Below are positions 1 through 64,000 of a stretch of DNA of 64,000 bases, one piece after another. The notes under the pieces were generated by a model. It was not told the origin of the DNA and did not search any database. It was given only the letters and a program-made list of their open reading frames with translations. A program made the translations under genes and the position numbers. The DNA is from Citrobacter youngae ATCC 29220 (lineage in GTDB: Bacteria; Pseudomonadota; Gammaproteobacteria; Enterobacterales; Enterobacteriaceae): contig NZ_GG730299.1 in the NCBI RefSeq assembly GCF_000155975.1, positions 434,305 to 498,304 on the forward strand, in the 5' to 3' direction. Every line of letters starts with the position of its first letter. The first letter of the stretch is position 1.

Positions 1-1
1 C

Positions 2-1426
2 AGCGCACCGGTTGCCACAGCACCGGTGGCCAGCAGTGGTCCAAAACGCGTGGTGGCGGTGACGGCTTGTCCGACCGGCGTTGCCCATACGTTCATGGCT
101 GCTGAAGCTATTGAAACTGAAGCGAAAAAACGTGGCTGGTGGGTGAAAGTTGAAACCCGCGGCTCGGTCGGGGCAGGCAATGCCATTACCCCGGAAGAGG
201 TGGCTCAGGCGGATCTGGTGATTGTGGCGGCTGACATTGAAGTTGATCTGGCGAAGTTTGCCGGAAAACCAATGTACCGCACGTCTACTGGCCTGGCGCT
301 GAAGAAAACGAAGCAGGAGCTGGACAAAGCGCTGGAAGAAGCGACGCCGTATCAGCCAACCGGCAAGGCGCAGTCTGCGGCAACCGAAGGGAAGAAAGAG
401 AGTGCTGGCGCGTATCGTCACCTGCTGACGGGGGTGTCTTATATGCTGCCGATGGTTGTTGCTGGCGGTCTGTGTATTGCGCTCTCATTCGCCTTTGGTA
501 TTGAAGCGTTTAAAGAGCAGGGCACGCTGGCGGCGGCGCTGATGCAGATTGGCGGTGGTTCAGCCTTTGCGCTGATGGTGCCGGTTCTGGCAGGCTATAT
601 CGCGTTTTCCATCGCTGATCGTCCGGGTCTGACGCCGGGTCTTATCGGCGGTATGCTGGCGGTGAGCACAGGTTCTGGCTTTATTGGCGGGATCATCGCC
701 GGTTTCCTTGCCGGCTATGTGGCGAAGCTCATCAGCACGAAGCTGAAACTCCCGCAGAGTATGGAAGCGCTCAAACCGATCCTGATCATTCCGCTGCTCT
801 CAAGCCTGGTGGTGGGGCTGGCTATGATCTACCTGATCGGTAAACCGGTTGCCGGGATTCTGGAAGGTCTGACCCACTGGCTGCAAACCATGGGCACTGC
901 CAATGCGGTGCTGCTCGGGGCGATTCTTGGCGGCATGATGTGCACCGATATGGGCGGCCCGGTTAACAAAGCGGCGTATGCTTTCGGCGTGGGTCTGCTG
1001 AGTACGCAAACTTATGCGCCAATGGCTGCCATTATGGCGGCGGGGATGGTGCCTCCGCTGGCGCTGGGTCTGGCAACGCTGGTTGCGCGTCGTAAGTTTG
1101 ACAAAGCGCAGCAGGAGGGCGGTAAGGCGGCGCTGGTGCTGGGCCTGTGCTTTATCACTGAAGGGGCCATTCCATTCGCCGCTCGTGATCCGATGCGTGT
1201 CCTGCCCTGCTGTATCGTTGGCGGTGCGATTACCGGAGCTATCTCCATGGCGGTAGGTGCGAAGCTGATGGCGCCACACGGCGGTCTGTTCGTGCTGTTA
1301 ATCCCTGGCGCAATTACGCCGGTGCTTGGATATCTGCTGGCGATTATTGCCGGTACGCTGGTAGCGGGTCTCTCCTACGCGGTGCTGAAGCGCCCGGAAG
1401 CAGAGGTCGTGGCTAAGGCGGCCTGA
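2..1426 (+). CDS. fruA: PTS fructose transporter subunit EIIBC, 5' part missing
   Basis: This is the membrane component of the fructose phosphotransferase system, which imports fructose and phosphorylates it to fructose 1-phosphate. The reading frame is open from base 2, so the true start lies outside the window; roughly the first 90-100 residues (most of the EIIB' domain) are missing compared with the ~563-residue family. What remains is an Ala/Pro linker, then an EIIB domain with the phospho-cysteine motif TACPTGVAHTFMAAEA, then a hydrophobic EIIC domain with about nine membrane segments to the stop. fruB and fruK would be expected upstream, off the left edge. The GTG at base 26 is an internal codon, not a start. 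Confidence 0.95.
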   Translation, partial: SAPVATAPVASSGPKRVVAVTACPTGVAHTFMAAEAIETEAKKRGWWVKVETRGSVGAGNAITPEEVAQADLVIVAADIEVDLAKFAGKPMYRTSTGLALKKTKQELDKALEEATPYQPTGKAQSAATEGKKESAGAYRHLLTGVSYMLPMVVAGGLCIALSFAFGIEAFKEQGTLAAALMQIGGGSAFALMVPVLAGYIAFSIADRPGLTPGLIGGMLAVSTGSGFIGGIIAGFLAGYVAKLISTKLKLPQSMEALKPILIIPLLSSLVVGLAMIYLIGKPVAGILEGLTHWLQTMGTANAVLLGAILGGMMCTDMGGPVNKAAYAFGVGLLSTQTYAPMAAIMAAGMVPPLALGLATLVARRKFDKAQQEGGKAALVLGLCFITEGAIPFAARDPMRVLPCCIVGGAITGAISMAVGAKLMAPHGGLFVLLIPGAITPVLGYLLAIIAGTLVAGLSYAVLKRPEAEVVAKAA

Positions 1427-1442
1427 TTTAACGCTGACATCC

Positions 1443-1470
1443 GGGGCAGAGATTTCTCTGCCCCTTTTTT
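1443..1470 (+). terminator. Rho-independent terminator of the fru operon
   Basis: GGGGCAGAGA and TCTCTGCCCC form a perfect stem directly followed by six T residues, 17 bases after the fruA stop codon. It marks the end of the fructose operon. Confidence 0.93.
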
Positions 1471-1572
1471 ATCCCTTAATCCCTGCCGTTGCAGCACCGC
1501 CACAATAATCCATCCTGCCTTAAGCAAATTCGATAAAGTGCCCTTAAATCAAACTGGTCACGGAAATCGAAT

Positions 1573-1809
1573 ATGAAAAAAGCGCACATTTTTGCCTCTC
1601 TGTCATTCGTCACGCTGTTGCTTACGGGGTGCACAACCACCTATGTGATGACAACAACTTCAGGTTCAACGATAGAAACGCAAGGCAAGCCTGAGCAAGA
1701 CCCCGGGACAGGACTGACAAAATATGCTGACGCCTATGGTTATCATCGTGTGATTAAAAGCAGCGATGTGAAGCAAATAGATAAAGGTAAGACGGTATTG
1801 ACGTGGTGA
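1573..1809 (+). CDS. YgdI/YgdR-family small lipoprotein
   Basis: This is a 78-residue predicted lipoprotein. A positively charged start (MKKAH), a hydrophobic stretch and the lipobox LLTGC put the lipidated cysteine at residue 20. The mature part (YVMTTTSGSTIETQGKPEQDP...) resembles the YgdI/YgdR (DUF903) family of small enterobacterial lipoproteins, recognised by the pattern T-x-S-G-x-x-I-x-T-Q-G-K-P. The aspartate after the cysteine that would favour inner-membrane retention is absent (CTTT), so outer-membrane sorting is likely. The function of the family is unknown. It stands alone between the fruA terminator and a convergent transporter gene and does not look like part of either operon. 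Confidence 0.85.
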   Translation: MKKAHIFASLSFVTLLLTGCTTTYVMTTTSGSTIETQGKPEQDPGTGLTKYADAYGYHRVIKSSDVKQIDKGKTVLTW

Positions 1810-1833
1810 GCCGGGTCAGGTGCGTAGAGAATC

Positions 1834-1869
1834 ATTCAGGGGGCGATATCTCTTTCGCGCCCCCTGAAT
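1834..1869. terminator. Hairpin between convergent genes, possible bidirectional terminator
   Basis: ATTCAGGGGGCG (1834-1845) and CGCCCCCTGAAT (1858-1869) make a perfect 12-bp GC-rich stem with a 12-base loop. It lies between the convergent lipoprotein gene and the Dcu-type gene. Neither side has a proper T tract, so termination is inferred from position and stem strength. Confidence 0.5.
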
Positions 1870-1877
1870 AAAACGGC

Positions 1878-3176
1878 TCAGGCAATCATTGGGGCGATGA
1901 TAAAGCCAAAGGCCACGCCAGCGACTATCCCACCAAGCCCCGGCAACATAAACGGGTGGTTTAAAACATACTTACCCACGCGCGTTGTCCCGGTGGTGTC
2001 GAACTCCATCGCCGCCAGTGAAGTCGGGTACGTTGGTAAAACAAATACTCCGGTCACTGCCACATAGGAAGCCAGAATGGCCCAGGTGGGGACGCCAAGC
2101 GCGACGGCGAGCGGGATAATCAGCGGGGTGGTGGCACCCTGGGAATAGAGCAGCGCGCAGGTTCCAAACAGCACCAGAGCTAACAGCATCGGGTAGGCCT
2201 GCAGAATATTACCCGCGATGTCCTTAATCTCGGTTAAGTGCGCGTCAATGAATGTGGTGCCCAGCGTAACAATGCCGAGAATGACTGCCAGCGAACTCAT
2301 CCCCGCTCGAAAAGTGGATGTCAGTACAATGGCATCTGTAGATGTTTTGCACAGCACCACCATCAGGCAAGCGGCAGAAAGCATGCAGATAATGATGATA
2401 TCCCGCGTATTCATTGGGCTGCCAGCGTCAAACCCCGGACGTAACTGAGGGAATGCGGCAAGAATAACGATGACGACCGTTGCCAGCATAAACAGGGCGA
2501 CTGAAAGCCTTGCACCCGGCGTGATACTGTTTTGCCCCTCGTATTTACGCACCAGCCCTTTCTGCAGGCGTTCCAGATAGACCTCATCGTCCTCAAGTTC
2601 ACATCCCTGGCGTGAAGCGATGAATGCGCCAACCATCGCGGCAACAAACGAGGCTGGCAGACATACCGCCATAACCTGGATAAAGCTGATACCGTTGCCT
2701 TCCATAATGGTCAGCATCGCGGCCATTGCGGCGCTGATCGGCGATCCGGATATCGCGACCTGGGATGCCACGACGGAGCCAGCGAGCGTGCGAGAAGGAC
2801 GGATGCCTGACTCTTTCGCAACTTCGGCAATCACCGGTAAAGTAGAAAATACAATGAAACCTGTTCCCGCCATTATGGTCATCGACCAGGTGATAATCGG
2901 TGCAATGATATTGATATATTTAGGATTACGGCGCATAAAATTGCCGGCAATGCGTACCAGATAATCCATGCCGCCCGCGGCCTGTAGCGCTGATGCCGCC
3001 ACAACCACCGTCATAATAATAAGAATGACGTCCACAGGCGGCGAGCCAATTTTTAACCCAAATCCCAGGGTTAAAATAGCCAGCCCCAGCCCACCGCATA
3101 AACCGATACCAATTCCGCCGAGGCGGATACCGAAAAATATTGCGCCCAATACTACGATAATTTCCAACCAAAGCAT
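1878..3176 (-). CDS. DcuA/DcuB-family anaerobic C4-dicarboxylate transporter
   Basis: This 432-residue inner-membrane carrier belongs to the Dcu family, which exchanges or takes up fumarate, malate, aspartate and succinate. Family traits are the N-terminal MLWLEIIVVLGAIFFGIRLGG, a GGMDYLVRIA stretch, the loop TLPVIAEVAKESGIRPSR, and a run of hydrophobic segments; the length matches DcuA/DcuB (433-446). The start is supported by a GGAGG ribosome site just upstream. It follows the racemase gene by 75 bases on the same strand, so the two are probably co-transcribed. With an aspartate racemase as partner, aspartate is the most likely substrate; that is inference. It could equally be a general DcuA paralogue. 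Confidence 0.88.
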   Translation of the reverse strand: MLWLEIIVVLGAIFFGIRLGGIGIGLCGGLGLAILTLGFGLKIGSPPVDVILIIMTVVVAASALQAAGGMDYLVRIAGNFMRRNPKYINIIAPIITWSMTIMAGTGFIVFSTLPVIAEVAKESGIRPSRTLAGSVVASQVAISGSPISAAMAAMLTIMEGNGISFIQVMAVCLPASFVAAMVGAFIASRQGCELEDDEVYLERLQKGLVRKYEGQNSITPGARLSVALFMLATVVIVILAAFPQLRPGFDAGSPMNTRDIIIICMLSAACLMVVLCKTSTDAIVLTSTFRAGMSSLAVILGIVTLGTTFIDAHLTEIKDIAGNILQAYPMLLALVLFGTCALLYSQGATTPLIIPLAVALGVPTWAILASYVAVTGVFVLPTYPTSLAAMEFDTTGTTRVGKYVLNHPFMLPGLGGIVAGVAFGFIIAPMIA

Positions 3177-3251
3177 AATGGCCTCCGCCAGATAATAATC
3201 CGCTATAACAATGGGTTTTATTTAATGTAATAATTAAAGAGTTGTTGTTTT

Positions 3252-3971
3252 TTATTGCGCCAGAAGGTGACTTTTCCCAACGCGTTTTTCGTACCATTTA
3301 ATACCGGCACGAACCAATGAACCGGTTGAGTCAATATATTTGGCAGGCGATTTCTTGACGGCTTCAGCAAGGATAACGGGAACTTCAGTACATCCCAGAA
3401 CGATGACTTCCGCGCCGCGTGAGAAAAGTGCTTCAGCCTGTTCATTCATTAATGTTTGTGCCCGCTTAATATCGCCAGCTTTCAGGCAATAAATACTTTC
3501 CATTACTTTTTCCTGGCTGGAAGAATCAGGGCTGACGCAGGTTAACCCCAGAGATTCTATCCCTTTTTGGTAGAGACCCATGTAGAGGGTTGCGTTAGTC
3601 GCCAGCAGTCCGATGCGCGATTTTCCGCAGTTTTTGACCTCATTCAGGGTGGTCTCCACAATACTCAACAACTCTGTATGGCAGGACTCTTTTAATTCGT
3701 TAAACCAAAAGTGGGCGGTGTTACACGGAATGACAATACACTCCGCGCCAGCATCTTCGAGTTTATGCATATAATCACGCATGGCCGGTAGTGGGGAATT
3801 ACCATGACGCATCAAAGCATCGGTTCGGTCGGGTATATCAGGAATGGATGAAATTATTAATGGAATATGTTCCTGATCGCGTTGCGCAGCGGTAAATGTG
3901 ACAAATTTATTAAATAGGTCGACGGTCGCAGCAGGCCCCATACCACCAAGTACGCCAATTAAACCTTTCAC
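3252..3971 (-). CDS. Aspartate/glutamate racemase family protein
   Basis: This 239-residue protein belongs to the PLP-independent Asp/Glu racemase superfamily (YgeA/aspartate racemase type). It has the N-terminal IGVLGGMGPAAT loop and both catalytic cysteines in their usual settings: Cys83 in VIPCNTAHFW and Cys194 in VLGCTEVPVI. It should interconvert L- and D-aspartate (or a similar acidic amino acid) in the cytoplasm. The start is a GTG at 3971 with GAGG eight bases upstream; no nearer ATG fits the family N-terminus. It is the first gene of a two-gene unit with the Dcu-type transporter and is divergent from a HypT-like regulator, suggesting aspartate uptake and racemisation under local control. 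The exact substrate is not determined by sequence alone. Confidence 0.88.
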   Translation of the reverse strand: MKGLIGVLGGMGPAATVDLFNKFVTFTAAQRDQEHIPLIISSIPDIPDRTDALMRHGNSPLPAMRDYMHKLEDAGAECIVIPCNTAHFWFNELKESCHTELLSIVETTLNEVKNCGKSRIGLLATNATLYMGLYQKGIESLGLTCVSPDSSSQEKVMESIYCLKAGDIKRAQTLMNEQAEALFSRGAEVIVLGCTEVPVILAEAVKKSPAKYIDSTGSLVRAGIKWYEKRVGKSHLLAQ

Positions 3972-4322
3972 GATTGATACCTCGTTTCACCGTTAAATAA
4001 TATTCAGGCTGTGTTTTATCTTGCCCTAATGTTTAACAGCAGAGCGTCGCGAGGAGAAATGCAATAATGTTTGTCTTAATGCAAAAACTGCATGGACGTG
4101 CTTTCTTTTGCCATCTTATGAGGCTCGGCTGGCGTGGGGAGCCTGAAGTTCTGCGCGCGGAGAAGGGATGCAGTGAATGGCGAAGCAAACGTGGTAATGT
4201 CAAAAACGAAGGGTTAATGCAAAAAACGAATCATTGGACGCTAATCGGCAATATCATCTCTGGAATTCTTCAGGCATGATGTTTTAGGCTAATCGACATA
4301 TTTAAACATCCGCGTGACAGGC
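3972..4322. other. Divergent intergenic region, racemase versus LysR gene
   Basis: These 351 bases separate the divergent racemase and LysR-type regulator starts and should hold both promoters. The only distinct structure I see is a direct repeat of TTAATGCAAAAA at 4076-4087 and 4214-4225. A 70-codon open frame inside (4067-4279) has no family resemblance and is not called. Confidence 0.6.
4076..4225. promoter_or_regulatory. 12-bp direct repeat, candidate regulator sites
   Basis: TTAATGCAAAAA occurs twice, at 4076-4087 and 4214-4225, 138 bases apart (about 13 helical turns). Position in the divergent promoter region next to a LysR-type gene makes these candidate binding sites for that regulator. 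There is no direct evidence of binding. Confidence 0.35.
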
Positions 4323-5234
4323 ATGAAAAATATTGAGACAAAATGGTTATATGATTTCCTGACGCTGGAGGCATGCCGTCATTTTTCCCAGGCTGCGGAG
4401 GAGCGCAATATATCCCAGCCGGCATTTAGCCGGAGGATCAAAGCGCTCGAATCAGCCGTGGGGGTGCAGCTGTTTGATCGCACAACGACGCCGCTGCAAC
4501 TGACGGAAGAGGGGAAGCTATTCCATTCGCAAACCCGTAGCCTGCTGCAACAGTTGGAATGCAATCTGGACGAACTCAGTGGTCACAACCTGCTTGGGGT
4601 TCCTAATATAAAAATCGCGGCAGCGCATTCGCTGTCGCTGACCATGTTGCCCCGATTAGTGCATTCCATGGCGGCCTGGGGGGAAGAGTTTGTCTATCAC
4701 GTTGAGGCGATTGACGTGGTGCAGGCGGTGAATACCCTGCGTGAGGGAAAGAGTGATTTTATTATCTCATTTCGCGATGAAGACTTAATGCAGTCCCCTT
4801 TTTGCGGCCTGAAAGTGTTTGAGTCTGAACTGTATCCGGTTTGTGCCGCCGATGCGCAGGGGAAGGCGTTGTTTGATATTTATCAGCCGCAGGTGCCATT
4901 CCTGAATTACACCGCGACATCGTATATGGGAAGGCTGGTTAATCGTCATTTGGCGGAAGTGGACGGCATCCAGGCGCGTACGATATTTATGTCATCAATG
5001 AGTGAATTACTTAAAAACATGGCGCTCGATGGGCATGGTATCGCCTGGCTGCCAGCGTGGTCGATCGTCAACGAATTGCGGGATCAACGCCTGGTTTGCC
5101 TGGATATACCTGAACTGATGGTGCCTATTCAGGCCTATATTTACCGGATGGATACCCGACTGAATAAAACGGCGGAACATTTCTGGCGTATTTTATACAA
5201 CCATATGCCGGAGGACCTGGTTTCGCTTACCTGA
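4323..5234 (+). CDS. HypT-like LysR-family transcriptional regulator
   Basis: This 303-residue LysR regulator has an N-terminal winged helix-turn-helix (FSQAAEERNISQPAFSRRIKALE, residues 21-43) and a substrate-binding-like domain. It resembles E. coli HypT (YjiE), the hypochlorite-responsive regulator, from the start (NIETKWLYDFLTLE) to near the end. The three methionines whose oxidation activates HypT appear to be kept: Met116 in HSMAAW, Met202 in SYMGRL, Met226 in SSMSELL. I chose ATG 4323 because it matches the family N-terminus; the GTG at 4314 is a less likely alternative, and the ribosome site is weak in either case. It diverges from the aspartate racemase/Dcu pair and may control it. 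Whether it truly senses hypochlorite is inferred from similarity. Confidence 0.88.
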   Translation: MKNIETKWLYDFLTLEACRHFSQAAEERNISQPAFSRRIKALESAVGVQLFDRTTTPLQLTEEGKLFHSQTRSLLQQLECNLDELSGHNLLGVPNIKIAAAHSLSLTMLPRLVHSMAAWGEEFVYHVEAIDVVQAVNTLREGKSDFIISFRDEDLMQSPFCGLKVFESELYPVCAADAQGKALFDIYQPQVPFLNYTATSYMGRLVNRHLAEVDGIQARTIFMSSMSELLKNMALDGHGIAWLPAWSIVNELRDQRLVCLDIPELMVPIQAYIYRMDTRLNKTAEHFWRILYNHMPEDLVSLT

Positions 5235-5265
5235 ACGCGCCAGCCCGCCTGGCGCGCAGGCATTA

Positions 5266-6123
5266 TTACGCCACCGCTTTTTCTGTTTGCTGGGCTTTCA
5301 GCCAGGCAATCTCTTCCGCCCAGATATCCGGATTAATCGTTTCCAGCACCAGTGGGATGCCGTCAAAACGACTATCCTGCATGATCCAACGGAAAGCATC
5401 GTGACCGATATTGCCTTCCCCTAAGCTGTGGTGGCGGTCAACGCGACTGCCAAACGCGCTCTTGGCGTCGTTCAGGTGCATACCGCGCAGATAATTGAAA
5501 CCGACAATGCGTTCAAATTCCGCAAACGTCTTTTCGCATTCCTCGGCGGAACGCAAATCGTAACCGGCAGCGAAAGCGTGGCAGGTATCAATACAGACGC
5601 CCACACGGGATTTATCTTCCACTCCGTCAATAATGGCGGCAAGGTGCTCAAACTTAAATCCGAGATTGCTGCCCTGTCCGGCGGTATTTTCGATAACTGC
5701 CGTCACCCCCTGGGTCTGTGCGAGAGCGATGTTGATAGATTCAGCAATGCGCGCCAGGCATTCATCTTCCGGGATCTGCATCAAATGGCTGCCCGGGTGA
5801 AAGTTGAGCAACGATAAACCGAGCAGTTCGCAGCGCTGCATTTCATCGATAAACGCATCGCGTGATTTTTCCAGCGCATCGCTGACCGGGTGGCCGAGGT
5901 TAATCAGGTAGCTGTCGTGAGGCAGGATCTGGGCGGAAGTATAGTGATACTTCTCGCAAGCGGATTTGAAATCATCAATGATTTCAGTGGTCAACGGCGC
6001 GGCGCGCCACTGACGCTGATTTTTGGTGAACAGGGCGAATGCGGTAGCTTCGATTTCTGCGGCCCGAATAGCGGCGTTAGCCAGACCGCCAGCGGCGCTT
6101 ACGTGCGCTCCGATATATTTCAT
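5266..6123 (-). CDS. nfo: Endonuclease IV
   Basis: This is the 285-residue AP endonuclease of base excision repair, which nicks DNA 5' of abasic sites and acts on oxidised bases and 3' blocks. The length equals E. coli Nfo and the sequence is typical: [17 protein letters not shown] at the start, the zinc-ligand motifs [33 protein letters not shown] and MHLNDAK, and LVLETIN near the end. These supply the His/Glu/Asp ligands of the trinuclear zinc site. It is convergent with the HypT-like gene and lies 71 bases downstream of yeiH on the same strand. In E. coli it belongs to the SoxRS regulon; I did not identify a clear soxbox here. Confidence 0.97.
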
Positions 6124-6194
6124 AAATTTAACCCGCCATACTCAAATACAAAAAGGGAGAGTATAGCGGGTTAAGGGAGGTGAGTCGTGATCGT

Positions 6195-7244
6195 TTATGC
6201 CATTAGCGCGTGGATAGCGAAGTTAATCGCGCCGCCGCCAACAATCAGCCAGACAAACAGCAGTAGCGCCATCAGCAAGGGTTTAGCACCGGCTTTTTTC
6301 AGTGCGCTCACGTGAGTGGTCAGCCCCAGTGCGGCCATCGCCATTGCCAGCAGCACGGTATCCAGCGTCACCAACATGCTCACTACAGACTGCGGCAGCA
6401 GGTGGAAAGAGTTAAAAATCGCCACCACAATGAACAGGATGGCAAACCATGGAATGGTGATTTTGCTCTTCTCACCACCGGTTGCCGGGGACAGTTGTTT
6501 AACCCGTGCCGCCAGGATGATGAGGAACGGAGCCAGCATCATCACGCGCAGCATTTTGGCAATAACCGCGGCGTTTTCAGCATCCGGGTTAATGGCGTGT
6601 CCGGCGGCAACAACCTGCGCAACTTCATGCATGGTGGAGCCAATGTAAATCCCGTAGGTTTCTGGAGTAAACCAGTGCGAAAGCAGCGGATACATCGCCG
6701 GATACAGGAAGATAGCGATAGTACCGAAGATAACCACGGTGGCGACGGCGACCGTTACCTTACTGGCTTCGGCTTTGACGACAGGCTCTGTTGCCAGTAC
6801 CGCGGCGGCGCCACAAATGCTGCTCCCCGCGCCGATTAACCAGCTGGTGTGACGGTCCAGACCAAACACTTTTTGCCCAAGGAAGCAGGCAATCATAAAG
6901 GTGCTGCTGAGCGTTAATATGTCGATTACGATACCGCTGACGCCGACATCAGCAATTTGCGCAAAGGTCAGGCGGAAACCGTAGAGGATTATCCCCAGGC
7001 GTAATAAATGTTGTTTGGCAAACAGTACGCCGCCATCGCAGCTTTTCCAGATTTGCGGATACACGGTGTTGCCGATAACCATCCCAAACAAGATAGCTAA
7101 GGTGAGGGCGCTAAACCCGGCACCTGCGACGGCGGGAATGGATCCCCCCCATAAGGCGACCCCAGTGATAACTGCACTCAGGGCAAGCCCCGGAATAAAA
7201 TGCCACGCTGTACGACGATGAGTCTGTAAGGTGAGTTCTGTCAT
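6195..7244 (-). CDS. yeiH: YeiH family inner-membrane protein (UPF0324, putative sulfate exporter)
   Basis: This is a 349-residue polytopic membrane protein with about ten hydrophobic segments, belonging to the UPF0324/YeiH family, often annotated as putative sulfate exporters. Typical stretches include LLRLGIILYGFRLTFAQIADVG and WLIGAGSSICGAAAVLATEPVVKA, and the length matches E. coli YeiH. A GGAGAAGGA ribosome site precedes the ATG at 7244. The LysR gene yeiE is divergent, 244 bases away across an ERIC element, and is the usual neighbour and presumed regulator. No transport substrate can be assigned from the sequence. Confidence 0.93.
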   Translation of the reverse strand: MTELTLQTHRRTAWHFIPGLALSAVITGVALWGGSIPAVAGAGFSALTLAILFGMVIGNTVYPQIWKSCDGGVLFAKQHLLRLGIILYGFRLTFAQIADVGVSGIVIDILTLSSTFMIACFLGQKVFGLDRHTSWLIGAGSSICGAAAVLATEPVVKAEASKVTVAVATVVIFGTIAIFLYPAMYPLLSHWFTPETYGIYIGSTMHEVAQVVAAGHAINPDAENAAVIAKMLRVMMLAPFLIILAARVKQLSPATGGEKSKITIPWFAILFIVVAIFNSFHLLPQSVVSMLVTLDTVLLAMAMAALGLTTHVSALKKAGAKPLLMALLLFVWLIVGGGAINFAIHALMA

Positions 7245-7333
7245 ATCCTTCTCCTTTATCTGGGTAAAAGAGTACGGCGATGTGGTTTAAAAATAAAATT
7301 GATTATATATTTATAATTAATCTATATAAGTGG

Positions 7334-7460
7334 TATACCCGTCATACTTCAAGTTGCATGTGCGTTGGCTGCGCTCGTTCACCCCAGTCACGTACTTAAG
7401 TACGCTCCCGGGGATGCTCTCTCTTGCCGCCTTCCTGCAACTCGAATTATTTAGGGTATA
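7334..7460. repeat. ERIC (intergenic repeat unit) element, 127 bp
   Basis: This is a 127-base palindromic element, exactly the classical ERIC length. The ends TATACCCGTCATACTTCAAG and AATTATTTAGGGTATA are imperfect inverted repeats, and the core CACCCCAGTCACGTACTTAA matches the well-known ERIC core in reverse orientation. It lies between the divergent yeiH and yeiE starts and so sits in or beside both promoters. Confidence 0.92.
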
Positions 7461-7488
7461 AGTAACGGATATCCGGTGGAAAACGACT

Positions 7489-8370
7489 ATGCATATCACC
7501 CTGCGACAACTTGAAGTGTTTGCTGAGGTACTGAAAAGCGGCTCGACGACCCAGGCATCTGTCATGCTGGCGTTGTCGCAGTCGGCGGTGAGTGCGGCGC
7601 TTACCGATCTGGAAGGGCAGCTTGGCGTACAGCTGTTTGACCGCGTTGGCAAGCGGCTGGTGGTCAATGAGCACGGGCGCTTGCTCTACCCGCGCGCGTT
7701 GGCGTTACTTGAGCAAACGACGGAAATCGAACAGCTTTTTCGTGAGGATAATGGCGCGATTCGCGTCTATGCCAGCAGCACCATTGGCAACTACATTTTG
7801 CCTGCCATGATTGCCCGCTATCGCCAGGATTTTCCCGACTTACCGCTGGAGCTGAGCGTGGGTAACAGCCAGGATGTGATCAACGCAGTTCTCGATTTCC
7901 GGGTGGACATTGGGCTGATTGAAGGACCGTGCCACAGTACGGAAATTATCTCTGAACCGTGGCTGGAGGACGAACTGGTGGTGTTTGCCGCTCCGTCTTC
8001 GCCGCTAACAAAAGGCCCCGTGACGCTGGATCAACTGGCCGCGTCGCCGTGGATCCTCCGTGAGCGAGGCTCCGGTACGCGTGAGCTGGTGGATTATCTG
8101 TTGCTATCGCATCTGCCGAGATTTCAGATGGCGATGGAGCTGGGCAATTCTGAGGCCATTAAGCATGCGGTGCGCCATGGACTCGGTATCAGCTGTTTGT
8201 CGCGTCGGGTCATTGCAGAACAATTGCAGGCGGGCACGCTGAGTGAGGTCCCCGTGCCGCTACCGCGTTTAGTCCGCACGCTCTGGCGCGTTCATCATCG
8301 ACAAAAACATCTTTCTAATGCGATTACGCGCTTTTTACATTACAGCGACCAGGTTGCGCAGGGCGAATAA
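7489..8370 (+). CDS. yeiE: LysR-family regulator YeiE
   Basis: This 293-residue LysR-type regulator begins [42 protein letters not shown], a standard winged helix-turn-helix in the first 60 residues, followed by a periplasmic-binding-protein-like effector domain ([31 protein letters not shown]). Length and sequence match E. coli YeiE, which has been linked to iron homeostasis and, in related bacteria, to sulfite response. It is divergent from yeiH, the usual arrangement of a LysR regulator with a target. The ERIC repeat between them leaves only 28 bases upstream of the start codon, so its promoter probably overlaps the repeat. Confidence 0.94.
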
Positions 8371-8403
8371 GGCTCCGACTGTCCTGGTATCACGCTGTGC
8401 ATA

Positions 8404-8428
8404 ATGGCGGTTTTGTCTTAACCGCCAT
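8404..8428 (+). other. Hairpin between yeiE and lysP
   Basis: ATGGCGGTT (8404-8412) and AACCGCCAT (8420-8428) form a perfect 9-bp stem with a 7-base loop, 34 bases after the yeiE stop. The following sequence lacks a T tract, so it may be a weak terminator for yeiE or a structure in the lysP leader. Confidence 0.4.
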
Positions 8429-8564
8429 GCCTCGCCCATTTTCTGCTTTACTTATAATCCGCGGCCAGTCATGAAGGTCTCTTATAACAGCGTATTTGTG
8501 CCGGAAGAAAGCCGTTTCGTCTGCTACAATCGCGCCTCATTTTTTGGATGGATAGCATTTTCAC

Positions 8565-10034
8565 ATGGTTTCCGAAACTAAAACCACAGAAGCGCCCACG
8601 CTACGTCGTGAACTGAAGGCGCGTCACCTGACGATGATTGCCATCGGAGGCTCCATCGGTACAGGTCTTTTCGTTGCATCTGGTGCAACTATTTCTGCGG
8701 CGGGTCCTGGCGGCGCGTTGTTCTCGTATATTCTGATTGGTCTGATGGTGTACTTCCTGATGACCAGTCTCGGTGAGCTGGCGGCCTATATGCCGGTTTC
8801 CGGTTCATTCTCTACTTACGGTCAGAACTATGTTGAAGAAGGCTTCGGCTTCGCGCTGGGCTGGAACTACTGGTACAACTGGGCGGTGACGATTGCCGTT
8901 GACCTGGTGGCCGCACAGTTGGTGATGAGCTGGTGGTTCCCGGACACGCCGGGCTGGATCTGGAGTGCGCTGTTCCTCGGCGTTATCTTCCTGCTGAACT
9001 ACATTTCCGTGCGCGGATTTGGCGAAGCGGAGTACTGGTTCTCACTGATCAAAGTGACCACCGTGATTATCTTTATCGTGGTTGGCGTGATGATGATTTT
9101 CGGTATCTTCAAAGGCGCTCAGCCGGTAGGGTGGAGCAACTGGACGACAGGTGATGCGCCGTTTGCCGGTGGTTTTGCCGCCATGATTGGCGTGGCGATG
9201 ATTGTCGGCTTCTCATTCCAGGGAACTGAGCTTATCGGTATCGCGGCGGGGGAATCTGAAGATCCGGAGAAAAACATTCCTCGCGCGGTGCGTCAGGTTT
9301 TCTGGCGAATTCTTCTGTTCTATGTGTTCGCGATTTTGATTATCAGCCTGATTATCCCGTACACCGATCCGAGCCTGCTGCGCAATGACGTAAAAGATAT
9401 CAGCGTTAGCCCATTCACGCTGGTCTTCCAGCATGCGGGTCTGCTGTCTGCGGCGGCGGTGATGAATGCGGTAATCCTGACGGCGGTACTGTCGGCGGGT
9501 AACTCCGGGATGTATGCATCAACGCGTATGCTTTACACCCTGGCATGTGACGGCAAAGCGCCGCGCATTTTCGCCAAACTGTCTCGTGGCGGTGTGCCGC
9601 GTAACGCGCTGTATGCGACCACCGTGGTAGCGGGGCTGTGCTTCCTGACCTCTATGTTTGGCAACCAGACCGTATACCTGTGGCTGCTGAATACTTCCGG
9701 GATGACGGGGTTTATCGCCTGGTTGGGGATCGCTATCAGCCACTATCGTTTCCGTCGCGGCTATGTGCTGCAGGGCCACGATGTGAAGGATTTGCCGTAT
9801 CGTTCTGGACTGTTCCCGTTGGGACCGATCTTTGCCTTCGTGCTGTGTCTGATCATCACTCTGGGTCAGAACTATGAAGCGTTCCTGAAGGACAGCATTG
9901 ACTGGGGCGGCGTCATGGCAACCTATATCGGTATCCCGCTGTTCCTGATTATCTGGTTTGGTTACAAGCTGACGAAAGGGACTCATTTCGTTCGCTACAG
10001 CGAAATGAAATTCCCTGGACGCGTGAAGAAATAA
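8565..10034 (+). CDS. lysP: Lysine-specific permease and CadC co-sensor
   Basis: This 489-residue amino acid permease of the APC superfamily has twelve predicted membrane segments. It imports L-lysine with protons, and in E. coli also restrains CadC when lysine is scarce. Family features are ELKARHLTMIAIGGSIGTGLF near residue 20, the AGESEDPEKNIPRAVRQVFWR loop near residue 230, and the C-terminal charged tail KGTHFVRYSEMKFPGRVKK. The length equals E. coli LysP. It stands alone: 194 bases after yeiE and ended by a strong terminator shared with the convergent cirA gene. Confidence 0.97.
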   Translation: MVSETKTTEAPTLRRELKARHLTMIAIGGSIGTGLFVASGATISAAGPGGALFSYILIGLMVYFLMTSLGELAAYMPVSGSFSTYGQNYVEEGFGFALGWNYWYNWAVTIAVDLVAAQLVMSWWFPDTPGWIWSALFLGVIFLLNYISVRGFGEAEYWFSLIKVTTVIIFIVVGVMMIFGIFKGAQPVGWSNWTTGDAPFAGGFAAMIGVAMIVGFSFQGTELIGIAAGESEDPEKNIPRAVRQVFWRILLFYVFAILIISLIIPYTDPSLLRNDVKDISVSPFTLVFQHAGLLSAAAVMNAVILTAVLSAGNSGMYASTRMLYTLACDGKAPRIFAKLSRGGVPRNALYATTVVAGLCFLTSMFGNQTVYLWLLNTSGMTGFIAWLGIAISHYRFRRGYVLQGHDVKDLPYRSGLFPLGPIFAFVLCLIITLGQNYEAFLKDSIDWGGVMATYIGIPLFLIIWFGYKLTKGTHFVRYSEMKFPGRVKK

Positions 10035-10053
10035 CCGTATAAGAAAGCATAAC

Positions 10054-10086
10054 AAAACCCCGGCATGGTGAGTGCCGGGGTTTTTT
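10054..10086. terminator. Bidirectional terminator between lysP and cirA
   Basis: AAAACCCCGGCA (10054-10065) and TGCCGGGGTTTT (10073-10084) form a 12-bp perfect stem. T runs follow in both directions, so it can serve lysP on the plus strand and cirA on the minus strand. Confidence 0.95.
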
Positions 10087-10098
10087 ATTGCACCAGAC

Positions 10099-12084
10099 TC
10101 AGAAGCTGTAAGTCAGGCCAACCGTGTAGCGACGCCCATCGAGAACGGTGTCGTAGGTGTCATAATCGATTTGCTTATCCAGCACGTTATACACGCCAGC
10201 GGTCATCAGCAGATCCTTGGTAGCGTAGTAACGTAAACCGACATCGACCTGCGTATAGGATGGCGTGCCCTGTGCCATGGAGGTACGGCTCAGGTACTCA
10301 GACGTTTTGCCGCGCAGGTTCAAACGACTCCAGAAGCCGAGATCCTGCGTTGCCTGCCAGTCCACGGTGGTGTTAAACATATGCTTCGGCATTTTGTTTA
10401 ATGGCTGACCGGAGAACTGACCGCTTTTCTGTTCAGATTCCGTGTAAGTGTAGTTCGCCGTCCAGTTGACGTCGGAGGTGATTTTCCAGCCGAAGGTGGA
10501 TTCTACGCCGCGCATATTGGCTTTATCGACGTTCACGCGGTCGCTGACAAAGTCATAGCTGGTATTGCCGATGGTGCAGGCCGGGTCGGCGCTGCTGTTA
10601 CAGCGACGCACTTCGGTAATTTTGTTTTTGAAATCGGTATTGAACAACGTGACGCCCGCGTTGAGATCGTTACCGTTATCCCAAAGTAAACCGATCTCTT
10701 CGCTCAGGCTTTTCTCTGGCTTCAGATCCGGGTTGCCGACAATGATACCGTTCAGTCGACCACCGCCGGTGACCTGTCCCCAACTGGCAGAAGACTGGCG
10801 CAGATCCGGCGCGCGATAGCCCGCGGAAACACCCCCTTTTAAGGTCCATTGATCGCTCAGATGCCAGACGCCGTAGCCGCGCGGCGTCCAGTTGTCGCCG
10901 TAGTTTTCATCTTTATCCATACGCAGACCGCCGGTCAGCGCGAAGGTATCGGTAATGGTCCATTCGTCTTCAGCAAACAGCGCCCAGCTCCAGCGGGTCA
11001 GTTTGTTCAGTCCATCGGCGGCCTGCAGTTGATTCCCGTTATCACGCAGTTTCTCATAACGGTACTGTCCACCGACTGTCAGGGTATGTGCCCCGAGGAA
11101 AACCTGGTTCTGATTGTTAAAGATGGTGTTGTAGGACTTCATCTGGCGACCTGGGTTTTCGGTCTCTTCCTGCTGGATATAGCTGGTGGCGTTGAAGTCG
11201 TCGTAATAACCGCTGTGGGTGAGTGAGTATGTGGTGTGCACATACTTGCTTTCGCTTTTACTGTTGGGCTTACAGCTGCCGTTGCGGCAGTTTTCTTCAG
11301 CCTTGGATTTTCCCGGCGTACTGTCGCGATCCTGCAGTTCACGTGCGTAATCGAAGTCGATGTCGTTTTTATCATCCGGCGTGAAGTTCAGAGTTATCCC
11401 CCCGTTACGCATACGCTGCTCATTGTAGCCATTGACGATTTCATCTTCCGCACGGTGAGAGAATAACCCGGTCACTTTGGCGCCGAGTAATCCGTCAATC
11501 AGCGGCCCGGACGCATAGGCGTTCGTCTGATAAATATCACCGGAATCTCTGTCTTCCTGGAAAGTGGCATCGCCATGCAAGGAGCCGGTCCAGGCTTTGG
11601 TATTCGAGACTTTTTTGGTGATGACGTTAATGACGCCGCCCATCGCATCGGAGCCGTACAGCGATGACATTGGACCACGAATAACTTCGATGCGCTCGAT
11701 GGACTCCAGCGGTGGGAGCCAGCCTTGTTCAATACCGGCGTTATCGCTGTTAGGTCGCGTGCCGCGCGTGCTGATGCGTTTGCCGTTGACCAGGAACAGC
11801 GTGTATTGCGAAGCCATACCACGAATACTGATATCGCTGCTGCTACCGCCACCGGTGACGACGACGCCAGGGACATCTTTAAGCGCATCGGTGACATCGC
11901 GATAGGCTTTGTCTTCAATCTGCTGCTTGGTAATCACCGAAATTGAAGCGGGGGCATCCTGAATTTTCTGCTCGAAGCCGGTAGCGGTGACTACGACGGT
12001 ATCCTGTTCAGCGGTATGGCCGAGTGATGGGAGACTGGCGACGCATACTGCGGCAGCTACAGCCTTAACGTGAGGTATAGTCAT
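10099..12084 (-). CDS. cirA: CirA-type TonB-dependent outer-membrane receptor
   Basis: This is a 661-residue TonB-dependent receptor at the cirA locus, presumably for catecholate siderophore breakdown products; in E. coli CirA is also the colicin I receptor. A signal peptide (MTIPHVKAVAAAVCVASLPSLGHTA) is followed by a TonB box (EQDTVVVTAT), a plug domain (DAPASISVITKQQIEDK ... ERIEVIRGPMSSLYGSDAMGG) and a beta barrel ending in the aromatic F (YTVGLTYSF). The start at 12084 gives E. coli-like length and has GGA nine bases upstream; the frame is open a further 46 codons, but that extension is not signal-like. Against my memory of E. coli CirA the barrel is much more diverged than neighbouring genes. 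Two short-range cysteine pairs (CRNGSC and CNSSADPAC) lie in likely surface loops. The ligand is not certain. Confidence 0.85.
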   Translation of the reverse strand: MTIPHVKAVAAAVCVASLPSLGHTAEQDTVVVTATGFEQKIQDAPASISVITKQQIEDKAYRDVTDALKDVPGVVVTGGGSSSDISIRGMASQYTLFLVNGKRISTRGTRPNSDNAGIEQGWLPPLESIERIEVIRGPMSSLYGSDAMGGVINVITKKVSNTKAWTGSLHGDATFQEDRDSGDIYQTNAYASGPLIDGLLGAKVTGLFSHRAEDEIVNGYNEQRMRNGGITLNFTPDDKNDIDFDYARELQDRDSTPGKSKAEENCRNGSCKPNSKSESKYVHTTYSLTHSGYYDDFNATSYIQQEETENPGRQMKSYNTIFNNQNQVFLGAHTLTVGGQYRYEKLRDNGNQLQAADGLNKLTRWSWALFAEDEWTITDTFALTGGLRMDKDENYGDNWTPRGYGVWHLSDQWTLKGGVSAGYRAPDLRQSSASWGQVTGGGRLNGIIVGNPDLKPEKSLSEEIGLLWDNGNDLNAGVTLFNTDFKNKITEVRRCNSSADPACTIGNTSYDFVSDRVNVDKANMRGVESTFGWKITSDVNWTANYTYTESEQKSGQFSGQPLNKMPKHMFNTTVDWQATQDLGFWSRLNLRGKTSEYLSRTSMAQGTPSYTQVDVGLRYYATKDLLMTAGVYNVLDKQIDYDTYDTVLDGRRYTVGLTYSF

Positions 12085-12428
12085 TTGTATCATTCCATTT
12101 AAATGAATCAAACTGCGCGTCATGTGAAAGGCCATGACAATTGTATGTATTTGTCTTTTAAGGACTCTTTTCAGTAAAGAAGCGAATGGATTGTACAAAA
12201 GTATGAATATTTGTAAACACAAATGATAATCGAAATCATTTGTGTTTAATTTAAATGGAATTGAAATTGCTTTTAAATCAATAAGATAGTTGAAAAAGAA
12301 AAATGGAGAAAAAGTGAAGGGATGATGGAGAGATGAAGAGGGCGGAAACCTTTTTGACGCTGAAGAATCACTTCAGGTTTATCACTGAATGGCAGCGGCG
12401 ATAGCACCGCTGCCATGCTATGACTGGC
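12085..12428. other. cirA promoter region and spacer
   Basis: These 344 bases hold the cirA promoter with its Fur palindrome (12215-12247), a very A-rich stretch around 12250-12330, and two small hairpins near the end of the transporter gene: CTGAAG/CTTCAG at 12360-12376 and ATGGCAGCGG/CCGCTGCCAT at 12389-12416. The second may end the upstream minus-strand operon, although it has no T tract. I see no gene here. Confidence 0.6.
12215..12247 (-). promoter_or_regulatory. Fur box for cirA
   Basis: AAACACAAATGAT (12215-12227) and ATCATTTGTGTTT (12235-12247) are perfect 13-base inverted arms around AATCGAA. The centre TGATAATCGAAATCATT closely follows the Fur consensus GATAATGATAATCATTATC. It is about 130 bases upstream of the cirA start, so cirA should be repressed by Fur in iron-rich cells. 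Confidence 0.85.
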
Positions 12429-13751
12429 CTACAGTCGATGGAATTTGGCGAGTAAAGCCAGTGAAAGAGTGGTTAACAGGATGGCGATCACAGCATAGAG
12501 GTAGACTCCAGACCATTCCCAGCTGTTCTTCACCAATATTACCGGTACCCCTGCTAACGCCGCGCCGACATAGCTAAATAATCCCCGGAAGCCGGTTATT
12601 GAGCCCGCCGCATCTTTATGAGTGACATCCAGACACCCCACTGCAAAAAGCATATGCGGCCCGTACAGGGCGAAACCCATGATAGTGAATAGCATAGCCG
12701 TAATGGTATATGAGGTGTCCTGGACCAGTGGGATTAAGATAATACACACGCACAGCATTAAGGCGAATACCAGGCCTGTCATCCAGCGGTTACTTTTGAA
12801 CATAAAGTCAGACAGATAACCAGCTAATAGCCCTCCGACAAGGCCTCCAGCTTCAAACCACGAGATAATGGAGTTGGCTTTAATCAGGCTCCAGCCATGT
12901 ACCTGAGAATAGTAAATTTGCGGCCAGTCATTGAGGATCGTTCGGGCAATATAGACGGACATATCACCAACGATAATAATCCACACTAACGGGTTGATCA
13001 GGATATATTTAACGAAAATCTGCCAAAAAGGGAGATTAACCGGGCTGGCTTTAACCTGGGCCAGTTCTGTCGGATCCTTGCGCCATTCACCAACATTGGG
13101 TAAACCCAGGGTCCCGGGGCGGTCCTTAATGGTAAAGAGTGCAACTACCCCCATCAGCAGGGAGATAGCGCCCGGTACATAGAAACCCATTTTCCAACTG
13201 CTGCTCCAGACAATCGCAAAGCTGGTTAACAGCGGGGCGAGACTGCCGCCGATATTATGCGCAGCTTCAACGACCGCCCACCAACGCCCGCGTTCATTTT
13301 TGGAAAACCACGATGCCATGATCTTTGCCATTGGCGGAAAACTGGTGCCCTGAAGAATGGCATTGAGGCTGTACAACACATAAAACGCGGCAATGCTGTC
13401 GGAAAAACCAAACAGAATATTGACGATCCCAACACCGATGAGGACTGGGCCGGTCATGGCTTTAGGATTAATTTTATCAACCAGCATACCGCCAACAAAC
13501 TTCATTGAGCCATACAAGATGTAAAACAGTGAAGACATGATGGCAAAATCTTCTGCAGTCAGAGCGGTATCAGACAACATTGCCGGCATGGCTGCTGAGA
13601 AGTTTTTACGCGTTAAATAAAAGACGGCGTAAGAGATAAAAACTGAAGTAATAATCTCTATACGAAATTTTTTATAGGTCCGATCAATTTCTTTTTTTTC
13701 TTTTACAACCGGCTTATCAGCCTGGCTGAAAATAAACGATTTCAAGCTCAT
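12429..13751 (-). CDS. OPA-family organophosphate:phosphate antiporter (MFS), substrate unknown
   Basis: This 440-residue twelve-segment transporter belongs to the organophosphate:phosphate antiporter family (UhpT/UhpC/GlpT/PgtP). Residues that hold phosphate in UhpT/GlpT are kept: Arg48 in FYLTRKNF, Lys84 in YGSMKFVGG and Arg270 in VYIARTILNDW. So it probably exchanges a phosphate ester for inorganic phosphate, rather than sensing as UhpC does. It is the second gene of a minus-strand pair, 31 bases after a SerB-like phosphatase, and that pair is divergent from an L-serine deaminase gene. The context suggests O-phosphoserine as the substrate; this is inference and not a known assignment. There is no UhpAB-type regulator nearby. 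Confidence 0.85.
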   Translation of the reverse strand: MSLKSFIFSQADKPVVKEKKEIDRTYKKFRIEIITSVFISYAVFYLTRKNFSAAMPAMLSDTALTAEDFAIMSSLFYILYGSMKFVGGMLVDKINPKAMTGPVLIGVGIVNILFGFSDSIAAFYVLYSLNAILQGTSFPPMAKIMASWFSKNERGRWWAVVEAAHNIGGSLAPLLTSFAIVWSSSWKMGFYVPGAISLLMGVVALFTIKDRPGTLGLPNVGEWRKDPTELAQVKASPVNLPFWQIFVKYILINPLVWIIIVGDMSVYIARTILNDWPQIYYSQVHGWSLIKANSIISWFEAGGLVGGLLAGYLSDFMFKSNRWMTGLVFALMLCVCIILIPLVQDTSYTITAMLFTIMGFALYGPHMLFAVGCLDVTHKDAAGSITGFRGLFSYVGAALAGVPVILVKNSWEWSGVYLYAVIAILLTTLSLALLAKFHRL

Positions 13752-13782
13752 ATAAATTTCCCTTCAGACAATACTCGTGGGG

Positions 13783-14670
13783 TTATAATCCATTTTCGAT
13801 GTAGAACAGAAGCGACTCGAAGCCGTGAAAATTAATCTGATTTTTTATTAAGTCTCTGACCGCCGGTTTGGCTTTCCACGCAATACCCGTGCCTGCATAG
13901 GTGAGCATGGGAATGTCGTTGGCGCCATCACCGCAGGCGATGATATTATGCTGCGATACCTGCAGCGTTTCGGCGAGTAGTTCCAATTTTTTTTTCTTAT
14001 TTTCTGCATTCATAATGGGGGCAGTTATATTATCGGTTAGCTCACCGTTACTGATTTCAACTGTATTAGAAAAAACATAATCCAGTTGATATTTTTCCTG
14101 TAAGCGGCGAGTGAAAATATCTAAACCACCGGAAATGATCGCAGTCTTAAATCCTCTCTGTTTGAGAATTGGCAAAATAGCGGTGATGCCGGGAGAGGCG
14201 GTCATTTGATCGCATACGGTATTAATCACATCAAGATGCGTTCCTTTCAACATCCCGATACGACGGGTAAAACTGCTGTTAAAATCCAGTTTCCCTTCCA
14301 TCGCCTGCTGGGTTAGTCGTGCTATTTGCGTAGAGATGCCTAGCGCTCGGGCAATTTCATCGACACCTTCTTCTTCGATAAATGTCGAGTCCATGTCGAA
14401 TGCAACGATTCCGCTTGCGGGAAGGATTTGCGGTTTAATGAAGAAATCAAATTGCTGAGTAAATGATGTGACCCTCATTTTATTATATATGTCATTTGTG
14501 AATGATTTATCCGGTATTGATAATTTGAAGTATGATTTATTGATGGCTGCTATATGTAGCTGTTCCAGTGTGCACTGATTTTGTTTGTTGTTAGTATTCA
14601 GAAACGCTTCGTGCAACCATGCATGAAGTTTTTCAGGCTCTTTCACACTGATAAAATAAATAATTGTCAT
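13783..14670 (-). CDS. SerB-like HAD phosphatase (putative phosphoserine phosphatase)
   Basis: This 295-residue HAD-superfamily phosphatase is of the SerB type. The four HAD motifs are visible: FDMDST at 91-96 (nucleophile Asp92, acid/base Asp94), Ser180 in IISGG, the lysine-rich stretch near 225-229, and GDGANDIPML at 247-256. The SerB-specific cap context EEEGVDEIARALG follows motif I. The first 85 residues are a divergent N-terminal part. Canonical serB lies elsewhere (next to radA/nadR), so this is a second, specialised copy. It is the first gene of the pair with the OPA transporter and would release serine and phosphate from imported phosphoserine, the phosphate serving as exchange ion. 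It is noticeably more AT-rich than the flanking core genes, which fits acquisition. Confidence 0.85.
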   Translation of the reverse strand: MTIIYFISVKEPEKLHAWLHEAFLNTNNKQNQCTLEQLHIAAINKSYFKLSIPDKSFTNDIYNKMRVTSFTQQFDFFIKPQILPASGIVAFDMDSTFIEEEGVDEIARALGISTQIARLTQQAMEGKLDFNSSFTRRIGMLKGTHLDVINTVCDQMTASPGITAILPILKQRGFKTAIISGGLDIFTRRLQEKYQLDYVFSNTVEISNGELTDNITAPIMNAENKKKKLELLAETLQVSQHNIIACGDGANDIPMLTYAGTGIAWKAKPAVRDLIKNQINFHGFESLLFYIENGL

Positions 14671-14763
14671 AATGTCACTCCTGTAAGCTGAGTTTATTGT
14701 AATCGTGGGCGGGGGCGATTGAATCTTGCTTTATCACAGTTGTGAATGTTAATAGAAAGATAA

Positions 14764-14822
14764 AAAAGTATTGTTTTTTATACCGGCTGATAAACAAATT
14801 CTGAAAAGTATCGTTTTTGATA
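14764..14822. promoter_or_regulatory. Pair of 19-bp direct repeats, candidate operator
   Basis: AAAAGTATTGTTTTTTATA (14764-14782) and AAAAGTATCGTTTTTGATA (14804-14822) match at 17 of 19 positions and begin exactly 40 bases apart, close to four helical turns. They lie in the 216-base divergent region between the SerB-like and the deaminase genes. The XRE protein encoded at the end of the plus-strand arm is the obvious candidate ligand. Binding is inferred. Confidence 0.5.
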
Positions 14823-14886
14823 TATATATCACGTTCTGTTGCCACTGGCGCTATATTCTGTGGTGATTAACAGGGAAGGATATAAA

Positions 14887-16269
14887 TTGGAAAGCTGTGT
14901 TGATATTTTTAAAGTCGTCATTGGACCTTCCAGTTCCAGAACGGTCGGACCTATGCGCGCTGCGTTTAACTTCATTTCTCAATTAAAGCTGCAGGAGATT
15001 TTACCGCTGACGCGAAAAATTGAGGTTGAGCTGTATGGCGCGCTCTCGTTAAGCCGTAAGTGCCATAACGTTGATATCGCTCTTTACCTGGGCTTGTTGG
15101 GTAATCAGCCGGATGATGTTGATTTACGTCAGCAGATGGAGGCCATTAAACGCGCTGAACAGAACGGCATTTTGGCGATCTCTCCTTCAGTTGTCGTGGC
15201 GGTCACTATTTTGGCGAATCAGCAACCGCATTCCGGCCATCCCTATGCGATGACGTTTCGCGCCAGGGATGATTATTTCACGCTGTATGAAGAAACATGG
15301 TTTTCAACTGGCGCCGGTCAGGTTTGTAAACCTGGCGAGCAGCCCTCCGTAGCCTCTACGCAAGAAAGCGTATCTCCTTTTGCTTTTCAACATGCGGCGC
15401 AGTTGCAGGCACTGTGTCAACGCAATGGCTTATCCGTTGCGGCGTTAATGATGAAAAACGAATTGCTGGCGCATTCACAGGCGACACTGGAGGACTATTT
15501 TCGGCAGATTTGGGCGGTTATGCAGCAGGCGGTTCATCGTGGTCTGCATACTGAAGGGCTGCTGCCGGGGCCGTATCAGGTGCCGCGCAGGGCTTGCGCG
15601 CTGCATAAATCACTGTCAATGAGACCCTCTGCCAACGACTTTCTCACCAACCTCAACTGGGTGAATGCGTTTGCGATTGCCGTCAGCGAGGAAAATGCCG
15701 CCGGAGGGCGGGTGGTAACCGCACCGACCAATGGTGCGAGCGGCATCATCCCCGCGGTGCTCAGTTGGTACGATAAGTTTGTCTGTGAGCTGGATAGCGC
15801 ATCGGTTATTCGCTTTTTTCTTACCGCTGGCGCTATCGCGCTACTCTTCAAACAAAATGCATCCATTTTAGGTTCTGAAGTCGGGTGTCAGGGGGAGATC
15901 GGCGTGGCCAGTTCGATGGCCGCGGCCGGATTAGCTGAACTGATGGGGGCGTCAGTTGCTCAGGTGCTGAATGCCGCAGAAATCGCCATGGAACACCATT
16001 TGGGGCTGACCTGCGATCCGGTCGGTGGTCAGGTGCAAATTCCGTGCGTTGAACGCAACGCGATTTCGTCCGTAAAGGCGATTAACGCTGCAACGATGGC
16101 GATGAGCCGCATCAGTGAGCCATGCGTATCGCTCGACGAGGTAATTGCAGCGATGTATGAAACGGGTAAAGACATGAGCGCGAAGTACCGTGAAACGTAT
16201 CACGGCTGCCTGGGGAAAATTCAGCCCAAAAAACGGGGAGGGTGGCATGAAATATCACACCATGAATAA
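14887..16269 (+). CDS. Iron-sulfur L-serine ammonia-lyase (SdaA/SdaB-like)
   Basis: This protein of about 460 residues belongs to the iron-sulfur L-serine dehydratase family, which converts L-serine to pyruvate and ammonia. The N-terminal beta domain ([19 protein letters not shown]) and the alpha domain (NEENAAGG-like [19 protein letters not shown]) are fused as in E. coli SdaA. The three cysteines expected to hold the [4Fe-4S] cluster are present in [17 protein letters not shown] and IPCVERNAI. The start is TTG at 14887 with AGGGAAGGA six bases upstream, giving the family N-terminus and length; the frame extends back to another TTG at 14839 without a ribosome site. The conserved His of PSSSHTVGP is Arg here. 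The divergent phosphatase/transporter pair suggests it consumes serine from phosphoserine. It may be oxygen sensitive like its relatives. Confidence 0.9.
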
Positions 16270-16636
16270 TGATGAAATCATCTTGTCATTGTGCGCGCGT
16301 ATCCGGGAAACGCGGATTTCTCTGGCGCTGACGCAGCAACAGTTTGCCGACAGCGCTCAGGTGGGCGTTGCGACCATTAAACGTATCGAGAAAGGCGGGG
16401 GATTGAACCTCGATACGCTTATCTCCATGCTGCGGGCACTGAATAAACTGCACCATTTGGATGCAATTTTATTCGAGTCTGAAGTGCGGAATTTTAGCGA
16501 AGGATATGAGGGAAGTGAGAGTACGTCGCGGTTACAGGTACGCCAACAGGCTGCCGATCTAAATCGTAAAGCGTCCGCGCCGCAATCCGAAGAGATAAGC
16601 TACAGCGCGGCAATAGAAAACACTCTGTATTGGTGA
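16247..16636 (+). CDS. XRE-family helix-turn-helix regulator
   Basis: This 129-residue protein has an XRE/Cro-type helix-turn-helix in the first 65 residues (CARIRETRISLALTQQQFADSAQVGVATIKRIEKGGG ... LDTLISMLRALNKL), followed by a polar tail with no recognised domain. ATG 16247 is preceded by GGGGAGGG; it overlaps the end of the deaminase gene by 23 bases, pointing to translational coupling. It resembles the antitoxin/regulator type of short XRE proteins, but no toxin gene is adjacent. Its place at the end of the deaminase arm suggests it controls the divergent serine/phosphoserine cluster, perhaps through the 19-bp repeats at 14764-14822. Its stop is immediately next to the convergent yeiG stop. 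Confidence 0.85.
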   Translation: MKYHTMNNDEIILSLCARIRETRISLALTQQQFADSAQVGVATIKRIEKGGGLNLDTLISMLRALNKLHHLDAILFESEVRNFSEGYEGSESTSRLQVRQQAADLNRKASAPQSEEISYSAAIENTLYW

Positions 16637-17783
<1,147 letters not shown>

Positions 17784-18452
17784 ATGTCATCACTCAGTAA
17801 AGAAGCGGCTTTGGTTCATGAAGCGCTGGTCGCGCGTGGTCTCGAAACACCACTACGCCCGCCCGTGCAGGAGATGGATAACGAAACGCGCAAACGTCTT
17901 ATCTCAGGCCACATGACCGAGATTATGCAATTGCTCAATCTCGATTTGAGCGATGACAGTTTGATGGAAACTCCGCATCGCATTGCGAAAATGTATGTCG
18001 ATGAGATTTTCTCCGGCCTCGATTATGCCAACTTCCCGAAAATCACCGTCATTGAAAACAAAATGAAAGTGGACGAGATGGTCACGGTTCGCGATATCAC
18101 GCTGACCAGCACCTGCGAGCATCACTTTGTCACTATTGATGGCAAAGCGACGGTGGCGTATATCCCGAAAGATTCGGTCATCGGTCTGTCGAAGATCAAT
18201 CGTATTGTGCAGTTCTTTGCCCAGCGTCCGCAGGTACAGGAACGCCTGACCCAGCAAATTCTCACCGCGCTGCAAACGCTGCTCGGGACGAATAATGTCG
18301 CGGTGTCGATCGATGCGGTGCATTACTGCGTGAAAGCGCGCGGCATTCGCGATGCGACCAGCGCAACCACCACCACTTCTCTGGGCGGATTGTTTAAGTC
18401 CAGCCAGAACACGCGTCAGGAATTCCTGCGCGCAGTACGTCATCACAACTGA
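17784..18452 (+). CDS. folE: GTP cyclohydrolase I
   Basis: This 222-residue type I GTP cyclohydrolase is the first enzyme of folate (and queuosine) synthesis, turning GTP into 7,8-dihydroneopterin triphosphate. It is nearly identical to E. coli FolE in length and sequence. Zinc and catalytic residues are visible in [14 protein letters not shown] (Cys and two His) and in [13 protein letters not shown] start it at ATG 17784 ([15 protein letters not shown]) because this matches the family N-terminus and has GGAG upstream; the ATG at 17745 adds 13 unconserved residues. yeiB follows by 14 bases and is probably co-transcribed. Confidence 0.97.
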
Positions 18453-18466
18453 TTAGGGCAGGAGCC

Positions 18467-19624
18467 ATGGAGCGTAATGTCACGCTGGATTTTGTTCGTG
18501 GCGTCGCCATTCTTGGCATCCTGCTTCTCAATATTAACGCCTTTGGCCTGCCGAAGGCGGCGTACCTCAACCCCGCCTGGTATGGCAATATCACCTTACC
18601 CGACGCCTGGAGCTGGGCGGTGCTTGATCTCTTCGCACAGGTCAAGTTTCTCACGCTGTTTGCATTGCTGTTTGGCGCAGGGCTGCAAATGCTGCTCCCG
18701 CGCGGCAAACGCTGGATCCAGTCGCGGCTTACGCTGCTGGCGCTGTTGGGGTTTATTCACGGTTTACTCTTCTGGGACGGCGATATCCTGCTGGCGTATG
18801 GCCTGATCGGCCTGATTTGCTGGCGGTTGATTCGCGATGCGCCTTCGGTAAAAAGCCTGTTTAACACCGGCATCCTGCTTTATCTGGTGGGGATTGGCGT
18901 CCTGCTGCTGCTGGGCGTTATCTCCGGAGGCGAGACCAGCCGAGCCTGGACGCCGGATGCGTCAGCGTTGCTGTATGAAAAATACTGGAAAGTGAATGGC
19001 GGTCTGGAAGCGGTCAGCAATCGCGTGGATATGATGTCTAATAGCTTGCTGGCGCTGGGCGCGCAGTACGGCTGGCAGCTGGCGGGGATGATGCTGCTTG
19101 GCGCGGCATTAATGCGCAGCGGCTGGCTGAAAGGGCAGTACAGTTTGCAGCATTACCGACGTACCGGCTTGCTGCTGGTCATGATTGGGATGGCGATTAA
19201 CCTGCCGGCTATTATCATTCAGTGGCATCTGGACTGGGCCTACCGCTGGTGCGCTTTCCTGTTACAGGCCCCGCGAGAGCTGGGCGCGCCGTTGCAGACT
19301 ATCGGCTACGCCGCGCTGATGTTTGGCTTCTGGCCGCAGCTTAGCCGCTTAAAATGGGTGATTGCCATCGCCTGCGTGGGACGTATGGCATTAACCAACT
19401 ATCTGCTGCAAACCTTAATCTGCACCACGCTGTTTTATCAATTCGGCTTGTTTATGAAATTTGACCGCCTGGAGCTGCTCTGTTTCGTCATCCCGGTCTG
19501 GGCCGTTAATCTTCTTCTCTCCGTCATTTGGCTGCGTTTTTACCGGCAGGGCCCGGTAGAGTGGCTGTGGCGTCAATTAACCCTGCGTGCTTCGGGGACA
19601 TCATTACCACGTACATCCAGATAA
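18467..19624 (+). CDS. yeiB: YeiB inner-membrane protein (DUF418 family)
   Basis: This is a 385-residue polytopic inner-membrane protein with roughly ten hydrophobic segments, of the DUF418/YeiB family. It begins MERNVTLDFVRGVAILGILLLN, a pattern shared with acyltransferase-like membrane proteins, and contains the family stretch FLTLFALLFGAGLQMLLPRG. Length and sequence match E. coli YeiB. The molecular function is not known. It lies 14 bases after folE, indicating one transcript, and its stop codon overlaps the left half of the candidate CRP site of the next gene, galS. Confidence 0.93.
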   Translation: MERNVTLDFVRGVAILGILLLNINAFGLPKAAYLNPAWYGNITLPDAWSWAVLDLFAQVKFLTLFALLFGAGLQMLLPRGKRWIQSRLTLLALLGFIHGLLFWDGDILLAYGLIGLICWRLIRDAPSVKSLFNTGILLYLVGIGVLLLLGVISGGETSRAWTPDASALLYEKYWKVNGGLEAVSNRVDMMSNSLLALGAQYGWQLAGMMLLGAALMRSGWLKGQYSLQHYRRTGLLLVMIGMAINLPAIIIQWHLDWAYRWCAFLLQAPRELGAPLQTIGYAALMFGFWPQLSRLKWVIAIACVGRMALTNYLLQTLICTTLFYQFGLFMKFDRLELLCFVIPVWAVNLLLSVIWLRFYRQGPVEWLWRQLTLRASGTSLPRTSR

Positions 19625-19638
19625 CGATCTGGATCACA
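19623..19638 (+). promoter_or_regulatory. Candidate CRP site for galS
   Basis: AACGA-TCTGGA-TCACA: the right half is perfect for CRP and the spacer agrees, while the left half is degenerate. It lies 130 bases upstream of the galS start and next to a Gal operator, consistent with cAMP-CRP control known for galS in E. coli. Confidence 0.55.
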
Positions 19639-19654
19639 TTCATTAACAAAATGG

Positions 19655-19670
19655 ATGTAAGCGCTTTCAT
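19655..19670 (+). promoter_or_regulatory. Gal operator upstream of galS
   Basis: ATGTAAGCGCTTTCAT is nearly palindromic and fits the GalR/GalS operator pattern GTGNAANCGNTTNCAC in its core. It lies about 100 bases before the galS start, as expected for autoregulation. Confidence 0.75.
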
Positions 19671-19768
19671 TCCTGTGACATCACTCACGCAGTCCGTTTC
19701 ATTGTGCTGACAAAATACGCAGCCTGGGGTGTCTGCGGGTAACCGCAATCTAAAACAGGGCAGTGAAT

Positions 19769-20794
19769 ATGGTAACCATACGTGATGTGGCGCGTCAGTC
19801 TGGCGTATCTGTAGCGACCGTTTCCCGGGTACTGAACAACAGTGCGCTGGTGAGTCCCGATACTCGTGAAGCGGTGATGAAGGCCGTCACTCAGTTAGGC
19901 TATCGACCTAACGCCAATGCGCAAGCGCTGGCGACGCAGGTAAGTGACACCATTGGTGTTGTGGTGATGGATGTGTCAGATGCGTTTTTTGGCGCGCTGG
20001 TAAAAGCCGTAGATATGGTTGCCCAGCAGCATCAGAAATATGTCCTGATTGGCAATAGCTATCATGAAGCTGAAAAAGAACGTCATGCTATAGAAGTTTT
20101 GATTCGCCAACGCTGTAACGCCCTGATTGTGCACTCTAAAGCTCTCAGCGATCGGGAGCTGGCAGAGTTTATGGATCAGATCCCCGGCATGGTGCTGATT
20201 AATCGCCTTGTAGCGGGTTATGCCCACCGTTGCGTCTGCCTGGATAATATCAGCGGCGCCAAAATGGCGACCCGTATGCTGCTGAATAATGGCCATCAGC
20301 GTATTGGTTATCTGGCGTCAAGCCATCGTATTGAAGATGATGCGATGCGCAAAGAAGGGTGGTTTACGGCCCTGAAAGAACAAGGAATTGATGCGGCAGA
20401 AAGCTGGATCGGTACCGGTTCGCCCGATATGCAGGGCGGTGAATCTGCGATGGTGGAACTGCTGGGGCGCAATTTGCAACTGACGGCGGTCTTTGCCTAC
20501 AACGACAATATGGCTGCCGGGGCGCTGACCGCGTTAAAAGACAACGGCATCGCCATCCCCTTACATCTTTCTATCATTGGTTTTGATGATATTCCCATTG
20601 CGCGTTACACCGATCCGCAGCTGACAACCGTGCGCTATCCCATTGCCTCAATGGCAAAAATGGCGACGGAGCTTGCGCTACAGGGTGCGGCGGGCACCTT
20701 GGATCCAGAAGCGTCGCATTGTTTTATGCCGACGCTGGTGCGTCGTCATTCTGTGGCATTGCGGCAGAATGCGGCACCGATCACTAACTCATAA
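19769..20794 (+). CDS. galS: Galactose isorepressor GalS
   Basis: This 341-residue LacI-family repressor controls the mgl galactose uptake operon and its own gene, and is induced by galactose or fucose. It starts [29 protein letters not shown], a typical LacI-type helix-turn-helix and hinge, followed by the sugar-binding core ([42 protein letters not shown]). ATG 19769 has AGGG eight bases upstream and matches the E. coli start; the GTG at 19763 would add two residues. It lies directly upstream of mglB in the same direction, the usual arrangement, but mgl has its own promoter. Confidence 0.96.
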
Positions 20795-20805
20795 AGTTGG
20801 GCTAT

Positions 20806-20820
20806 GTAACCGCTTTCAAT
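20806..20820 (+). promoter_or_regulatory. Gal operator of the mgl operon
   Basis: GTAACCGCTTTCAAT fits the core of the GalR/GalS operator. It sits immediately beside the CRP site, the arrangement known for the E. coli mgl promoter, where GalS represses. Confidence 0.75.
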
Positions 20821-20821
20821 A

Positions 20822-20837
20822 TGTGAGTAAATTCACA
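20822..20837 (+). promoter_or_regulatory. CRP site of the mgl operon
   Basis: TGTGA-GTAAAT-TCACA is a perfect match to both CRP half-sites with the standard six-base spacer. It accounts for catabolite control of mglBAC. Confidence 0.92.
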
Positions 20838-21086
20838 GTATATTAACAATGCGATAGCTATGATGACACTGTTTGTCGCGCTGTAACTACTATGTAACGG
20901 TGAATAATCACTTTCACCGAGGTATAGGTGCCTTAAGCAAAAATTAAAGCCAGTTTTTGGAGCGTTGCCAGGCACGGAAGAATTATTTTTAAAAGTGAGC
21001 TTCGGCGTTCAGTAACACTTCAGTAACGTTCTGCCTGCCGAGCATTTATCTCAAGTACTACCCTGCATAATAAAACCGGAGATACC

Positions 21087-22085
21087 ATGAATAAGAAGGT
21101 GTTGACCCTGTCTGCTGTAATGGCAAGCATGTTATTCGGCGCGGCTGCGCACGCTGCTGATACCCGCATTGGTGTGACGATTTATAAGTACGACGATAAC
21201 TTTATGTCTGTGGTACGCAAGGCAATTGAAAAAGATGCCAAAGCGGCACCTGATGTGCAGTTGCTGATGAATGACTCGCAAAACGACCAGTCCAAACAAA
21301 ACGATCAGATCGACGTCTTGCTGGCGAAAGGCGTTAAAGCACTGGCGATTAACCTGGTTGACCCGGCAGCAGCAGGCACGGTAATTGAAAAAGCACGCGG
21401 TCAGAACGTACCGATCGTGTTCTTCAACAAAGAACCTTCTCGTAAAGCGCTCGACAGCTACGACAAAGCGTACTACGTCGGTACCGACTCTAAAGAGTCC
21501 GGCATTATTCAAGGCGATTTGATTGCGAAACACTGGGCCGCTAACCCGAACTGGGACCTGAATAAAGACGGTAAAATTCAGTTTGTTCTGCTGAAAGGCG
21601 AACCGGGGCACCCGGATGCTGAAGCACGTACCACTTACGTGATTAAAGAGCTGAACGACAAGGGCATTAAAACTGAGCAACTGCAGTTAGACACCGCGAT
21701 GTGGGATACCGCTCAGGCGAAAGATAAAATGGATGCGTGGATGTCCGGTCCGAACGCCAACAAAATTGAAGTGGTTATCGCCAACAACGATGCGATGGCA
21801 ATGGGCGCCGTTGAAGCGTTGAAAGCGCACAACAAAACCAGCGTCCCGGTATTCGGTGTGGATGCGCTGCCTGAAGCGCTGGCTCTGGTGAAATCTGGCG
21901 CCATGGCCGGTACCGTGCTGAACGATGCCAACAACCAGGCGAAAGCCACCTTCGATCTGGCGAAAAACCTGGCTGACGGCAAAGGCGCGGCAGACGGCAC
22001 TAACTGGAAAATTGACAACAAAATTGTTCGCGTTCCGTACGTTGGTGTCGATAAAGATAATTTAGCTGAATTCACCAACAAATAA
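21087..22085 (+). CDS. mglB: D-galactose/D-glucose-binding periplasmic protein
   Basis: This 332-residue periplasmic substrate-binding protein feeds galactose and glucose to the MglAC importer and to the Trg chemoreceptor. The signal peptide [23 protein letters not shown] is cleaved before [16 protein letters not shown]. The EF-hand-like calcium loop DLNKDGKIQ and sugar-binding residues in KYDDNF, VDPAAA, FFNKEPS and NNDAMAMGA are intact. Length and sequence match E. coli MglB. It is the first gene of mglBAC. A stable hairpin follows in the gap to mglA, which is the usual way the binding protein is expressed at a higher level than the membrane parts. Confidence 0.98.
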
Positions 22086-22098
22086 TTACTCCGTCTGT

Positions 22099-22119
22099 GG
22101 GCGCAATTTCATTGCGCCC
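22099..22119 (+). other. Stable intercistronic hairpin mglB/mglA
   Basis: GGGCGCAAT (22099-22107) and ATTGCGCCC (22111-22119) form a perfect 9-bp stem with a three-base loop, 13 bases past the mglB stop, without a T run. It probably protects the mglB part of the mRNA from 3' decay and lowers expression of mglAC. Confidence 0.7.
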
Positions 22120-22156
22120 TTAATAACGCGCTTTGCAAGGCCAACAAGGTATAATT

Positions 22157-23677
22157 ATGGTCAGCACACATACTCAGTCGTCAGGCGAATACTTGTTGGA
22201 AATGAGCGGCATCAACAAGTCTTTCCCCGGCGTTAAGGCTCTTGATAATGTTAATTTAAAAGTCCGCCCACATTCAATTCACGCCTTAATGGGCGAGAAC
22301 GGCGCGGGGAAATCAACATTATTGAAATGCCTTTTTGGGATCTATCAAAAAGATTCCGGTAGTATTTTATTTCAGGGTAAAGAAATCGATTTTCATTCGG
22401 CGAAAGAAGCGCTTGAAAATGGTATTTCGATGGTGCACCAGGAACTGAACCTGGTATTACAACGTTCTGTGATGGACAACATGTGGCTGGGGCGCTATCC
22501 CACCAAAGGTATGTTTGTCGATCAGGAAAAAATGTACCGAGATACCAAAGCGATATTTGATGAGCTGGATATTGATATCGATCCGCGGGCGCGCGTCGGT
22601 ACATTATCCGTTTCACAAATGCAGATGATCGAAATTGCCAAAGCATTTTCCTATGATGCCAAAATTGTCATCATGGATGAGCCAACTTCGTCATTAACCG
22701 AGAAAGAAGTTAATCATCTGTTCACCATCATTCGTAAGCTGAAAGAGCGTGGATGCGGTATCGTTTATATTTCTCACAAAATGGAAGAGATCTTCCAGCT
22801 GTGCGATGAAATTACCGTGCTGCGCGACGGCCAGTGGATCGCGACCCAGCCGCTGGAAGGGCTGGATATGGACAAGATCATCGCCATGATGGTGGGCCGT
22901 TCGCTGAACCAACGTTTTCCCGATAAAGAAAACAAACCCGGTGAAGTGATTCTGCAAGTGCGTAATCTGACCTCGCTGCGTCAGCCGTCGATTCGTGATG
23001 TCTCGTTTGATTTGCACAAAGGGGAAATCCTTGGAATTGCCGGGCTGGTAGGCGCAAAACGTACTGATATCGTTGAAACGCTTTTTGGGATTCGTGAGAA
23101 ATCGTCGGGTACGATTACGCTACACGGCAAAAAGATTAATAACCACAGCGCCAATGAAGCTATCAACCATGGCTTTGCGCTGGTCACGGAAGAACGTCGC
23201 TCAACCGGGATTTATGCCTATCTGGATATTGGCTTTAACTCGTTAATTTCCAATATTCACAATTATAAAAATAAAGTCGGTCTGCTGGATAATTCCCGCA
23301 TGAAAAGCGATACCCAGTGGGTAATTGACTCTATGCGGGTGAAAACGCCGGGCCACCGTACGCAAATCGGTTCACTTTCCGGTGGTAATCAGCAAAAGGT
23401 GGTTATTGGCCGCTGGCTATTAACGCAGCCAGAAATCCTGATGCTGGATGAACCTACCCGTGGTATCGATGTTGGCGCGAAATTTGAAATTTATCAGCTG
23501 ATTGCCGAACTCGCGAAAAAGGATAAGGGGATTATTATTATTTCCTCTGAAATGCCGGAGCTGCTGGGTATTACCGATCGTATTCTGGTGATGAGCAATG
23601 GTCTCGTTGCCGGAATTGTTGACACTAAAACAACAACGCAAAACGAAATCCTCCGTCTTGCGTCTTTGCACCTTTAA
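22157..23677 (+). CDS. mglA: Galactose/methyl galactoside ABC transporter ATPase
   Basis: This 506-residue double ATPase powers the Mgl sugar importer. It has two ABC domains: the first with Walker [10 protein letters not shown], signature [10 protein letters not shown] and Walker [12 protein letters not shown]; the second degenerate at Walker A ([15 protein letters not shown]) but with signature LSGGNQQKV and Walker [12 protein letters not shown]. This asymmetry is normal for sugar ABC ATPases of the RbsA/MglA group. ATG 22157 matches the family start ([16 protein letters not shown]) and has AAGG seven bases upstream; the longer frame from 22133 is not used. mglC follows after 15 bases. Confidence 0.98.
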
Positions 23678-23692
23678 GATTAGGGGCTCCTT

Positions 23693-24703
23693 ATGAGTGC
23701 GTTAAATAAGAAAAGTTTTCTTACTTACCTGAAAGAAGGCGGAATTTACGTTGTTCTTTTGGTTTTGCTGGCGATTATTATTTTCCAGGATCCCACTTTC
23801 TTAAGTTTACTCAACCTGAGTAATATTCTGACGCAATCCTCGGTGCGTATTATTATCGCATTGGGCGTTGCCGGACTGATTGTGACGCAAGGGACAGACC
23901 TGTCGGCAGGGCGTCAGGTTGGTCTGGCGGCAGTGGTGGCGGCAACCTTATTGCAGTCGATGGACAACGCCAACAAGGTCTTCCCGGAAATGGCGACGAT
24001 GCCGATCATCGTGGTGGTGCTGATTGTCTGCGTCATCGGCGCGATTATTGGTCTGGTGAACGGTATCATCATTGCGTATCTGAACGTGACGCCGTTTATC
24101 ACCACGTTGGGTACGATGATCATCGTTTACGGGATCAATTCCCTGTACTACGACTTTGTCGGCGCATCGCCAATTTCAGGTTTTGACAGCGGATTCTCAA
24201 CCTTTGCGCAGGGCTTTATTGCGCTGGGCAGCTTCCGACTCTCTTACATCACGTTCTATGCGCTGATTGCCGTGGCGTTTGTGTGGGTGCTGTGGAACAA
24301 AACCCGCTTCGGTAAAAACATCTTCGCTATCGGCGGCAACCCTGAGGCGGCGAAAGTGTCTGGCGTAAACGTCGCGCTGAACCTGCTGATTATCTATGCG
24401 TTGTCCGGTGTCTTCTATGCTTTTGGTGGTCTGCTGGAAGCGGGACGTATCGGCTCCGCGACCAACAACCTCGGCTTTATGTATGAGCTGGATGCGATTG
24501 CGGCGTGCGTGGTTGGCGGCGTGTCGTTTAGCGGTGGGGTAGGGACCGTCTTCGGCGTAGTGACCGGTGTGATTATCTTCACCGTCATTAACTACGGCTT
24601 GACCTACATCGGCGTCAACCCATACTGGCAGTACATTATCAAGGGCGGCATTATCATCTTCGCGGTGGCGCTGGACTCACTGAAGTACGCGCGCAAGAAG
24701 TAA
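23693..24703 (+). CDS. mglC: Galactose/methyl galactoside ABC transporter permease
   Basis: This 336-residue inner-membrane permease of the RbsC/MglC type has about ten hydrophobic segments and forms the channel of the Mgl importer as a dimer. Recognisable stretches are VTQGTDLSAGRQVGLAAVVAA, NVTPFITTLGTMIIVYG and AIGGNPEAAKVSGVNV, the last being the coupling loop that meets MglA. The length equals E. coli MglC. A GGGGCTCC ribosome site precedes the ATG. It is the last gene of mglBAC and is followed by a strong terminator. Confidence 0.97.
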   Translation: MSALNKKSFLTYLKEGGIYVVLLVLLAIIIFQDPTFLSLLNLSNILTQSSVRIIIALGVAGLIVTQGTDLSAGRQVGLAAVVAATLLQSMDNANKVFPEMATMPIIVVVLIVCVIGAIIGLVNGIIIAYLNVTPFITTLGTMIIVYGINSLYYDFVGASPISGFDSGFSTFAQGFIALGSFRLSYITFYALIAVAFVWVLWNKTRFGKNIFAIGGNPEAAKVSGVNVALNLLIIYALSGVFYAFGGLLEAGRIGSATNNLGFMYELDAIAACVVGGVSFSGGVGTVFGVVTGVIIFTVINYGLTYIGVNPYWQYIIKGGIIIFAVALDSLKYARKK

Positions 24704-24714
24704 CGATAAAACGC

Positions 24715-24753
24715 AAAAAGGCCGGTGCAGCGTAATCTGCACCGGCCTTTTTT
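24715..24753. terminator. Bidirectional terminator mglC/preA
   Basis: AAAAAGGCCGGTGCAG (24715-24730) and CTGCACCGGCCTTTTTT (24737-24753) form a long perfect stem with a six-base loop and T runs in both directions. It ends mglBAC and the convergent preTA operon. Confidence 0.96.
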
Positions 24754-24760
24754 GTCAGCG

Positions 24761-25996
24761 TTACAATGTTAATGCGTGCTCTTTCTCTCCGGGTTTAAAT
24801 TTCACCTCGCCCAGGTCGATACAGGCGACCGGGCAAACGTGACCACACAGCAGGCACCCCACGCATTTTTCCGTGTCGCAGTGCGGCGTGCGGGTTTCCT
24901 CATTCCATTCCATCGCCTGATGACCGCCGTCATAACAGGAAATGTAACAGCGTCCACAGCCAACGCATTTATCGAGATGGATGTTCGGGTAGACGATGTA
25001 GCTACGGTCAAGATCTTCTGCGGGGATGATATTGGCATTGGCAAGGCCGACCATCTCCTCCAGTGAGTTAAAGCCTTGATCGGCGAGGTAATGTGACAGC
25101 CCGCTGGTCATGTCCTCCACGATCCGATAACCGTACTGCATTATCCCGGTGGTCACCTGCAGCGTGGCCGCGCCTAACAGTAAAAACTCGGCGGCATCTT
25201 CCCAGGTTTCAATGCCCCCGATACCGCTAATCGGGAAATCGCGTAGTTCAGGATGCATCCGCAGTTGCTGAATAAAGCGCAGAGCGATAGGTTTCACCGC
25301 CTTGCCGGAGTAACCGGAAATACTGGATTTACCGTTGACGACCGGCATCCCGATTTTCCGGTTCAGATCGATATTGGTAATGGATTTAACCGTATTGATG
25401 GTGGCGATACCGTCGGCACCACCGCGTTTGGCCGCCAGGGCCACCTCACACATATCACCAATATTCGGTGTCATTTTGGCCAGCATTGGCAGGGACGAGC
25501 CGCGTTTAACCGCCCGACAATACTTTTCAACCAGCTCAGGGCTTTGCCCGACATCGCTACCCATGGCATGTGAGGTCATTTGCGGGCACGAGAAGTTGCA
25601 CTCGATCATGTCTGCGCCCGCCTCTTCGACCAGGCGTGCCAGCTCCTGCCACTGCTGTTCATTTTCCCCCATGATCGATGCAATCAATACTTTGTCCGGG
25701 TAGTCCTGTTTCAGACGACGGATCGCGGCCAGATTCTCCTCCAGCGGATGTTCGGCAATTTGCTCCATGTTTTTGAAGCCAACAAAGCCGGTATCTTCTT
25801 TGGTGAGATGGTCAAAGCGCGGGGAGACCTCATTGGCAATAAAGAAGCCGATCGTTTTAAAAACAATACCGCCCCAGCCGGTATCATAGGCTTTGGCGCA
25901 CATTTCATAGCAGTTGCCTACCGGAGAAGAAGAGAGGCAAAACGGGTTGGGGAAGGTGACGCCGCAAAAAGTAATAGAAAGATCTTTCGTTAACAT
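24761..25996 (-). CDS. preA: NAD-dependent dihydropyrimidine dehydrogenase subunit PreA
   Basis: This 411-residue subunit reduces uracil and thymine to their 5,6-dihydro forms with PreT. The N-terminal part is a dihydroorotate-dehydrogenase-like FMN barrel ([27 protein letters not shown] with the active-site cysteine, [14 protein letters not shown]). The C-terminal part carries two [4Fe-4S] clusters ([15 protein letters not shown] and [15 protein letters not shown]). I start it at ATG 25996, as in E. coli; the frame extends two codons to a TTG. It overlaps the preT stop by seven bases, so translation is probably coupled. Confidence 0.97.
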
Positions 25997-27231
25997 GAGC
26001 AAGCTCCCTCTAAATAGTGATGAATGGCCTGAGCGGCTTCTTTTCCGGTTTTCACGGCGTAAACCACCGTTTTATCGCCTTGAACAATATCGCCCGCGGC
26101 AAACAGAACCGGATCGGCGGTTTGATAATGATGCGTGTCGATAAGATTGTGCTGTGGTTGTAATGCGGCGAAATTTTCAAGCTCAGCATGTTGGCCGACG
26201 GCGAGAATAATCTGTTCGGCTTCAAGCGTCAGTTCCCCCGGCAGGCGTACATGCTTAAACGTAACCCGTTTTCCGCTAACCGCCACGGGCGTGAAACCGT
26301 CAATAATCGATACTCCTAACGCTTGGGTGCTGTTGAACTCTTTGTCGCTGGCCGGGAAGTCGGCCAGTTCTTCACGCGCGACGCAGGTTACTGACGGGCA
26401 ACCCAGCAGTTTCAGCGTACTGGCGACATCCATCGCCACATCGCCGCCGCCGATGATCAATGCGCTTTGCGCGACGGTAATATTGCCGCCGGACTGCCTG
26501 GCCCGTTGCAGAAAGTCGACGGCTATCTCGACGTTTTCCGCCTGGTCAAACATCGGTAACGTGGAGCCGTAAGACATCCCTATGGCGACAAGTACGGCGC
26601 GATATTCTGTTTTGAGTTGCTCAACGGCAAGGGGATCGCCTATTTCACAATTACATTTGATGGTAACGCCCATTTCAACGATACGAGCGATTTCGTTATC
26701 TAAAACAGAATGCGGCAGACGAAACTCTGGAATGCCATAGCGTAACCAGCCGCCCGGCTGGGCCTGCTTTTCATAGATAGTGACGTCATAGCCAAGATTG
26801 CTCAGCGTTACGCTGGCTTGTAATCCAGCCGGGCCTGCGCCAATGATGGCGACCTTGCCCAATGTTTTGGTGGCGGGTTGATAAATTTTCATTGCGGTCT
26901 GCTGCTCAAAGTCGGTAATAAAACGTTGCAGACGTGCAATATCAATTGGCTTATCAATGCCTGAACGCGTACATCCCCGCTGGCATAATTTTTCGGTTGG
27001 GCATACCCGGGCGCACACTGCGCCGAGCGCATTATTTTCCCGGATAGTTTCAGCAGCGCCTTTAAAATTGCGGAAATAAATGGACCGAATAAATTTCCCA
27101 GGGTCAGTTTGCGCCGGGCAATCCTGGCTACAGGGGGCGTCGTGACATAATAAACAGCGTGAAGCCTCTTTTATGGCTAATAAGGGGGTAAAAGCAGGTG
27201 TGAGCTCATCCAGATAATTTTGTTGTGGCAT
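25990..27231 (-). CDS. preT: NAD-dependent dihydropyrimidine dehydrogenase subunit PreT
   Basis: This 413-residue flavoprotein passes electrons from NADH to PreA. The N-terminal 100 residues hold cysteine motifs for two [4Fe-4S] clusters ([14 protein letters not shown] and [15 protein letters not shown]). Next comes an FAD-binding GAGPAG motif ([13 protein letters not shown]), then an NAD-binding GGGDVAMD region. It resembles the glutamate synthase small-subunit family, as PreT does. It is the first gene of preTA and is preceded by a 230-base upstream region that should carry the promoter. The length is close to E. coli PreT (412). Confidence 0.96.
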
Positions 27232-27464
27232 ATTTTCTTCCTTAATGCGTGAGTAAATTAAGGCAAGCCGTTAATAACAAAATATAAAAGTTGAAAGGCT
27301 ATTCTTAAGGCTAAGCACAGCAGGAAGAGTATTCTGTGAAAGGATTCACAAATAGAAGAATGTTGGAGGGAAATGCCGGTAGGCAGCATTAATCCCTTAT
27401 ATTGAAATAGCAACCATTATCATAATATTAGCTATTCGCACACGCTAATATAAAGGCAATCTCT

Positions 27465-28454
<990 letters not shown>

Positions 28455-28537
28455 TCAATCAGGCTACTGTACCGGAAGACGTAGCGCAAGAAACAGCAGT
28501 CTGATTGAGGGGATTTTAGTCACTGTTACCCGGTTAG

Positions 28538-29446
<909 letters not shown>

Positions 29447-29505
29447 AGCGATGCCTCATAACAATGTAATGGAATCGTAGTTTACGGGCCTGTTACGGCT
29501 TTATG

Positions 29506-29571
29506 TGTGATCCACGTCTCATTGCGTATGCAACTTATGAAACTTAAATAAAAAATGTGCAACGCATCGCA
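29506..29571 (-). promoter_or_regulatory. cdd promoter: two CRP sites flanking a CytR motif
   Basis: TGTGA-TCCACG-TCTCA (29506-29521) and TGTGC-AACGCA-TCGCA (29556-29571) are CRP-like sites 50 bases apart. TTGCGTATGCAA (29522-29533) between them is a palindrome with CytR-type half-sites. The layout is that of the E. coli cdd promoter, where CytR binds with two CRP dimers. Confidence 0.8.
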
Positions 29572-29594
29572 AATAAATAACCAAAAAGTGCAGG

Positions 29595-30706
<1,112 letters not shown>

Positions 30707-30816
30707 TCATTCATCATACAATTAAACTGCAAAACGTGCTACCGATCACATCATGAATTCTAAGCATAGAGGAAATAGATATCTGGAACATCGGGCGATA
30801 GCCCTGACTTTCCGCG

Positions 30817-31724
30817 TTAGACCTGTGACAGGTAATACAGAAAACGATTCAGGGCGGTCGTGGGCGTTTCATTGTTGCGCCAGAATACGCCTACGCTGCC
30901 TTTTTGTTCAATTTTCGGCAGATTCAGAATAGCCAGCTGTCCCTGGGCGGCATAGCGCTGCGCCAGACGCAGTGAAAGAATCGAAACCATGTCGCTGCTT
31001 TGCAGCAGGTTGGTGCTGACGTTTATCGACGCCGATTCAATGGTGTTTTCCGGCAGCATAACGCCATTATCGACCAGCGCGTTGTCAATGCTTATCCGGA
31101 TGGGGGTTCCCGTCGGCCAGACGATCCAGCGCCAGTTAGCCAGATCGTTCCAGGTGAGCAGGGGATACTGTGCCAGCGGATGGTGGGACGGGCGACAAAA
31201 CAGACCGGCTCGGTATAGAGCACCTGGTAATTGAGCGGCAGCTGAAGCGCCCGGCCGCCGACGCGACCGACGACAACATCCACCGATCCCGCCAGCAGAT
31301 CGTGCAGTAACGGAGTCATCACTTTCTCTTCAATATTAAGATGCAGGGTCGGCAGTTCCGTAAGCAAACCCAGTATCGCCTGTGAAACGCAGTCGGTCGC
31401 CACCGGCGAGCAGCCAATCTTCAGGCTTCCTACCAGGCCGCCTTGCTTGAAACGGGCAATTTCATACTGCGAACGTTCCATATCATTGATCAGGCGTTGG
31501 GCATGTTGCAGCAGCAGCTTACCGCCTTCGGAGGGGCGTAAGCCTTTGCTGTGTCGTTCAAAGAGCGTGATGCCAATCTCATCTTCGAGCTGTGATAACC
31601 ATTTTGACAACGCTGGCTGGGTGATATTCATCATCCGGGCGACGTGAGTCAAATTCCCCTGTTCGCCCAGCGCGATAAGCGTTTGCAGGTGGTGCAACTT
31701 CAGTTTCTGCGCCCAGTTAGCCAT
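30817..31724 (-). pseudogene. mhbR: LysR-family regulator of the gentisate operon, frameshifted
   Basis: A complete LysR regulator can be read only by changing frame once. The first frame gives MANWAQKLKLHHLQTLIALGEQ and a normal helix-turn-helix up to TEPVCFVARP, then turns into nonsense and stops at 31092. The second frame picks up as HHPLAQYPLLTWNDLANWRW and runs to the natural end (TALNRFLYYLSQV) at 30817. Restoring one G to the GGG at 31185-31187 (plus strand) would give about 302 residues, the usual LysR length. It is divergent from mhbTDHIM and is the expected activator (mhbR). Either the activator has lost about the last third of its effector domain or the base was lost in sequencing. 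The helix-turn-helix would still be made in the truncated 210-residue product. Confidence 0.88.
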
Positions 31725-31729
31725 TTGCT

Positions 31730-31745
31730 ATAACCTCCAGGTTAT
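31730..31745. promoter_or_regulatory. Inverted repeat just upstream of mhbR
   Basis: ATAACCT (31730-31736) and AGGTTAT (31739-31745) form a perfect 7-bp inverted repeat, six to eight bases before the mhbR start. It includes the GGAGG ribosome site of mhbR. It may be the autoregulatory LysR site in the 126-base divergent region; that role is inferred. Confidence 0.4.
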
Positions 31746-31850
31746 GCCTCTGCATGAAAAGCCATTGTACATTTCATCTCCAAACATACAAAGTCGCAAC
31801 ATACCTAAAACAAAACAGACATCTACTCTACCTGCACTGAGGCATTCACT

Positions 31851-33209
31851 ATGACTCAACAACGAGATCTACAAGCACTGATCGATTCCGCCCCCGTCGG
31901 TAAGACGCAGTGGCGCGTGATTATTTGCTGTTTTCTGGTCGTCATGCTCGATGGTTTTGATACTGCGGCTATTGGTTTTATCGCACCCGATATCCGTACC
32001 CACTGGCAGCTGACCGCCGGAGATCTGGCGCCGCTTTTTGGCGCAGGACTGCTGGGGCTAACCGCTGGCGCGCTGCTTTGCGGCCCGCTGTCCGATCGTT
32101 TTGGCCGCAAACGGGTAATCGAGCTTTGCGTGGCGCTGTTTGGCGCGCTGAGCCTGATCTCCGCGTTTTCGCCCGATCTACAAACGTTGGTTATTTTGCG
32201 TTTCCTTACCGGCTTAGGCCTGGGCGGTGCGATGCCGAATACCATCACCATGACGTCGGAATATCTGCCAGCCCGTCGACGTGGCGCATTGGTCACCATG
32301 ATGTTCTGCGGCTTTACTCTCGGATCGGCTATGGGCGGCATCGTCAGCGCTCAGCTGGTGCCGGTTATTGGTTGGCACGGCATCCTGGTGCTGGGGGGTG
32401 TTTTACCGCTCATGCTGTTTGTGGCTCTGCTGTTTGCGCTACCGGAATCCCCGCGCTGGCAGGTTCGTCGTCAGCTACCGCAAAGCGTGATTGCCAGAAC
32501 CGTCAGCGCTATCACCCGGGAACGTTATGACGATACCCATTTTTATCTCAACGAAGGCTCAGCGATTGCCAAAGGCAGCATTCGCCAGCTGTTCGTCGGG
32601 CGACAACTGCCCATTACCCTGATGCTATGGGTGGTGTTCTTTATGAGCCTGCTGATTATTTATCTGCTCTCCAGTTGGATGCCAACGCTGCTTAACCATC
32701 GAGGAATCGATCTGCAACATGCCTCCTGGGTAACCGCAGCCTTCCAGATTGGCGGTACGTTAGGCGCGCTGGCGCTGGGCGTACTGATGGATAAATACAA
32801 TCCCTTCCGGGTACTGGCGGTGAGCTATGCGCTGGGCGCGGTGTGTATCGTCATGATTGGACTGAGCGAAAACGGCCTGTGGCTAATGGCGCTGGCGATT
32901 TTTGGCACCGGCATCGGGATTAGCGGTTCTCAGGTGGGTCTCAATGCGTTAACCGCCACGCTCTATCCGACGCAAAGCCGGGCGACGGGCGTCAGCTGGT
33001 CTAATGCCATTGGCCGCTGCGGCGCGATTGTCGGTTCGCTTTCCGGCGGCGTGATGATGGCGATGAATTTCTCATTTGATAACCTGTTTTTCATTATTGC
33101 CGTTCCGGCGGCCATCAGCGCGGTGATGCTTACGCTGCTGACGGTTGTTGTTCGCCAGTCGGCCTCTGTCCCTGACGCCTTGCCGCGCGCAGGCATCGTG
33201 AACGAATAA
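31851..33209 (+). CDS. mhbT: MFS aromatic acid:H+ symporter (3-hydroxybenzoate/gentisate uptake)
   Basis: This 452-residue twelve-segment major facilitator belongs to the aromatic acid:proton symporter (AAHS) family, like PcaK and BenK. Signature features are [17 protein letters not shown] in the first membrane segment with its DGFD motif, [13 protein letters not shown] in the loop between segments 2 and 3, and [12 protein letters not shown] before the central loop. It is the first gene of the mhbTDHIM operon, so it should import 3-hydroxybenzoate or gentisate. The next gene is 11 bases downstream. Which of the two acids is the main substrate cannot be told from sequence. Confidence 0.92.
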
Positions 33210-33220
33210 GGAGAATCCCT

Positions 33221-34258
33221 ATGTCTGAACTGAATCAGGATGTTAAGAACAGCCGTCAGCAGTTTTACCAGCATATTTCCGGGCAGAATTTGACCCCGCT
33301 GTGGGAGTCGCTGCATCGTCTGGTGCCGCCAACGCCGAACGCGCATTGCGCGCCTGCGTACTGGAATTATCAGGAGATCCGCCCGCTGCTGCTGGAAAGC
33401 GGCGATTTGATTGGCGCGAAAGAGGCGATTCGCCGCGTGCTGGTGCTGGAAAACCCTATGCTGCGCGGGCAGTCGTCAATCACCCCAACGCTGTACGCGG
33501 GATTGCAGTTAATCATGCCGGGCGAGGTTGCGCCGAGCCACCGCCACAATCAGTCTGCGCTGCGCTTTATTGTCGAAGGGAAAGGGGCGTTTACCGCTGT
33601 GGACGGCGAGCGCACCCAGATGCATGAAGGCGATTTTATTCTGACGCCGCAATGGCGCTGGCACGATCACGGTAATCCGGGTTCGGAGCCGGTGGTATGG
33701 CTGGACGGTCTGGATCTGCCGCTGGTGAATCTGCTGGGCTGCGGCTTTGCGGAAGACTACCCGGAGGATCAGCAGCCGGTCACGCGTAAAGAAGGGGACT
33801 ATTTACCGCGCTACGCGGCCAATATGCTGCCGCTGCGTCATCAGAAGGGGAACTCATCGCCGATTTTCAACTATCGCTACGATCGCAGCCGTGAAGCGCT
33901 GCATGACCTGACCCGCCTGGGCGACGCCGATGAGTGGGACGGTTACAAGATGCGCTACGTCAACCCGGTAACCGGCGGTTATCCCATGCCTTCAATGGGG
34001 ACCTTCCTGCAGCTGCTGCCGAAGGGCTTTTCTTCACGGATGGCGCGTACCACTGACAGCACTATCTACCATGTGGTTGAAGGAAGTGGGCAGGTCACTA
34101 TTGGCAATGAGACCTTCAACTTTTCAGCAAAAGATATCTTCGTGGCGCCAACCTGGCACGGCGTGTCGTTCCAGACCCGCGAAGATACCGTCTTATTCAG
34201 TTTTTCGGACAGACCGGTTCAGGAAGCGCTGGGGTTGTTCCGTGAAGCACGCTATTAA
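33221..34258 (+). CDS. mhbD: Gentisate 1,2-dioxygenase
   Basis: This 345-residue bicupin iron(II) dioxygenase opens the ring of gentisate (2,5-dihydroxybenzoate) with O2 to give maleylpyruvate. The first cupin holds the metal ligands in the motif [15 protein letters not shown] near residues 106-120 and [17 protein letters not shown] further on; the second cupin follows near residues 270-330 ([28 protein letters not shown]). It shares an operon with the hydrolase, isomerase and hydroxylase of the same pathway. An AAGGAGAA ribosome site precedes the ATG. Confidence 0.95.
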
Positions 34259-34273
34259 TTTGGGAGAGAGAAA

Positions 34274-34975
34274 ATGACGCAATACGTATTCGAACCACAA
34301 GCGCCTGTTACCGTTCCGGTGGTTGGCAGTGATGAACAATTTCCCGTGCGCCGCGTTTACTGCGTGGGCCGAAACTATGCCGCACACGCGCGTGAAATGG
34401 GCTTTGACCCGGATCGCGAACCACCGTTCTTTTTCTGTAAACCGGCTGATGCGGTAGTTCCGGTGGCGGCCGGGCAAACCCTTGAGCTGCCGTACCCGTC
34501 GCAGACCGATAACTATCACTATGAGATAGAGCTGGTGGTGGCGATTGGTAAAAAGGGCAGCGACATTCCGCTGGAAAAAGCGCACGAATATATCTGGGGC
34601 TATGCCACCGGTCTCGATATGACCCGCCGCGACAGGCAGATGGAGATGCGCCAGATGGGACGTCCGTGGGAAATCGGTAAAGCGTTTGATCTCTCTGCGC
34701 CCATCGCGCCGCTGCATAAAGCCAGTGAAATCGCTGATGTTAACCATGCGCCTATCTGGCTGCAGGTTAACGGCGACGATCGCCAGCGGAGCGATATTCG
34801 CCACCTTATCTGGTCCGTGAATGAAACCATCAGCTATCTGTCCGGCTTTTTCGAACTGCAGCCGGGCGATCTGATCTATACCGGTACGCCGGAAGGCGTT
34901 GGGGCGGTAGTGAAAGGGGATGTCATCACCGGAAATGTAGACGGTTTAACCCCCATCGCCGTGAAGATTGTCTGA
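34274..34975 (+). CDS. mhbH: Fumarylpyruvate hydrolase (FAH family)
   Basis: This 233-residue member of the fumarylacetoacetate hydrolase family is the last step of the gentisate pathway, splitting fumarylpyruvate into fumarate and pyruvate. Family features are [29 protein letters not shown], the metal-binding acids of [16 protein letters not shown], and the end [16 protein letters not shown]. It is 15 bases after the dioxygenase gene, and its ribosome site GGGAGAGAG is clear. Some relatives hydrolyse maleylpyruvate directly, but the isomerase gene next door supports the fumarylpyruvate route. Confidence 0.93.
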
Positions 34976-34983
34976 GGTGGATG

Positions 34984-35628
34984 ATGAAGCTGTACAGTTT
35001 CTTTAATAGCTCCGCGTCATACCGCGTGCGCATTGCGCTGGCGCTGAAGGGACTCGATTACCAGACCGTGGGCGTCAATATACGCATCGGCCAGCAGAAC
35101 GAGCTGGCCTACCGGCGAATGAATCCGGTGGGACTGGTGCCGACGCTGGTGACCGACGATGGAGAATCGCTCGGACAGTCGCTGGCAATAACTGACTGGC
35201 TGGATGGTCATTTTCCGCAGTCGCCGCTGCTGCCTGCTGACTTCCCGATGCGCAGTCGGGTGCTGGAAATTGTCTATGCCATCGCCTGTGATATCCACCC
35301 TGTGAATAACCTGCGGGTGCTGCGCTACCTGAGCGAAGAGTTAAAGGTCAGTGAAGAGGATAAAAAACGCTGGTATGCGCACTGGATCCAGCAAGGATTA
35401 AGCGCAGTGGAGCAGATGCTGCGCCAGAGTCACTCGGGGACATTTTGCGTGGGGGATGCGCCAACGCTGGCGGATTGCTGTCTGATCCCGCAATGGGCGA
35501 ACGCCCTGCGTATGGGCTGCGATCTGAGCGCATATCCACGCTGTAAGGCGGTCTATGATGCCTGTATCCAGCTTCCGGCGTTTATCGCCGCCGCGCCCGA
35601 GAACCAACAAGACAAAATTCCAGCCTGA
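34984..35628 (+). CDS. mhbI: Glutathione-dependent maleylpyruvate isomerase (GST zeta)
   Basis: This 214-residue zeta-class glutathione S-transferase isomerises maleylpyruvate to fumarylpyruvate. The N-terminal thioredoxin fold carries the zeta motif SSASYRVRIALALKG with the active-site serine pair, and a helical C-terminal domain follows (CDIHPVNNLRVLRYL). Two ATG codons stand side by side (34981 and 34984). I chose the second because GAGG at 34974-34977 is then six bases away and the product begins MKLYSFF, as in relatives. It lies nine bases after mhbH. Confidence 0.94.
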   Translation: MKLYSFFNSSASYRVRIALALKGLDYQTVGVNIRIGQQNELAYRRMNPVGLVPTLVTDDGESLGQSLAITDWLDGHFPQSPLLPADFPMRSRVLEIVYAIACDIHPVNNLRVLRYLSEELKVSEEDKKRWYAHWIQQGLSAVEQMLRQSHSGTFCVGDAPTLADCCLIPQWANALRMGCDLSAYPRCKAVYDACIQLPAFIAAAPENQQDKIPA

Positions 35629-35642
35629 TAAGGAGAACGACA

Positions 35643-36836
35643 ATGGCTAAAGTGACACGCGCAATTATCGTGGGTGGCGGGATTGGCGGCGCGGCGACCG
35701 CGCTATCGCTGGCCCGTCAGGGAATAAAAGTGATGCTGCTGGAGAAAGCGCACGAGATTGGTGAAATTGGCGCGGGCATTCAGCTCGGGCCGAACGCGTT
35801 CTCTGCCCTGGACAGTCTTGGGGTAGGGGAGGTTGCCCGCCAGCGCGCCGTTTTTACCGATCATATCACCATGATGGATGCGGTAAATGCGCAGGAGGTC
35901 GTGCGCATAGAAACCGGGCAGGCGTTCCGCGACCACTTTGGCGGCCCTTATGCGGTTATCCATCGGGTTGATATTCATGCTTCGGTCTGGGAAGCGGCGC
36001 TGGTTCATCCCAACGTTGAATATCGCACCTCAACGAACGTGGTGGATATTCGCCAGACCGAGAATGACGTGACGGTATTTGACGAGCACGGCAACAGCTG
36101 GACGGCGGATATTTTGGTCGGTTGTGACGGGGTGAAGTCGGTCGTTCGTCAGTCTCTGCTTGGCGATGCGCCACGCGTTACCGGCCACGTGGTCTATCGC
36201 GCCGTGATTGATTGCGATGATATGCCGGAAGATTTGCGCATTAACGCGCCGGTGCTATGGGCGGGCCCGCACTGCCACCTGGTGCATTATCCGCTGCGCG
36301 GCGGCAAACAGTACAATCTGGTGGTGACTTTCCATAGTCGTCAGCAGGAGGAGTGGGGCGTGAAGGATGGCAGTAAAGAGGAAGTGCTCTCCTATTTTGC
36401 CGGTATTCATCCGCGTCCGCGCCAGATGCTGGATAAACCGACGTCATGGCGACGCTGGTCCACCGCTGACCGCGAGCCGGTAGAGAAATGGGGGACCGAC
36501 CGCATTACGTTGGTGGGCGATGCCGCGCACCCGGTGGCGCAATACATGGCGCAGGGAGCCTGCATGGCGCTGGAGGATGCCGTCACGCTCGGTAAGGCGT
36601 TACAGCAGTGCGACGGCGATGCGGGTGATGCCTTTGCCCTGTATGAGGCGGTGCGCATTCCGCGTACGGCGCGGATTGTCTGGTCGACGCGCGAAATGGG
36701 CCGTGTGTACCACGCCGCGGGCGTCGAACGCCAGGTGCGTAATCTGCTGTGGAAAGGCAAATCGCAGGCGGAATTTTATCGTGGTATGGAATGGCTGTAC
36801 GGCTGGAAAGAAGATAACTGCCTGTTGCCGCGCTGA
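35643..36836 (+). CDS. mhbM: 3-hydroxybenzoate 6-hydroxylase (FAD monooxygenase)
   Basis: This 397-residue class A flavoprotein monooxygenase uses NADH and O2 to hydroxylate 3-hydroxybenzoate to gentisate, the entry step of the pathway. The FAD fold shows GGGIGG at residues 11-16, the second FAD motif LVGDAAHPVAQYMAQGACMALEDAV around residue 292, and the DG motif VGCDGVKSVVR near 160. It is the last gene of mhbTDHIM and is followed by a terminator. A salicylate 5-hydroxylase or similar substrate cannot be excluded, but the gene set fits 3-hydroxybenzoate. Confidence 0.93.
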   Translation: MAKVTRAIIVGGGIGGAATALSLARQGIKVMLLEKAHEIGEIGAGIQLGPNAFSALDSLGVGEVARQRAVFTDHITMMDAVNAQEVVRIETGQAFRDHFGGPYAVIHRVDIHASVWEAALVHPNVEYRTSTNVVDIRQTENDVTVFDEHGNSWTADILVGCDGVKSVVRQSLLGDAPRVTGHVVYRAVIDCDDMPEDLRINAPVLWAGPHCHLVHYPLRGGKQYNLVVTFHSRQQEEWGVKDGSKEEVLSYFAGIHPRPRQMLDKPTSWRRWSTADREPVEKWGTDRITLVGDAAHPVAQYMAQGACMALEDAVTLGKALQQCDGDAGDAFALYEAVRIPRTARIVWSTREMGRVYHAAGVERQVRNLLWKGKSQAEFYRGMEWLYGWKEDNCLLPR

Positions 36837-36857
36837 GCCTCTTTAATCTCCCGAACG

Positions 36858-36885
36858 GAGGCGCTACCATAGCGCCTCTTTTTTT
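36858..36885 (+). terminator. Terminator of the mhb operon
   Basis: GAGGCGCT (36858-36865) and AGCGCCTC (36871-36878) form a perfect stem with a five-base loop followed by seven T residues. It lies 13 bases before the dusC start, so dusC either has a promoter overlapping it or depends on read-through. Confidence 0.93.
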
Positions 36886-36897
36886 GCGGGTGACGAT

Positions 36898-37848
36898 ATG
36901 CGTGTTTTACTGGCGCCGATGGAAGGCGTGCTCGATTCACTGGTGCGCGAACTGCTGACGGAAGTGAATGATTACGATCTGTGCATCACCGAATTTGTGC
37001 GCGTGGTGGATCAGCTCCTGCCGGCAAAAGTATTTCATCGGCTCTGCCCGGAACTGCATAACGACAGCCGCACGTTATCCGGCACGCGGGTGCGCATACA
37101 GCTACTGGGGCAGTATCCGCAGTGGCTGGCGGAGAACGCGGCCCGCGCGGTCGAACTGGGATCGTATGGCGTCGATCTGAACTGCGGCTGTCCGTCGAAG
37201 CTGGTCAACGGCAGCGGCGGTGGCGCAACCTTGTTGAAAGATCCTGAGCTAATCTACCGTGGCGCAAAAGCCATGCGCGAGGCGGTGCCGGACCATCTCC
37301 CGGTGACGGTGAAAGTGCGCCTGGGCTGGGACAACAGCGACCGGCAGTTTGAAATTGCCGATGCCGTCCAGCAGGCTGGCGCCAGCGAACTGGCGGTGCA
37401 TGGACGCACCAAAGAGCAGGGCTATAAGGCCGAACATATTAACTGGCAGGCGATTGGCGAAATCCGCCAGCGACTTACCATTCCGGTGATCGCAAATGGT
37501 GAGATCTGGGACTGGCAGAGCGCCCAGGATTGTATGGCTATCAGCGGATGCGACGCGGTGATGATCGGACGTGGCGCATTAAATATTCCCAACCTGAGCC
37601 GCGTGGTGAAATACAACGAGCCGCGTATGCCGTGGCCTGATGTGGTAACGCTACTGCAAAAATACACCCGTCTTGAAAAGCAGGGTGACACCGGGTTGTA
37701 TCACGTGGCGCGTATTAAGCAGTGGTTAGGGTATTTGCGTAAAGAATATTCAGAGGCAACGACGCTGTTTCAGGAGATTCGCGCGTTAAACAATTCGCCG
37801 GATATCGCGCGTGCGATTCAGGCCATCGATATAGCTAAATTGTATTAA
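36898..37848 (+). CDS. dusC: tRNA-dihydrouridine(16) synthase DusC
   Basis: This 316-residue FMN-dependent dihydrouridine synthase reduces U16 of tRNA. The start [20 protein letters not shown] contains the Dus AP(M)xG motif; the active-site cysteine lies in [53 protein letters not shown] and [10 protein letters not shown] are further family motifs. The length is one residue longer than E. coli DusC. In E. coli it lies close to yohJ; here the gentisate operon has been placed between them. The mhb terminator ends only 12 bases upstream. Confidence 0.96.
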
Positions 37849-38562
37849 CAAATGAACCAGCCACCGTAGTAGAAGTTCTTGTCAGTTATGAATTATTGAG
37901 AACATGTGATTCTTGCTCAAGGTTCCGTTCACCTCAGCGGAGCCATTTCTCTGAAGCGCAGATACCCGTGAACGTGCAAGGGAGACTCACCGCCGTCTCC
38001 CTTGCAACCCAGGCTCCCGGCGGGAAAATCGTCGCGATGCGATTCATTCGTCTTATGCCGTCTGCCTGTCGGGTCGGGGCCGAGCCTGCGTCCATGCAGG
38101 CCGTCCCCTCTGCCCGCATCCCTGCGGGCAGACCCGGTCAGCCGTCAACGTCTCATCGATTTTCAGCCGGACCGGGGTCATCGCTTCAACTCTCTGATTT
38201 CCAGTTAAATCTGTTTTGCTGTTCAAACGTATTCAAATAAAAGTGCAGGAGGTCAGGTGTGGGCAGGTCCGGCTGAAAATTGCCGACGTGTTTCCGTAAG
38301 GCCGGGAGAGCCAGCATGGATGCTGGCTCAGGGCGCGCTTTGCAGGGACGCTACCTCGCGCCCGGCCCGGTAGCCTGAAGGAATAAGCGGAGGGTATTGC
38401 GCAGCAACAATTTTCCCGCCGGGAGCCGGGATTGTTAAGGGTACGGCGATAGTACCCTTAACACGTTCACAGGCAGTATCGTTTCAGAGAAGTGAAGTAC
38501 ATAAGGTGAACGTAGCAATACACCGGAGGCAACAAATTCATTACCACCGGAGTAACCTTTTT
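37849..38562. other. Long intergenic region dusC to yohP
   Basis: About 0.7 kb without a convincing protein gene. Nearly all of it is occupied by the inverted-repeat element at 37976-38462. Open frames inside (for example 37896-38240 plus and 37934-38119 minus) follow the repeat structure and have no ribosome sites of note. Confidence 0.7.
37976..38462. repeat. Large quasi-palindromic element: two inverted copies of a structured unit
   Basis: Two units of about 243 bases face each other with the centre at 38219.5. Bases 38012-38029 (GGCTCCCGGCGGGAAAAT) pair perfectly with 38410-38427, and 38159-38173 (ATTTTCAGCCGGACC) with 38266-38280; both pairs have the same centre, with no gap between. 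38081-38100 matches its mirror 38339-38358 at 14 of 20 positions in the same register. Each unit also has its own hairpins at mirror positions with different stem sequences: an 11-bp stem at 37976-38005 against one at 38434-38462, and TGCCCGCA/TGCGGGCA (38111-38130) against GAGCCAGCAT/ATGCTGGCTC (38308-38329). I do not recognise the family. It could be a mobile non-coding repeat, a structured RNA pair, or a remnant of a larger element. Confidence 0.8.
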
Positions 38563-38646
38563 TCAGAAAATCATCTTGAATACGCCCGTTACCACCAACA
38601 GCCCAATCAGAAAAATAATCAAAATAATCCACAGCAGAATTTTCAT
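38563..38646 (-). CDS. yohP: YohP, 27-residue membrane protein
   Basis: This very short gene encodes MKILLWIILIIFLIGLLVV followed by TGVFKMIF, a single hydrophobic helix. It is almost identical to the E. coli small membrane protein YohP (27 residues), which is made in vivo and reaches the membrane post-translationally. GGAAAG lies just upstream of the ATG. It sits between dusC and mdtQ, as in E. coli. Its function is unknown. Confidence 0.92.
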   Translation of the reverse strand: MKILLWIILIIFLIGLLVVTGVFKMIF

Positions 38647-38884
38647 TAACTTTCCTTTTTCGGTAACTTCATATCGAGTATAGGAAAGCATTTGCCATTC
38701 TGCCTGGTCGGCGTATCGCGGCTCTGTTTATAATTCAGTGGAATTGTTTTGACAGAATCATTAGTGATGTATATGTTTTCTGATTATGTAATTTTATTTC
38801 AAAAGATGTATTGCCACGCGTAACTAAAAAAGAGAATGCGGTAAGTCGTACTCTCTGTGCATCTTTTCTTACCTGTATATTCCC

Positions 38885-40324
38885 ATGAATCGTAATTCTG
38901 TGTTTGTTGCAACGGCATGTTTGCCGCTGCTTATTTTGATGGCTGGCTGTGCCCCAATGCATGACAATCGTCAATCGCTGTCACAGCAGACTCCTGCTGC
39001 GAATGTCGATTCCGCATTACCTGCGGCGTTAAAAAATGGTTGGCCGGATAGCCAATGGTGGAAGGCGTATAACGACCCACAGCTGAATGCGTTGATTGAC
39101 AGCACGCTCAAGAATTCTCCAGATATGCAGGTAGCGGAACAGCGCATCCAACTGGCGGAGGCGCAAGCGAAGGCCGTTGAGGCGCAGGATGGTCCGGAGA
39201 TCGATTTCTCTGCTGACGTGGAGCGTCAGAGAATGTCCGCCGAAGGGCTGATGGGACCGTTTGCTATTACCGATCCTGCCGCCGGGACGACCGGCCCGTG
39301 GTACACCAACGGTACCTTTGGGTTAACCGCCGGGTGGAATCTGGATCTGTGGGGCAAGAATAGGGCTGAAGTGACGGCGCGCATCGGGGCCGTTAAAGCG
39401 CGTGAAGCAGAGCGTGAACAAACCCGGCAGCTGCTGGCGAGCGGGGTCTCCCGTCTGTACTGGGAATGGCAGACCCAGGCGGCGCTGAAAAGCGTGCTGA
39501 CGCAGATAAAAAATGAGCAACAGAACGTTATTAACGTCGATCGTCAACTGTATCAAAACGGCATTACCTCCTCGGTGGAAGGCGTTGAGACCGATATCGA
39601 TTCCAGTAAAACGGATCAGCAGCTGAACGATGTGAACGGCAAAATGAAAGTGATTGAGGCGCGGCTGAGCGCCCTGACTAATTCACAGTCTACCGTTCTG
39701 AAACTGCATCCCAGTAAGTTACCTACCGTAGAAAGCACGCTACCGTCCCAGTTAGGCTATTCGCTGCTGGCCCGTCGACCGGATTTGCAGGCCGCGCACT
39801 GGTATATTGAATCATCCCTGAGCAGCATTGATGCGGCGAAAGCTGCGTTTTATCCGGACGTGAATTTGATGGCATTCCTGCAGCAGGATGCGTTACATCT
39901 GAGCGACCTGTTCCGCCACTCCGCGCAGCAGATGGGCGTCACGGCTGGACTTACGCTGCCTATCTTTGACAGCGGCAGACTGAATGCGAATCTCGATATT
40001 ACTAAAGCGCAAAGCAACCTGACGGTGGCCAATTACAACAAAGCCGTGGTGGATGCGGTGAACGATGTGGCGCGTGCCGCATCGCAGGTGGAAACGCTGG
40101 CGCAGAAGAATCAGCATCAGCAGCAGATCGAGCATGATGCACAGCGCGTGGTGGGCCTTGCGCAGGCGCGATTTAACGCCGGTATTATTGCGGGCTCCCG
40201 GGTCAGCGAAGCAAAGATCCCGGCATTACGTGAGCAGTGCAACGGTCTGGTACTGCAAGGTCAGTGGCTGGATGCTTCCATCCAGTTGACCAGCGCGCTG
40301 GGCGGCGGCTACCACGCTTCGTAA
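38885..40324 (+). CDS. mdtQ: MdtQ, outer-membrane efflux lipoprotein (TolC/NodT type)
   Basis: This 479-residue outer-membrane factor of the NodT family is the exit duct type used by drug efflux pumps. A lipoprotein signal (LILMAGC) puts the lipidated cysteine at residue 22. Two repeats of the OEP domain follow, with WWKAYNDPQLNALIDSTLKNSPDMQVAEQRI at the start of the first, FGLTAGWNLDLWGKNRAEV as the beta-strand segment, and RRPDLQAAHWYIESSLSSIDAAKAAFYPDVNLMAF in the second. In E. coli K-12 the corresponding gene is broken; here it is complete. No pump or adaptor genes are next to it, so its partner must be encoded elsewhere. Confidence 0.92.
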   Translation: MNRNSVFVATACLPLLILMAGCAPMHDNRQSLSQQTPAANVDSALPAALKNGWPDSQWWKAYNDPQLNALIDSTLKNSPDMQVAEQRIQLAEAQAKAVEAQDGPEIDFSADVERQRMSAEGLMGPFAITDPAAGTTGPWYTNGTFGLTAGWNLDLWGKNRAEVTARIGAVKAREAEREQTRQLLASGVSRLYWEWQTQAALKSVLTQIKNEQQNVINVDRQLYQNGITSSVEGVETDIDSSKTDQQLNDVNGKMKVIEARLSALTNSQSTVLKLHPSKLPTVESTLPSQLGYSLLARRPDLQAAHWYIESSLSSIDAAKAAFYPDVNLMAFLQQDALHLSDLFRHSAQQMGVTAGLTLPIFDSGRLNANLDITKAQSNLTVANYNKAVVDAVNDVARAASQVETLAQKNQHQQQIEHDAQRVVGLAQARFNAGIIAGSRVSEAKIPALREQCNGLVLQGQWLDASIQLTSALGGGYHAS

Positions 40325-40348
40325 CGCACCTGCCCGGTAGACACTGCT

Positions 40349-40921
40349 CTACCGGGCCGTTTTCTTGCTGCTGCGTTTTTTCAACCACCAGCGTGCGCCC
40401 ACCACCAGCACAATCACCAGAACCAGCCATATCCAGTGCTTAATGTGTTGATCGAGATTGTGCAGCCACGGCGCGATGACTTCTCCCCCCGCATAACCCA
40501 GGGTGGTAAATATCAGCGCCCACACCAGCGCGCCCAGAATGTTCAGCGGTAAAAAGATCTTCGGTGGCAGGTGACTGGCGCCAATCAGTAAAGGGCCAAT
40601 AACGCGAAAACCGTACATAAAACGCGTGCCGACCACAAACAGGTAAGGACGCCGTTGGATCATCTTCTGTGCGTCATTAATTTTTGCCTGATGACGCGAA
40701 AAACGCCGCAGAATTTTGCCGCCAAAACGACGCCCGAGTAAATAGAGCAACTGATCGCCAATCATCCCGCCCAGCGCGACGGAGAGCACCACCAGCGGAA
40801 ATTTCAGCACTCCCTGATGCGCCGCGACGCCGCCTAGCAGGGTAATGGTTTCCCCTTCAGCCAGACTGCCAATCACTAATGCGGCATAGCCGTATTGTGC
40901 AACATAATGATTTATATCCAT
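40349..40921 (-). CDS. yohD: YohD, DedA-family membrane protein
   Basis: This 190-residue inner-membrane protein belongs to the DedA (SNARE-associated/VTT) family, linked to lipid scrambling and proton-dependent homeostasis. Family motifs are IGSLAEGETITLLGGVAAHQG, GMIGDQLLYLLGRRFGG and the arginine-glycine stretch TRFMYGFRVIGPLLIGAS. The C-terminus is strongly basic (RWWLKKRSSKKTAR). It is convergent with mdtQ. The length is close to E. coli YohD (192). E. coli carries yohF between mdtQ and yohD; it is absent here. Confidence 0.93.
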   Translation of the reverse strand: MDINHYVAQYGYAALVIGSLAEGETITLLGGVAAHQGVLKFPLVVLSVALGGMIGDQLLYLLGRRFGGKILRRFSRHQAKINDAQKMIQRRPYLFVVGTRFMYGFRVIGPLLIGASHLPPKIFLPLNILGALVWALIFTTLGYAGGEVIAPWLHNLDQHIKHWIWLVLVIVLVVGARWWLKKRSSKKTAR

Positions 40922-41018
40922 ACGATTGTATGACCTCCACCGCTTATAGCATACACCCTATGAATATTGGATGCCGGAAAAGCAGCGTTGTCGTGCTTAA
41001 CGTGGTTCAGTTCCCCAA

Positions 41019-41050
41019 TGCCTGATGGCGCTTCGCTTATCAGGCCTACG
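41019..41050. repeat. REP element between yohD and yohC
   Basis: TGCCTGATGGCGCTTCGCTT followed by ATCAGGCCTACG is a canonical enterobacterial REP palindrome (stem GCCTGAT/ATCAGGC). It stands alone in the 242-base gap between divergent genes. Confidence 0.93.
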
Positions 41051-41163
41051 GCTTATTCACACTTTTACACGGCGCTTCGGTATTTTTCATGTGTACATAA
41101 AATAATCAAAAGCTGAATTATACTTGAAGTGTTGAGGTCCGGAGCTGACAAGAAGGGGGCGGT

Positions 41164-41751
41164 ATGAACCATGTCTGGGGGCTGTTTTCCCATCCCGATC
41201 GTGAAATGCACGTGATCAACAGCGAAAACGAAAGCGTTTCGCATCACTACACCCATCATGTCCTGCTGATGGCGGCAATTCCGGTTATTTGCGCGTTTAT
41301 TGGTACCACGCAAATCGGCTGGAATTTTGGCGATGGCAATATCCTGCAATTATCCCTGGTGACCGGATTGGCAATGGCCATTCTGTTTTACGGCGTGATG
41401 CTGGCGGGCGTAGCTGTCATGGGCAGGGTTATCTGGTGGATGGCGCGTAATTACCCGCAGCGTCCGTCGCTGGCGCACTGCATGGTCTTTGCCGGATATG
41501 TCGCGACGCCGCTGTTTTTAAGCGGGTTCGTCGCGCTTTATCCGTTGGTCTGGCTGTGCGCGCTGGTGGGCACTATCGCGCTGTTTTACACCGGTTATTT
41601 ACTCTATCTCGGTATTCCGACGTTCCTGAATATCACCCGCGAGGAAGGCCTTAGTTTTTCCAGTTCAACGCTGGCGATTGGCGTGCTGGTACTGGAGGTT
41701 CTGCTGGCGATTACGGTAATCCTGTGGGGTTACGGCTATCGGTTATTCTGA
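41164..41751 (+). CDS. yohC: YohC, Yip1-family inner-membrane protein
   Basis: This 195-residue protein has about five hydrophobic segments, belonging to the Yip1/YohC family. It begins MNHVWGLFSHPDREMHVIN and has the conserved stretch GWNFGDG with long hydrophobic runs after it, ending VILWGYGYRLF. Length and sequence match E. coli YohC. Function is unknown. A GGGGGCGG ribosome-site-like stretch precedes the ATG. It is a single gene; pbpG follows after 180 bases. Confidence 0.92.
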   Translation: MNHVWGLFSHPDREMHVINSENESVSHHYTHHVLLMAAIPVICAFIGTTQIGWNFGDGNILQLSLVTGLAMAILFYGVMLAGVAVMGRVIWWMARNYPQRPSLAHCMVFAGYVATPLFLSGFVALYPLVWLCALVGTIALFYTGYLLYLGIPTFLNITREEGLSFSSSTLAIGVLVLEVLLAITVILWGYGYRLF

Positions 41752-41931
41752 CGGATGAACCTGTCTACGCTGCGTTGTTGACGTAAAAGTCAGCAACGCA
41801 GCATTTCGAGACGATTCTCCTGTGGCGGCAAACCTGCCGGATCGCTATGATGCCTGAGCTAGCTTGAGAAAATACTTAATCTCCGGCGGTGTGCGTTGTG
41901 ACGTGCGTGAACCCTTATCAGAAATCTCATC

Positions 41932-42879
41932 ATGCTGAAATTCCGAGTTTCCTTATTAAGCCTTGCCCTGGTGCTGGCCGTTCCTTTTGCACCCCAAGCC
42001 GTGGCGAAAACGGCAACTACCGTAGCGGCTTCCCAACCTGAGATAGCGTCCGGTAGCGCGATGATTGTTGATCTGAATACCAACAAGGTTATCTATTCGA
42101 ACCACCCGGATCTGGTGCGTCCGATCGCGTCGATCACCAAATTAATGACCGCGATGGTGGTGCTTGATGCGCGACTGCCGCTGAATGAAAAGCTGAAAGT
42201 TGATATCAGTCAGACGCCTGAGATGAAAGGTATCTATTCCCGCGTGCGATTGAACAGTGAAATTAGTCGTAAAGACATGCTGTTACTGGCGCTGATGTCA
42301 TCAGAAAACCGCGCGGCAGCCAGCCTGGCGCATCATTATCCTGGCGGCTATAACGCGTTTATCAAGGCGATGAATGCGAAAGCGAAAGCGCTGGGCATGA
42401 CCCAGACCCGTTTTGTGGAACCGACCGGATTATCAATTCATAACGTCTCAACCGCTCGTGATTTAACTAAATTGCTGATTGCCAGCAAACAGTATCCGCT
42501 GATTGGTCAGTTAAGCACCACGCGTGAAGATATGGCGACGTTTGCCAACCCGGCTTATACGTTGCCGTTCCGCAATACTAACCATCTGGTGTATCGCGAT
42601 AACTGGAATATTCAGTTAACCAAAACCGGATTTACCAATGCGGCAGGCCATTGTCTGGTGATGCGCACGGTCATTAATAACAAGCCGGTGGCGCTGGTGG
42701 TGATGGATGCCTTCGGCAAATATACCCACTTTGCCGATGCCAGCCGTTTACGCACCTGGATTGAAACCGGCAAGGTGATGCCGGTTCCGGCGGCAGCGCT
42801 GAGCTATAAAAAGCAAAAGGCGGCGCAGATGGCGGCGGCAGGTTCGGCGAAGGGCGAGCAAACCGCGCAGAACGATTAA
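41932..42879 (+). CDS. pbpG: D-alanyl-D-alanine endopeptidase PBP7
   Basis: This 315-residue periplasmic serine endopeptidase of the S11 family cuts DD-crosslinks in peptidoglycan. A signal peptide (about residues 1-25, ending PQAVA) precedes the enzyme. The penicillin-binding motifs are complete: Ser67-Ile-Thr-Lys70 (nucleophile and base), Ser124-Glu-Asn126 and Lys231-Thr-Gly233. A basic Ala/Lys-rich tail follows. Length and sequence match E. coli PbpG. It is convergent with dld; a double REP element lies between them. Confidence 0.96.
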
Positions 42880-42886
42880 ACCGTAA

Positions 42887-42951
42887 GCCGGGGAAGCGAA
42901 GCGCCCCCCCGGCAACGTGCCCGATGGCGCTTACGCTTATCGGGCCTACGA
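42887..42951. repeat. BIME (two REP-like hairpins) between pbpG and dld
   Basis: GCCGGGG/CCCCGGC (42887-42893 and 42907-42913) forms a first hairpin, and GCCCGAT/ATCGGGC (42919-42925 and 42939-42945) followed by CTACG forms a typical REP. They fill the convergent gap and reach a few bases into the dld end, so probably act as a transcription or mRNA-stability boundary. Confidence 0.88.
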
Positions 42952-44655
42952 TTCTTTCCAGAACTTCTGCTTACTCGTTTTACCAATACCCGGATTCATA
43001 CTGTTGGTGGGATCATTTTCGCGATAAAAACGCGTTAATGTTTCCGGCGCTTCATACAGGTGTCCTACGTTATGCTCCGCCGGATATTGCGCCCCACGCT
43101 CGCGCAGTAACTCCAGCATCTGCTCTTTCAGCGCATGGGCATCCACGCCTTTTTTGACGATGTAATCCTGATGGAATACATAGCACATAAAGTGACCGTA
43201 ATAGAGCTTGTGCACCAGTTGGCTGTCGATTTCCGGCGGCAGGTGTTCATACCATTCGGTGTCGTTACGACGCAGGGCGATATCCAGCGCCAGAATATCT
43301 TCCACCTCATCCGCATGAACGGCCTGATAACGAATGGCCGCGCCAGCCGCCGCAAAGCGGTGCAGGAACGCCTTGCTGCCTTCTTCCGGCGTACAGGCAA
43401 AGAAATCACCTTCTGCCGTTTTGAAAAACTCGCTTAGCCAGTTTTGCGCTTCAGCCACGCCGCCGCCGGCCATTTTTAACAGCAGGTGATGTTCGTACTT
43501 ATCGCGCCAGCTTTTCATGCGCGCCGGTAGGTGGCTGGGGAACAAATGGCCAAACTTCTGCATCGCCCGGTCGGTGAAGTGCGGACGGAAAAATTTCACT
43601 TTTTCCAGCATCGCATCGGTACGACCTTTCAGGGTAAAGAAAAACGGCATTTTGTCGGTGCCGAGTTTGTCGATCATCAGAAAGGTATCTTTGCCGTACT
43701 GCTCTGCGATGTCGTAAATATCGCGATGCATATATTCACCGGCGACCGGCAGATGTTCAAATTTCGCCAGAATATGGCGGCGGATCTCCGTCAGCACCTC
43801 CGGCTGGTTAGTGCCGATATAAAAGACCTGCTGATTTTTTTCGGCTTCGAAGGTGTCCAGACGCACGGCGAACACGGCGAGTTTCCCGGCGCAGCCAGAA
43901 GATTCAAACAAGCGGTCCGGGTCGGCGTTATAGCGCGCGGGCGTATCGGCTTCAATGTCTCTGACGCGGGTGACATAGTCATGATCGTGCGCGTGGCGAC
44001 CGTCGTGGCGAACATCGTCATCTTTAATACGCTCGTCATCAAGCTTGCTGAGGATCTGCTCCGGGGTCTGGCCCAGCTCAATACCCAGATGGTTCACCAG
44101 CTGTAATTTGCCCTGTTCATCAATACGCGCAAACAGCGACATTTCCGTATATGCCGGGCCTCGCTGCACCAGCGAGCCGCCGGAATTGTTGCAAATGCCG
44201 CCAATCACGGAGGCGCCGATGCAGGAAGAACCGATGACTGAATGCGGCTCACGACCAAACGGTTTAAGCGCCTTTTCCAGCGAATAGAGGGTCGTTCCAG
44301 GCCAGGCCAGCACCTGTTCGCCTTTGCCGATGACGTGCAATTTGTCCAGACGCAGGGTGCTGATAATAACAATCTCGCGGTCGTAATCATTGCCGCTTGG
44401 GGTTGAACCTTCGGTCAGGCCGGTATTGGCGGCCTGCATCAGAATAATTTTGTCTGCGGCGACGCAGGCGTTCAGGACGCGCCACAGTTCTAAAAGCGAG
44501 CCCGGAAAAACGACGGCGAGCGCATCGCCCTGACCGGAACGGAATCCCTTGCGATAGCGGGCGGTTTTAGCGGGTTCAGTAAGCAGGTGCGAATGACCCA
44601 CCAGGCGGGTCAGTTCATTCAGAAAAGCTTTATTATCTGTTGTAATGGAAGACAT
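42946..44655 (-). CDS. dld: D-lactate dehydrogenase, quinone-dependent
   Basis: This 569-residue FAD-dependent peripheral membrane enzyme oxidises D-lactate to pyruvate and feeds electrons to quinone. The FAD-binding domain is at the N-terminus (LMQAANTGLTEGSTP, VIGSSCIGASVIGGICNNSGGSLVQRGPAYTE), the cap/membrane-binding region is in the middle (rich in Lys/Arg), and the conserved end is NDPTNSMNPGIGKTSK. I start at ATG 44655, which has GGAG upstream and matches E. coli; the frame is open another 24 codons. bglX is divergent, 232 bases away. Confidence 0.96.
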   Translation of the reverse strand: MSSITTDNKAFLNELTRLVGHSHLLTEPAKTARYRKGFRSGQGDALAVVFPGSLLELWRVLNACVAADKIILMQAANTGLTEGSTPSGNDYDREIVIISTLRLDKLHVIGKGEQVLAWPGTTLYSLEKALKPFGREPHSVIGSSCIGASVIGGICNNSGGSLVQRGPAYTEMSLFARIDEQGKLQLVNHLGIELGQTPEQILSKLDDERIKDDDVRHDGRHAHDHDYVTRVRDIEADTPARYNADPDRLFESSGCAGKLAVFAVRLDTFEAEKNQQVFYIGTNQPEVLTEIRRHILAKFEHLPVAGEYMHRDIYDIAEQYGKDTFLMIDKLGTDKMPFFFTLKGRTDAMLEKVKFFRPHFTDRAMQKFGHLFPSHLPARMKSWRDKYEHHLLLKMAGGGVAEAQNWLSEFFKTAEGDFFACTPEEGSKAFLHRFAAAGAAIRYQAVHADEVEDILALDIALRRNDTEWYEHLPPEIDSQLVHKLYYGHFMCYVFHQDYIVKKGVDAHALKEQMLELLRERGAQYPAEHNVGHLYEAPETLTRFYRENDPTNSMNPGIGKTSKQKFWKES

Positions 44656-44887
44656 TCTCCACTCCTTGTGGTGGGACTCAATATCAGGAACAAGCATAGC
44701 GCTTTGTATGACAATACGCTTTCTCATTCATATTGTCTTTGGCTTGTCTTCCATTGATTCGCGCTGGTTTTGAAAATTCGGAGAATAACCTTAGCTTTCT
44801 TTAGCGCTCCCGTTTAGTCTTACGGCAAATTGCGGTTTTTGTTATATTTTTGCTGACTCGTCGGGAAATAATAAAGAGAGAATCAAC

Positions 44888-47185
44888 ATGAAATGGCTAT
44901 ATTCTGTAGGTGTTGCGGTGAGTCTGGCGGTGCAACCAGCGCTGGCGGACACTCTGTTTGGTAACCATCCGCTGACGCCAGAGGCGCGGGATGCTTTTGT
45001 TACCGATTTACTCAAACAGATGACCGTGGATGAGAAAATTGGGCAATTACGCTTAATCAGCGTCGGACCTGATAATCCGAAAGAAGCCATCCGCGAGATG
45101 ATCAAAGACGGGCAGGTCGGGGCAATTTTTAACACCGTCACGCGCCAGGATATCCGCAAAATGCAGGATCAGGTGATGGAGCTCAGCCGCCTGAAAATTC
45201 CTCTCTTTTTTGCTTATGACGTACTGCATGGTCAGCGTACCGTGTTCCCGATAAGCCTCGGTCTGGCGTCCTCCTTTAATCTTGATGCGGTCAGAACCGT
45301 CGGTCGCGTTTCTGCGTATGAAGCCGCCGACGATGGCCTGAATATGACCTGGGCGCCGATGGTCGATGTTTCCCGCGATCCGCGCTGGGGTCGTGCCTCT
45401 GAAGGGTTTGGCGAAGACACGTATTTGACCGCCACGATGGGTAAAACCATGGTGGAAGCGATGCAGGGGAAAAGCCCGGCCGATCGCTATTCCGTGATGA
45501 CCAGCGTCAAGCACTTCGCCGCCTATGGCGCGGTTGAGGGCGGGAAAGAATACAACACCGTCGATATGAGCCCGCAGCGCCTGTTCAACGACTATATGCC
45601 GCCGTACAAAGCCGGGCTGGATGCCGGGAGCGGTGCTGTGATGGTAGGGCTTAACTCCCTCAACGGCACACCGGCAACGTCGGATGCGTGGCTGTTAAAA
45701 GACGTGCTGCGCGATGAGTGGGGCTTTAAGGGGATTACCGTTTCCGACCACGGCGCGATTAAAGAACTGATTAAGCACGGTACCGCCGCCGATCCTGAAG
45801 ATGCGGTACGCGTGGCCATTAAGTCCGGCATTAACATGAGTATGAGCGATGAGTATTACAGCAAATACCTGCCGGGCCTGATTAAATCAGGCAAAGTGAC
45901 AATGGCGGAGCTGGACGACGCTGCGCGTCACGTGCTGAACGTGAAATATGATATGGGGCTGTTTAACGATCCGTACAGCCATCTGGGGGCCAAAGAGTCT
46001 GACCCGGTGGATACCAACGCCGAAAGCCGCCTGCATCGTAAAGAAGCGCGTGAAGTGGCGCGGGAAAGCCTGGTGCTGCTGAAAAACCGCCTCGACACGC
46101 TGCCGCTGAAAAAATCCGCCACCGTGGCGGTCGTCGGGCCACTGGCCGACAGTAAGCGCGATGTGATGGGCAGTTGGTCCGCTGCCGGGGTTGCCGATCA
46201 GTCGGTAACGGTGCTGACAGGGATTAAAAATGCCATCGGCGAGCAGGGCAAAGTGATATACGCCAAAGGGGCGAATATCACCAACGATAAAGGGATTGTC
46301 GATTTCCTCAACCTGTATGAAGAGGCGGTGAAGATTGATCCGCGTTCGCCGCAGGCGATGATTGATGAAGCCGTGAATGCGGCGAAGCAGTCTGACGTGG
46401 TGGTCGCGGTGGTCGGTGAAGCGCAGGGAATGGCCCATGAAGCCTCCAGCCGCACCGATATCACCATTCCGCAGAGCCAGCGTGACCTGATTGCCGCGCT
46501 GAAAGCAACGGGCAAACCGCTGGTGCTGGTACTGATGAATGGGCGTCCGCTGGCGCTGGTTAAGGAAGATCAACAGGCAGATGCGATCCTCGAAACCTGG
46601 TTTGCCGGAACGGAAGGCGGGAACGCCATCGCCGATGTGCTGTTTGGCGATTACAACCCGTCCGGTAAGCTGCCGATGTCTTTCCCGCGCTCTGTCGGGC
46701 AGATCCCGGTCTATTACAGCCATCTCAATACCGGTCGCCCGTATAATGCCGATAAGCCGAACAAATACACGTCGCGCTATTTCGACGAAGCCAACGGGCC
46801 GTTGTATCCCTTTGGCTATGGCCTGAGCTACACCACATTCACGGTTTCTGATGTGAAACTCTCCTCGCCGACGATGAAGCGTGACGGGACCGTGACGGCC
46901 AGCGTGCAGGTGACCAACACCGGCAAGCGCGAAGGTGCGACGGTGATTCAGATGTATTTGCAGGATGTGACCGCCTCCATGAGCCGTCCGGTAAAACAGC
47001 TGAAAGGCTTTGAGAAAGTGAATCTTAAACCGGGTGAAACGCAGACCGTCAGCTTCCCGATTGATATTGAAGCGCTGAAATTCTGGAACCAGCGCATGAA
47101 ATACGATGCTGAGCCGGGCAAATTTAACGTCTTTATCGGCGTGGATTCCGCCAGAGTGAAGCAGGGTGAATTTGAACTGCTGTAG
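44888..47185 (+). CDS. bglX: Periplasmic beta-glucosidase BglX
   Basis: This 765-residue glycoside hydrolase of family 3 hydrolyses beta-glucosides in the periplasm. A signal peptide (MKWLYSVGVAVSLAVQPALA) is followed by the TIM-barrel domain with the catalytic aspartate in KGITVSDHGAI, the alpha/beta-sandwich domain (VAVVGPLADSKRDVMGSWS), and a C-terminal fibronectin-III-like domain (VQVTNTGKREGATVIQMYLQD). Length and sequence match E. coli BglX. It is monocistronic: a REP element and a strong terminator follow. A 439-codon antisense frame opposite its 3' half is a by-product of GC-rich coding and is not a gene. Confidence 0.97.
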   Translation: MKWLYSVGVAVSLAVQPALADTLFGNHPLTPEARDAFVTDLLKQMTVDEKIGQLRLISVGPDNPKEAIREMIKDGQVGAIFNTVTRQDIRKMQDQVMELSRLKIPLFFAYDVLHGQRTVFPISLGLASSFNLDAVRTVGRVSAYEAADDGLNMTWAPMVDVSRDPRWGRASEGFGEDTYLTATMGKTMVEAMQGKSPADRYSVMTSVKHFAAYGAVEGGKEYNTVDMSPQRLFNDYMPPYKAGLDAGSGAVMVGLNSLNGTPATSDAWLLKDVLRDEWGFKGITVSDHGAIKELIKHGTAADPEDAVRVAIKSGINMSMSDEYYSKYLPGLIKSGKVTMAELDDAARHVLNVKYDMGLFNDPYSHLGAKESDPVDTNAESRLHRKEAREVARESLVLLKNRLDTLPLKKSATVAVVGPLADSKRDVMGSWSAAGVADQSVTVLTGIKNAIGEQGKVIYAKGANITNDKGIVDFLNLYEEAVKIDPRSPQAMIDEAVNAAKQSDVVVAVVGEAQGMAHEASSRTDITIPQSQRDLIAALKATGKPLVLVLMNGRPLALVKEDQQADAILETWFAGTEGGNAIADVLFGDYNPSGKLPMSFPRSVGQIPVYYSHLNTGRPYNADKPNKYTSRYFDEANGPLYPFGYGLSYTTFTVSDVKLSSPTMKRDGTVTASVQVTNTGKREGATVIQMYLQDVTASMSRPVKQLKGFEKVNLKPGETQTVSFPIDIEALKFWNQRMKYDAEPGKFNVFIGVDSARVKQGEFELL

Positions 47186-47203
47186 TGGATGAATAAAGCC
47201 ACG

Positions 47204-47240
47204 CAACGTGCCTGATGGCGCTACGCTTGTCAGGCCTGCG
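47204..47240. repeat. REP element after bglX
   Basis: CAACGTGCCTGATGGCGCTA and CGCTTGTCAGGCCTGCG form a REP palindrome (stem GCCTGAT/GTCAGGC with one wobble) directly after bglX and before its terminator. Confidence 0.9.
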
Positions 47241-47251
47241 AAATCGTATCT

Positions 47252-47288
47252 TCCGGCAAATTCACTTTGGGTTTGCCGGATTTTTTTT
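47252..47288 (+). terminator. Terminator of bglX
   Basis: TCCGGCAAA (47252-47260) and TTTGCCGGA (47272-47280) form a perfect 9-bp stem followed by eight T residues. Confidence 0.95.
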
Positions 47289-47417
47289 ATCTTATTATCG
47301 CCTTACCGCTAATAACTCTGTGCGTTACCACCCAATTGCCAGGTTAAGCCCTGATTTTTCGACTATGCTTTTTCCTCAAGTCTCTGAAAAGGGCCGCAAA
47401 AGGATGAGGAGCACAGC

Positions 47418-48335
47418 ATGATAATCTCAAAGTTTGGGGTAGGATCGTTGGCATTGTTAGCCGCGATAAGTACGCCCTTACAGGCCGCGTCCCCCGTTAC
47501 GGTTGGGTCAAAAATTGACACCGAAGGGGCGCTGCTCGGCAACATTATTTTGCAGGTGCTCGAAAGCCACGGCGTGAAAACCGTCAATAAAGTGCAACTG
47601 GGTACTACCCCGGTGGTACGTGGCGCGATTACCTCCGGCGAGCTGGATATCTACCCGGAATATACCGGCAACGGCGCATTCTTTTTTAAAGATGAGAATG
47701 ATCCGGCGTGGAAAAATGCGCAGGCCGGTTTCGATAAAGTGAAAAAGCTGGACGCAGAGCAAAATAAGCTGGTCTGGCTAACGCCTGCGCCCGCCAACAA
47801 TACCTGGACCATTGCGGTGCGCCAGGATGTCGCTCAAAAGAACAAGCTCGTTTCACTGGCTGATTTAGGGCGCTATCTGAAAGAGGGCGGTACCTTCAAA
47901 CTGGCCGCTTCTGCGGAGTTTATCGAACGCGCTGACGCGCTGCCCGCGTTTGAAAAAGCCTATGAGTTCAAATTGAATCAGGATCAGCTTTTATCACTGG
48001 CCGGCGGCGACACCGCGGTGACGATTAAAGCGGCGGCGCAGCAAACTTCGGGCGTCAATGCCGCGATGGCCTACGGCACCGATGGCCCGGTCGCCGCGCT
48101 GGGGCTGCAAACGTTAAGCGATCCGCAAGGCGTTCAGCCGATTTACGCGCCTGCGCCAGTGGTACGAGAGTCGGTACTCAAGGCCTATCCGCAAATGGAA
48201 GAATGGCTGCAGCCTGTTTTTGCCAGTCTGGATGAAAAAACGCTACAACAGCTGAACGCCAGCATTGCCGTAGAAGGGCTGGATGCGAAAAAAGTTGCTG
48301 CGGATTATCTGAAGCAAAAAGGATGGGTTAAGTAA
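47418..48335 (+). CDS. osmF: Glycine betaine-type ABC transporter binding protein OsmF
   Basis: This 305-residue periplasmic binding protein of the OpuAC/ProX-like family is the first gene of osmF-yehYXW. A signal peptide (ending ISTPLQA, about 23 residues) is followed by VTVGSKIDTEGALLGNIILQVLESHG, the standard opening of quaternary-amine binding proteins, and DIYPEYTGNGAFFF. In E. coli the system is induced by osmotic stress and stationary phase under RpoS and has low affinity for glycine betaine. Length equals E. coli YehZ/OsmF. The permeases and ATPase follow without a terminator. Confidence 0.94.
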   Translation: MIISKFGVGSLALLAAISTPLQAASPVTVGSKIDTEGALLGNIILQVLESHGVKTVNKVQLGTTPVVRGAITSGELDIYPEYTGNGAFFFKDENDPAWKNAQAGFDKVKKLDAEQNKLVWLTPAPANNTWTIAVRQDVAQKNKLVSLADLGRYLKEGGTFKLAASAEFIERADALPAFEKAYEFKLNQDQLLSLAGGDTAVTIKAAAQQTSGVNAAMAYGTDGPVAALGLQTLSDPQGVQPIYAPAPVVRESVLKAYPQMEEWLQPVFASLDEKTLQQLNASIAVEGLDAKKVAADYLKQKGWVK

Positions 48336-48350
48336 CGGCATTTACAGCGG

Positions 48351-49517
48351 GTGGGCTTTTTGTCGAATATTTCAGTTAATCGGGTGCTGTTGCTGCTGGT
48401 TCTTCTTACCGTCGCAGCAGCAGCGCTTCCTTTCATTAGCTATGCTCCCAATCGTCTGGTTTCTGGCGAAGGTCGTCAACTTTGGGATATCCGGCCCGAC
48501 ATGGCGTGGGGATTGGCGGTGGCCTGTTTGCTGCTGTTTTTTCTGTGCTTTGTGTCGGGCAAATCCGGTAGCGTATTGACGTTGGTTGTGACTGAACTGC
48601 TGGTCATTACGGCGCTGTTTATCGCAGGTACAACGGCAACGAACTTGGCACTGACGGGCAGTCCGTTGGCCAGGACCAGCCTGGGGAGCGGATTCTGGCT
48701 GGGGCTGGGACTCATGCTGCTGGCCGCCAGCGACGCCATTCGTCGCATCACCCGTCAGGCGCTGTGGCGATGGGTGCTGCACGCGCAGCTTTTTCTCATG
48801 CCGATAGTGTTATTACTGTCTGGCACGTTTAACGATCTTTCTCTGCTAAAAGAGTATGCCAATCGTCAGGATGTCTTCAACGACGCGCTGGCGCAGCATC
48901 TGACTATTCTGCTCGGCACCGTGATACCTGCGTTATTAATTGGCGTGCCGCTGGGCGTTTGGTGCTCTTTTTCTGGCGCTCGTCAGGGGCCCGTTTTCGC
49001 CGTACTGAACATTATCCAGACCATTCCCTCGGTGGCATTGTTTGGCCTGTTGATTGCGCCGCTTGCGGGACTGGTTAAGTATTTTCCCTGGTTAGGCTCA
49101 CTCGGCGTTGCGGGAACCGGCCTGACGCCAGCGCTTATTGCGTTGGTACTGTACGCGCTCTTACCGCTGGTACGTGGCGTAGTGGCTGGACTGAACCAGG
49201 TTCCGCGCGATGTACTGGAAAGCGCTCGGGCGATGGGGATGAGCGCGCGTCAACGATTTATCTCGGTGCAGTTTCCGCTGGCGCTGCCGGTTTTCTTGCG
49301 CAGTTTGCGGGTGGTGATGGTCCAGACGGTAGGGATGGCGGTGATTGCTGCGTTGATTGGCGCCGGGGGCTTTGGCGCGCTGGTCTTTCAGGGATTGCTC
49401 AGTAGCGCCGTTGATTTAGTGCTGCTGGGCGTGATCCCGGTAGTTGTGCTGGCGGTGTTGATTGATGCGCTGTTTGATTTAGGGCTGGCGCTGCTGAAGG
49501 GAACGAATAATGATTGA
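48351..49517 (+). CDS. yehY: ABC transporter permease YehY
   Basis: This permease of up to 388 residues for the osmF system has an N-terminal part with several hydrophobic segments and a C-terminal binding-protein-dependent transport domain with the EAA-like loop [27 protein letters not shown] that contacts the ATPase. The start is not fully certain: GTG 48351 gives the longest product, while TTG 48360 has GGGTGG seven bases upstream and gives a start closer to the E. coli protein (385 residues). It overlaps yehX by eight bases. Another permease, yehW, follows the ATPase gene, so the channel is likely a heterodimer. Confidence 0.92.
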
Positions 49518-50457
49518 ATTTAGTCAGGTCAGTAAAACCTATGGTCAGCACAAAGCCGTCGATGACCTTAATCTGCATTTAGCACAGGGGAGTTTTTCGG
49601 TGCTGATTGGCACGTCTGGTTCCGGGAAATCCACCACGCTGAAGATGATCAACCGACTGGTCGAGCATGACAGCGGGCAGATTCGTTTTGCGGGGGAGGA
49701 GATCCGCAGTCTGCCGGTGCTGGAATTAAGGCGACGAATGGGATACGCGATCCAGTCTATCGGCTTGTTCCCGCACTGGACCGTCGCGCAGAATATCGCC
49801 ACCGTGCCGCAGTTACAAAAGTGGTCGCGTTCTCGTATTGATGACCGAACAGATGAACTTATGGCGCTGTTGGGGCTGGAGGCGAGTTTGCGTCACCGTT
49901 ATCCGCATCAGCTTTCCGGTGGGCAACAGCAGCGGGTAGGGGTTGCACGCGCGCTGGCGGCAGATCCGCAGGTGCTGCTGATGGATGAACCTTTTGGCGC
50001 GCTGGATCCCGTCACCCGTGGTGCACTGCAGCAGGAGATGACCCGTATTCATCGTCTGCTGGGGCGAACCATCGTATTGGTGACGCATGATATCGATGAG
50101 GCGTTGAGGCTGGCGGAACATCTGGTGCTGATGGACGCGGGTAAGGTTGTGCAGCAAGGGACGCCGCTGTCGATGCTGACCGCGCCAGCGAACGATTTCG
50201 TGCAAACGTTCTTTGGCCGTAGTGAACTGGGCGTACGTTTGCTGTCGCTGCGTACGGTGGGGGATTTTATTCGTCGCGGCGAACATGCAGACGGTGAGCC
50301 GCTGGTGGCTGAGATGACGCTACGTGATGCGCTGTCGATGTTTGTGGCGCGGGGATGCGATGTACTGCCGGTCGTGACGCCGCAGGGCGTGTCCTGCGGT
50401 ACGCTTCATTTTCGCGATCTGCTTTCGGAGATGCCGACCCGTGAAACGTCTTGCTGA
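49510..50457 (+). CDS. yehX: ABC transporter ATPase YehX
   Basis: This 315-residue ATPase energises the osmF importer. It carries Walker [10 protein letters not shown] near residue 36, the signature [15 protein letters not shown], and Walker [14 protein letters not shown] with the H-loop VTHDIDEAL. The last 60-70 residues after the ABC domain ([17 protein letters not shown]) look like a single reduced CBS-type regulatory segment, as found in OpuA-type ATPases that respond to osmotic strength. It overlaps yehY by eight bases and yehW by 17, so the four products are made together. Confidence 0.94.
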
Positions 50458-51172
50458 TCCGCTGCTGTGGCTCGTGGTACTGTTCCTGCTCCTGTTGGTA
50501 GGGTTGCCGTACAGCCAGATGCTGTTTAGTTCGCTGTTCCCAGAACTGCCGCGCCCGGTGTATCAGCAGGAAAGTTTTACGGCACTGGCGCTGAGCCATT
50601 TTGCTCTGGTGGGAATATCCAGCCTTATCGCCGTACTCATCGGCACCGGGGCGGGGATTGCGGTAACCCGGCCCTGGGGGGCAGAGTTCAGACCGATGGT
50701 GGAAACTATCGCCGCCGTGGGGCAGACCTTTCCTCCGGTCGCGGTGCTGGCGATTGCCGTACCGGTGATGGGATTTGGCCTTGAGCCAGCGGTTATCGCG
50801 CTGATCCTGTATGGCGTGTTACCGATCCTACAGGCTACCCTGGCGGGTTTGGGAGGCATCTCTGCCAGCGTGATGGAAATCGCCAGCGGGATGGGGATGA
50901 GTCGCGGGCAGCGCCTGCGGAAAGTAGAGCTGCCGCTGGCGGCGCCGGTTATTTTGGCAGGGATCCGCACGTCGGTGATTATTAATATCGGCACCGCAAC
51001 GATCGCCTCAACCGTCGGGGCGAACACGTTGGGGACGCCGATAATTATCGGACTGAGCGGGTTTAATACCGCCTACGTGATTCAGGGGGCGCTGCTGGTC
51101 GCGCTAGCGGCGGTGATCGTTGACCGCGGGTTTGAGCGATTAGCGAGCTACCTTACCCGGCACGTAAAATGA
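50441..51172 (+). CDS. yehW: ABC transporter permease YehW
   Basis: This 243-residue permease with about five to six hydrophobic segments is the second channel subunit of the osmF system. The EAA loop is [28 protein letters not shown] and the conserved stretch [21 protein letters not shown] follows. Length and sequence match E. coli YehW. It begins inside the 3' end of yehX, and its own last 20 bases overlap the convergent yohO gene on the other strand. Confidence 0.94.
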
Positions 51173-51260
51173 AGGTGTAGCCTGCCAGCATGACGCCGCC
51201 GATACCGCCGATAGCCATCAGCAGGAAGAGGGTTATTACACCGATTTTAGCTGCGCTCAT
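51153..51260 (-). CDS. yohO: YohO, 35-residue membrane protein (UPF0387)
   Basis: This small gene encodes [19 protein letters not shown] followed by [16 protein letters not shown], a single-helix protein nearly identical to E. coli YohO (UPF0387). AAGGAG lies six bases before the ATG. Its 3' end overlaps the yehW stop region in the opposite direction by 20 bases, so both coding strands are constrained there. Function is unknown. Confidence 0.93.
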
Positions 51261-51311
51261 TGTGCACTCCTTATGTGAATCTAAGGATTGTACACTTTTG
51301 TTAATAGAATA

Positions 51312-52043
51312 TTAAATACCGAGTGGATAAATATCGTGACCCAACGCGCGCCATTCACTCAACTGCTGCTGCTGAGCGGGCGTCTGGTTCTCGCCGCACC
51401 AGACAAGCAAGGTTCGACCTTCGAACAGCTCCGGTCGCAGTTGGTTCAGTGAGTGGGCCAGAACGTCGACGCGCCATCCCTGCTGACTGGCAACCCAGCC
51501 CTCCAGCCATAAGCGGGTGGTATCGTGAATGTTCCAGCCGACAACAAGGGCATCTTTACCCTGCTTCTTGCGCGCCGAGGCCAGGCAAATAGCGATGTAG
51601 TTGATGAGAACGCCGTCGAGGATCCCCAGTAACGCCTGCAGAATCGGCTGTTGGCATTGCAGACGTCGACGTAACGGTGTGAACAAATGGGTATTGAGCG
51701 TTTGCGCGGGATAATCCTGGCCACGCTCTTTGATCCACATTCGCAGGCTATGCAAATTATTACTTTGCAAATAGCTCAACAGCGTCTCTTGCTGTTCGCG
51801 CCAGCCGTTATGCACATCCATGCTCTCACTGCTGAGCAACATTTTCACTTTGCTGACCTGAACACCATTGTTTATCCAGCGTTTTATCTCACGGATCCTG
51901 TCGATATCCGCATCGTTAAACAGGCGATGACCACCGTCTGTCCGCTGTGGTTTCAGTAATCCGTAACGCCTCTGCCATGCACGTAAAGTGACAGGGTTGA
52001 TATCACAAAGCAAAGCCACTTCACCTATTGTGTAAAGCGCCAT
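51312..52043 (-). CDS. mlrA: MerR-like regulator MlrA
   Basis: This 243-residue MerR-family regulator activates csgD and so curli and biofilm formation in enterobacteria. The N-terminal helix-turn-helix (LYTIGEVALLCDINPVTLRAWQRRYGLLKPQRTDGGHRLFNDADIDRIREIKRW, residues 3-56) is followed by a B12-binding-like C-terminal domain that in MlrA lacks cobalamin ligands. Length equals E. coli MlrA. In E. coli it is under RpoS and is tuned by the YciR/YdaM c-di-GMP module. It is divergent from btsS with 225 bases between. Confidence 0.95.
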   Translation of the reverse strand: MALYTIGEVALLCDINPVTLRAWQRRYGLLKPQRTDGGHRLFNDADIDRIREIKRWINNGVQVSKVKMLLSSESMDVHNGWREQQETLLSYLQSNNLHSLRMWIKERGQDYPAQTLNTHLFTPLRRRLQCQQPILQALLGILDGVLINYIAICLASARKKQGKDALVVGWNIHDTTRLWLEGWVASQQGWRVDVLAHSLNQLRPELFEGRTLLVWCGENQTPAQQQQLSEWRALGHDIYPLGI

Positions 52044-52165
52044 TGTTGTCTCACTCTTGCTTGCGAGGTCCCAGTTTAACTTTAGACGCTCTTTTACGAA
52101 CCAGGTAGTTTTGTCTGTTTTTTAATCAATCGATGGGTGAGATTGTCGCCGCGCTCGCGCTTTCG

Positions 52166-52181
52166 AGTGATCGTTCTCACA
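52166..52181 (+). promoter_or_regulatory. Candidate CRP site upstream of btsS
   Basis: AGTGA-TCGTTC-TCACA differs from the ideal CRP palindrome at one half-site base. It lies about 90 bases before the btsS start in the divergent mlrA/btsS region and could serve either gene. Confidence 0.5.
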
Positions 52182-52268
52182 AATTCCTGTTTTTTTGCAA
52201 CACTTCAAAGAAAGTTACGCGCAGCCCATGTATGTTACGCGCTTTTAAGTGATGTGTGGTTGGCGGGT

Positions 52269-53954
52269 ATGTACGAGTTTAATCTGGTGTTGCTGCTGCT
52301 TCAGCAGATGTGCGTGTTTCTCGTTATCGCGTGGCTGATGAGCAAAACGCGTTTGTTTATCCCGCTGATGCAGGTCACTATCCGGCTCCCGCACAAACTG
52401 CTGTGCTACGTTACCTTTTCCATTTTCTGCATTTTGGGCACCTATTTCGGGCTGCACATCGATGACTCTATCGCTAACACCCGCGCTATCGGCGCGGTGA
52501 TGGGCGGGTTGCTTGGCGGCCCCGTAGTCGGTGGTTTAGTCGGACTTACCGGTGGCCTGCATCGCTATTCGATGGGCGGAATGACGGCGCTAAGCTGCAT
52601 GATCTCGACCATTGTGGAAGGTTTGCTCGGCGGGCTGGTACACAGCGTGCTCACCCGTCGTGGCCGTACCGATAAAGTCTTTAGCCCACTGACGGCGGGC
52701 GCTATTACCTTTGTCGCCGAACTGGTGCAGATGCTGATCATCTTGTTAATTGCCCGTCCGTTTGATGATGCGTTTCGGTTGGTCAGCAATATTGCCGCGC
52801 CGATGATGGTAACCAATACCGTGGGCGCAGCCCTGTTTATGCGTATATTGCTCGATAAACGGGCAATGTTTGAAAAATACACCTCCGCTTTTTCCGCTAC
52901 TGCGCTTAAAGTTGCCGCCTCAACGGAAGGTATTTTGCGCCAGGGATTCAACGAGGTTAACAGCATGAAGGTCGCTCAGGTGCTGTATGAAGAGCTGGAT
53001 ATCGGCGCGGTGGCGATTACCGACCGCGAGAAGCTGCTGGCATTCACCGGCATTGGGGACGATCATCATCTGCCCGGCAAACCTATTTCGTCGTCGTACA
53101 CCCTACGGGCGATCGAAACCGGAGAGGTGGTCTATGCCGATGGGAACGAAGTGCCATACCGCTGTTCTTTGCATCCGCAATGCAAATTAGGCTCGACGCT
53201 GGTGATCCCTTTGCGGGGGGAAAACCAGCGGGTGATGGGAACCATCAAACTGTATGAGGCCAAAAACCGCCTCTTTAGCTCGATCAACCGCACGCTGGGG
53301 GAAGGGATCGCGCAGCTGCTTTCGGCGCAGATTCTGGCCGGACAGTACGAGCGGCAAAAAGCGATGCTTACGCAGTCAGAAATTAAACTCCTGCATGCTC
53401 AGGTGAATCCTCATTTTCTGTTTAATGCGCTCAACACCATTAAAGCCGTGATCCGACGTGATAGCGAGCAGGCCAGCCAACTGGTGCAGTACCTGTCGAC
53501 TTTCTTTCGTAAAAACTTAAAGCGCCCGTCGGAGATTGTCACACTGGCCGATGAAATTGAGCACGTTAACGCCTATTTGCAAATTGAAAAGGCGCGATTC
53601 CAGTCGCGCCTGCAGGTGACCTTAACGGTGCCTGATGAACTTGCGCATCAACAATTACCCGCTTTTACCCTGCAGCCTATCGTGGAGAATGCCATTAAGC
53701 ACGGTACCTCTCAGCTACTGGATACCGGAGAGGTGTCGATTACCGCCCGTCGCGAAGGGCAGTATCTGATGCTGGATATTGAAGATAATGCCGGGCTGTA
53801 TCAGCCAACGTCAGAGGCCAGCGGGTTGGGTATGAATCTGGTAGATAAACGGCTGCGCGAGCGGTTTGGCGATGATTTTGGCATCAGCGTAGCGTGTGAG
53901 CCTGACCGCTTTACCCGAATCACTTTACGACTTCCTCTGGAGGAACTGGCATGA
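52269..53954 (+). CDS. btsS: Pyruvate-sensing histidine kinase BtsS
   Basis: This 561-residue LytS-type sensor kinase is a high-affinity pyruvate sensor that activates btsT through BtsR. The N-terminal 5TM-LYT membrane domain (residues 1-200, with [30 protein letters not shown]) is followed by a GAF domain (about 220-360), the H-box [21 protein letters not shown] and the N-box [16 protein letters not shown] with [13 protein letters not shown] start at ATG 52269, which matches E. coli YehU; the frame extends another 44 codons upstream with no membrane-protein character. The stop overlaps btsR (ATGA). Confidence 0.96.
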
Positions 53955-54670
53955 TCAAAGTGCTGATTGTAGATGACGAACCGTTAGCGCGGGAGAATCT
54001 GCGGATCCTGCTGCAGGAACAAAGCGACATCGAGATTGTCGGGGAATGCTCGAATGCGGTGGAAGCCATCGGCGCGGTACATAAACTGCACCCGGATGTC
54101 CTGTTCCTCGATATTCAGATGCCGCGTATCAGCGGCCTGGAAATGGTCGGCATGCTTGATCCCGAGCATCGCCCGTATATTGTATTTCTGACCGCGTTTG
54201 ATGAGTATGCGGTCAAAGCGTTTGAAGAACACGCGTTTGATTATCTGCTCAAACCGATTGAAGAGGCGCGGCTGGAAAAAACGCTGATCCGCTTGCGGCA
54301 GGAGCGCACCAGGCAGGATGTATCGCTATTGCCCGAGAATCAGCAGGCGCTGAAGTTTATTCCGTGCAGCGGTCATAGCCGCATCTATCTGCTGCAAATG
54401 GATGACGTGGCGTTTATCAGCAGTCGTATGAGCGGCGTGTATGTGACCAGTAGCGATGGCAAAGAAGGGTTCACAGAGCTGACGCTCAGAACGCTGGAAA
54501 GCCGGACTCCGCTGCTGCGCTGTCACCGACAATACCTGGTGAATATGGCGCAATTGCAGGAGATCCGTCTGGAAGATAACGGCCAGGCCGAGCTGATTTT
54601 GCGTAACGGACTGACCGTTCCGGTGAGTCGTCGTTATCTTAAAAGTCTAAAAGAGGCGATTGGACTGTAA
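53951..54670 (+). CDS. btsR: Response regulator BtsR (LytTR type)
   Basis: This 239-residue response regulator has a receiver domain with Asp54 as phosphoacceptor (LFLDIQMPR) and acidic pocket [10 protein letters not shown], and a C-terminal LytTR DNA-binding domain (about residues 137-238, [19 protein letters not shown] ... [16 protein letters not shown]). With BtsS it drives btsT (pyruvate transporter) expression in nutrient shift. Length equals E. coli BtsR (YehT). Its start overlaps the btsS stop by four bases. btsT itself is not in the window. Confidence 0.96.
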
Positions 54671-54716
54671 ACCTGATACACTGCGCGCCATTGCATCACC
54701 GACAGTTGAAGGCTCT

Positions 54717-55187
54717 ATGCTAAGTAATGATATTCTTCGTAGCCTGCGCTACACCTTGAAAGCGAACAATAACGACATGGTGCGTATTCTTGCGCTTGCT
54801 GACATGGAATCCACCTCCGCAGGTTTTGATACCTGGATGACAAAAGAAGATGAAGATGGGTTTGTTCGCTGCCCGGATATCATTCTGTCCGGTTTTTTAA
54901 ACGGCCTGATTTATCATCTGCGCGGGAAGGATGATTCTGCGCCGGAACTGGCGATTGAGCGTCGTGTGAATAACAATACGGTGCTGAAAAAGCTGCGTAT
55001 CGCCTTTTTGCTGAAAACCGATGACATTCTGACCATTATGACCGAGCAGAAATTCCGCGTGTCGATGCCGGAAATTACCGCCATGATGCGCGCGCCGGAC
55101 CATAAAAACTATCGCGAATGTGGCGATCAGTTCCTGCGTTATTTCCTGCGCGGTTTGACCTCTCGCGTACACAACGCGAAAGCGTAA
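54717..55187 (+). CDS. yehS: YehS (DUF1456 family)
   Basis: This 156-residue soluble protein has two copies of the DUF1456 repeat: LSNDILRSLRYTLKANNNDMVRILALADME in the first half and NNNTVLKKLRIAFLLKTDDILTIMTEQKF in the second, each followed by a P-E/D-I-T-A or similar helix. Function is unknown; a helix-turn-helix role has been suggested by the fold, without proof. The start is ATG 54717 (as in E. coli); the longer frame from 54660 overlaps btsR and is not used. It lies 46 bases after btsR and is probably co-transcribed. Confidence 0.93.
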   Translation: MLSNDILRSLRYTLKANNNDMVRILALADMESTSAGFDTWMTKEDEDGFVRCPDIILSGFLNGLIYHLRGKDDSAPELAIERRVNNNTVLKKLRIAFLLKTDDILTIMTEQKFRVSMPEITAMMRAPDHKNYRECGDQFLRYFLRGLTSRVHNAKA

Positions 55188-55198
55188 CAAGAAAAACG

Positions 55199-55230
55199 GG
55201 CGACCCCGATGCGCTCGGGTCGCCGGTCGT
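55199..55230. terminator. Hairpin terminator between yehS and yehR
   Basis: GGCGACCC (55199-55206) and GGGTCGCC (55217-55224) form a GC-rich stem extended by CGA/TCG, with a modest T-rich stretch after it. It lies between the convergent yehS and yehR genes. Confidence 0.75.
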
Positions 55231-55689
55231 TTATTTCACTTCTTTAAAACCCGCCGCTTCCATTATCGTCTGCATTTGTTTCATGCTGATGTTTTTATCG
55301 GCGTTTTCAGACAGCTTCATTCCAGAGATCCCCTGCAACGATTTTATGTCGACCTTTTCCATATCGATGGTGACATTTTCTTGCGCGTAGGTGTCTGTAT
55401 AGGTGAGCTTTTCTTCAATGCCCGGAATATTATGATATTTAGCGCTTAAGGCGTCGAAGACTTTTGCTGCTTCTTCTTTATTGCTGGCGCCGACAGACGC
55501 ATAGCTGATTTTACTTTCTGAAGTTTGTTTCAGAACTTTGTCACCTTTAAAGGTGTAAGAGACCGTAATATCAGAACCGTTAACGTTGGCATTGAATGTT
55601 TTCGTTTCTTCTTTATCGCCACATCCCGCGAGGGAAAAAACCAGAACAGATGCCGCGGCGAGCGAAAGTAATTTTTGTAACGCGTTCAT
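55231..55689 (-). CDS. yehR: YehR family lipoprotein (DUF1307)
   Basis: This 152-residue lipoprotein has a signal peptide with lipobox SLAGCGDKEE (Cys near residue 22); Gly-Asp after the cysteine suggests it might stay at the inner membrane. The mature part matches E. coli YehR and the DUF1307 family (LTYTDTYAQENVTIDMEKVD, AAGFKEVK). I start at ATG 55689 with GGAG upstream; the ATG four codons before it sits on top of that ribosome site. The function is unknown. E. coli carries yehQ and yehP nearby; they are absent here, and metG follows instead. Confidence 0.92.
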   Translation of the reverse strand: MNALQKLLSLAAASVLVFSLAGCGDKEETKTFNANVNGSDITVSYTFKGDKVLKQTSESKISYASVGASNKEEAAKVFDALSAKYHNIPGIEEKLTYTDTYAQENVTIDMEKVDIKSLQGISGMKLSENADKNISMKQMQTIMEAAGFKEVK

Positions 55690-55861
55690 GCAAAACTCCA
55701 TTTCATGAATATCGGATGTTAAATAATAACACCCATGAATCTGGTGAGTCCGGACGACCCTGATGCCAGAGGCGCATAGAATAAATCTAATATTAAAAAA
55801 TGAGCAGTCCGAAAATGGAATGAAGTGACGAGTTTAAGATTAAGGGAACCGCTAATGTCGC

Positions 55862-55887
55862 AAAAAAAAGCGCTGCAATTGCAGCGC
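55862..55887 (-). terminator. Terminator of metG
   Basis: GCGCTGCAATTGCAGCGC (55870-55887) is a perfect palindrome, followed in the minus-strand direction by eight T residues. It lies 16 bases after the metG stop. Confidence 0.95.
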
Positions 55888-55902
55888 CTGAATATGTTTA
55901 AT

Positions 55903-57936
55903 TTATTTTACCTGTTGACCTGGTTTTGCGCCTTCGTCCGGGCTTAACAGGAAGATATCTTTCCCGCCAGGACCTGCGGCCATCACCATGCCTTCGGAAA
56001 TACCAAAGCGCATTTTACGCGGCGCAAGGTTGGCAACCATGATGGTCTGGCGGCCAATCAGGGCCTGCGGATCCGGATAGGCAGAACGAATACCGGAGAA
56101 GACGTTACGCTTCTCGCCGCCAAGATCCAGCGTCAGGCGCAGCAATTTGTCAGAACCTTCCACGAATTCGGCGTTTTCAATCAGCGCTACGCGCAGGTCA
56201 ACTTTGGCGAAATCATCAAAGGTGATGGTTTCCTGAATCGGATCGTCCGCCAGCGGGCCGGTAACCGGTGCGGCAGCGGCCTTCACCTCTTCTTTAGACG
56301 CTTCAACCAGCGCTTCAACTTGTTTCATGTCGATGCGATTGTAGAGCGCCTTAAAGGTGTTGACCTTGTGACCGAGCAGCGGCTGCTCAATGGCATCCCA
56401 GCCCAGCTCGCTGTTCAGGAAAGCTTCAACACGTTCAGCAAGCGTAGGCAGTACCGGTTTCAGGTAAGTCATCAGCACGCGGAACAGGTTGATACCCATC
56501 GAGCAAATTGCCTGCAGGTCGGCATCGCGGCCTTCCTGTTTAGCCACAACCCACGGAGCCTGTTCGTCAACGTAGCGGTTTGCCACATCGGCCAGCGCCA
56601 TTATTTCGCGGATAGCTTTACCAAATTCACGGCTTTCCCACGCTTCGCCAATGACCGCAGCGGCATCGGTAAAGGTTTTATACAGTGCCGGATCGGCCAG
56701 TTCAGCAGCCAATACGCCGTCAAAACGCTTGGCAATAAAGCCAGCGTTACGCGAGGCCAGGTTAACCACCTTGTTGACGATATCGGCGTTCACGCGCTGG
56801 ACAAAGTCTTCCAGGTTCAGGTCGATGTCATCAATACGCGAAGAGAGCTTCGCCGTGTAGTAGTAACGCAGGCTGTCGGCGTCAAAGTGCTTCAGCCAGG
56901 TGCTGGCCTTAATGAAGGTGCCGCGAGACTTGGACATCTTCGCGCCGTTCACCGTCACATAACCGTGTACGAACAGGTTGGTCGGCTTACGGAAATTGCT
57001 GCCTTCCAGCATGGCAGGCCAGAACAGGCTGTGGAAGTAAACGATGTCCTTACCGATGAAGTGATACAGCTCGGCGTCGGAGTCTTTTTTCCAGTATTCA
57101 TCGAAGCTTACGGTGTCGCCGCGCTTGTCGCACAGGTTTTTGAACGAACCCATGTAGCCAATTGGCGCATCCAGCCAGACGTAGAAGTACTTGCCAGGCG
57201 CATTCGGGATTTCAAAACCGAAGTACGGTGAATCGCGGGAAATATCCCACTGCTGCAGGCCAGCTTCAAACCATTCCTGCATTTTGTTAGCGACCTGCTC
57301 CTGCAACGCGCCGCTGCGCGTCCATGCCTGCAGCATTTCGCTGAACGACGGCAGGTCAAAGAAGAAGTGTTCTGAGTCACGCATCACCGGCGTAGCGCCG
57401 GAAACGACGGATTTCGGCTCGATAAGTTCGGTCGGGCTGTAGGTCGCGCCGCAGACTTCGCAGTTATCGCCGTATTGATCCGGAGACTTACATTTCGGGC
57501 AGGTGCCTTTAACGAAACGGTCCGGCAGGAACATGCCTTTTTCCGGATCGTAAAGCTGGGAGATGGTACGGTTCTTAATAAAACCGTTCTCCTTCAGACG
57601 CGTGTAGATAAGCTCAGACAGCTCGCGGTTCTCATCGCTATGCGTAGAGTGGTAGTTGTCATAGCTGATGTCAAAACCCGCAAAATCAGTCTGATGCTCC
57701 TGACTCATTTCACCGATCATCTGCTCTGGCGTGATCCCAAGCTGCTGCGCTTTCAGCATGATTGGCGTACCGTGTGCGTCGTCCGCGCAGATGAAGTTTA
57801 CCTGGTGGCCGCGCATTCGCTGGTAACGGACCCAGACATCAGCCTGGATGTGCTCCAGCATATGGCCGAGGTGGATAGAGCCGTTGGCGTACGGCAGCGC
57901 GCACGTTACCAGAATTTTCTTCGCGACTTGAGTCAT
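55903..57936 (-). CDS. metG: Methionyl-tRNA synthetase
   Basis: This 677-residue class I aminoacyl-tRNA synthetase charges tRNA-Met. The HIGH-like motif is [11 protein letters not shown] near residue 13, the zinc knuckle has [17 protein letters not shown] near 145-162, and the KMSKS motif is [10 protein letters not shown] near 330. The C-terminal 100 residues form the tRNA-binding dimerisation domain ([15 protein letters not shown]). I start at ATG 57936 ([10 protein letters not shown]), as in E. coli, though the frame opens three codons earlier. It is divergent from mrp, the standard neighbour. A 303-codon antisense frame (56320-57231) is not a gene. Confidence 0.98.
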
Positions 57937-58101
57937 AGTGGGCAATTACTTCTTTTGTAGTGAAAAGGGCTTTGATAGTACCAAAATGGTAATTACTGCG
58001 CCAAGCGATAAGGGCATTTATGCGTAAATGAATAATTGTTGCGGTTGGAGTAAACTACCTGGTGACTATTGTATTTTCAGAACAACAAAAAAGGAGTCGG
58101 G

Positions 58102-59211
58102 ATGAACGCACAATCCCAGGCCAAATCACCAGAAGTCCTGCGCGCTATGGTCGCCGGGACGCTGGCGAATTTTCAGCATTCAACCCTGAAGCATAATCTG
58201 ACAACGCTTAAAGCGTTGCACCACGTCGCCTGGATGGACGACACCTTGCACGTTGAGCTGGTTATGCCGTTCGTCTGGCATAGCGCGTTTGAAGCGTTAA
58301 AAGAGCAATGCAGTGCCGATCTGTTGCGTATTACCGGCGCGAAAGCGATTGACTGGAAGTTGTCACATAACATCGCGACCCTGAAGCGTGTAAAAAACCA
58401 GCCGGGTATTAATGGTGTGAAGAACATCATTGCCGTCAGTTCCGGCAAAGGCGGGGTGGGGAAATCTTCCACTGCGGTGAACCTGGCGCTGGCGCTGGCT
58501 GCGGAAGGAGCGAAGGTAGGGATTCTGGACGCCGATATTTATGGCCCGTCCATCCCGACGATGCTCGGCGCGGAAAACCAACGTCCAACTTCGCCGGACG
58601 GCACTCATATGGCGCCGATCGTGTCTCATGGTCTGGCGACCAATTCCATTGGCTATCTGGTCACTGACGATAACGCCATGGTGTGGCGCGGTCCGATGGC
58701 CAGTAAAGCGCTGCTGCAGATGCTGCAGGAAACCTTATGGCCGGATCTTGATTATCTGGTACTGGATATGCCGCCGGGCACCGGTGACATCCAGCTGACG
58801 CTGGCGCAAAACATTCCGGTAACGGGGGCGGTGGTGGTGACCACGCCGCAGGACATCGCGCTGATCGATGCGAAAAAAGGCATCGTGATGTTCGAAAAGG
58901 TTGAAGTACCGGTGTTGGGTATTGTTGAGAATATGAGTATGCATATTTGCAGCAACTGCGGTCACCATGAGCCGATTTTCGGCACCGGTGGCGCGCAAAA
59001 GCTGGCTGAGCAGTATCACACCCAACTGCTGGGGCAAATGCCGCTGCATATTTCTCTGCGTGAAGACCTCGATCGCGGTACGCCGACGGTTATCAGTCGT
59101 CCAGACAGCGAATTTACCGCCATTTACCGTGAACTGGCAGGGCGTGTGGCAGCACAGCTGTACTGGCAGGGGGAAGTTATTCCGGGTGAGATTGCCTTCC
59201 GCGCGGTGTAA
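58102..59211 (+). CDS. mrp: Iron-sulfur cluster carrier protein Mrp/ApbC
   Basis: This 369-residue P-loop ATPase carries [4Fe-4S] clusters to target enzymes. An N-terminal DUF59-like domain is followed by the deviant Walker A SSGKGGVGKSS (about 113-123), the switch region LDADIYGPSIP and DMPPGTGD, and the cluster-binding CxxC in ICSNCGHHEP. Length and sequence match E. coli Mrp. I start at ATG 58102, with GGAG six bases upstream; the longer frame from 58069 has no support. Confidence 0.97.
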   Translation: MNAQSQAKSPEVLRAMVAGTLANFQHSTLKHNLTTLKALHHVAWMDDTLHVELVMPFVWHSAFEALKEQCSADLLRITGAKAIDWKLSHNIATLKRVKNQPGINGVKNIIAVSSGKGGVGKSSTAVNLALALAAEGAKVGILDADIYGPSIPTMLGAENQRPTSPDGTHMAPIVSHGLATNSIGYLVTDDNAMVWRGPMASKALLQMLQETLWPDLDYLVLDMPPGTGDIQLTLAQNIPVTGAVVVTTPQDIALIDAKKGIVMFEKVEVPVLGIVENMSMHICSNCGHHEPIFGTGGAQKLAEQYHTQLLGQMPLHISLREDLDRGTPTVISRPDSEFTAIYRELAGRVAAQLYWQGEVIPGEIAFRAV

Positions 59212-59228
59212 TTTATCGCGTTAAATAC

Positions 59229-59265
59229 TATTCACCGCATCAATAATATATTGATGCGGTGAATA
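59229..59265. other. Perfect 17-bp inverted repeat after mrp
   Basis: TATTCACCGCATCAATA (59229-59245) and TATTGATGCGGTGAATA (59249-59265) are perfect inverted arms with a three-base spacer, 17 bases after the mrp stop. There is no T tract. It may end or protect the mrp mRNA, or be a protein site at the border of the AT-rich fimbrial region. Confidence 0.6.
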
Positions 59266-59477
59266 TATAGAGTGAAAAAGCTACGCAATATTGTTTATCC
59301 TGCCCGTATAATCCATGTCTTTTTCTGAATAATTCGCCTCAATGCATCATTTGAATTGATCAAACCTATCTCATTAATCTACCATTCCAATTGGTTTTAG
59401 CAGGGACGTTAATACATAATTCAACGGACAAATGGCTTGTACGCTGTTTTCCACTTAAAACAGGAATAATGAACGCA

Positions 59478-59759
59478 ATGAAGAAAAGTTTATTCTTGGG
59501 ATTAATAACTCTGGCTTATGGAATGAGTTTACAGGCTTTGGCTTCTGATACGGCAACCTTAACCATTACCGGGAAGGTTGTTGAACCAACATGCAGTACT
59601 GATGTTGTGAATAATACTGTGCAGCAGCGATGTGGTCAGACACTTCATCATACAGATATCAACAATGTTAACTCCACTTCTGTACAAGGCATGGTTACTG
59701 AAATTGTCGCTGTTCCTGGGAACCCCTCACGACAGATAGTGTTAAATCGCTACGACTAA
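59478..59759 (+). CDS. yehE: YehE (DUF2574) secreted protein
   Basis: This is a 93-residue exported protein next to the fimbrial operon. A signal peptide (MKKSLFLGLITLAYGMSLQALA) precedes the mature chain, which has two cysteines (PTCSTD and QRCGQT) likely to form a disulfide, and the end RQIVLNRYD. It has the same length as E. coli YehE and the same end (IVLNRYD). The ATG at 59469 would add three residues; 59478 fits the family start. Its own terminator separates it from yehD. Function is unknown, but it is usually kept with this fimbrial locus. Confidence 0.9.
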   Translation: MKKSLFLGLITLAYGMSLQALASDTATLTITGKVVEPTCSTDVVNNTVQQRCGQTLHHTDINNVNSTSVQGMVTEIVAVPGNPSRQIVLNRYD

Positions 59760-59779
59760 GAAAATGTATTGTTTATTAA

Positions 59780-59815
59780 GCCCCCATCACTTCAATGAAT
59801 GATGGAGGCTTTTTT
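59780..59815 (+). terminator. Terminator of yehE
   Basis: AGCCCCCATCA (59780-59790) and TGATGGAGGCT (59800-59810) form a stem with one mismatch, followed by five T residues. It separates yehE from the fimbrial operon. Confidence 0.88.
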
Positions 59816-60038
59816 ATTCATTGTATAAATTATTCCCATCAATTAATTACGCTAATTTATTAAAATTAAAAATAGTACTCACCTTCACTTATTTGCTACA
59901 ACTATATTGACATTTGTAACTTGCTTTAAATCAATAAAACAACGCGTTTACATTGCGGTAACGTTTTTGATGTGCGAATTTAAATTCAAGAGTTGAACCC
60001 TCTTAACAAATAGAAATTAATTCATTAAGGAAGATACT

Positions 60039-60581
60039 ATGAAACGTTCAATTATTTCTGCTGCTGTACTGTCTGCTGTATTTATGAGTGCTGGGGCTTT
60101 TGCTGCTGATACTGATTCTGGCATATTGAATATTAATGGTAAGGTAACCGGAACTTCATGTCAGTTTGTTGATGGCGCGACAGAAGCTACAATTACATTG
60201 TCTAGCATTCCGGATTCTTTATTCAATGAGGTTAACGTCGGGAATGATGTTACCTATGGAGAGGGGCGTGCCAGTTCACCATTGGAAATTAAATGTACAA
60301 ACTCTTCAAATGTTAAGATTTTCATTTCTGCTAATGACGTTGATAATAACGATATTATTATACCTAATATTGGCTTGGATACTGGAGTAGGTTTTAAACT
60401 GTTCCATAACAATAAATCGATTGCTAAATCTGGAAGCGAAGGTATTCCTTTAAGTGAATTTCCCTCAACAGAAGATGGGGTATATAAACTCGATCTTGCA
60501 GCTCGTTACGCTAAAAGAACAGTGTCTGTAACCCCCGGTGATGTAAATGCCACTGTGACTCTGAAAGTTGTTCAGGAATAA
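60039..60581 (+). CDS. yehD: Major fimbrial subunit (YehD-like)
   Basis: This 180-residue type-1-like pilin is the first gene of the fimbrial operon. The signal peptide MKRSIISAAVLSAVFMSAGAFA is followed by a mature chain with two cysteines (GTSCQF and EIKCTN), the usual disulfide. The C-terminal pattern with alternating hydrophobics (ATVTLKVVQE) is the donor-strand acceptor part. It matches E. coli YehD in length and start but is diverged in the exposed middle. A leader with AAGGAAG precedes the ATG. The local base composition is clearly AT-rich. A hairpin follows before the chaperone gene. Confidence 0.93.
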   Translation: MKRSIISAAVLSAVFMSAGAFAADTDSGILNINGKVTGTSCQFVDGATEATITLSSIPDSLFNEVNVGNDVTYGEGRASSPLEIKCTNSSNVKIFISANDVDNNDIIIPNIGLDTGVGFKLFHNNKSIAKSGSEGIPLSEFPSTEDGVYKLDLAARYAKRTVSVTPGDVNATVTLKVVQE

Positions 60582-60587
60582 ATTGTA

Positions 60588-60610
60588 ACCGGCAGTATTG
60601 TACTGCCGGT
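60588..60610 (+). other. Attenuating hairpin between pilin and chaperone genes
   Basis: ACCGGCAG (60588-60595) and CTGCCGGT (60603-60610) form a perfect 8-bp stem with a seven-base loop just after the pilin stop and no T run. Such hairpins commonly raise the pilin message above the downstream genes. Confidence 0.65.
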
Positions 60611-60632
60611 AGTTAATCTGAAGGGATAATGA

Positions 60633-61316
60633 ATGAAAGGATTTTACGCATTAATTATATCATCAATCATTATGCCCGCCCATGCGGGAATTGTGATCTA
60701 CGGTACTCGCGTTATTTACCCAGCAGATAAAAAGGAAGTATTAGTCCAGTTGATGAACCAAGGGAACCGATCTTCACTGGTACAGTCATGGATTGATGAC
60801 GGCGATAGTTCTTTACCGCCGGAAAAAATTCATGTGCCATTTATGCTTACACCTCCGGTTGCAAAGGTGGCTGGAAACTCAGGCCAGCAGTTAAAAATTA
60901 AAAAAATGTCTAATATGCTGCCTAACGATAAAGAAAGCTTGTTTTATCTCAATGTGCTGGATATTCCACCAAATAATCCTGGCAATGAAGGGAAAAATAT
61001 ACTCAAGTTCGCGATGCAGAATAGGATAAAATTAATTTTTCGACCTACAGGTATTTCGCCAGTTAATAACTATACGTTTCAAAAATTATCTATGAAACGT
61101 AGTGGTAGTATTTACTCTATTAAGAATGATGCAGCTAACTGGGTCACGGTGACGGAAGTTAAAGCTAATAGTATCAAGATCAACAACGAAAGTATTATGC
61201 TTGCACCGTTCTCCAGTTCAGATTTGGCATTAAAAAGTGCTAATGCCAATCAGTATAAAATAACCATTATTGACGATCACGGTAATTATATTAGCGATAA
61301 CGTCAGCCTAAAATAA
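60633..61316 (+). CDS. yehC: Periplasmic fimbrial chaperone (YehC-like)
   Basis: This 227-residue periplasmic chaperone of the PapD type holds pilin subunits for the usher. The signal peptide ends MPAHA; the mature chain starts GIVIYGTRVIYPADKKEVLVQLMNQG, with the conserved Arg (T-R-V-I-Y-P) and later lysine (PPVAKVAGNSGQQLKIKK) that bind the subunit C-terminus. FYLNVLDIPP and NRIKLIFRP are the family signature strands. A GAAGGG ribosome site precedes the ATG. The usher gene is 12 bases downstream. Confidence 0.93.
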   Translation: MKGFYALIISSIIMPAHAGIVIYGTRVIYPADKKEVLVQLMNQGNRSSLVQSWIDDGDSSLPPEKIHVPFMLTPPVAKVAGNSGQQLKIKKMSNMLPNDKESLFYLNVLDIPPNNPGNEGKNILKFAMQNRIKLIFRPTGISPVNNYTFQKLSMKRSGSIYSIKNDAANWVTVTEVKANSIKINNESIMLAPFSSSDLALKSANANQYKITIIDDHGNYISDNVSLK

Positions 61317-61328
61317 CAGGAGCTGGTT

Positions 61329-63809
61329 ATGTTAAGGATGACTCCGATTGCTTCGGCGGTATTACTGTTGCTACTCGGCATTGATGCCCATGCCGCAGAA
61401 GAAACGTTTGATACAAATTTTATGATGGGTGGAATGAAGGGCGAGAAAGTTTCTGATTTTCGCCTTGATGATAATCAACCCCTGCCAGGCCAATATGATA
61501 TTGACATCTACGTCAATAAACAGTGGCGTGGTAAGTATGATATTACTGTTAAGGATAATCCGGATGACACCTGTTTATCCCGCGATGCTTTAACGCGTCT
61601 GGGGATAAATATACAGGCATTGGACAAGCAGAATGAATGCCCAACCCTAAAGCAGGCGGTGCAAGGGGGCAGTTACGCGTGGAATATCGGTACGTTTAGC
61701 CTGGATCTCAGCGTTCCGCAGGCGTTTGTCGATGAGCTTGAGCAAGGGTATGTTCCTCCTGAGAATTGGGATCGTGGCATCAATGCTTTCTATACTTCCT
61801 ATTATGCCAGTCAGTATTACAGCGACTATAAGGATTCTGGTAACAGCAAAAGCACCTATGCGCGCTTTACCAGCGGGTTAAACCTGCTGGGCTGGCAGCT
61901 GCATTCCGATGCCAGCTATAACAAAACCGATGACAGCAGCGGGGAGTGGAAAAGTAACACCCTGTATCTGGAACGCGGAATCCCGCAAATTCTCGGAACG
62001 CTGCGTGCCGGGGATATGTATACCTCATCAGATATTTTTGATGCGGTGCGCTTTCGTGGCGTACGGTTGTATCGCGATATGCAGATGCTGCCGAACTCAA
62101 AACAGAATTTTACGCCGCTGGTGCAGGGGATTGCGCAAAGTAACGCGCTGGTCACCATCGAACAGAACGGTTTTGTGGTTTATCAGAAAGAGGTTCCGCC
62201 AGGCCCGTTCTCTATTGCGGATTTGCAGTTGGCTGGCGGCGGTGCGGATCTTGACGTCAGTATCAAAGAGGCGGACGGCTCTGTAACAACCTATCTGGTG
62301 CCCTATGCTGCGGTGCCCAATATGTTGCAGCCGGGTGTCTCAAAATATGATTTAGCGGCAGGGCGTAGCCATATCGAAGGCGCCAGCAACCAGACCGATT
62401 TTGCGCAGATGAGCTACCAATATGGGCTGAATAATTTGTTAACGCTGTATGGCGGTACCATGCTGGCGGATAACTACAATGCGTTCACCCTGGGTACCGG
62501 CTGGAATACACGTATCGGCGCGATTTCCGTTGATGCGACACAATCTCATAGCAAGCAAGACAATGGTGATGTGTTTGACGGGCAAAGTTACCAGATCGCC
62601 TATAACAAGTATTTAACACAAACCGCCACCCGTTTTGGGCTTGCTGCCTATCGTTACTCGTCACGAGATTACCGAACGTTTAACGATCACGTCTGGGCCA
62701 ATAACAAAGACAGCTATCATCGTGATGAAAATGATGTGTATGACATCGCGGATTATTATCAGAACGATTTTGGTCGTAAGAACAGTTTTTCGGCTAACGT
62801 TAGCCAATCTTTGCCGCAGGGCTGGGGTTCTGTATCTTTGAGCACGCTGTGGCGTGATTACTGGGGCCGTAGCGGCAGCAGTAAAGATTATCAGGTGAGT
62901 TATTCCAATAGCTGGCAACGGATTAGCTATACCTTTTCAGCTAGTCAGACTTACAACGAGGATCATCACGAAGATAAGCGTTTTAACGTCTTTATCTCCA
63001 TTCCGTTTGACTGGGGAGATGACATTAGCACTCCGCGCCGACATTTGTATGTGTCTAACTCAACGACCTTTGATGATGATGGTTTTGCGTCTAACAATAC
63101 CGGGCTTTCCGGCACCGCAGGCAGTCGCGATCAGTTTAACTATGGGGTGAATCTCAGTCATCAACGACAGAACAGCGAAACAACGGCCGGCGGTAATCTG
63201 ACGTGGAATGCGCCGGTCGCCACGCTTAACGGCAGCTACAGCCAGTCGTCTAAATATACGCAAACTGGCGGCAGTATTTCAGGTGGGCTGGTGGCCTGGT
63301 CGGGAGGCGTGAATTTAGCCAACCGGCTGTCGGAAACGTTTGCCGTGATGCATGCGCCGGGTCTGGAAGGGGCCTATGTGAACGGGCAGAAATACCGTAC
63401 CACCAACCGCAATGGCGTGGTGGTCTACGACGGCTTAACGCCTTATCGTGAAAACCACTTGATGCTGGATGTTTCCAATACTAATAGTGAAACCGATCTG
63501 CAAGGGAATCGGCGTAATACAGCCCCATATCGGGGGGCAGTCGTTCTGGCGATGTTTGATACTGACCAACGTAAACCTTGGTATATCCGGGCGCAGCGCC
63601 CTGATGGTTCATCGCTGACGTTTGGTTACGAAGTTGAGGATATTCATGGACACAATATTGGCGTGGTAGGCCAGGGAAGCCAGCTCTTTATTCGTACCAA
63701 TGAAGTACCGCCAGAAATAAATGTGGCAGTTGATAAGCAACAGGGACTTTCATGCTCAATCACTTTCGGCAAAACGATTGATGAAAGTAAAGTTTATATT
63801 TGTCGGTAA
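61329..63809 (+). CDS. yehB: Outer-membrane fimbrial usher (YehB-like)
   Basis: This 826-residue outer-membrane usher assembles the pilus. A signal peptide (MLRMTPIASAVLLLLLGIDAHA) is followed by the N-terminal chaperone-binding domain (FDTNFMMGG ... LPGQYDIDIYVNKQWRG), the barrel with the plug inserted (QSNALVTIEQNGFVVYQKEVPPGPFSIADL), and two C-terminal domains ending in a cysteine-bearing strand (GLSCSITFG ... VYICR). Length equals E. coli YehB. The GC content rises within the usher compared with the pilin and chaperone genes. The adhesin gene begins 15 bases later. Confidence 0.96.
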   Translation: MLRMTPIASAVLLLLLGIDAHAAEETFDTNFMMGGMKGEKVSDFRLDDNQPLPGQYDIDIYVNKQWRGKYDITVKDNPDDTCLSRDALTRLGINIQALDKQNECPTLKQAVQGGSYAWNIGTFSLDLSVPQAFVDELEQGYVPPENWDRGINAFYTSYYASQYYSDYKDSGNSKSTYARFTSGLNLLGWQLHSDASYNKTDDSSGEWKSNTLYLERGIPQILGTLRAGDMYTSSDIFDAVRFRGVRLYRDMQMLPNSKQNFTPLVQGIAQSNALVTIEQNGFVVYQKEVPPGPFSIADLQLAGGGADLDVSIKEADGSVTTYLVPYAAVPNMLQPGVSKYDLAAGRSHIEGASNQTDFAQMSYQYGLNNLLTLYGGTMLADNYNAFTLGTGWNTRIGAISVDATQSHSKQDNGDVFDGQSYQIAYNKYLTQTATRFGLAAYRYSSRDYRTFNDHVWANNKDSYHRDENDVYDIADYYQNDFGRKNSFSANVSQSLPQGWGSVSLSTLWRDYWGRSGSSKDYQVSYSNSWQRISYTFSASQTYNEDHHEDKRFNVFISIPFDWGDDISTPRRHLYVSNSTTFDDDGFASNNTGLSGTAGSRDQFNYGVNLSHQRQNSETTAGGNLTWNAPVATLNGSYSQSSKYTQTGGSISGGLVAWSGGVNLANRLSETFAVMHAPGLEGAYVNGQKYRTTNRNGVVVYDGLTPYRENHLMLDVSNTNSETDLQGNRRNTAPYRGAVVLAMFDTDQRKPWYIRAQRPDGSSLTFGYEVEDIHGHNIGVVGQGSQLFIRTNEVPPEINVAVDKQQGLSCSITFGKTIDESKVYICR

Positions 63810-63824
63810 GGTGGAGAGTCGACC

Positions 63825-64000
63825 ATGAAAATTATCTTTTTTATGTTAACACTTTTATTTTCAGTTGATTTATATGCAACCTGTACCTCTGGGAATACTA
63901 CAATTACTGGAGTGATTAATATACCACAGTCATTTTCATCCTCGGGGAGTTATACTGAGTCTATGATTAGTTCCTTTGGCCCGATAAAATGTACAGCTTC
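63825..64000 (+). CDS. yehA: Fimbrial tip adhesin (YehA-like), 3' part missing
   Basis: Only the first 58 codons are in the window. They encode a signal peptide (MKIIFFMLTLLFSVDLYA) and the start of the mature chain (TCTSGNTTITGVINIPQSFS ... KCTA), with two cysteines that can form the usual lectin-domain disulfide. GTGGAGAG lies seven bases upstream of the ATG. The place after the usher is that of the yehA/stcD adhesin. No binding specificity can be read from this fragment. Confidence 0.85.
   Translation, partial: MKIIFFMLTLLFSVDLYATCTSGNTTITGVINIPQSFSSSGSYTESMISSFGPIKCTA

Follow-up and report, generated by a model that had tools for sequence, protein, structure and literature searches.

The block at positions 12429 to 16636 of the window, the 64,000-nucleotide stretch of the Citrobacter youngae ATCC 29220 genome analysed here, is probably, on balance, a chromosomal nutrient module for O-phosphoserine comprising antiporter uptake, a phosphatase, a lyase and XRE regulation. 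The antiporter is predicted to import phosphoserine in exchange for phosphate (substrate, direction and stoichiometry alike being predictions), a second SerB-type phosphatase would split it into serine and phosphate, the phosphate thus freed would leave through the same antiporter, and a divergent iron-sulfur lyase would turn serine, its putative substrate, into pyruvate and ammonia. The XRE protein would be the local regulator, probably a repressor responding to a presumed signal, at two 16-bp sites. No report of a phosphoserine transporter or of phosphoserine as a nutrient was found in the literature searched. If the proposal is true, enteric bacteria would use phosphoserine as a carbon, nitrogen and phosphorus source at once by a dedicated route, the specificity of the carrier could be read from two residues, the phosphatase solved as 4EZE would gain a role, and it would become clear why 80 of the 5,426 E. 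coli genomes, like some members of Citrobacter and Salmonella, have a second SerB and an extra serine lyase. A first-pass annotation of this DNA had proposed the phosphoserine route; the genes do largely travel together and the carrier and phosphatase residues fit, but lone carriers occur elsewhere, the deaminase is atypical and the cirA label given to a flanking gene was wrong.

We confirmed four genes in two divergent arms, at the places where they had first been annotated. The reverse strand carries the gene of the OPA-type phosphate-ester antiporter of the MFS class (12429 to 13751, 440 aa, Pfam MFS_1), our proposed phosphoserine:phosphate carrier, and that of the second SerB-type phosphoserine phosphatase (13783 to 14670, 295 aa), assigned by TIGR00338, residues and fold, which joins an ACT-like domain (residues ~1-82) to a HAD domain. 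On the forward strand lie the genes of the divergent iron-sulfur serine ammonia-lyase (14887 to 16269, 460 aa, identified by TIGR00720 and a motif survey) and of an XRE-type helix-turn-helix protein, the proposed local regulator (16247 to 16636, 129 aa, Pfam HTH_3), which is conserved in 11 loci. The lyase most likely starts at the TTG at 14887 and not at 14839, since Met-Glu-Ser-Cys is found at that position in all 10 relatives compared. The XRE start is most likely the ATG at 16247, with GGGAGGG ahead of it, and the overlap with the lyase gene that had been noticed earlier amounts to 23 bases. The dN/dS values against Citrobacter locus L044, 0.030 for the carrier, 0.133 for the phosphatase, 0.088 for the lyase and 0.059 for the XRE protein, suggest that each of the four is a gene kept under purifying selection. 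The block had been placed between cirA and yeiG; this is true of the E. coli and Salmonella records examined, in which the real cirA and yeiG/fghA flank it, but the flanking receptor in the window is not CirA. It failed the CirA model (419.3 against a cut-off of 745), passed NF010038 (1180.8 against 942), is 34.5% identical to E. coli CirA and has the opposite orientation relative to lysP.

The region between the two arms (14671 to 14886), presumed to hold the promoters of both, shows conserved blocks in an alignment of the 11 loci. Two similar 16-bp operator-like sites, GTATTGTTTTTTATAC (site 1, 14768 to 14783) and GTATCGTTTTTGATAT (site 2, 14808 to 14823, 40 bp from site 1), are kept at all 11. 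An operator pattern derived from the two sites of the window, both of which match it exactly by construction, occurred as an exact match nowhere else in the 5.15-Mb genome. Across the wider family it matched exactly in 30 of 392 genomes, few of these matches lying at the module (at least three, in G000, G252 and G845), and a reversed control pattern matched 24 genomes. Promoter and terminator scans gave counts close to those of shuffled sequences (10 versus 7.8 and 8 versus 6.0, respectively), and an Rfam search of positions 12000 to 18000 returned no RNA element match. A conserved ATCACAG box was also seen upstream of the two sites in the 11-locus alignment.

Residues were counted over 11 module loci (the window, L001, L040-L046, L053 and L056); L011/L054 and L013/L055, taken to be L043 and L045, were left out, as were L014 and L134-L143. 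The phosphatase, earlier described as a SerB-like HAD enzyme, proved to be one: it passed the SerB equivalog model TIGR00338 (208.8 against 144.15), showed the SerB fold over both domains (residues 1-295) with fold matches to 4EZE and SerB2, and kept the HAD catalytic residues as well as the substrate-site Glu and Arg in 11/11 orthologs. We take E20 and R56 of the M. jannaschii enzyme to be the substrate-site Glu and Arg of phosphoserine phosphatase. The protein failed the enterobacterial housekeeping SerB model NF008350 (196.4 against 413). The 4EZE structure was a structural-genomics target released in 2012, and no paper on it was found in the literature searched.

The carrier survey of 49 rows, less three duplicates and L008 (an MFS protein about 20% identical, with Asp at position 162), gave 14 carriers of the module clade and 31 others; L004, which has an in-frame stop, and L009 were skipped ahead of it. 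The phosphate-site residues R48, K84, H165 and R270 were present in 14/14 module carriers; in GlpT, R45 and R269, K80 and H165 presumably form the phosphate-binding Arg pair, Lys and His. The earlier assignment to the OPA family holds at the phosphate site; it fails at the level of the NCBIfam models, as the carrier fell below the cut-offs of TIGR00881 (337.6 against 407.75), UhpC (422.1 against 564), UhpT (191.8 against 497), GlpT (265 against 632.55) and PgtP (216.3 against 750). We therefore term it OPA-type and divergent, a member of no named subfamily. All 14 module carriers have Glu at position 162, where the 31 others have Asn, and all have R389, which among those 31 occurs only in PgtP; D263, too, is otherwise seen only in PgtP. 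Position 389 aligns with UhpT position 391; a passage of PMC12483993 reports that UhpT shifts towards PEP and 3-phosphoglycerate when the charge there is unbalanced. R389 and E162 would suit a carboxylate and an amino group, their placement in the pocket resting on alignment because the structure model of the carrier failed (mean pLDDT 43.6, unusable). In a tree made by a quick method, in which long branches (PgtP and UhpT) meet and from which we draw no more than that the module clade is one group and joins the UhpC-type sequences, the module carriers formed their own clade on a long stem (SH-aLRT 100) and grouped with the UhpC-type sequences at 98.

The lyase passed TIGR00720 (544.9 against 345.1) and has the three Fe-S cysteines and the catalytic His in 11/11 module loci, which agrees with the SdaA-type serine deaminase of the first-pass annotation; its substrate side does not. 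All 11 read SSSRT where SSSHT is usual and SRKCH instead of TGxGH, so that an Arg replaces the motif His and a new Arg and Cys adjoin the catalytic His, changes seen in none of 32 comparators among the matches listed, and 10/11, the window's lyase among them, have lost the C-terminal Cys. The comparators, 29 loci among the matches listed (L102-L130) and three paralogs from the same genome, all have SSSHT, TGxGH and a Cys within the last two residues. The deaminase is thus unlike an ordinary SdaA-type enzyme, which makes the step from serine to pyruvate less certain than first held, and with its substrate-side motifs changed, the lyase may act on a substrate other than L-serine.

These lyase motifs, changed at every module locus, are also what lends weight to an alternative that we regard as unlikely though worth keeping in view, namely that the same machine imports phosphothreonine, 3-phosphoglycerate or some unusual phospho-amino acid, all of them related phosphorylated carboxylates or amino acids, and that the lyase uses whichever product matches instead of L-serine. 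The D263 and R389 pair shared with PgtP points the same way, but the phosphatase keeps the checked phosphoserine-site residues and passes the SerB equivalog cut-off, and E162 would be of no obvious use for 3-phosphoglycerate. Judged by the phosphoserine-site residues of the phosphatase together with E162 and R389 of the carrier, phosphoserine fits best. A further reading, quite doubtful, is that the lyase has been reshaped to recognise a phosphorylated ligand, with phosphoserine bound by the two arginines that it has gained; it would then be either an Fe-S phosphoserine lyase, working alongside the phosphatase and yielding pyruvate, ammonia and phosphate in a single step, or a phosphoserine-activated deaminase, and the carrier a dedicated OPA-type phospho-amino-acid antiporter.

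It is very unlikely that the block balances serine and phosphoserine, the carrier exporting phosphoserine or serving phosphate exchange while phosphatase and lyase clear an internal excess. Besides the module, the same genome does contain a normal SerB and three further serine lyases, and the direction of transport is not readable from sequence, but known OPA carriers serve uptake, and for balancing there would be no need to keep a dedicated antiporter in the block. That the carrier is a UhpC-like sensor and not a transporter is most improbable. UhpC is indeed the named model and the tree group closest to it, but its score of 422 lies below the UhpC cut-off of 564, and it has R389 where UhpC-type sequences have Val or Leu. 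Inspection by eye of the ORFs at 9500 to 20000 (six proteins scanned) revealed neither a sensor kinase nor a response regulator, whereas at L057 and L059 such ORFs, likewise picked out by eye, adjoin the UhpC-type genes.

Among 5,426 E. coli genomes the block was present in 80, and 76 of these had at least 80% of it. Of 17 Citrobacter genomes, seven have the carrier, and the same seven have the phosphatase. Ten loci were found with the phosphatase; seven carry all four genes, and the other three are SerB-like genes at 34-41% identity. Co-travel of the four genes, on which the first-pass annotation had staked its proposal, is thus largely seen in Enterobacteriaceae, while in another family the carrier stood without the remaining three in the examined flanks of 3 of 140 genomes. 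All Citrobacter, Salmonella and E. coli loci examined have the block at the same position; in E. coli K-12 MG1655, which lacks it, 31 bases separate yeiG and cirA. Between the window and E. coli the carrier is 90% identical, the XRE protein 64%, and the phosphatase (58%) and lyase (73%) evolve faster than the carrier. A horizontal island or phage cargo is not favoured, given the constant position and a carrier identity close to the 91% of the flanking yeiG and the 93% of lysP, the latter over part of the gene. A carrier tblastn search (E<=1e-100) hit 5 of 72,556 plasmid records, all from Salmonella and typed non-mobilizable; in the one examined, the carrier lay inside its chromosomal neighbourhood. 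Separately, lyase matches were seen in 32 records of a phage collection. A defence system was considered and set aside, the four proteins having no PADLOC match.

The phosphatase shares the ACT-like and HAD fold and the active-site residues with SerB, its solved ortholog being 4EZE (Salmonella Typhi t0658), but it is a second, accessory copy with a fast-changing N-terminal domain, and its HAD part has only 34.7% identity to the SerB that the genome has as well. With the PgtP phosphoglycerate:phosphate antiporter the carrier has in common the Arg, Lys and His of the phosphate site, D263 and, at the position of UhpT 391, an Arg that is unpaired; it differs in being 30-31% identical, in failing the PgtP model (216 against 750), in having E162 for Asn, and in that no two-component genes were noticed near it. 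From its nearest NCBIfam model and tree group, the glucose-6-phosphate receptor UhpC and relatives, the carrier is set apart by its score below the cut-off, its own long-stem clade and R389, E162, V161 and H366. The lyase shares TIGR00720, the Fe-S cysteines and the catalytic His with the iron-sulfur L-serine ammonia-lyases SdaA, SdaB and TdcG, but has SSSRT and SRKCH and, in 10/11 cases, no C-terminal Cys. As for the whole arrangement, the E. coli cyuP-cyuA pair, as described in passages of PMC9040844 that name no phosphatase partner, handles cysteine and not a phosphate ester, but like the module it couples a dedicated importer to an Fe-S enzyme, in this case a desulfidase akin to the serine lyases, that gives pyruvate and ammonium.

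The four genes lying between a TonB receptor and yeiG in the window form two divergent arms. The minus-strand arm encodes an MFS carrier of 440 aa (12429–13751) and a HAD phosphatase of 295 aa (13783–14670), and the plus-strand arm an iron-sulfur serine lyase with a TTG start (14887–16269) and an XRE protein (16247–16636). The receptor (10099–12222, minus strand), called cirA in the first-pass annotation, is not CirA; it is of the NF010038 (PRK13513) type and occupies the CirA position, with its orientation relative to lysP reversed. The same type is present in five Citrobacter loci, L040–L044 (94–97%), and in L053 (86%). Citrobacter loci were also the nearest of the named relatives found (folE, 99–100%), in line with a Citrobacter origin of the window.

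The four genes belong together, and all are under purifying selection. A DNA-level search of 5,426 E. coli genomes, for which the block as found in E. coli served as query, detected it in 80, and 76 of these matched over 80% of the query or more; IS1 was listed in two of the remaining four, and the case examined among these (L133) had no annotated phosphatase and a lyase reduced to its end. The carrier gene as sole query likewise gave 80 genomes. Of 17 genomes from the genus of the window, 7 have the carrier, and it is these same 7 that have the phosphatase. The complete gene order was found in 7 of the 10 contig loci recovered with the phosphatase (five Citrobacter, two Salmonella); the other three held SerB-like genes of other bacteria (34–41% identity), with the remaining genes absent within 8 kb. 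Among 295 family genomes, six had a full-length phosphatase match, the other matches listed covering the HAD part only (36–41% identity). The check proposed in the first-pass annotation, whether the genes travel together, was largely passed in Enterobacteriaceae. An exception comes from another family of the order: in 3 of the 140 genomes examined there, which belong to a single genus, a carrier (78–83% identical) stands without the other three genes in flanks of about 5–10 kb. In the one such genome searched (G568), a SerB-like HAD match (37%) and a lyase match (46% identical, with an in-frame TGA; L071, G568:C8:80257-81639) lie elsewhere. The carrier can therefore work with other enzymes, or it serves another use there. 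At L052 (8556–13430), the lone carrier is flanked by a uracil-permease-like ORF and by three ORFs that by eye resemble a cytolethal distending toxin cluster.

The 216-bp inter-arm region contains two copies of GTATYGTTTTTKATAY spaced by 40 bp. With this pattern, derived from the window's own two exact sites, a scan of the window at up to two mismatches gave 4 matches (0.13 expected), the two exact ones being the inter-arm sites, and no further exact match was found in the 5.15-Mb genome. Both sites are present at up to two mismatches in 11 of 11 loci. Of 392 genomes in the wider family, 30 contain an exact match, only a few of these at the module. With the reversed pattern as a control we counted 24 genomes with a match, so that elsewhere the pattern alone proves nothing. 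The XRE protein may bind the two sites. Its Salmonella counterpart is taken to be STM2195/t0660, described as a 'putative DNA-binding protein', on the basis of gene numbering (t0658 is the phosphatase ortholog solved as 4EZE); STM2195 would fit a repressor whose loss carries a cost.

Judged by identity to E. coli (29% vs 69.5%), the ACT-like domain of the phosphatase (residues 1–82) diverges much faster than its HAD domain. Its dN/dS was at most 0.15 in two Citrobacter pairs, which therefore shows only weak constraint on this domain. The lyase scores above the cut-off of the L-serine ammonia-lyase model; the genome has three other genes of this kind, to which it is 52–53% identical. Its Fe-S cysteines are conserved in 11/11 module lyases, as is the His matching the one that acts as base in LpLSD (PMC12647591). 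SSSHT is changed into SSSRT and TGxGH into SRKCH in all 11 and in 0 of 32 other lyases examined. In LpLSD a C-terminal Cys binds the cluster; 10 of the 11 module lyases lack it (the eleventh, L053, ends in Cys). These changes, absent from the first-pass annotation, are the strangest feature of the module. The module lyase has either another substrate or altered kinetics or control, for instance via loss of an inhibitory tail.

The carrier is nearest to the UhpC model, yet under the cut-off of every OPA model, and in the tree the module carriers form a separate clade on a long stem. Their phosphate-site residues are unchanged (14/14). All 14 also have V161 and E162, the latter three residues ahead of H165, where 31 of 31 other OPA sequences have Trp and Asn; H366 is replaced in these 31 by Val or Gln, D263 recurs only in PgtP, and at R389 Arg recurs only in PgtP and Lys only in UhpT. 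T386 is not unusual. Residues 386 and 389 correspond to UhpT 388 and 391, and, according to the discussion of PMC12483993 (citing Hall and Maloney), unbalanced charge at UhpT 391 shifts preference from glucose-6-phosphate to PEP or 3-phosphoglycerate. At the Salmonella locus L045 (8921–10192) the carrier end seems altered, because the match stops at residue 424 (from residue 1) and the frame reaches 527 residues. At L059 (G000:C10:2490000-2504000, about 4373–7987), a UhpC-like gene whose reading frame contains a TAG adjoins ORFs that by eye resemble a sensor kinase and a response regulator; the ORFs downstream are ABC-transporter-like.

O-phosphoserine is an amino analogue of 3-phosphoglycerate, and the pocket predicted from alignment, in which the phosphate site is joined by an additional Arg and an additional acidic residue, is what it would need. 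Phosphoserine entering and phosphate leaving via the carrier, with serine going to pyruvate and ammonia, remains the simplest account, and on balance a probable one. The main rival is a different phosphorylated substrate, which we consider unlikely. The four-gene combination was not found in the literature searched, in which most subscription journals were missing. Each component, taken singly, belongs to a known family from whose other members it diverges.
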